Positions 1 through 27,848 are shown, numbered from the stretch's first letter. The stretch: DNA of 27,848 nt from a virus (IMGVR_UViG_3300044946_000232:1-27848), one strand, 5' to 3'. A program made the numbers and translations. The notes: generated from the sequence alone by a model not told the origin.

Positions 1-26
1 CACGGAAAAAAACTCCGGGCGTCAGG

Positions 27-45
27 TCCGGATCGAAATTCCGGA
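27..45 (+). promoter_or_regulatory. small hairpin over the first ribosome binding site
   Basis: TCCGGA occurs at 27-32 and again at 40-45. Because the hexamer is its own reverse complement, the copies can pair as a 6-bp stem with a 7-base loop. The right arm covers the first bases of the GGAGGG Shine-Dalgarno (43-48) of the gene starting at 57. It could damp initiation unless an upstream ribosome opens it. The stem is short and could be chance in GC-rich DNA. Confidence 0.25.
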
Positions 46-56
46 GGGCCGCGCGG

Positions 57-638
57 ATGAACACGCGAACGATTCGCGGCGTCGAGCATCGGCTCGTCGT
101 CTTGAAGCTCGTCGGCCGGTGGCCCGACGGTCGGCCGAAGGAGTGCGTGATGGTGCACGACGATCAATCCACGGACGTGCAGGACGGGACCCGAGTTCGC
201 GACCGCGTTCGTACCGGCGAAGGTCGTCGCGAAGAGGACGAGCTGACGATGAGCGACCAAGCGATCAAGGCCTTCATAACGGAGCTTATGGCGCTGCTCG
301 CGAAGCTCGCGACTCAGCACCGGGACCTGGCAGGCGCGGTCCTCGGGCTGAAGGCCCGGCTCGACGCGATCGAGCCCCCGCGTCCGCCCTCGTACTCGAT
401 GTTGGGGGGCCGGCCGACGTCGGCGTGCCAGTGCGCCTGGACCAACGCCAACGGCGCGCGCCAGGACGGCACCATCGGCGACGCGCTCCCCGGCCTTGAC
501 CCGTGCGCCGGGCACCGGGCCGCTATCGAGCGGGCCTGGCACAACGGGCGACACTTCCAGGCGGCGAGTGACGGCCGTGGTGCGACGGAGGCCAGGGTGC
601 CTCCCCTCGCCGATCTCCTGGCTCCGGTGTCGCGATGA
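57..638 (+). CDS. hypothetical phage protein with coiled-coil segment
   Basis: I do not recognise this 193-residue protein. The ATG at 57 has a good Shine-Dalgarno (GGAGGG at 43-48), and third codon positions are GC-rich in this frame, unlike the overlapping frames. Residues 1-64 are charged. From Met65 there is an amphipathic helix with regular Leu/Ala spacing (about 65-106), then a Pro-rich linker and a tail with Cys123, Cys125 and Cys148. Met65 (base 249) is an alternative start with GAGGA a little upstream, giving a 129-residue product. The stop overlaps the next start as ATGA. The place before packaging genes suggests a small accessory protein, with no function assignable. Confidence 0.6.
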   Translation: MNTRTIRGVEHRLVVLKLVGRWPDGRPKECVMVHDDQSTDVQDGTRVRDRVRTGEGRREEDELTMSDQAIKAFITELMALLAKLATQHRDLAGAVLGLKARLDAIEPPRPPSYSMLGGRPTSACQCAWTNANGARQDGTIGDALPGLDPCAGHRAAIERAWHNGRHFQAASDGRGATEARVPPLADLLAPVSR

Positions 639-904
639 CCATCGACATGTCGGACGTCGCGGCCTTCCTGGACCGCGTCGAGGAAGGTGACCCCGCGACG
701 GTGCTCGAGCTCCGGGCGCTCCTGGCCCGCCGCGGCCGAGCGGGCTTTGAGCGAGCGGTGATGGTCGTCGCGCATAAGCTGGGCCCTCACCAGTCTGAGC
801 GGGCGCGCAAGCTCTTCGGCGCCCTGGTGGACTACGACGTGGCGAATCCGCCGGTCGCGGAGAACCGGGCGACCCGCCGGGCACGAAAGGCGATCGAGCG
901 ATGA
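635..904 (+). CDS. small hypothetical helical protein
   Basis: This 89-residue protein is predicted mostly helical and charged, with a basic C-terminus rich in Arg. Its start overlaps the previous stop as ATGA (635-638), and its own stop overlaps the next start in the same way, so it is almost certainly co-translated with both neighbours. No domain is recognised and no signal peptide or membrane segment is visible. The basic tail could bind nucleic acid, but that is speculation. Confidence 0.65.
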   Translation: MTIDMSDVAAFLDRVEEGDPATVLELRALLARRGRAGFERAVMVVAHKLGPHQSERARKLFGALVDYDVANPPVAENRATRRARKAIER

Positions 905-1320
905 CCCCGCTCGCCGTCGGCCTGGTCATCCTCGCCGTGACCGCCGCCTTCGGTGTCGGCGGCTGGTCGAGCTACCTGGTCCAGCAGCGCGGCCACCGGC
1001 TCGAGCAGCGTGCAACGGAGTCGCGGCTCGCCGAGCTGCTCGCGACGAGGCCGAACACTCTGGCCGATTTCCGGGCCATCCTCGAACCCTTCCGGCCGGC
1101 GTGGATCCCGATGAGCGGCTTCATCGAGGCGACCATCTACAAGGCGGAGACGCCGGCGTGGCGGGCGGTGGCCGCGGCGCTCAAGGGGGCACCCGGAGAG
1201 GTGTCGGCGACGGAGCTCCTGGCGCGGATGCACGAGGCCGAGGCCGCCCGGGAGCGGGCGGCGACGAAGGGCGCAGCGTGCACGTCCTGCCCCCTGCATT
1301 GCCGACGGGCGAAGCCATGA
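901..1320 (+). CDS. single-pass membrane protein with Cys-rich tail
   Basis: A 139-residue protein. Residues 3-27 form one hydrophobic segment (Leu/Val/Ala/Gly-rich, ending near a Trp-Ser-Ser-Tyr stretch), consistent with an N-terminal membrane anchor; the rest is soluble and helical. The C-terminus holds three cysteines in a CTSCPLHC pattern followed by basic residues, a possible metal site. It overlaps both neighbours by ATGA. A lysis role (inner-membrane spanin or holin) was considered because of the anchor, but there is no lipoprotein partner and only one membrane segment, so I leave the function open. Confidence 0.6.
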   Translation: MTPLAVGLVILAVTAAFGVGGWSSYLVQQRGHRLEQRATESRLAELLATRPNTLADFRAILEPFRPAWIPMSGFIEATIYKAETPAWRAVAAALKGAPGEVSATELLARMHEAEAARERAATKGAACTSCPLHCRRAKP

Positions 1321-1742
1321 AACGCAAGCGCCCCCGCCGCGCCGTGCCCGCGAAGCGCCCGAAGCCTCCCCCGCCGGCGTCGGTCCCGCCCCCGGTGGTG
1401 ACCTCGGCGATGGGAGCGGTGCGGCTCCTTCAGGAGCTCATCGCCGAGGACATCGTCTCGATCCGGAGCGGCAAGGATCGCAACGGCAAGCGCCTCACCC
1501 CCACGGCTCACCGACTCCTTCAGCGCTCTGCGCTCGCCCAGGTGCGCGAGCTCGCGAAGCTGACGGGGGAGGCGGATGCCATGCCCGACTCGAAGATCGT
1601 GAAGCTCCCGGGCTTCCGGCGAATCGTCGAGGACATCGTTCGCGCGCTCGGGCCCTACCCGGACGCGATGGCGGCCGTCGCCGCCGAGCTCGAGAGGATT
1701 GAACGCGGGGGATCTCCCTCCGCAGAGGAGAACGCAGCATGA
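1317..1742 (+). CDS. possible terminase small subunit
   Basis: A 141-residue protein starting at the ATG at 1317, which overlaps the previous stop as ATGA; the open frame runs further upstream but that part overlaps the previous gene. Residues 1-28 are a basic, Pro-rich tail. The rest is helical, with a central stretch around Leu80-Gly84 (ELAKLTGE) and a C-terminal helix ending in charged residues. Size, a basic N-terminus for DNA contact, helical content and position ahead of the large terminase fit a small terminase subunit, which recognises viral DNA and regulates packaging. No diagnostic motif was seen, so this is a positional call. An unrelated DNA-binding accessory protein is equally possible. 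Confidence 0.5.
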   Translation: MKRKRPRRAVPAKRPKPPPPASVPPPVVTSAMGAVRLLQELIAEDIVSIRSGKDRNGKRLTPTAHRLLQRSALAQVRELAKLTGEADAMPDSKIVKLPGFRRIVEDIVRALGPYPDAMAAVAAELERIERGGSPSAEENAA

Positions 1743-2122
1743 AGGATCGAGAAGACTTCGTACGGTTCGCGGCGGCGTCGGCGCTGCAGGCATCGTCGAA
1801 TGCCGGCGAGAGGAAGGCGCGGGCAGTCGACGCAAAGGCTACGGCCGAGGAGCTGGCCGATCTCTTCGGGTACGACGGCGACCCCGACGAGGTCGGCCGC
1901 CTTCGCGCGCGGCTGGACCATGAGCAACGGGCGCACCAGATCACCGCGGACGGCCTGAAGCTCAACGTGCAAAGGCTCTCCGATCTGGAGGCGGCCGGCG
2001 TGACCATGGCCCGCGTCGACGAGCTCGAGCAGCTCGGCGCCACGAACGCCAAACGGATCGCCGATCTCGAAGCCCAGCTTCGCGAGGCGCAGACGATCAA
2101 GCCAGAGAGGGGGCGGCGATGA
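1739..2122 (+). CDS. coiled-coil hypothetical protein
   Basis: This 127-residue protein has a globular N-terminal part (about 1-45) with an acidic Asp-Gly-Asp-Pro-Asp segment, then a long charged helix (about 50-120) with heptad-like Leu/Ile/Val spacing, a likely coiled coil. It overlaps both neighbours as ATGA. Its place between the possible small terminase and a methyltransferase gives little clue. A structural or oligomerising role is plausible, but I do not recognise a family. Confidence 0.6.
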   Translation: MKDREDFVRFAAASALQASSNAGERKARAVDAKATAEELADLFGYDGDPDEVGRLRARLDHEQRAHQITADGLKLNVQRLSDLEAAGVTMARVDELEQLGATNAKRIADLEAQLREAQTIKPERGRR

Positions 2123-2730
2123 GCGCGCCGCTCGCGCAGCTACCCGACATCGAGGACGCCCAGTGGCGCCCCCTGATCCCAGGATGGTCGAAGGACATTC
2201 TGCCCTTCTACGCGCGCGTCGCCGGAGAGCTGGTCGACGGGGACATCGTCGTTGAGGTGGGCGTCCACTCGGGCAGGTCGATCTTCTACCTCGCCGAGCA
2301 GCTCCTCGGACTAGGCAAGCGGAACGTCGAGCTCTACGCGATCGACTGGTGGCGGGGCCCCCAGTTCCGCCAGCAGCTCCTGAAGACGATGGCGGAGAAC
2401 CGCTTCAACGGCATCACCGCCCAGGAGATCGACATGGTGAAGGTCGTCAGCTTCGAGGGCGCTCGAGCGGCACGCCTGTTTCGCGACGACGAGCTCGCGG
2501 GCGTCTTCATCGACTCCGACCACGAGGAGAAGGGGATGCTCGAGCACCTGGCCGCGTGGGCGCCGAAGGTGAAGACAGGCGGCTTCATCGCAGGTCACGA
2601 CTACTGCTTCGAGGACTGGCCGGGCGTCGTCCGAGCCGTCGACGAGTTCTTCAACCCGCACGGCGCCGAGGGTGACGACAACCCGATCGGGCGCCCGACG
2701 CGGACCGTGTGGGAAGTGAGGCAGCCATGA
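2119..2730 (+). CDS. class I SAM-dependent methyltransferase
   Basis: A 203-residue protein with the Rossmann-type methyltransferase pattern. The glycine-rich SAM loop is at 44-54 (VVEVGVHSGRS), an acidic strand end follows at about 75-77 (AID), then VFIDSDH at 129-135 and GGFIAGHDY at 154-162. This arrangement matches the Methyltransf_24 type, whose members often methylate sugars or small molecules rather than DNA. No DPPY/NPPY DNA-methylase motif is present. It overlaps the next gene, a glycosyltransferase, by ATGA, so the two probably act on the same product, perhaps a glycan on the virion or on DNA. The substrate cannot be read from sequence. Confidence 0.85.
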   Translation: MSAPLAQLPDIEDAQWRPLIPGWSKDILPFYARVAGELVDGDIVVEVGVHSGRSIFYLAEQLLGLGKRNVELYAIDWWRGPQFRQQLLKTMAENRFNGITAQEIDMVKVVSFEGARAARLFRDDELAGVFIDSDHEEKGMLEHLAAWAPKVKTGGFIAGHDYCFEDWPGVVRAVDEFFNPHGAEGDDNPIGRPTRTVWEVRQP

Positions 2731-4487
2731 CGACCGGACGTAGCTCCGTAGTGACCATCGCCCTGGCCGTGCCCTGGTGCCCCTGGATCCCTGAGCGGGT
2801 CGAGAGCATGAACCGGCTCCGCGCCGCTCTCGGAGTGTCGCAGGACGAGAAGGCAAACCGGCTGCTCATGCCGTACCGCGAGTTCACCGATAGGGCGCCC
2901 AACGATGAGTGGAGCGAGAAGGTGTGGGAGTGGCTCTCAACGACCTCGGCGGAGTGGTGTCTTCAGCTCCAGGAGGACGCGCTCGTCGCTCCGAACTTCT
3001 GGCCGGCCCTCCACGCCATCCTCGAGGCGCTGCCCGAGGACGCCGACGTGGTAGGCCTCCAGGTGCCGCACCGCGCGGCGCCGTCGCTCGCGCGGGAAGG
3101 CGTGCGGCTCTTCACCACGGCCGACGCCCTGATCGGCGTCGGCTACGTCGTCCGTCGCTCGGCGCTCTTCGACTTCCTGATCTGGCGCGGGACGCAGCTG
3201 CGCGCCGGGTGGCGTAAGCCCGTGCCGCCGAAGAACCTCCCGGAGCTGACGGAGGACACGCTTCTCGGCGTGTGGTGCCTCGCGACCGGCCGGCGCATCT
3301 ACCATCCGATCCCGACCATCGTCGACCACGACGTCTCGATGCAAAGCGTGTGGGGTAACGACGACCACCCAAACCGCGTCGCGACGGTGCGATGGGACGG
3401 GGACCTCGGCAATGCCCTGAAGCGCTGGACGCCGGCGGATCTCGAGGTGCCGGCCTGGTGGTGCGGTGACCAGTTCAAGCACCCCGGGGACGTCCTTCGT
3501 CGAGCCGCGATCCCTCACCTCGGCCGGTTCTACGACGCCACGCCGCTTCTCGCGCTGAAGTGGGTCGAGGGTTTCACGACAGCCGACTTCCAGCGAGCGC
3601 GGGTAGACACGGGCGCGAGCGAGCTCCGTCGCCTGGCGCACGCAGAGCGCGGCCGCCACGACTTCAAGGCGCTGGCGACCGCGCTCGTGTGCACACCCAT
3701 CCGCGGCAAGCCTGCGCCCGAGCATCAGCGTTCGATGATTCAGCTGGTGCACGATGAGGCGATCGAGCTGCTCGACCCGACCGATGTCGTCGCCCTGAAG
3801 TCGCTACAGGAGACGCTGGTGCTGACGCGATCGCGTCACGCGCGCGCCGTCGTCGAGTCGGGCTCGGACGTCGGGATCCAGGTCGACGGTGACGTATCCT
3901 GCGAGAGCGGCATGATCCGCCGCATGGTCGCGGCCGTGATGGCCGGAAAGGACATCGTGTGCGCTCCGTACCCGCGGCGGGACGGCGTACACTTCGAGAG
4001 CGTCGCCCAGCACGATCCCCTGGGTCGTCCGCCCGAATCCCGCGCGTACCGCTACGACATGAAGCTCCTGCCCGACGCTCCGAAGTTCAAGGCGATCGAC
4101 GAGCTAGGCGCGTACCTGCTCGAGAAGGGCGAGGCCGATGGGTGTGTCGAAGTCGAGTCGATGCCCATCGGCTGCAGCGTGATCCGGCGCACGGTCTTCG
4201 AGCGGATGATCGAGGCCTACCGCGGCGAGCTCGAGATCGACGACGAGCTCGAGGGCGTCCGAGCACCCCTGGTCCTGCTCTTCATGGTGAAGCTCCGCGA
4301 TCGCAAGCTGGTGCACGACGACGTCGCCTTCCTCGAAAGGGCGCGCGCCATCGGGATCAAGGTGCACGCGTACTTCGGACCGGGGTCGCCCGCGACCCAC
4401 CATGGCACGCACGCCTTCGCCGGCAACGTAGCGAGCTTCGGCCTGTACCGCGTTGAGGGGGACAGGGCAGCGCCGCCGGCGACGTGA
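2727..4487 (+). CDS. two-domain glycosyltransferase
   Basis: A 586-residue protein; I chose the ATG at 2727 because it overlaps the methyltransferase stop as ATGA, although a start 18 bases upstream is open. Residues 1-225 resemble a GT-A fold, with a QEDA acidic motif at 82-85 where GT25-like enzymes have Glu-Asp-Asp, and a His-Asp-Val-Ser segment near 201-204. Residues 316-570 form a second GT-A-like domain: strand ALVCTPIRGK at 319-328, the DxD-type metal motif DGD at 387-389, DDVAF at 531-535 and a His-rich end near 558-562. It probably transfers sugars to a virion protein, DNA or a host glycan. Two catalytic-looking centres in one chain suggest successive transfers, but one may be inactive. 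Donor and acceptor are unknown. Confidence 0.78.
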   Translation: MTTGRSSVVTIALAVPWCPWIPERVESMNRLRAALGVSQDEKANRLLMPYREFTDRAPNDEWSEKVWEWLSTTSAEWCLQLQEDALVAPNFWPALHAILEALPEDADVVGLQVPHRAAPSLAREGVRLFTTADALIGVGYVVRRSALFDFLIWRGTQLRAGWRKPVPPKNLPELTEDTLLGVWCLATGRRIYHPIPTIVDHDVSMQSVWGNDDHPNRVATVRWDGDLGNALKRWTPADLEVPAWWCGDQFKHPGDVLRRAAIPHLGRFYDATPLLALKWVEGFTTADFQRARVDTGASELRRLAHAERGRHDFKALATALVCTPIRGKPAPEHQRSMIQLVHDEAIELLDPTDVVALKSLQETLVLTRSRHARAVVESGSDVGIQVDGDVSCESGMIRRMVAAVMAGKDIVCAPYPRRDGVHFESVAQHDPLGRPPESRAYRYDMKLLPDAPKFKAIDELGAYLLEKGEADGCVEVESMPIGCSVIRRTVFERMIEAYRGELEIDDELEGVRAPLVLLFMVKLRDRKLVHDDVAFLERARAIGIKVHAYFGPGSPATHHGTHAFAGNVASFGLYRVEGDRAAPPAT

Positions 4488-6199
4488 CCACACCGAGCAG
4501 GTCCCGCGAGGAGAAGCGCGCCGCGAAGGGTGCGGCCGTCGCGGGACCGGCCTCGCCGAGGGCATACATCGCCGCGCGGCTCCGCGCCGAGCACGCGCGC
4601 CGCCGGGCCGCTGTCCCGGGCGCGTGCGGGTTTCCGGACCCGTACTGGTGGGACCACCCGGAGGAGTTCGCGCGCCGCATCCTGGGCGTCGCCCCCACCC
4701 GCGCCGAGGACTATCCTGGCGCCGAGGACCAGGTCGAGGTCCTCGAGGCGGTACGTGACCACTCGCACACCGCCTTCAAGGGCGGCCGCAAGGTCGGAAA
4801 GGACTTCTCCGTCGGGATCTTGGCGCTCGCGTTCTTCTGCGCCTTCCCCGGCGCGCGTGTTCGATTCACGGCCACGACGGCCGACCAGGTCGACGACATC
4901 TTCTGGCGCGAAGTGCGGATCCTGCTTGCGGGGCACGGTCGGTGCGTCGACTGCAAGAGAGACAACCCCGACGGCCCGCGGCCGTGCCCACATTCGGCGG
5001 TGATCGAGGATGAACCCGGCCAGCTCGCACGGACGGGGCTGAAGAGCGCCGACTTCCGCGAGCTCGTCGGCTACACGGCGCGAGAGGCGGAAGGCATTGC
5101 CGGCGTCTCGGGCCTCTACCAGCTCAACATCGCCGACGAGGCGAGCGCGATCGATGACTTCTACTTCGAGGCCATCGACGGAAACATGGGCGGCTGCGTT
5201 GTGGGTCGGCTGGTGCTGATCAGCAACCCGACGAAGCTCGCCGGGCAGTTCTTCCGCGCCTTTCACGAAGAGTCGGGCGCGTGGCGCACTCTGACGCGCT
5301 CGAGCAGGCTCACGCCCAACGTCGTGGTCGGAAGGATCGTCGTCCCGGGGCTCGCGACACGCGAGTGGGTCGAGATGATGGTCGCGAAGTATGGCGAGGG
5401 GTCCGACTTCGTGACCGTGCACGTCGACGGCGACTTCCCGAAGCGCTCGACGGGAACCGTCTTCAGCGTGCACGCCGTCGTCGAGGCAACGAAGCGCTGG
5501 GCAGCGACGAAGGCGACGGGGCCCCTTCACCTTGGGATCGACGTCGCCGGCGAGAGCGGCGCCGGCGACGAGGGAGCGTTCTCGGCGCGGCGAGGATACA
5601 AGGCGCTCGACGTTCGGACGGTCCGGGGCCTGTCGGCCGATGGCTACCTGATTGAAGCGCTCGGCATGATTGCCCGCTACGGCGCTCCGCTCGTCGAAGG
5701 CGAGACGCGCGTCATCATCGACCGTGGCGGCGAGGATGGCGCGCGCGTCTATCGCGTCTTCCGCGCGTACCTCGAGGAGCATTGGAAAGCGCCCCCCTTC
5801 GTCTTGGTCGGGCTCTTCGCGAGTGACAAGGCGGTGCGTGACCCGCTGTCGTACGACAAGATTCGCGACGAGCTTGCGGCGAACCTCGCCGATTGGATTC
5901 GCCAGGGAGGAGCCATACCGGAGGACACGAAACTCGCCGTCGATCTCAATCAGGGATTCCGGTGGGAGGAGCGGCGGATCGAGGACCGCAACCGCCTGGT
6001 CGACAAGCTGAAGATCAAGAAGGAGCTCGGGCGCTCGCCCGATCGCGCGGACGCGCTCGCGCTCTCGGCGTGGGGGGAGAGGCTGGCGCCGGCGACGGCG
6101 ACCGACCCCGCCGAGAATGCGCCGGCCATCGATCCGCACGAAGCGCCGGCCGAGAGGACCTTCGATCCATTCTCGGGAATGGCGGCTTTCCGACGATAA
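4484..6199 (+). CDS. terL: terminase large subunit
   Basis: A 571-residue packaging motor and headful/cleavage nuclease, starting at a GTG that overlaps the previous stop (GTGA). The ATPase half has Walker A GGRKVGKD at 100-107, Walker B LNIADEAS at 214-221 with catalytic Glu219, and a coupling motif SNPT at 247-250. The RNase H-like nuclease half has acidic residues at Asp353 (GIDVAGE), Asp413 (IIDRGG) and Asp523 in a RSPDRADALAL motif. Between Walker A and B, residues 154-170 carry C-x2-C-x10-C-x-H, a possible zinc knuckle not usual in this family. The enzyme docks on the portal (next plus-strand gene) and drives DNA into the prohead. Confidence 0.95.
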   Translation: MTTPSRSREEKRAAKGAAVAGPASPRAYIAARLRAEHARRRAAVPGACGFPDPYWWDHPEEFARRILGVAPTRAEDYPGAEDQVEVLEAVRDHSHTAFKGGRKVGKDFSVGILALAFFCAFPGARVRFTATTADQVDDIFWREVRILLAGHGRCVDCKRDNPDGPRPCPHSAVIEDEPGQLARTGLKSADFRELVGYTAREAEGIAGVSGLYQLNIADEASAIDDFYFEAIDGNMGGCVVGRLVLISNPTKLAGQFFRAFHEESGAWRTLTRSSRLTPNVVVGRIVVPGLATREWVEMMVAKYGEGSDFVTVHVDGDFPKRSTGTVFSVHAVVEATKRWAATKATGPLHLGIDVAGESGAGDEGAFSARRGYKALDVRTVRGLSADGYLIEALGMIARYGAPLVEGETRVIIDRGGEDGARVYRVFRAYLEEHWKAPPFVLVGLFASDKAVRDPLSYDKIRDELAANLADWIRQGGAIPEDTKLAVDLNQGFRWEERRIEDRNRLVDKLKIKKELGRSPDRADALALSAWGERLAPATATDPAENAPAIDPHEAPAERTFDPFSGMAAFRR

Positions 6200-6223
6200 G
6201 TAGGGTCTAGATAGGTCCTACTT
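6198..6223. other. hairpin spanning two convergent stop codons
   Basis: AAGTAGG at 6198-6204 pairs with CCTACTT at 6217-6223, with further weak pairs inside. The left arm includes two bases of the terminase TAA (6197-6199), and the right arm includes the minus-strand TAG (6218-6220). A symmetrical hairpin between converging genes suggests a bidirectional end point, but neither side has a T-run, so it is not a classical intrinsic terminator. Confidence 0.45.
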
Positions 6224-6397
6224 GGATTCCGGGAGCGCGATCCGGAGTCGCGCGGCAGCCTTCTTCAATCGTTCGCGATCGCACTCGGAACGGAGGGCTT
6301 TGATCCCCTCCTGCTCGGCGCGGTCGATCGTGCGGACGTCCAGCTCGGATTCGGCGGAAAGCCGTAAACGGTCGCGTCGATTCATCTCCTGAAACAT
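6218..6397 (-). CDS. candidate small helix-turn-helix protein
   Basis: The only plausible minus-strand gene in the window, in a gap where no plus-strand gene fits. From ATG 6397 it codes 59 residues; the ATG at 6385 gives 55. AGGAG abuts the 6385 start directly (poor spacing), and 6397 has no clear ribosome site, so the start is uncertain. Residues 14-36 have the shape of a helix-turn-helix (LSAESELDVRTIDRAEQEG and following), then RERLKKAAARL, a pattern common at the N-terminus of LacI-like and small Cro-like regulators. It converges on the terminase and diverges from the portal, with an inverted repeat just upstream. A phage regulator is the natural reading, but a chance ORF is not excluded. 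Confidence 0.45.
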   Translation of the reverse strand: MFQEMNRRDRLRLSAESELDVRTIDRAEQEGIKALRSECDRERLKKAAARLRIALPESK

Positions 6398-6404
6398 AGC
6401 GCAC

Positions 6405-6431
6405 GTTCGGTTCGGCTGGCACGAAACGAAC
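6405..6431. promoter_or_regulatory. inverted repeat, candidate operator
   Basis: GTTCGGTTCG at 6405-6414 and CGAAACGAAC at 6422-6431 are reverse complements at 9 of 10 positions, separated by 7 bases. It lies between the 5' end of the minus-strand candidate regulator and the portal start. Centre-to-centre spacing of the arms is 17 bases, suitable for a dimeric DNA-binding protein. It could also fold as an RNA hairpin on the transcript entering the portal gene. I see no convincing -35/-10 promoter around it on either strand. The remaining gap sequence (6432-6471) shows nothing else. Confidence 0.45.
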
Positions 6432-6471
6432 AAGATCGACAAGGGAAATCGGCACCCGTAACTGGTCGTGT

Positions 6472-7902
6472 GTGGCGGCGGATCGTTCCTGGCGCACCCT
6501 CTCGGCGGACGTGATCAACGCCCTTCTGGGGGTGAGCGCGTACACGCCGGCGAAGGGATACGGCCCCGAGCTCGACGATCCGGGAGTCGAGAGAATCCGC
6601 GAGACGCTCGGCGGCAACCTCGCGCTGCAGCCGACGACGTTTCTTCGTTGGTACCTCGCGGACCTCGAGAGCGCGCAGTATCAGGCCGACGCGGGCAACT
6701 TGATGCCGGCCGCCCAGCTGTGCCGCGCGATGCGCCGCGACGGCGTGATCTCGGGGCTCATGGGGACGCTCACCAGCGGCCTCGTTCGACTGCCGAAGAA
6801 GTACTACGGCGACGAGCAGTCGGTGGCGCGCCTGAAGGCGCGCAACGGCACGCGCAGCGTGTTCGACGACATGATGCCGCCGAGCGAGCTCGCGCTCTTC
6901 GCCGGCGACGGCTACGAGCTCGGCGTCGCCGTCGGCGAGCTCGTGCCGGTGCCCGGGCGCGACTTCCCGCTCTTCGTGCGGCTCGAGCCGGAGTTTCTCC
7001 GGTATCGCTGGGTCGAGAACCGCTGGTACTACACCAGCGTCGCGGGGATGCTCCCGATCACCCCCGGCGACGGACGGTGGGTGTTGCACACGCCCGGCGG
7101 CCGCATCGCTCCGTGGCTCTCTGGTCGCTGGCCGTCGCTCGGTCGGTCGTTCATCAACAAGGAGCACGCGCTCCTCCACCGCTCCAACTACAGCGCGAAG
7201 ATGGCGAACCCGGCGCGCGTCGCGTACGCGGCGCAGGGCTCGACCGAGAAGGAGCGCGACTCATTCCTGAAAAAGCTCATGGCGTGGGGGACGAATACCG
7301 TCTTCGCGCTTCCGCCCGGGTGGCGCGCCGAGGTCCTCGAGACGGGCGGCGAGGGACATAAGGTCTTCCAGGAAGAGATCGACACGAGCGACCGCGAGTT
7401 CGCCGTCTCGATTGCCGGCCAGGTGGTGACGGTCGACGGCGGCGCGGGCTTCAGCAACTCCGACATCCACCGCTCGATCCGCTCGGACATCATCAAAGAC
7501 GTCGCCGAGCAGCTGGCGTACACGGTCAATACGCAGATCCTTCCGCCCTGGGTCGCAAAGACCCGAGGGCCGAGCGCCATTGCGACCGGGCCCGTCGTCG
7601 AGTGGGACATCTCTCGGCCGAAGGATCTGGCAGCCGAGGCGAATTCGATCTCCACGGCGGCCGTCGCCATCGAGGCGCTCGGCAAGGTCCTCCAGTCGTA
7701 CGGGCTCGAGCTCGACATCACGGAATTCACCACTCGCTTCGGGATTCCGATCAAGGGCGACAGCAACGGGAGCGCCGAGCCGACGCCGTACCGGCCCCTC
7801 GAGGAGAGCGCGCCGGCGACGCTTCGCGATGACATCGCCGCGGCAAAGGCCCGCCTGCTCGCGCGCCACCCCGAATCGCCTCTTCGACGGGAGGCCGCAT
7901 GA
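6472..7902 (+). CDS. portal protein, DUF935 (Mu gp29-like)
   Basis: A 476-residue protein forming the dodecameric ring at the capsid vertex through which DNA passes and to which terminase and neck bind. The sequence follows the DUF935 family of Mu-like portals: an N-terminal part with a Leu-rich segment and LCRAMRRDGVISGLMGTL at about 83-100, a middle beta region, a segment with FINKEHALLHRSNY near 227-240, and a C-terminal helical stem. Length is typical. GTG 6472 is the only usual start after the in-frame stop at 6397-6399, yet no Shine-Dalgarno precedes it closely. It does not overlap an upstream plus-strand gene, unlike most genes here. It overlaps the protease as ATGA. Confidence 0.88.
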   Translation: MAADRSWRTLSADVINALLGVSAYTPAKGYGPELDDPGVERIRETLGGNLALQPTTFLRWYLADLESAQYQADAGNLMPAAQLCRAMRRDGVISGLMGTLTSGLVRLPKKYYGDEQSVARLKARNGTRSVFDDMMPPSELALFAGDGYELGVAVGELVPVPGRDFPLFVRLEPEFLRYRWVENRWYYTSVAGMLPITPGDGRWVLHTPGGRIAPWLSGRWPSLGRSFINKEHALLHRSNYSAKMANPARVAYAAQGSTEKERDSFLKKLMAWGTNTVFALPPGWRAEVLETGGEGHKVFQEEIDTSDREFAVSIAGQVVTVDGGAGFSNSDIHRSIRSDIIKDVAEQLAYTVNTQILPPWVAKTRGPSAIATGPVVEWDISRPKDLAAEANSISTAAVAIEALGKVLQSYGLELDITEFTTRFGIPIKGDSNGSAEPTPYRPLEESAPATLRDDIAAAKARLLARHPESPLRREAA

Positions 7903-9218
7903 TGCTCGTCCGAGTACTCGGCAGCATCCTCGCCGCGCTGAACGCCGGCGACGGCGTCGAGCGCGGTGCCGACGGTAGCCCCGTCGCCTTCCGGATCTGG
8001 AAGGCCGGTCCGAACGTCACCGACCACGGCGTGCATGTCTTCAGCCCCGAGAGCGGGAAGAAGCTTCTCGCCGAGCAGGCTGCGCGCGGAAATCTCTATT
8101 CGATCGACGTCGACCACATGTCGCTATCGCCGGACGCTCCTCCGGAATCGCGAAAAGCAGTCGGCTGGCACCGGCTCGACGTGCGCGCCGGCGAGCTGTG
8201 GGCCGTTGACGTGCAGTGGACCGACGCGGTGCGCGGCGGCCTCACGAAGGACCCTCCCGAGTGGCGGTACTTCTCGCCGGCGTACGACGTCGCGAAGAAG
8301 ACCGGCGAGATCGTCAGCTACGCGAACACCGCTCTCACAAACAACCCCGCGACGTGGTCTGTCACCGCGCTCGCAACCGCAACCGCAAATCGAGGCACAC
8401 GAACCATGGATATGAAAGCGATCGCGGCGGCGCTCTTCGGCGACGACGACGACAAGAAGAAGGAAGCGCGGGAGAGCATCGCCAAGATGAGCGAGCTCGA
8501 AAAGAAGGCCTGGAAGGCCTACAAGGCGGCGTCCCTCGATGAGGGCGAAGAGCCCAAGAAGGACGACCCCAAGGAGGAGAAGAAGGCCGGCGCGGAGACT
8601 CCCAAGGAGGAGCCGAAGGAGGAGAAGAAAGCCGGTGAAGATCCCCCGAAGGAGGAGGCTGCAAAGGCGGCCGTGGCGGCGACCAAGGTCGAGGCCGATC
8701 TCCTGAAGACCATCGGCGACCAGGGCAAGCGCCTCTTGGAGCTCGAGACGGTCAAGGCCAAAGGCGAGATCGAGGCGATCCTAGCCGTGCGCCCCGACCT
8801 CACCGAGAAGCAGCTCGCTCACCTTCGGACCAAGAGCGATCCGAAGGAAGTCCAGACGCTCGTCGACCTCATCGAGGCGCCTGTCCTCGACACGGCCGCG
8901 GCCGCGAAGGTCCAGGCCACGCGCGGCTCCCACTCGGGGACCGAGGAGGTGCGCGCCTCGAAGCTCACCGGTCACGACGCCGAGGAGCTCGCCGAGCGCT
9001 TCGGTCGACAGACCACGCCATCGACCCCGCACTGGGGAGACGGCATCAAGGCGAGCCGCAACGAGAAGGTCTATCCGACCACCGACAAGGCGGAAGCCTT
9101 GAAGATCCTCGCGAAGCGCAAGGCTTCGCCCGCGGTCGGCCGGCCGCCGATCAGTAGCAATCTCGATCACGCGCGCCGGCTCGATGCCCAGCGCGCGGGA
9201 ACGGGTGGTGCCTCGTGA
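7899..9218 (+). CDS. Mu gpI-like protease fused to scaffold
   Basis: A 439-residue prohead protease and scaffold in one reading frame. Residues about 1-155 match the Mu-like I protease: a YSIDVDHMS segment at 67-75, a Trp-His-Arg-Leu stretch, and WRYFSPAYD at 122-130 ending with ALTNNPATW at 145-153. A Met170 (base 8406) with GAGG at 8392-8395 begins a separate acidic, helical part, the probable scaffold, which Mu makes from an internal start as gpZ. Residues 217-257 are a Lys/Glu/Pro repeat hinge. The protease normally trims scaffold and itself during prohead maturation. Catalytic residues are not certain from sequence alone. The gene overlaps the portal (ATGA) and the decoration gene (GTGA). 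Confidence 0.85.
   Translation: MMLVRVLGSILAALNAGDGVERGADGSPVAFRIWKAGPNVTDHGVHVFSPESGKKLLAEQAARGNLYSIDVDHMSLSPDAPPESRKAVGWHRLDVRAGELWAVDVQWTDAVRGGLTKDPPEWRYFSPAYDVAKKTGEIVSYANTALTNNPATWSVTALATATANRGTRTMDMKAIAAALFGDDDDKKKEARESIAKMSELEKKAWKAYKAASLDEGEEPKKDDPKEEKKAGAETPKEEPKEEKKAGEDPPKEEAAKAAVAATKVEADLLKTIGDQGKRLLELETVKAKGEIEAILAVRPDLTEKQLAHLRTKSDPKEVQTLVDLIEAPVLDTAAAAKVQATRGSHSGTEEVRASKLTGHDAEELAERFGRQTTPSTPHWGDGIKASRNEKVYPTTDKAEALKILAKRKASPAVGRPPISSNLDHARRLDAQRAGTGGAS
8406..9218 (+). CDS. candidate internal-start scaffold protein (gpZ-like)
   Basis: A nested in-frame product of 270 residues starting at ATG 8406, with GAGG 10 bases upstream. It would contain only the scaffold: an acidic start with a run of four Asp, the Lys/Glu/Pro hinge, a coiled-coil-like helix (about residues 260-300 of the long form) and a basic C-terminus that could bind capsid subunits. 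In Mu and relatives the scaffold is made this way in excess over the protease. The start is inferred from sequence and analogy only. Confidence 0.45.
   Translation: MDMKAIAAALFGDDDDKKKEARESIAKMSELEKKAWKAYKAASLDEGEEPKKDDPKEEKKAGAETPKEEPKEEKKAGEDPPKEEAAKAAVAATKVEADLLKTIGDQGKRLLELETVKAKGEIEAILAVRPDLTEKQLAHLRTKSDPKEVQTLVDLIEAPVLDTAAAAKVQATRGSHSGTEEVRASKLTGHDAEELAERFGRQTTPSTPHWGDGIKASRNEKVYPTTDKAEALKILAKRKASPAVGRPPISSNLDHARRLDAQRAGTGGAS
8556..8670 (+). repeat. Lys/Glu/Pro repeat hinge in scaffold
   Basis: A low-complexity stretch of PKEE and KKAG units within the protease-scaffold gene. At DNA level it holds four exact AAGGAGG heptamers at 8571-8577, 8604-8610, 8616-8622 and 8649-8655, each a full match to the anti-Shine-Dalgarno. 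No in-frame start follows at a good distance. The protein stretch is likely a flexible linker. Confidence 0.7.
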
Positions 9219-9658
9219 CCGCTGCAGCCGCGGAGGTTCAGATCACCTCGGAGCGCATTCGGCGCCTCGAGTTCCCCCTGGCCTTCTCGACGAAGGTCTA
9301 CAAAGGCGCGAGCGCGATGGGCGTGCCGGCCGGCACCAACGCCGGCCAGGTCCGTGATGCGCGCACCGGCGCCAGCAACGCCGGCTCGACGGACCTCGCG
9401 CTCGGCGTCTTCGCGGAGACGATCGACAACTCCGCCAACACCAACACCACGCTCCCGGTGACCGTCGACTTCCTGAAGGAGAAGACGATCCTCTGGCGCG
9501 CCAACGACGGAAGCATCACGTCCGCGAACCTCTTCGCGACTTGCTACTACGCCGACAATCAAACGGTCTCGACGACGAGCACCAACGCTCCGAAGGCCGG
9601 CACCATCCTCGCGGTCGACGCCATCCTTGGCGTCGCCTTCGAAGTGGAAGGGGTCTGA
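9215..9658 (+). CDS. capsid decoration/stabilisation protein
   Basis: A 147-residue beta-rich protein with few helices and many Thr, Ala, Asn and Gly residues, lying immediately before the major capsid gene. The pattern (an early strand with TKVYKG, a central LGVFAET strand, a late AILGVAFEVEGV end) fits the small DUF2190-like decoration proteins that sit on the capsid surface and strengthen it after expansion. The GTG start overlaps the protease-scaffold stop (GTGA). The position between scaffold and capsid protein supports the role; the family call is by pattern and not secure. Confidence 0.65.
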   Translation: MTAAAAEVQITSERIRRLEFPLAFSTKVYKGASAMGVPAGTNAGQVRDARTGASNAGSTDLALGVFAETIDNSANTNTTLPVTVDFLKEKTILWRANDGSITSANLFATCYYADNQTVSTTSTNAPKAGTILAVDAILGVAFEVEGV

Positions 9659-9660
9659 TC

Positions 9661-10797
9661 ATGGCTGCTCTCACGCCGAGTTTCCTCTTCGACTTCGAGT
9701 CGGAGATGGATCGCATCACCGAAACCGAGTTCGCGCGCATGGTGGCGAGCGACAACCTCTGGTGGAGGGACGTCGCGCGCGTCCGCAACACCGGCAAGAA
9801 GCGAGAGATCCTCGCGTGGCTCCTCTCGACGGCGCGGATCTACGACGCCGGCAAGACGGGCGGCGACATCAAGTTCGACGACATGGCGGCGACGTACCAG
9901 GAGTACGACGTTCGGAACGACGCGGCCGGTCTCGAGCTGACGAAGAATCAGATCACCGACAACGACGGCAACGGCTTCGACTTCGCGGCCGAGTGGTCGG
10001 CTCAGATGGGCGCGCTCATGGCGTACCGCCCGCAAGAGAAGATCGCGCAGATGATCCTGAACGGCGACGTCGCGAGCTGGACGGGGGACAACAACTCCAC
10101 CGTCTCGTCGCTCGCCTACGACGGCGTGCAGTACTTCGCGAGCAGGTCGGGCTCGATCAACAGCGGCAACGGTCACCCCGTCAACCAGTTCCGAACGGCG
10201 TCCGGCAAGTACTACAACTGGTTTACCGGAGCGGCCTCGGGCTCGTACCCCGGCGCTCTCCCGATCGACGAGTCGGTCACGGTCGACGTCGCGCTGAAAA
10301 ACCTTCAGCTCGCCATCGCCTACATCGCATCGATCAAGATGCCGAACGGCAAGCACCCGCGCTTCCTGAAGCCGCGTCGGCTCATGGTCGCGCCGAGGCT
10401 CGTCGCCCGCGCCCAGCAGCTTACCAACGCGCGCTACATCGCCCAGGCGGCGGGAGCGAGCGGCGGCGGCTCGGGCGACATCGAGGCCATCATCAACAAC
10501 TGGGGATTCCTCCAGCCCATCGAGGTCCAGGAGTTCGCCGGCGCCACCACCGGATCGGGCGTCAGCGCCGATCTCGTCTGGTACCTCGCCTGCGAGCAGG
10601 TGACCTCGACGCAGCTCGGCGCCCTGGTGTACGTCGAGCGCGAGCCGTTCAAGATCACCTACTACACGGGTGATGGCGGCGGCACGGGCGTCGACGCGGT
10701 CCTCGACCGCGCTCGCACCCTCGAGTGGCACGTCCAGGGCCGTAACGTGGCTGGCTTCGGCCACCCGTACGCCCTCTTCCGCGCCGACCCGAGCTGA
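9661..10797 (+). CDS. major capsid protein (Mu gpT-like)
   Basis: A 378-residue HK97-fold shell protein that forms the icosahedral head. The ATG at 9661 follows the decoration stop by two bases and has a GGAAGGGG ribosome site. A longer open frame upstream runs into the decoration gene and was rejected. The protein starts with TPSFLFDFESEM and an N-arm-like helix, has a Gly/Ser-rich middle that may be the E-loop or an inserted surface loop (about 150-205), and ends in a strand with GRNVAGFGHPYALFRADPS, typical of Mu T-like capsid proteins. Its place after the I-like protease and scaffold matches Mu order. No obvious N-terminal pro-peptide is visible. Confidence 0.88.
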   Translation: MAALTPSFLFDFESEMDRITETEFARMVASDNLWWRDVARVRNTGKKREILAWLLSTARIYDAGKTGGDIKFDDMAATYQEYDVRNDAAGLELTKNQITDNDGNGFDFAAEWSAQMGALMAYRPQEKIAQMILNGDVASWTGDNNSTVSSLAYDGVQYFASRSGSINSGNGHPVNQFRTASGKYYNWFTGAASGSYPGALPIDESVTVDVALKNLQLAIAYIASIKMPNGKHPRFLKPRRLMVAPRLVARAQQLTNARYIAQAAGASGGGSGDIEAIINNWGFLQPIEVQEFAGATTGSGVSADLVWYLACEQVTSTQLGALVYVEREPFKITYYTGDGGGTGVDAVLDRARTLEWHVQGRNVAGFGHPYALFRADPS

Positions 10798-10808
10798 AGC
10801 AGCCAGCC

Positions 10809-12113
10809 GTGTTCCCGTACCTCGACCTCGCGGGCTTCACGTCCCGCACGGTGATGCCGGATACGGACGTCGCGCTCGTCGAGGCGTCGTTCCCCGGCTT
10901 CACCGCACAACGGATCTCCGTGAGGTCGAGTTACGTCAATGCTCGCCTCCGGAAGAGGTACGGGAACGCCCCCAACGTCGGTAACTCGCTTCCTCTTGGC
11001 CAGAGGGCGCCCGTCCTCGAGGCCGCGGGGACCATCCCCCCGCCGGTCGGCCTGCAGGGTCGGCCGGTACTCGGTTGCCTCGAGATGGCGCTGGCGATTG
11101 TCGCCGCCGGCGCCGTGGGCGCGGCGACCTTCCAGTGGAGCTCGGACGGCGGCAAGACGTGGACGACCGGCGCGATACCCCTCGCCGCGGGAACCGCGCC
11201 GCCACCCGTCACCCTGTCCGGAGCCTCGGCGCTCGCGCTTCCCGATGACCTGATCGTCCAGGTCGTCACTCCCGGCGCCCTCGGGACCGCGAAGATCCAG
11301 TACTCATCCAACGCGGGCGAGAGCTGGGCCATCGCCCCGGCGCTGGCGAGCTCCGGGACGAGCCCCCCGCCGGTGACGGTTTCGGGCCTCTCTTCCCTCG
11401 CAGTCCCCGCCGACCTGGTCGTCGAGGTGACGACCGCGGGAGGCCTCGGCGTGGCCCTGGTGAAGTACTCCCTCGACGGCGGCGCCACGTTCGTCACGGG
11501 TGTCCCCACCGCCGCCGCGGTCCCCCTGGGCGCGAGCGGGCTGACGGCGGCCTTCCCCGCCGCTCTCTACGCGACGGACAACGTATATACAGGCCAGGGT
11601 CTCTCGACGGCGGCTAGCGTCCCCCTGGGCGCCACCGGGCTCGTGGCGGCATTCCCAGCCGGCACCTACAGCGCCGACAACGTCTACACCGGCCAGGGCA
11701 TCCCGACGGCGCTCATGGTGACGCTCGGCGCGACGGGAATGCAGGCGGCGTTCCCCGTCGGCGAGTACTCGGCCGACAACGTCTACCTGGCGTCGACTCC
11801 GGTCCCGGAGACCGTCCTCGGGTGGATCGTCGCGATGGTCACGGTCGACGACTACCAGAAGCGCGGGGTGAACCCACAGGACCCGATGATCGCGCTTTGC
11901 GTCGAGGCGCTCACCACGGCGATGGCGGAGCTCAAGGAGGCGGCGGATTCGAAAGAGGGGCTCTTCGATCTTCCTGCCTGCGAGGACGCCGACTCCGCCG
12001 TCACCACCGGCGGCCCTCTCGGGTACTCCGAGACGTCGCCTTACGCGTGGACGGACATCGAGGCCAATACGGGTCGCGCGGAAGACGCGCGCGGCCGGGG
12101 GACCGGCCCATGA
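10809..12113 (+). CDS. neck/head-tail adaptor with tandem beta repeats
   Basis: A 434-residue protein in the Mu gp36 position. Residues 1-60 (helical, SSYVNARLRKRYG at 40-52) and 330-420 (helices with DDYQKRGVNPQDPM at 347-360) together look like a gp36/DUF1320-type adaptor that links portal and neck. Between them are two repeat sets: three of about 48-55 residues (75-128, 129-183, 184-231), each with a PPPV start and most with a W- or F-bearing DGG turn, then three of 33 residues (232-264, 265-297, 298-330) each with LGA, AAFP and DNVY. The usual adaptor is less than half this length. GTG 10809 has only a weak ribosome site. The repeats probably form surface beta domains on the neck. The stop overlaps the next gene (ATGA). 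Confidence 0.72.
   Translation: MFPYLDLAGFTSRTVMPDTDVALVEASFPGFTAQRISVRSSYVNARLRKRYGNAPNVGNSLPLGQRAPVLEAAGTIPPPVGLQGRPVLGCLEMALAIVAAGAVGAATFQWSSDGGKTWTTGAIPLAAGTAPPPVTLSGASALALPDDLIVQVVTPGALGTAKIQYSSNAGESWAIAPALASSGTSPPPVTVSGLSSLAVPADLVVEVTTAGGLGVALVKYSLDGGATFVTGVPTAAAVPLGASGLTAAFPAALYATDNVYTGQGLSTAASVPLGATGLVAAFPAGTYSADNVYTGQGIPTALMVTLGATGMQAAFPVGEYSADNVYLASTPVPETVLGWIVAMVTVDDYQKRGVNPQDPMIALCVEALTTAMAELKEAADSKEGLFDLPACEDADSAVTTGGPLGYSETSPYAWTDIEANTGRAEDARGRGTGP
11031..11501 (+). repeat. three tandem 48-55-residue coding repeats
   Basis: Units start at 11031, 11193 and 11358 within the adaptor gene. Each starts with a PPPV segment, continues through LP..L.V.V..GG or a near match, and holds a short DGG or NAG turn followed by W or F. 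The third unit runs directly into the shorter repeat set. Protein similarity is clear while the DNA has diverged, so the duplication is not recent. Confidence 0.75.
11502..11798 (+). repeat. three tandem 99-base coding repeats
   Basis: Units at 11502-11600, 11601-11699 and 11700-11798 encode 33 residues each. All share LGA.G(L/M), AAFP, (A/S)(T/A)DNVY, and the first two end in TGQG. Similarity is visible at DNA level (for example GACAACGT.TA.AC and CCCTGGGCGC), so these copies look younger than the preceding longer repeats. Confidence 0.8.
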
Positions 12114-12502
12114 GCGGCCTCGACGAGATGATCGACGCGTTCCACTCGCTCGGCACCATCGACGAGCGCACGGCGAAGATCGCCGCGCCGCTGCTCGACC
12201 AGGCCGTGAAGCAGACCGCTGGCGCCGGCCAGTCGCCCGAAGGCAAACCGTGGGCACCGACGAAGACCGGCCGACGCGCCATGGCCAACGCAGCCAGCCA
12301 TATCCAGACGCGCGCGTTTGGCCCGGTCGTGAAGCAGACGCTGACGGGACCGGACGTCTTTCACCACTACGGGACGCGCGGCGAGCCACGTCGCGCCGTT
12401 ATCCCCGACGCCGGCGGCATGCTCCCGACCGTGGTCGGCAATGCCCTCGACAAAGCCAGCGCGCAGGCCTTCGACGAGCTCACCTCGGGGGCGAAGTCGT
12501 GA
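12110..12502 (+). CDS. virion morphogenesis protein (Mu gpG-like)
   Basis: A 130-residue protein whose start overlaps the adaptor stop as ATGA; the longer open frame upstream is a shadow of the adaptor. The segment SPEGKPWAPTKTGRR at 42-56 is the hallmark of the phage virion morphogenesis/tail completion family (Mu gpG, P2 gpS-like), and the end has a HHYGTRGEPRRAVIP stretch at 84-98. These proteins act at the head-tail junction or tail terminus. In Mu the equivalent lies further upstream, near the F-like head gene; here it sits among the neck genes. It overlaps the next gene by GTGA. Confidence 0.78.
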   Translation: MSGLDEMIDAFHSLGTIDERTAKIAAPLLDQAVKQTAGAGQSPEGKPWAPTKTGRRAMANAASHIQTRAFGPVVKQTLTGPDVFHHYGTRGEPRRAVIPDAGGMLPTVVGNALDKASAQAFDELTSGAKS

Positions 12503-13098
12503 ACCGGTCCGGGCTCATTGCGCTCTCGGACGCGGTGCGCGCGTACCTGCCGACGATTGGAGTCACGACGACCGTGACGCCGGTCGGGTGGCGCTACCGG
12601 ACCTTCAACGTCAATCAGGGCCCGGGTGGGGCCAACCGCGTCTCGTTCATCCCCGGCAAGATCGATCCGACGTCGCCGGCGCCGCCGAAAGTCGTCGACG
12701 GCGGGACCTTCTACCAGCCGAAGTTCGGCAACGCGGGAAAGCCGCTTGGTGCGAATGCCAACCCACGCCGCCTGCTCTCGTGGGAGCGCATCGTCTCCCT
12801 CTCCGTGTGGGCCGTGGACACTACCGACACTTCGAACGACGAGCTGCAGCTGGCCGCGCTCGAGAACCTGGTCGAGGCCACGTTCCAGGCCATGCATAAC
12901 GGGATCGACCCGGTGTCGGGCCTCAACGTGGGACTCGCCGATATCGAGATGCAGGACAGTCTCATCGTGGCGCCGCCCGTCGAGCAGTCGTTCGGACGCG
13001 AGTTCATCCTCTACTTCCTCCACAAGGGGCCCATGTACGACGCCCCGATCCCGACTGTGGTCGTCACCCCGACCATCGAACGCAATCCCGCCAGCTGA
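12499..13098 (+). CDS. probable tail terminator/neck protein
   Basis: A 199-residue protein starting at GTG 12499 overlapping the previous stop (GTGA); the longer upstream frame was rejected. It follows the virion morphogenesis gene and precedes the sheath, the normal place for a tail terminator (Mu gp37 or equivalent) that caps the tail tube. The sequence has the alpha-beta pattern expected: an N-terminal helix with ALSDAVRAYL, a long loop, a central strand LLSWERIVSLSVWAV, a helix with ENLVEATFQAMHNG, and a final strand FGREFILYFLHKGP. The family is assigned by context and fold pattern, not by a diagnostic motif. Confidence 0.65.
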   Translation: MNRSGLIALSDAVRAYLPTIGVTTTVTPVGWRYRTFNVNQGPGGANRVSFIPGKIDPTSPAPPKVVDGGTFYQPKFGNAGKPLGANANPRRLLSWERIVSLSVWAVDTTDTSNDELQLAALENLVEATFQAMHNGIDPVSGLNVGLADIEMQDSLIVAPPVEQSFGREFILYFLHKGPMYDAPIPTVVVTPTIERNPAS

Positions 13099-13110
13099 CG
13101 AGGTCTCTCG

Positions 13111-14586
13111 ATGCTCCCTTCAGTCCAGATCAAGAAGGCCGATTTCCAGACTGGCGTCGTCAAGCCGTCGAGCGTCGGCATCATGGCGATCATCGCGGCC
13201 AGCGCCGCCGGGAATGCCAATGTCGCGGGGAGCTACCTGCGCGACGATCTCCTCTTCGACGACGTCGGCGAGGGGCCGCTGGTCCAGTACGGCTCGTACT
13301 GCCTTCAGGCCGGAGAGAATCCCGTTGTCGCGGTGAAGGGTGCGGCCTCGACCGCGGGCACCATCGTCGGCCCATTGACCAAGAGCGTCGCGGGCTCGGC
13401 CTCACCAACGTTCACGGGCACGCCGGTGGACGAGTACGCGCCGGGCTTCGTCATCGTCGCCGGCGGGGCGCTTGGGACCGCCGGGATCACGTTCCAATAC
13501 ACATTGGACGGCCAGACGTTATCAGGAGTGACCGCGCTGGGGACGGCGACCACCTTCGCGATCCCGGCCGGACCGAACTCCGCCTCCGGCGTGACCATCA
13601 ACTTCGGGTCGAGCAGCGCCACCTATCTGCCCGGCGACAACGCGCAGACCTTCACGACGCGGCCGCTCAACACCGACGTCGACCTGGCGAGCGCCCTCGA
13701 GGGGCTCCGCATCACGCGCCTGCCCTGGGAGGGCGTGCTCATCGACTGCACGCTCGGAACGTCGACCGTAGGACTCGTCGACACGTGGCTTCAGGGCCTC
13801 GAGGCCGTTGGCCAGTTTCACTTCGCGCTGCTGAACTACCGCCACAAGATCCAGCCGGCGCCGACCGGGGAGACCGAGGCGGCGTACGCCACGGCCATCA
13901 TCGCGGCGACTCAGGCACTGGCCTCGATTCGGGTCTGCGTCGGGGCCGACGCGGCGGCGCTCACCTCCACCATGACCGGCTGGAGTCAGCCGCGGCCGAC
14001 GGCGCTCTTCCTGGCCGCGCGGGCCATGCTCATCCCGATCGGCGAGGACCCCGCATACGTCGGTCGCGGGCCGCTCACCGGCGCCAGCATTGCTGACGGC
14101 AACGGCAACCCGCTCTGGCACGACGAGGATCTCTACCCCAACCTTGATTCGCAGCGCCTCGTGACGCTCCGGAGCTTCGCCCCCGGCGGCCCGCAAGGCG
14201 TCTACATCACCGACGCGAACGTCCTGTCGCCCAATGGCAGCGACTACGTGTGGCTGCAGCACGTCCGCACGATGAACGTCGCGTGCGGCATTGCCTACCA
14301 GGTGCTCACGACTCTCCTCTCGATCGGGGTCGGGAAGAAGCCGGCCGACCCCATCACGGGCCAGGTCTACATCCAGGAGAAGGACGCGCAGCGCATCGAG
14401 GGCCTCGTCAACGCGGCGCTCGCCCAGCCGATGAAGGGCCAGGTCAATCAGGTCCTCTTCACGCTCTCGAGAACCGACAACCTCTCGAGCAACTCCGACT
14501 CCACGGTCACCGGCCAGGTCCAGATCGTGGGCCTCGAGTACATCAAGAAATTCGTCGTCACCACGTCCTTCGCGACGTCGGTCTGA
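13111..14586 (+). CDS. tail sheath protein
   Basis: A 491-residue contractile sheath subunit with ribosome site GAGG 8 bases before ATG 13111. Residues 1-90 begin the core (VQIKKADFQTGVV) and residues 190-491 complete it, including WLQGLEAVGQFHFALLNY at about 228-245 and a C-terminal domain with TADPITGQVYIQEKDAQRIEG-like sequence ending VGLEYIKKFVVTT. Residues 97-184 are an inserted beta-module (GGALGTAGITFQYTLDG at 118-134). That module resembles the repeats in the adaptor gene upstream. Sheath subunits stack around the tube and contract to drive it through the cell envelope. The next gene is the tube. Confidence 0.88.
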   Translation: MLPSVQIKKADFQTGVVKPSSVGIMAIIAASAAGNANVAGSYLRDDLLFDDVGEGPLVQYGSYCLQAGENPVVAVKGAASTAGTIVGPLTKSVAGSASPTFTGTPVDEYAPGFVIVAGGALGTAGITFQYTLDGQTLSGVTALGTATTFAIPAGPNSASGVTINFGSSSATYLPGDNAQTFTTRPLNTDVDLASALEGLRITRLPWEGVLIDCTLGTSTVGLVDTWLQGLEAVGQFHFALLNYRHKIQPAPTGETEAAYATAIIAATQALASIRVCVGADAAALTSTMTGWSQPRPTALFLAARAMLIPIGEDPAYVGRGPLTGASIADGNGNPLWHDEDLYPNLDSQRLVTLRSFAPGGPQGVYITDANVLSPNGSDYVWLQHVRTMNVACGIAYQVLTTLLSIGVGKKPADPITGQVYIQEKDAQRIEGLVNAALAQPMKGQVNQVLFTLSRTDNLSSNSDSTVTGQVQIVGLEYIKKFVVTTSFATSV

Positions 14587-14599
14587 AGGAGCCGCGACC

Positions 14600-15118
14600 A
14601 TGGCAGCCATCGACAGCTTCGTCCGAATCAATCAGCGCACGTACGCGTGGGGCTCCTCGATCTTTCAGATGGACGGCCTCGGGATAGAGGGCATCGTCGC
14701 CGTCGACTTCGAGGAGAAACTCGAGATCGCCGTCGTGCACGCGGCCAAGCAAAGTGGCCGGCCCGTCGCCTTCGCGGGCAATGGCAAGTACACGGTGCCC
14801 GCGTTCAAGATCCGCATGCTGAAGGACACCTGGTCGGTCGTCCAACAAGCGATGGGCCTGGGCCCGATCGGCCTCATGCTCGGGTCGCCTGGGCTGGGAA
14901 GCTTCGGCGACCCGCTCTGGACCTTCTCGATGCAGGCGGTCGAGCCCATCGTCGGGATGGTGCCCATCACCGCGGTCTTCACGCCGTGCAAGATCACCGG
15001 GCGCCGCGAGGCGCGCGAAGAGGGAATCAAGGAGCTCGTGACCGAGCTCGATATCGCCACGCTCAGCATGGTCGAGAACGGGATCCCCTTCTGGTCCGTC
15101 GTTCGCGATCTCATCTGA
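14600..15118 (+). CDS. tail tube protein
   Basis: A 172-residue protein with GGAG ahead of ATG 14600, directly following the sheath as tube genes do. It is beta-rich and has RINQRTYAWGSS at 9-20, VDFEEKLEI at 35-43, NGKYTVPAFKIRML at 61-74 and an EEGIKELVTELDI segment at 140-152, consistent with a tube subunit that stacks as hexameric rings inside the sheath. The whole length aligns with the first part of the protein encoded just after the tape measure, so the window carries two tube-fold proteins. The shorter stand-alone copy next to the sheath is the better candidate for the bulk tube. Confidence 0.82.
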   Translation: MAAIDSFVRINQRTYAWGSSIFQMDGLGIEGIVAVDFEEKLEIAVVHAAKQSGRPVAFAGNGKYTVPAFKIRMLKDTWSVVQQAMGLGPIGLMLGSPGLGSFGDPLWTFSMQAVEPIVGMVPITAVFTPCKITGRREAREEGIKELVTELDIATLSMVENGIPFWSVVRDLI

Positions 15119-15137
15119 GCCCAGGAAAGGAAACGCC

Positions 15138-15590
15138 ATGGTCGAAGACAGAGAGACGCTCGATCCGCTCGCGGCACGGCGAGCGGACGCTCTCGCGAAG
15201 ATCGCGAAGGCGGACGCCAAGAAGGACGAGACGACCCAGCTGCGCGAGCTGGCCATGCTCGAGAAGCGTGCCGAGTACTCCGAGAAGGGCGGCGAGGAGG
15301 GGGTCGACTTCAAGGTCGTCGACGGCGGCGCCGCCGGGCCCATCGTCCTCGAGGTTCCGGCACTCGGCCGCATGGTCATGCTGAAGCGGTTTCGCGCGCC
15401 CATCGACGATCCGAAGAACGGCAAGATCACGCTCGAGAACAGTCAACAGTTCGTCACGCCGTGCGTCGCGTCGCCAGCGCGTGCGGAGTTTCTGGCGCTC
15501 TGCGAGAAGTTCCCGGGCCTCATCTACGATCTCGCCAACGAGCTCCACGCCATGCTCGGTCGAAACGAGGCAGCGGAGCGGGGAAAATAA
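15138..15590 (+). CDS. tail assembly chaperone, short form
   Basis: A 150-residue protein between tube and tape measure, where tail assembly chaperones lie. It starts with a charged coiled-coil-like stretch (1-50) and has a beta-rich middle with LKRFRAPIDDPKNG at 82-95. A strong AGGAAAGGA site precedes ATG 15138. The last sense codons GGA AAA before TAA form part of a GGGAAAA slippery heptamer, so a share of ribosomes is expected to shift back one base and make a longer form. The chaperone binds the tape measure during tail assembly and is not in the finished virion. Confidence 0.8.
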   Translation: MVEDRETLDPLAARRADALAKIAKADAKKDETTQLRELAMLEKRAEYSEKGGEEGVDFKVVDGGAAGPIVLEVPALGRMVMLKRFRAPIDDPKNGKITLENSQQFVTPCVASPARAEFLALCEKFPGLIYDLANELHAMLGRNEAAERGK

Positions 15591-15793
15591 CGGAGCTCCG
15601 CGAGGAGGCGGAGCGCGATGACCTCTTCGCGTCCTGGTGTCTCCGGGCGGCGCTTCACGGGCCGGATCGAGAGGCGCCGGACCAGGACGAGGAGGAGCGG
15701 CGGGCGATGGTGGGCGCGATCATGTTCCTAGAGGGGTTCGCGTACCTGAAAGCGATTCTGAAGGGCTTGGGGGCAGTGCAGGGAGGAGGGTAG
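15138..15793 (+). CDS. tail assembly chaperone, -1 frameshift product
   Basis: The long form reads 15138-15587 in the first frame and then, after a -1 slip on GGGAAAA (15581-15587), continues from base 15587 to the TAG at 15791-15793, giving 218 residues. The added 68 residues begin ITELREEAERDD, are helical and charged, contain MVGAIMFLEGFAYLKAILKG, and end just before the tape measure. The extension has no good start of its own near the slip site. Paired short and long chaperones at this place are well known in lambda (G/GT), Mu and many tailed phages. The shift itself is inferred from sequence. Confidence 0.8.
15581..15614 (+). promoter_or_regulatory. -1 frameshift signal
   Basis: The slippery heptamer G GGA AAA lies at 15581-15587 in the correct phase. 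After a 7-base spacer, GCTCCGC (15595-15601) pairs with GCGGAGC (15608-15614) around a 6-base loop, giving a 7-bp GC-rich stem. GAGG at 15567-15570, 10 bases before the heptamer, could act as the stimulatory Shine-Dalgarno-like element known from bacterial dnaX. Confidence 0.82.
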
Positions 15794-15800
15794 TCGAGCG

Positions 15801-17732
15801 ATGGCGGACAAAACGGCTTCGTACAGCGTCCGCGTCGACTCCAACGCGAAAGAGACCGGCGACCAGGGGGCCGCCGCGCTCGAGCGCCTCCGCGCGTCGA
15901 TCCAGGGCTCGCAATCGAACATCCGTCAGATGGGCGACTCGCTGAAGCAGCTCCGCGGCGTCACCGATGAAGTGAAGGGCGCCAAGGACAAGCTCAAGGC
16001 GGCGATCGAGGCCGAGCGCGCTTCGATCAGCTCCGCCAGCCTCGCCATCCTGAAGCAGGGCACCACCTACGCGAAGCTCGCGGAGGAGACGAAGAAGGCC
16101 GCGGCCGAGTCGGCGAAGCTTCGAGGCGATTCGATCAAGGCGGCCGGCGGCCCCGTCGAGGAGCTCGGCGGCAAGTTCGAAAAGCTCAAGTCGGCACTCT
16201 CGACGAGCGAGGGGCGTATGGCGCTCTTCGCGGTCGCGACCGTCGCCGCGATTGCCGCCGTCTACAAGCTCGGCGCCGCCATCGTGAGCACCACCTCGGA
16301 CCTCGTCCAGTGGATCTTCCAGAGCGGCCTGCTCAACCGGCAGATGGCGCTTCAGCGCGAGGCGTGGACTGGGAGCGAGAAGAACGCGATCGCGCTCGGT
16401 CACCAGCTCGACGCCCTGGCCAACAAGGTCGCCACCCCGCGCGCCGAGCTCGAGAAGCTCGCCGGCGCCACCGTGAAGGCGCTGAACAACTCCCGCGTCT
16501 CGGGCCAGGGGATGGTCGACACGTTCAACGCCGTGGCCCTGGCGTCGGCCGCGATGGGCGACGAGGTAGGCGCCAAGCTCGCCGAGATGGTGGCGCGCGC
16601 GAAGAACACCGGCCGCGTCCAGATCAACCCCTTCGAGTTGCAAGGGACGGGGTTGAAGATCCAGGACATCGGCGCCGCGCTGGCGAAGTCGATGCACGTG
16701 GGGGTGACCGAGGCGACGGCGGCCCTTCAGCGCGGCCGCGTCAGCGTGAACGACTTCGCCGCGGCGCTTCGTACGGCGTCCGAGGTGCGCTTCGGCCAGC
16801 TGAACGCCCTGCAGCGCCTGGGCGACATCGCCGGCAACTTCGCCAAACGGATCCAGGCGCTCACCACGGGGATCAACTTCGGCCCGTTCCTCGACGCGGT
16901 CGAGTCGATCTCGATGCTCTTCGACAAGTCGACGGTCTCCGGTGACGTGCTGAAGGGTCTCATCGAGGACATCGCCAACACGCTCGGCCCCGCCTTCCAG
17001 CGCTCGGCCCCGTACATCAAGGAGGCCTTCGAGCGCATCGAGCTCGGGGCTCTGCGAATCGAGATCGCGCTCTACAAGGCGCGCAACGCCATCCAAGCGG
17101 CCTTTGCCGACCAGAAGGACCTGCTCACGACGGCCGACGCGATGAAGCTCATCGACACCTACGTCGACGGCATAGCGGACGGCGCGATTGCGATGGTCCG
17201 TGCGCTGACGGTTGGGATCATTCTCATTGGCAAGGGCTTCTACGGGTTGAAAGACACGGTCGAGAGCGTGAAGAGCTCTCTCGGCGTCGGGTGGAGCGAC
17301 ATCGGTGGCGCCATCGTCCGCGGCCTGGTCGACGGCATCACCGGGGGCAAGGGGAGCGTCGTCGAGGCGATTCTAGACCTGGGAGGCTCGATGCTCGAGG
17401 CCTTCGAGTCGAAGCTCGGGATCAAGTCTCCGTCAAAGGTCTTCGAGGGCTACGGCCAGGACACCGGGGAGGGCTACGAGCGCGGCGTCGAGAAGAGCGT
17501 GAGCGGCGTTCAGGCCGCGGCCGACAAGCTCGCGCCCACCGCGCCGGCGTCAAGCGGTGGCGGCGGGAGTGGCGGAAAGGCCACGGCGCACGTCGAGCTC
17601 CACCTGCACGCGGAGAGCAAGGCCGGTGCCGACGCGATGGTCGAGCCGAGCTTCCTCGCGAAGATCACCAAGGCGGTCGAGGACGCCCTCGTCAGTGCTG
17701 GCATTCCCGTTCAGGTCGAGCCGGCCACATGA
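15801..17732 (+). CDS. tape measure protein
   Basis: A 643-residue protein fixing tail length and later helping DNA entry. GGAGG lies ahead of ATG 15801. Residues 1-135 are coiled coil; 140-165 is a hydrophobic stretch (ALFAVATVAAIAAVYKLGAA within it); a second hydrophobic region lies near 455-480 (TVGIILIGKGFYGL). The end has the SPSKVFEGYG motif near 540, common in tape measures, then a Gly/Ser-rich linker and a helical C-terminus. The length is short for the class, suggesting a tail near 100 nm if the usual about 0.15 nm per residue holds. It follows the frameshifting chaperone and overlaps the tube paralogue by ATGA. Confidence 0.88.
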   Translation: MADKTASYSVRVDSNAKETGDQGAAALERLRASIQGSQSNIRQMGDSLKQLRGVTDEVKGAKDKLKAAIEAERASISSASLAILKQGTTYAKLAEETKKAAAESAKLRGDSIKAAGGPVEELGGKFEKLKSALSTSEGRMALFAVATVAAIAAVYKLGAAIVSTTSDLVQWIFQSGLLNRQMALQREAWTGSEKNAIALGHQLDALANKVATPRAELEKLAGATVKALNNSRVSGQGMVDTFNAVALASAAMGDEVGAKLAEMVARAKNTGRVQINPFELQGTGLKIQDIGAALAKSMHVGVTEATAALQRGRVSVNDFAAALRTASEVRFGQLNALQRLGDIAGNFAKRIQALTTGINFGPFLDAVESISMLFDKSTVSGDVLKGLIEDIANTLGPAFQRSAPYIKEAFERIELGALRIEIALYKARNAIQAAFADQKDLLTTADAMKLIDTYVDGIADGAIAMVRALTVGIILIGKGFYGLKDTVESVKSSLGVGWSDIGGAIVRGLVDGITGGKGSVVEAILDLGGSMLEAFESKLGIKSPSKVFEGYGQDTGEGYERGVEKSVSGVQAAADKLAPTAPASSGGGGSGGKATAHVELHLHAESKAGADAMVEPSFLAKITKAVEDALVSAGIPVQVEPAT

Positions 17733-18787
17733 CCGCCCCCTCCCTCATCGACGTCGTGCGCGTGAACGCACGCACGTACGGGTGGAACAGCGCGGCGCTC
17801 ACCGTCGACGGCATGGCGACCGAGAGCTGGACCGGCATCGACTACGAGGAGCGGCTCGAGACGCGGGTCGTCTACAGCAATACCCAGGACAGCCCTCCCC
17901 TGGGCATGTCGCAAGGCCGGTATCAGATCGCGACTTTCCCGGTGCGGATGCTCCGAGACGCGGCGGTCAACTTCAAGGCGTACCTGCAGACCAAGGCGGC
18001 GGCCGTCCCGAGCGGCTCGTACGGCCAGGCGCTCTTCACGCTCGGCCTGCAGCTCGACGGACGCGACTCGCCGGAGCTCGTGACGACGTCGACGGTCTTC
18101 GCTTCGTGCCGAGTGCTCGGCGAGAAGCTCGCGCACGAGGAGGGGATCGGTCCGCTCGTCACGGAGTTCACGATCGGGTGTCTGCTCATCGAGCAGGACG
18201 GCTCTTCACTTTGGAACGCTCTGCCCCCAGTGGTGGGCGGCTTTCCAGTGGCGGATACGATCACGGTCGCCGGCCTTCCCGCGCCTGGCAAGTGGACCCT
18301 TCAGAAAGGGGACAAGGAGTACGGCTGGCAGATTCGCCAGGCAACGGCGATGACGGGCGCGACGGTTGTTCCGATCGGCGATCCACTCGTCGAGCCAGAG
18401 TTCCTCATCGAGTTTTGGGATCCGCTGGACTACCAGGCGTTCAAGCTTTTTCGAACTACGTATCTAAAGAAGCCGCTCGTCGCGGTCACCGGATCACCTA
18501 CGGGCCTCGCACTCGGGATTGACCACCCCGAGCTGAAGGAGCTCGGGGTCTCGAGCGTCGTCGTGAAGACCATCACGCCCGTTCTGAACGACGGCTACGG
18601 CGTGTGGAGCTGCAAGGTGAAGTTCCTGCAGTATCGGAAGCCGCTTCCGGCTCTGTCGAAGCCTGACGCCGCCATCCCAGACAACGGCGTGCCGCGCCCG
18701 ACGGCGCTGACGCAGACGGAGATCGCCCTTCAGCAAGGACAGGCGCAGCTACAGGCCTTGAAGGCCGGCGCACTGGGGGGGCCGTGA
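17729..18787 (+). CDS. tube-paralogue baseplate protein
   Basis: A 352-residue protein starting at ATG 17729, overlapping the tape measure stop (ATGA); a longer upstream frame is a shadow. Residues 5-165 align over the whole tail tube protein: 9 of 18 residues match in RVNARTYGWNSAALTVDG (11-28), and 9 of 13 in EEGIGPLVTEFTI (137-149). Residues 172-330 are an extra domain (ITVAGLPAPGKWTLQKGDKE, later FEFWDPLDYQ-like and VVVKTITPVLNDGYGVWSCK) that I do not recognise. In contractile tails the first rings on the baseplate hub are often tube-fold paralogues with added domains (T4 gp48 and gp54). A tube-initiator role fits, by inference. It occupies the place of Mu gp43 (DNA circularisation protein N). 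Confidence 0.68.
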   Translation: MTAPSLIDVVRVNARTYGWNSAALTVDGMATESWTGIDYEERLETRVVYSNTQDSPPLGMSQGRYQIATFPVRMLRDAAVNFKAYLQTKAAAVPSGSYGQALFTLGLQLDGRDSPELVTTSTVFASCRVLGEKLAHEEGIGPLVTEFTIGCLLIEQDGSSLWNALPPVVGGFPVADTITVAGLPAPGKWTLQKGDKEYGWQIRQATAMTGATVVPIGDPLVEPEFLIEFWDPLDYQAFKLFRTTYLKKPLVAVTGSPTGLALGIDHPELKELGVSSVVVKTITPVLNDGYGVWSCKVKFLQYRKPLPALSKPDAAIPDNGVPRPTALTQTEIALQQGQAQLQALKAGALGGP

Positions 18788-20043
18788 GCGCAATCACCCT
18801 GAACGGGCTCCGGGTCGTCTCGATGCGCGTCGTGAACCCATGGCGGGGCGTGCCCTTCATCGACGTCGACCTCGACCCGGACATCGCAGCCACAGCGCCA
18901 AGCTCCGGCCCGGCGGTCATCGTCGTGGGGGCGCCTCCGTCAACGCCTATCATCACGCTTCTCGGAGTGATCGATCCGCTCGCCGCGGGCGTGTTCGTCG
19001 CGACCGCCCGCGTGCGGGTTCTAGCCGGCAAGGGAGGCTGGTCGAAGACCGTCCCAGCGCAGCACTTCAACGATCCGGCAGGCGCGCTTACCTCGACGGT
19101 CGTGCGCAATGCCACTGCGGCGCTCGTGCTCGAGCAGGTTGTCGACGCCGTCCCCACGCTATATGGGACGGACTACGCGCGAAGCAACGGGCGCGCCTCT
19201 CGCGTCCTCGACGGCGTGGATTGGTGGGTGGACCTCGTGACGGGCGTCACCACGGTCGCGCCGGTCCGGCCGCCCGTACCGCCCGATCTCTCCCTCGAGA
19301 TCCTCTCGTTCGATCCGCTTACTCAGGTCGCGGAGCTCACGTGCGACACCCTCATCGTTCCGGGGACGATTCTCGCCGACCCATTCCGGCTCGGTCCGGT
19401 GCCGCTCATCGTCCGGAGCGTCGAGCAGCACTTCGACGCCAGCGGCAGCCACGCGAAGGCGTCCTGCTCGACCAACACCGTCGATAGGCTGCAGGCGGCC
19501 CTTCGGACGATGGTCGCAGAGTTCGGTGAACTCGCCGGCGTCCGAACCTACCGCTACCGCTTCGTGTCGCAGGGCGAGACGCCGGCCCTGGCCGTCCTCC
19601 AGGCCGTCGACCGTGACCCGCTGACCGGTCTCCCGGCGACGATGCCGGACCTCATTCCCTGCCCCGAGTGGACGGGTGTGGCGGGCTGCTCGTCGCTTCT
19701 GCCGGACGCACTCGAGGTCCTCGTCCAGTTCGTTGGCAACGACCCTACGAGCCCGCGGGTGATTGGATACTCGACGCTCACGCTGCCCCTTCAGGTCACC
19801 GTCGACGCGACCGTCGCCGTGAACATCGGCACCACGGCGCCGTCGACGATCATCGGCGACCCGGTAGCGGCCACGCCGCTGGCTCGAGCACCGTATGCGA
19901 CCGGCGTGGCCGCGGCGCTGGCTGCCTTCGCAAGCTCACTGTCGACCGCGACTGACCCGGTCGTCACCGGTGCCGCGGCCACGCTGGGCACCGCCATCGG
20001 GGCGCTACCGCCGGCCGCCACCCTCACAACGAAGGCCGCGTGA
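18784..20043 (+). CDS. baseplate hub/spike protein
   Basis: A 419-residue protein with GTG 18784 overlapping the previous stop (GTGA). The first 250 residues have mixed beta structure with a segment LGVIDPLAAGVFVATARVRV (about 60-79) and resemble a hub. Residues about 255-335 look like an OB-fold of the gp45/gpV spike class, with LPDALEVLVQFVGNDPTSPR and then VIGYST, the recurrent pattern in which a pressurised tip begins. The last 80 residues are Ala/Thr/Val-rich and repetitive, as in spike C-termini. It seems to combine hub and spike roles that Mu divides between gp44 and gp45. No apex metal-binding HxH motif was seen. Confidence 0.7.
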   Translation: MSAITLNGLRVVSMRVVNPWRGVPFIDVDLDPDIAATAPSSGPAVIVVGAPPSTPIITLLGVIDPLAAGVFVATARVRVLAGKGGWSKTVPAQHFNDPAGALTSTVVRNATAALVLEQVVDAVPTLYGTDYARSNGRASRVLDGVDWWVDLVTGVTTVAPVRPPVPPDLSLEILSFDPLTQVAELTCDTLIVPGTILADPFRLGPVPLIVRSVEQHFDASGSHAKASCSTNTVDRLQAALRTMVAEFGELAGVRTYRYRFVSQGETPALAVLQAVDRDPLTGLPATMPDLIPCPEWTGVAGCSSLLPDALEVLVQFVGNDPTSPRVIGYSTLTLPLQVTVDATVAVNIGTTAPSTIIGDPVAATPLARAPYATGVAAALAAFASSLSTATDPVVTGAAATLGTAIGALPPAATLTTKAA

Positions 20044-20444
20044 TGGCGACCACCGGCCTCCCCCTCACCGTCCCCGACGTCGTCTGCATGCTCGACGTCG
20101 ACGCCTTCGCTCGTGAGACGACGAGCGATCTGCAGTCGCTGACGCAGGACGTCTTCCACCGGCTGCTCGAGACGCCCGGTAGCAATCCCGACGATCCCAC
20201 GCTGGGGATCGGCGTCGAGGAGATGCTCTCGGGTACATCCCCGAACCTCGCGCAGATCACGCGCAAGGTCGACGAGCAGCTCGCGCTCGATCCGCGCATC
20301 GACTCGATCTCCTCCACGCTGACGTCGACGACCGATGGCAACGGACCCGCGAGCTACACGCTCGCCATCGCGATCCAGGTCAACGGGAGCGTGACGAGCC
20401 TAACCTTCCTCTACACGGCGGCCGGAGGCCTCGTCCCCCTATGA
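20043..20444 (+). CDS. baseplate wedge protein, gp25/gpW-like
   Basis: A 133-residue protein following the spike, in the place of Mu gp46. I chose ATG 20043 (TGATG overlap; AAGG at a normal distance); GTG at 20040 is one codon earlier and also possible. It has an N-terminal stretch with VCMLDVDAFARETTSDLQSL, a middle with GIGVEEMLSG, and a final beta part. The gp25-like wedge proteins initiate sheath polymerisation at the baseplate. The classic EPR motif is not seen, so the family call rests on place, size and the LGIGVEEML-type core. It overlaps the J-like gene by ATGA. Confidence 0.7.
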   Translation: MATTGLPLTVPDVVCMLDVDAFARETTSDLQSLTQDVFHRLLETPGSNPDDPTLGIGVEEMLSGTSPNLAQITRKVDEQLALDPRIDSISSTLTSTTDGNGPASYTLAIAIQVNGSVTSLTFLYTAAGGLVPL

Positions 20445-21607
20445 TCTCCGTACAGCAGCTGCTCGTCCCGGTGACAGCGACGCAGGCGCGCTCAAACGCG
20501 GTCACGGCGCTCGTCGCGATGGGCATCCGCGCCGACCTCTGGCGTGTCGGCGGCTCGATGTCGACGATGCTGACGGTCATCACCGCGGCCTACGCGAACT
20601 TCACCGTTCTCTTCGCCCAGGCGATCGCCAGTGGCTTTCTCACCACGGCGTCTGGCGGCTGGCTCTCGCTCCTCGCCTTCTACGTCTACGGCGTCACTCG
20701 GCCCGTCGCGACCTTCGCGACCGGCGCCCTCACGCTGACGAATACTGGCGGGGGCGTCTTCAACTACCCGGTCGGGGCGGCGACCTTCCTCGATTCGACC
20801 AGCGGGCAGACGTACACCAATCAGAGTGTCATCGCGCTCGGCGCCCTCTCCGCGCAGACCATCAATATCCAGTGCACCGTCTCCGGGTCGATCGGCAACG
20901 CCCCGCCGGGCGAGATCGACACGCTTCAGACGGCCATGCAGAACGTCACGTGCGGCAACGCCGCGGCGATTGCCGGCTCGGACGCGCTCTCCGACCCCGG
21001 GCTCGTAGCGCTCTGCCTGGCCAAGCTCGGGGCACTCTCGGTGCGCGGTCCACGAAACGCATATGCGTTCGCGATCACCGTCGCCCTGAACGCGGTGACC
21101 GGCGCGCCAGTCAACATCAACCGTCAGAGCATTAGCCGGAGCTCGCACACCGGCACAGTCACGATCGTCGTCGCGTCGCCCTCGGGATCGCCGGATCCCA
21201 ATGACGTCGCCGGCGTCGTGACCTCGATCGAGTCGGGCGTCCCTGGCCTGTCTCCGCCCTTCTCCGGCGTGCGGCCCGACTGCGTCACGGTGAACGTGAG
21301 CGGCGCGACGGAGGTACCCTACGCGCAGACCCTGACGGTGTGGGCCGAGGCCGAACCGGGCTTGACGGCCGCCGCGCTGGCGACGCAGGTGGGCACGGCC
21401 CTTACCGCGTGGCTTTCGAACTACCCGGTAGGTGGCGTCACGACCGACCAGGGGACCGGGCTCTGGGCGACAGGGATCAACAGCGCCGTCGGCGAGGTGT
21501 CGCAGACGATCTTCAGCGTCGAGGGGGCGGAGGACCTGGCGCTCGTCGCCGGCGAGGTGGCCACCGACGAGATCACAATCAACGTTCGCCTGGTGACGCT
21601 GGCATGA
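20441..21607 (+). CDS. baseplate J-like protein
   Basis: A 388-residue protein in the Mu gp47 position after the gp25-like wedge. Residues 1-80 are helical with WRVGGSMSTMLTVITAAYA. The middle (about 95-235) is beta-rich: TNTGGGVFNYPVGAATF, then GTVSGSIGNAPPGEI-type sequence around 145-160, a region shared by baseplate J family members. The C-terminal part has VSGATEVPYAQTLTVWAEAE and a final EDLALVAGEVATDEI. J-like proteins form the wedge that links the hub to the fibres. It overlaps both neighbours as ATGA. Confidence 0.82.
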   Translation: MISVQQLLVPVTATQARSNAVTALVAMGIRADLWRVGGSMSTMLTVITAAYANFTVLFAQAIASGFLTTASGGWLSLLAFYVYGVTRPVATFATGALTLTNTGGGVFNYPVGAATFLDSTSGQTYTNQSVIALGALSAQTINIQCTVSGSIGNAPPGEIDTLQTAMQNVTCGNAAAIAGSDALSDPGLVALCLAKLGALSVRGPRNAYAFAITVALNAVTGAPVNINRQSISRSSHTGTVTIVVASPSGSPDPNDVAGVVTSIESGVPGLSPPFSGVRPDCVTVNVSGATEVPYAQTLTVWAEAEPGLTAAALATQVGTALTAWLSNYPVGGVTTDQGTGLWATGINSAVGEVSQTIFSVEGAEDLALVAGEVATDEITINVRLVTLA

Positions 21608-22443
21608 GCAAGCGAGGCGTCCGCGATTGGCTTCGAGCCTTTGTCCCCAAGTGGCTATCGAATCGCCCAGGGCTGAACAACGGCTTCAAGATGCTGTGGG
21701 GGATGGCGTTCCAGGCGGACGTCCTGCTCGAGCTCGCGATCGAGGGCGTCGGGAGCTGGTGGCCCGGATACTCGCTGGGCGCGAGCAATCAGGCCGTGGA
21801 TGCGTCGACGGCCCTCCCACTCATCGGCCTCTCGCGCGGCATCATCCAAGGCGAGGCCGAGACGGACGCGCACTACGCGTCGAGGCTTCCCGGATGGCTA
21901 GACGATTGGGCAAACGCCGGTAGCTCGGAGATCCTCTGTCAGCAGATCCAGGAGTACATCGGCAACACGCCGACGGTGCGTGTCGTCGACCGCAATGGCA
22001 ATTGGGTCTCGATCGCGCCGGACGGCACCATCACGAAGGCGGTCGCGGCATGGGACTGGGACTCTGTCTCCAACCCGGAGCGCGCCGGCTGGTGGTCGGA
22101 CCTCTGGATCATCGTTTACCCGTGCGAGTGGTCGATCACGGGGGCGACCCTTGCGTCGCTTGTGGGCGTCTGGGGCACGTACGACGGCGTCGGGACCGGG
22201 CACGCGGTGCCTCGCGCAGCCGTCGATGCGATCCTGGCCGAGGTCGCCCAGTGGAAGGGCGCGCACTGCTGGGTCGAAGCCATCATCTACAGCTACGACC
22301 CGACCCTCTTCGTCCCCGGCTCGGTCGTGAGCGGCGACCCCGATGGCACATGGGGCAATAGCTCGAAGGTGGTGAACGGCGTCCAGGTGCCCGCGAGGCT
22401 GACGGACGGACGCGCGCGATTCTGGATTCCGGACGGAGGCTGA
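21604..22443 (+). CDS. tail protein I/Mu gp48-like wedge protein
   Basis: A 279-residue protein starting at ATG 21604 (ATGA overlap); the upstream extension is out of the real gene. It follows the J-like gene, where tail protein I or DUF2313 proteins sit and connect baseplate to tail fibres. The N-terminus has DWLRAFVPKWLSNRPGLNNG and FQADVLLELAIEGVGSWWPGY; then a segment with ETDAHYASRLPGWLDDWANAG, as in tail protein I; then strand-rich sequence with many Trp residues. The C-terminal half (about 200-279) is variable and may be a fibre-binding domain. It precedes the adhesion genes by three bases. Confidence 0.74.
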   Translation: MSKRGVRDWLRAFVPKWLSNRPGLNNGFKMLWGMAFQADVLLELAIEGVGSWWPGYSLGASNQAVDASTALPLIGLSRGIIQGEAETDAHYASRLPGWLDDWANAGSSEILCQQIQEYIGNTPTVRVVDRNGNWVSIAPDGTITKAVAAWDWDSVSNPERAGWWSDLWIIVYPCEWSITGATLASLVGVWGTYDGVGTGHAVPRAAVDAILAEVAQWKGAHCWVEAIIYSYDPTLFVPGSVVSGDPDGTWGNSSKVVNGVQVPARLTDGRARFWIPDGG

Positions 22444-22445
22444 CC

Positions 22446-23720
22446 ATGCACGGCTACGCAGGAGACCCTACCAACTACCCGGCCGAGGTCGAGCTCATCG
22501 ACGACTCGGACGCGCCCAACGCCACGAACTTCGGCACGACCAGCGAGGGCACGCTGGACCGGACGGCGTGGCTTCGGGTGCGCATCGCCGCCGGGCCGGC
22601 GGTGGACTGGAAGCCGAGCTTCGTGGCCACGGCTGGCCCCGGCGGAGCCGACTTCGGAGCGGCTTGCTACGACTACGACAACAACTGGATCCTCGTCACG
22701 TTCCACCAAGGCTCGATGCAGTGGGACGCATTCCAGGGCCAGGGCCTCGACGCAGGCGCCGCGGCCGCGTGGAGGCAGCTGGGGGCCACTCAGACAATGA
22801 CGTACGCAGCCGTTTCGGACGCGGCCGTCTCGCCCGATCCATCGTCGACGGGGCAGTACTGGGTCTTCACTCACGAGCACAATCCCTCCGGAAATCCGTA
22901 CAACTTCACGGCGTATCAGTTCGCCAGCGGATCGTGGACGGTCAAACGAACGTTTCAGTGCAACCCCGGAACGATCGGCAAGCTGTCCTGCGTCGCGTTC
23001 AACGGCTCGATCATCTACGCGCTCGCCGCCCAAAACGTCGCCGGCGCCGGCTTCTCGAGCTCGAGCGATAGCGGATCCACATGGCACGACTTCAGCGCCG
23101 GATTGCCGAATATGCCAAACGGTTCCGAGTGGCTGCTCAAAACGACGGTCGACCCGCTGGGCGTGCCTGCCTCCGGGGACCACGTGCTCGCGGTGCCGGC
23201 GTTCGCGGCGCTGGGAGCGGCGACGCCGGTGTGGAAAAGCACCAACGGCGCCGCGTGGACGCAATCAGCCACCCTATCGGGGCTCCCCTCGGGAGCGAGC
23301 ATCGTCGGTCTGTCGTGGTGCAACGACGGTCTGGGGCCCTGCTGGATTCTCATGGTGCAGACGGGTGTCTTCGCAACGACGATCCTTCGTAGTCCCGACG
23401 GCGTCACGTGGACGACGCAGCTCGGTTCGGCGCCGACAGCGGACATTGCGGATATGGGAAGCCTAGCGCCCGTCAGTCCGGGCACTGTAGGCCCCACCCT
23501 CGTATGCACGCTCGCGGACGAGTCGACGCCCGGCGGCTCGGGGCAGATCCTCAGCATCGACGGCGGGCAAAACTGGTATCCCAGCGAGGCTCGTCTCTTC
23601 GGCAACGACACCGGGTCGACTGGCTACACGCGTTCGCGCGTCGTGGCGTCGGGAAACGGCTTTTTCACCTACAACAGCCTGTGGGCGCGCTTCTCCGCGC
23701 TCTTCGGGCTGCCCTTCTGA
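22446..23720 (+). CDS. Asp-box beta-propeller tail protein
   Basis: A 424-residue protein three bases after the wedge gene, and before the tailspike. Four Asp-box-like turns recur: SSDSGSTW (about 206-213), STNGAAW (about 265), SPDGVTW (about 316) and SIDGGQNW (about 370). These turns mark sialidase/BNR-type beta-propellers. The first 60 residues seem to be an anchor to the baseplate. The protein could be a receptor-binding tip or glycan hydrolase, but catalytic arginines and the Tyr/Glu pair of true sialidases are not identifiable, so binding is more likely than cleavage. The ribosome site is weak. Confidence 0.68.
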   Translation: MHGYAGDPTNYPAEVELIDDSDAPNATNFGTTSEGTLDRTAWLRVRIAAGPAVDWKPSFVATAGPGGADFGAACYDYDNNWILVTFHQGSMQWDAFQGQGLDAGAAAAWRQLGATQTMTYAAVSDAAVSPDPSSTGQYWVFTHEHNPSGNPYNFTAYQFASGSWTVKRTFQCNPGTIGKLSCVAFNGSIIYALAAQNVAGAGFSSSSDSGSTWHDFSAGLPNMPNGSEWLLKTTVDPLGVPASGDHVLAVPAFAALGAATPVWKSTNGAAWTQSATLSGLPSGASIVGLSWCNDGLGPCWILMVQTGVFATTILRSPDGVTWTTQLGSAPTADIADMGSLAPVSPGTVGPTLVCTLADESTPGGSGQILSIDGGQNWYPSEARLFGNDTGSTGYTRSRVVASGNGFFTYNSLWARFSALFGLPF

Positions 23721-23730
23721 GAGGCGCGCC

Positions 23731-26622
23731 ATGGCGAACAATCCCGAGACGTACCTCGATAAGTTCCTGCAAAAGGATATCCAGGACTCCAGCAACAACA
23801 TCCTCCCGACGCGCCCCGTCCTGCGCGTGCTGGGGAGCGCCTCGGTTGTAGACAATCCCGAGAACAACAGCACCGACCTCACGGCGACCGCAGCGGCTGA
23901 CGGTCAAGTCGGCACGGCCGTCGCCAACGGACTCAACTCGAACATCGTCGTCGACGGTTCGGTGCTCGTGCGTCTCACGGGCCCCACGGGAGCCTTCGCG
24001 GTCGGAGGCTTCGCCCTCTCGTCTGGCGGCTGGGCCGGCGGTCAGCGCGTCGTGTTTCAAAACACGACGACCGAGGCCATGACGATCGTCAACGAGGACC
24101 TTTCGAGCACTGCGACCAATCGAATCATCACCGGAAGCGGTCAGTCGGTCACCTTGCCGCCCCGAAAGGGCGTGGTCTCCTGCGTATACGACTCGGTGAC
24201 CGCGCGACTCGTGGTTCAGAACATCGGTCTTCAGTACCCAAGCACTATCGACATCCGCGAGCTGGGCGCAGATCCGACGGGAACGGTCGACGCGACGGCG
24301 TTCGTACGGGCCGCCCACGACATCTTCACGTCGGCGGGAGGAGAAATCTTCCTGGCCGACGGGTGCACCTTCAAGGTGACCAACCTCGTTTTCACCAAGC
24401 CGATTCACCTTCGAGCTAAGCGCACCATGGTGGTTCAGGCCAGCGGAGCGACTGGCAACCTGATCGAGACAACGGCCAATCTGAAGATAACCGGGCACAC
24501 CCAGAACGAAACCGGGTTTCTGGTGGCCGCCGGATGCACGGGGCTATTTTTGGCGGCACCCTGGGTCAACGGTGGGATCGGCCAATACTACGGGCCGGCA
24601 CTGGTGCTCTCGGACATCTTCTTCTCGGGCGGCGCTCGCTCGATCGACACCGCTGGCCTTACCGGATTCTACGAGGGCAACCTCCACCTCGAGCGGGTGC
24701 TCTTTCACGACACGACCGGGCTCGCACTCAACATCGACGACTCCGTCTATTACGGCTTTCTGTCGCGGTGTCACTTCTATCACTGCTTTCAGGGGTGTTC
24801 GGTCGGCACGGCCACTGAAACGAAGTTTTCCCAGAACGTCTGGGTCCAGGCTCAGGGCGGTGGCTCTTCGCTCATCCTCCACGGCGTGGCGCACGTCGAC
24901 TTCGACCACGACGAGTTCTATGGCTGGTACCAGGTCACCGCGCCCGACATTACTCTCTATGCGGAGAACGACTCGGCCGACGGGATCTCGGGTATCGAAA
25001 CGTGCAAGTTTGGAGCGGAGCTCGAGCTCTCCTTCACCACCGCACGCAACCGGATCCAGATCGTTGCCCCCGGCGGCACGGCCGTCGCCACGCTTGCACC
25101 GAAGATTCGGGCCAATCAGTTTTACGCGCCGGGAGCCATGTCCGTCACCGCGTACAGCTGGACCGGAGGTAGCGCGACTGCGACCGTCCTTCCCAACAAC
25201 GGCACCGACCACGGGGTCCAGGTAGGCGATCAGTTCTACATCCTGGGCGATCCCGTCGTGGCCCATTCTGACTACCAGGGCGGCCCCTGGACGTGCACGG
25301 CCCGCACCGCGACCTCGGTCACCTGGGCACATTCGGGCACTCTCTCGAACTACGCGGGAGTGTCGGCCCTGATCTTCCCGGGAAGCGTGTCGGCGATTGC
25401 GATCCTGACTCCGGTGTCGCGGATCCTCTACTCGGCCAACTACTTTCAGGGCTACCCGATCGGCGTGGACGACTCCGCGATCATCACCGAAGGCACGCGA
25501 GACACCGGCGGCCGCGGCGTCTTCGACGATACGAACCGCATGACTGGCCCGCTTGGAATGGCCTTCCGCGAGTTCAAGATGGGTGGCCGCGGCATGGCGG
25601 TGGTGCAGGTCGGCGCGTGCTCGGCCGGGCTCTACTTTGATGGGCAGGCGCGGCGCAACGAGACACCCGAGGTGCGAAACCGAATCACCGTCGACTCGGA
25701 AGACTTCACGAAGTGGGGCAACGTCGGATCCATCGGGATCACCGCTGGGCAGACGGACCCGTGGGGAACCTCGCGCGCCACGATCCTTCAACGCGCCGGC
25801 GGCACGCAGATCACCAACGGGGTGTGGCCGGCCCAGGGCCTCGGCGAGGCGCTGACGGTCGCGCTGAATACGGCGAACATCAAAGGGAACGGTTTCCTCT
25901 CCTTCTGGGCAAAGCAAGGCGGGACCGTCCCGTCGACCACGCTGAACGTGTCGATCTTCAACGATGGTAACGGCAACGTGATGCTTGATGAGCAGGTGGC
26001 GCTGGGCGCCAATTGGAAGCGACACACGCTCCCATTTGTCTACGACGCCAGCCTGGGCGCGGTCTCGCTCAACATCTCGCCCGGAGGCTTCGACGCGTGC
26101 AAGGCGACGGTGGTGGTCACTGGCTTCCAGGTCGACGACTACGCCGGCGACTATGTGCCCGTCCACTACGTCCTGAGCACCGACACGTCTTTCGTGGACG
26201 CCCGCCTTGGCAATCGCTACGAGCGTGACGTTGGGTTCGCCGGGCTGCTGCGACTCGAGCCCAATGGCGACGCGGCACCGACGATCGCGCAGGTGGGCAC
26301 CGGGCTCGGCACCGGAGCGGGCTTCATCACGACCGCGACCGATGCGGGCATGCTGATCAGCGTGACCACCGGGACGTCGCCAAGCAGCGCGGGCCTCATC
26401 ACGGTCGCCTTTGGTCGCACCATGCCATCCGCCCCGCTCGTCTTGATCCAGCTCGAGGACGGCGCGGGTGGATACTGGCCAAACGGGAGCGTCGTGAAGA
26501 TCCTCTCGAAGACGGCGAGCGGCTTCACCATCGACTGGAACAGCGGCTCGAGCTTGCCCAACGCCTCGACCGCGGATGCGGTGCGCTTCAACATCCTCAT
26601 GCTACCGATCGGAGCCAACTAA
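23731..26622 (+). CDS. beta-helix tailspike/depolymerase-like protein
   Basis: A 963-residue protein with GAGAGG before ATG 23731. Residues 1-165 form an N-terminal attachment part. From about 173 (IDIRELGADPTGTVDATAF) it has the usual start of a pectate-lyase-like right-handed beta-helix, which runs to about 640 with many short Gly/Asn-rich turns and repeated Ile/Val/Phe strands. Residues about 650-826 look like a carbohydrate-binding jelly roll (VDSEDFTKWGNVGS at the start). The last 130 residues are another beta domain, possibly for trimer formation. Such spikes bind and often cut capsular or O-antigen polysaccharide. Acidic catalytic residues cannot be placed with confidence. Confidence 0.82.
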   Translation: MANNPETYLDKFLQKDIQDSSNNILPTRPVLRVLGSASVVDNPENNSTDLTATAAADGQVGTAVANGLNSNIVVDGSVLVRLTGPTGAFAVGGFALSSGGWAGGQRVVFQNTTTEAMTIVNEDLSSTATNRIITGSGQSVTLPPRKGVVSCVYDSVTARLVVQNIGLQYPSTIDIRELGADPTGTVDATAFVRAAHDIFTSAGGEIFLADGCTFKVTNLVFTKPIHLRAKRTMVVQASGATGNLIETTANLKITGHTQNETGFLVAAGCTGLFLAAPWVNGGIGQYYGPALVLSDIFFSGGARSIDTAGLTGFYEGNLHLERVLFHDTTGLALNIDDSVYYGFLSRCHFYHCFQGCSVGTATETKFSQNVWVQAQGGGSSLILHGVAHVDFDHDEFYGWYQVTAPDITLYAENDSADGISGIETCKFGAELELSFTTARNRIQIVAPGGTAVATLAPKIRANQFYAPGAMSVTAYSWTGGSATATVLPNNGTDHGVQVGDQFYILGDPVVAHSDYQGGPWTCTARTATSVTWAHSGTLSNYAGVSALIFPGSVSAIAILTPVSRILYSANYFQGYPIGVDDSAIITEGTRDTGGRGVFDDTNRMTGPLGMAFREFKMGGRGMAVVQVGACSAGLYFDGQARRNETPEVRNRITVDSEDFTKWGNVGSIGITAGQTDPWGTSRATILQRAGGTQITNGVWPAQGLGEALTVALNTANIKGNGFLSFWAKQGGTVPSTTLNVSIFNDGNGNVMLDEQVALGANWKRHTLPFVYDASLGAVSLNISPGGFDACKATVVVTGFQVDDYAGDYVPVHYVLSTDTSFVDARLGNRYERDVGFAGLLRLEPNGDAAPTIAQVGTGLGTGAGFITTATDAGMLISVTTGTSPSSAGLITVAFGRTMPSAPLVLIQLEDGAGGYWPNGSVVKILSKTASGFTIDWNSGSSLPNASTADAVRFNILMLPIGAN

Positions 26623-26624
26623 CC

Positions 26625-26801
26625 ATGGCTGATCACGCCCCCTGCCCCGTCTGCGCCCACATGTTCATCCGGTGCGGCGAGTTCCCAAAGCCGATCCCGA
26701 GACCGGACGGTCTCACGCATCATCCGGCGTGCGTCCACATCCAACGGCTGTCGCCACACAACCGGACGCCGCCGACCACGCCACCGAAGCGCACGCCGTG
26801 A
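26625..26801 (+). CDS. tiny Cys/His-rich protein, likely zinc-binding
   Basis: A 58-residue protein starting at ATG 26625, two bases after the tailspike stop, with GGAG at 26611-26614. It has CPVC at 7-10, His12, Cys17, and THHPACVH at 31-38, enough ligands for a zinc knuckle, followed by a Pro/Arg-rich tail. Its stop overlaps the next start as GTGA, which supports real translation. It does not resemble a structural fibre protein. It may be a small regulator, a chaperone for fibre assembly or a host-interaction factor; no function is assigned. Confidence 0.68.
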   Translation: MADHAPCPVCAHMFIRCGEFPKPIPRPDGLTHHPACVHIQRLSPHNRTPPTTPPKRTP

Positions 26802-27520
26802 GGACGCTCGGTCTCGGTCTCGGTATCGGCCAGCCGCGCATCGGCGGCGGCGGACCCGTGTGGACTCCGCGCGATCTATCCGCCGTCGCGCTTGGGCTGG
26901 TCGTGCCCGCGACGCTCGGCGCCGTGGCTTCGCTTCCGGACGCGAGCGGGCATGGGCGCACCGCAACTCAGGCGACGTCGGCCGCGCGACCCTCGGTGGT
27001 CGCCGCGGCCGGCCCTACGGGTGGCCCCGGGCTGGTCTTTGCGGGCGGCCTCACGTCCGGGACGTTCTTGCAGACGGCATCGTTCGGTCTCGCCGGTCCC
27101 GTGACGGCGTGGCTCATCGCCAAAATTCCACCGGAGACATACGAGCAGGATCTTTTCGATGGTCTCGGCGTTGGGACCATGCGGTGCGGCATCATCGGCG
27201 GCACCGCCGAGGCCTTCGTGAGCAGTGACGGGTCGTCTTGGGTGAGCGGCAACATCACCCTCGGAAGCTGGCACCTTCTGGAGCTCACCTTCAACGGGTC
27301 TTCCGGAAAGCTGGTGCAGGACGGGGTCGTGATCAATTCGGGCAAGAGCGGGGGCAGCGCTGCCAGCGCTGGGGGCGTGACGCTCGGCGCCGATGGCCTG
27401 GGTACGCTGAACTTCGCGTCAATGACCATGGTGGAATTCTGGGTCCAGTCGGGAGTAGCCACCGCGGCGGACGAGGCGAACATGCATGCCTATTCGACAG
27501 GCGTTTACGCAACACCATAA
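26798..27520 (+). CDS. LamG/concanavalin A-like fibre protein
   Basis: A 240-residue protein starting at GTG 26798, overlapping the previous stop (GTGA); an upstream open frame would run over the small Cys/His gene and was rejected. It begins with a Gly-rich stretch, then a laminin G-like beta-sandwich: VASLPDASGHGRTATQ at about 44-59, a middle with PVTAWLIAKIPPETYEQ, then GSWHLLELTFNGSSGKLVQD and the end of the domain. The pattern fits LamG-type lectin folds found in phage fibres and adhesins. It probably binds a surface sugar or stabilises the spike. Confidence 0.72.
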   Translation: MRTLGLGLGIGQPRIGGGGPVWTPRDLSAVALGLVVPATLGAVASLPDASGHGRTATQATSAARPSVVAAAGPTGGPGLVFAGGLTSGTFLQTASFGLAGPVTAWLIAKIPPETYEQDLFDGLGVGTMRCGIIGGTAEAFVSSDGSSWVSGNITLGSWHLLELTFNGSSGKLVQDGVVINSGKSGGSAASAGGVTLGADGLGTLNFASMTMVEFWVQSGVATAADEANMHAYSTGVYATP

Positions 27521-27538
27521 AAGCAGGAGTCGCATCCC

Positions 27539-27848
27539 ATGACCGCAGAAGCAGAAGACCTCGACCCGATCCCGCCGGACCCGTCCAACCTGCTCACGCA
27601 GGCCACCAGTCCACTCACCACCGTTGGGGGGTCGGACCTGCTCATGTCGACCTTCTTCACAAACTCCCTTGGCATCGCGCGGAGAATCCTCTGCTGTGGC
27701 GCGGGGACCATCGGAATCAAGCGGATCAAGGACACGGCCTTCACGGCCTACCCGTGTGTCGCGGGGCAGTACATCGACGGCCAGATCCTCGCCGTCGGCT
27801 CAACGTCGGACGGCTCGAGCGCCGGAATGCAGTTTATCGCCGAGGTGT
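27539..27848 (+). CDS. hypothetical protein, cut by window end
   Basis: A gene with AGGAG at 27525-27529 and ATG 27539 that stays open to the last base; 103 complete residues are visible. The N-terminus is acidic with a Pro-rich stretch (DLDPIPPDPSNLL), followed by beta-like sequence with SDLLMSTFFTNSLGI and a Cys-Cys pair in ILCCGAGTIGIKRI, then TAYPCVAGQYIDGQILAV. It follows the LamG gene, so another virion surface or fibre-associated protein is likely. I do not recognise a family, and the C-terminus is missing. Confidence 0.6.
   Translation, partial: MTAEAEDLDPIPPDPSNLLTQATSPLTTVGGSDLLMSTFFTNSLGIARRILCCGAGTIGIKRIKDTAFTAYPCVAGQYIDGQILAVGSTSDGSSAGMQFIAEV

Follow-up and report, generated by a model that had tools for sequence, protein, structure and literature searches.

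An uncatalogued β-module shared by tail sheath, neck adaptor and further virion proteins may nest within itself in a phage neck

Introduction

The Ig-like domains of phages (Fraser et al. 2006, as described in PMC9230969 and PMC8718954) have been proposed to touch cell-surface carbohydrate. Additional domains of phage structural proteins were also described by Evseev et al. 2022 (PMC9230969), in this case in tail sheaths only. In the neck, gp36 of phage Mu assembles as a 12-mer that is located between portal and terminator (PMC11915804). Here, we analysed 27,848 nucleotides of viral DNA (IMGVR_UViG_3300044946_000232:1-27848; hereafter the window), for which a first-pass annotation had suggested that one surface module is built into both the neck adaptor and the tail sheath.

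This module shares with phage Ig-like domains that it is a small β-domain, occurs in several unrelated virion proteins, is lacking in close relatives and is exchanged between phages; by this analogy, it behaves like these promiscuous domains. However, it matches neither the I-set, Big_1/Big_2 nor FN3 families and has no convincing Ig-fold match in the PDB. Moreover, Ig-like domains are located C-terminally and often attached by frameshift, whereas the module sits in loops, in frame, and appears to nest within itself in the adaptor. Since it has neither an Ig-type family match nor the position of a C-terminal addition, we do not class it as phage Ig-like. The sheath copy, located between the N- and C-terminal core of the DUF2586 sheath, is an additional sheath domain in the sense of Evseev et al., but the family studied here is also present in capsid, decoration, adaptor, completion and baseplate proteins. 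The likeness to BNR/Asp-box repeats (PF02012) is limited to one hairpin, S-x-D-G-G-x-T-W; unlike in a sialidase-type β-propeller, there is a single motif of ~12 residues per 85-residue module, and the predicted fold is one small β-domain. Finally, the window adaptor contains a 260-residue insert of three modules, whereas no insert is present in Mu gp36 or in 54 of the 65 distinct sister adaptors.

Results

Both reading frames, encoding an adaptor of 434 aa and a sheath of 491 aa, are open over the coordinates given in Table 1. The sheath scores 67.8 bits with PF10758 (cut-off 26.4 bits) and its phrog_907 match spans residues 1–489; a viral scan with the single window sheath sequence as query found no relatives. 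A Pfam search with the window adaptor itself returned no match, PF07030 included. When the repeat block is set aside, both ends of the protein can be aligned with the gp36 adaptors from phages of Thermus, Meiothermus and Myxococcus. In addition, the adaptor HMM matches on both flanks of the insert, and sister proteins match PF07030 (Phage_Mu_Gp36; module-less L143, 1.4e-7; L085, 4e-11). From its two core parts and these module-less sisters, we assign the window protein, on sequence grounds, to the gp36-type adaptors, and the gene order of the window fits an adaptor between portal and terminator.

Table 1. Adaptor and sheath genes of the window and the module parts within them
Feature	Coordinates	Strand	Evidence
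gp36-type head-tail adaptor with three-module insert, 434 aa	10809..12113	+	ends align with gp36 adaptors; adaptor HMM E 8.8e-18
A1, N-half, outermost module, residues 72-124	11022..11180	+	31-39 bits, module HMMs
A2, N-half, middle module, residues 126-180	11184..11348	+	31-37 bits
A3, N-half, innermost module, residues 181-232, runs on into B1	11349..11504	+	A3-B1 61-65 bits
B1, C-half, innermost module, residues 233-264	11505..11600	+	continuous with A3
B2, C-half, residues 265-297, putative partner of A2	11601..11699	+	18-20 bits
B3, C-half, residues 298-331, putative partner of A1	11700..11801	+	13-14 bits
DUF2586 tail sheath, 491 aa	13111..14586	+	PF10758 E 1.2e-18; phrog_907 E 3.6e-16
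Single module in sheath, residues ~91-184	13381..13662	+	45-51 bits, HMMs built without window sequences

The adaptor had been read as containing three repeats of about 50 residues followed by three of 33, and this order is present in residues 72–331, as three copies of ~53 aa (37–48% pairwise identity) and three of 33 aa (52–73%; B1 versus B2, 73%). The 50-aa repeats correspond to positions 3 to ~52 of the module HMM and the 33-aa repeats to positions ~53–83, all being split at one and the same point of the module. Judged by these alignments, they are the N-half (A) and C-half (B) of one module and not two kinds of repeat. The three copies sit in the loop after the second helix of the adaptor. 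A3-B1 is the only continuous A/B pair in the window adaptor, and B3 adjoins the adaptor core in the same place as the B-half in single-module adaptors. In all six halves, third codon positions are saturated while the amino acids are kept, which indicates that none of them is debris and that all are old and maintained; the saturation also spoils dating of the A versus B duplications by third codon positions.

An HMM built from the sheath inserts of other phages only, containing no window sequence, assigns 107 bits (E 1.9e-31) to the adaptor block, and the HMM of the whole family, likewise devoid of window sequences, finds five domains in the block with 142 bits in total. As a null control, 2000 shuffles of the block reached at best 10.5–11 bits. 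Direct BLASTP of adaptor versus sheath within the window gives E-values of 0.009–0.015, too weak alone, but the sheath module of L002 bridges the two, with a match to the former at 4e-15 and to the insert in the latter at 7e-9. The profile comparison thus bears out the suggestion that the same module occupies both proteins: sheath insert and adaptor repeats represent, by sequence, one homologous module of ~85 residues.

The module was present in 63 of the 65 sheaths from loci picked by the adaptor and not by the module; it is hence near-constant in the sheath of those loci, and the window sheath would hold a long-resident copy. Several sheaths carry two modules in tandem. In the L068 sheath, a module of the first branch (see below) precedes the resident module, and the match of the latter misses the first strand, which suggests that a module was inserted into the resident copy. 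The sheaths of L045 (7035-9155, + strand) and L060 (7230-9119, + strand) have an extra, different insert before the module ('...VKYWDGTDWTEVAGLSDASTGLTAGTSTYAITFTMPTDW...'), so that the same loop region of the sheath seems to take unrelated domains as well. The only adaptor-locus sheath without a match to the module HMM, L148:15582-17162 (+ strand; duplicate L161), has ~100 residues at the module site, which may represent a diverged domain or a replacement.

Carriers were counted from viral scans and HMM searches after masking the module and clustering the carrier proteins; loci were preselected, so the numbers are not frequencies. The module was found in seven kinds of virion proteins, which provides the occurrence beyond sheath and adaptor that the first-pass annotation had proposed to look for: sheath (85 ORFs), major capsid protein (15), baseplate J (12), LamG-type appendage (2), decoration-like protein (2) and, in the same census, completion-type proteins and the window adaptor. 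A single genome may contain several carriers: L085 has four copies in four virion proteins, modules are present in three proteins of L095, and two modules each occur in the baseplate J proteins from L072 and L078. Homologues with and without the module number 15 and 17 for the capsid protein, 12 and 37 for baseplate J, 2 and 9 for the decoration-like protein and 11 and 54 for the distinct adaptors. Module-less homologues are thus common outside the sheath, which marks the module as an insertion there, and the copies in capsid, decoration, adaptor, sheath and baseplate J proteins are all internal and in frame. In the window's own lineage, two completion-type genes that directly precede the sheath, L186:6292-7572 and L201:6074-7564 (+ strand), contain the module; their window counterpart (12523-13098) is without it. 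A scan of genome contigs yielded five loci, four from Meiothermus and one weak match from Alteromonadales, and several carriers stem from thermophile phages.

Searches with 92 members of the family gave no match in PHROGs (0/92) and only scattered weak matches in Pfam and NCBIfam, mainly to the Asp-box hairpin; the ~85-residue module is uncatalogued in these three databases. The Pfam models I-set, Big_1, Big_2 and FN3 matched none of the 92 members, nor was any of these found in PHROGs. The hairpin of the A-half is Asp-box-like and reaches 22.6 bits with PF02012 (cut-off 27); it explains the weak matches to sialidases and sulfite oxidases, which we did not interpret as a sign of relatedness. 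A literature search retrieved no description of the module and no DUF2586 paper mentioning phage, which is not proof of novelty.

AlphaFold2, run with 92 sequences, predicts the sheath-type module as an all-β domain of seven strands (pLDDT 91.6, pTM 0.82). In the prediction of the adaptor block, A3-B1 has the same strand order (pLDDT 92–98), while A1, A2, B2 and B3 remain at low confidence (35–70) owing to too few aligned sequences. Foldseek with the module model found nothing in the PDB at E < 0.5 (best E 0.57, TM ~0.3). Among predicted viral proteins, the best match is A0A411CVZ4 (E 9e-6, TM 0.79); this protein and the MMP7 sheath are both 472 aa long. Further matches with TM ~0.6 are mostly uncharacterised phage proteins, and one protein named 'SbsA Ig-like' reaches TM 0.58 (E 0.035). 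The model of the adaptor block gave weak matches only (FlgL, Wzc), which were set aside.

A tree of 116 modules separates two branches by a 99/97 split. In the first, the window adaptor is grouped with seven sheath modules and with those from capsid, decoration and LamG proteins, and many members of this branch start with GT(S/T)PP; the second comprises sheath and baseplate modules including the window sheath copy. A3-B1 is 54% identical to the capsid-protein module of L089, and the normalised similarity of the adaptor copy is 0.43 to a capsid-protein module versus 0.14 to the sheath copy of the window. Forcing both window copies together makes the tree 41 log units worse (AU test p = 0.087).

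From scans with the window capsid protein, the portal and the adaptor C-terminus, we obtained 84 ORFs for adaptors of this lineage, of which 65 are distinct. Among the latter, 54 have no module, nine have the arrangement AB, one has AABB (L141) and one, the window adaptor, AAABBB; unbalanced arrangements such as AAB or ABB were absent from all 65, the A:B ratio always being 0:0, 1:1, 2:2 or 3:3. This ladder of sister adaptors, along with the three A and three B halves of the window, sustains the earlier proposal that the module was expanded in the neck. In a tree of the adaptor core without the insert, module carriers cluster, requiring 3 changes as compared to a mean of 10.4 with shuffled labels. 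The frame of the L141 adaptor, immediately upstream of 7306, contains one in-frame TAG in A1 ('QWS*DGGKTW') and is otherwise open; sequencing error, nonsense mutation and recoding are candidates.

A profile of the A-halves of single-module adaptors scores 71 bits with A1 of the window as compared to 36 and 41 bits with A2 and A3, and 41 versus 32 bits with A1 and A2 of L141. In a tree of the A-halves, A1 of both adaptors joins the single-module adaptors (93/94) and A2 and A3 are sisters (98/81). The inner copies are placed outside the single-module adaptors, close to capsid-protein modules (L089, L091, L092 and L098), at a weak fork (63/30). B1, B2 and B3 score alike (45–48 bits), as do half-swapped concatenations, so that the sequence leaves the choice of A/B partners unfixed. 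The B copies are closer to each other than the A copies, above the family norm at such A identity.

Discussion

Our data are best accommodated by a mobile module of ~85 residues that spread by insertion into loops, that forms a nested arrangement A1[A2[A3-B1]B2]B3 in the window adaptor and whose likeliest role is surface contact, a reading to which we assign a probability of about 0.6. The insertions would have targeted outer virion proteins across a wide group of contractile, Mu-like phages. In the adaptor, one module (A1-B3) would have been gained at first; a second module, of a type nearer to the capsid-protein modules, may then have entered the A/B loop of the first, and a duplicate of this inner module may finally have inserted into its own A/B loop. 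A1 would accordingly fold with B3, and A2 with B2.

A chance likeness of glycine/threonine-rich β sequences, or misassembly of repeats, might be suspected in a metagenomic virus contig whose block has a high content of A, G, T, V and P. Yet shuffled blocks do not exceed 11 bits as compared to 142, the repeats are only 51–71% identical in DNA and hence too unlike for an assembly repeat, and intermediate states occur on independent contigs; both explanations are of negligible probability and were rejected. It is also highly improbable that the sheath insert of this phage was recently copied into its own adaptor and then expanded in tandem. Both copies belong to one module family and the AU test does not formally reject a common clade, but they lie on opposite sides of the 99/97 split, the adaptor module is more similar to a capsid-protein module than to the sheath copy, and the first adaptor module is common to nine other adaptors. 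Thus, the proposal that one module was copied among virion proteins holds in so far as several proteins carry it, whereas direct copying between sheath and adaptor of this phage is not supported by the sequence comparisons.

A more serious competitor, albeit an unlikely one, is that A-half and B-half were expanded in tandem independently of each other, each to three copies, with the spare halves folding on themselves or swapping between neighbouring subunits of the 12-mer to yield an interlocking ring. This would account for the tandem order of A copies and of B copies as well as for the greater similarity among the latter, which separate events permit, and the nested pairing appears in none of the models. 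However, this route demands matched pairs of events at each step, with units meeting at exactly one module position; AABB exists, but AAB and ABB occur in 0/65 distinct adaptors. Furthermore, A1 is of another lineage than A2 and A3 and hence not their tandem copy, and synonymous sites give no sign of younger B copies. Self-nesting therefore remains our preferred reading of the adaptor. As to function, the module might act as a structural clamp, using contacts between neighbouring subunits to stiffen head, neck and tail, which we regard as possible, with odds of roughly one in three. Such a role would suit its near-constancy in the sheath (63/65), the stabilisation proposed for extra sheath domains (PMC9230969) and the carriers from thermophile phages; conversely, the interfaces of the carriers are unlike, and within the same group the module is missing from the majority of capsid proteins, adaptors and baseplate J proteins.

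Judged from the protein types, the carriers would have in common a position at the outer surface and not one interface. This speaks for weak, multivalent contacts of the kind suggested for phage Ig-like domains (PMC8718954, PMC9230969). By analogy, contact with the host surface or a polysaccharide is the most likely role, with reinforcement of the particle second. If the adaptor is a 12-mer as in Mu, 36 modules may ring the neck of this phage, possibly as 12 outward spikes of three modules each. The full picture, in which an uncatalogued β-fold acts as mobile insertion module and self-nests in the neck to place a three-module rod on each of 12 subunits, is more tentative, and we consider it slightly less probable than its opposite.

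In one phage group, a single surface module recurs in proteins of head, neck, sheath and baseplate, and a genome can hold up to four carriers; in addition, the stepwise self-nesting of a domain would be caught with natural intermediates having none, one, two and three copies. This makes testable what promiscuous virion-surface domains do, and how proteins grow when a domain inserts into itself instead of being repeated in tandem. If true, self-nesting would be a way to grow appendages that leaves the carrier protein undisturbed. With a profile of the module, many extensions of structural proteins in phages that are so far unexplained would be annotated.

Two further regions of the window deserve mention. 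Upstream of the terminase, positions 2119-4487 (+ strand) encode two proteins that look by eye methyltransferase- and glycosyltransferase-like, which is unusual beside packaging genes. Following the baseplate genes, positions 22446-23720 (+ strand) encode a 424-aa protein with the Asp-box-like motifs SSDSGSTW, SPDGVTW and SIDGGQNW, by eye perhaps a β-propeller tail protein.
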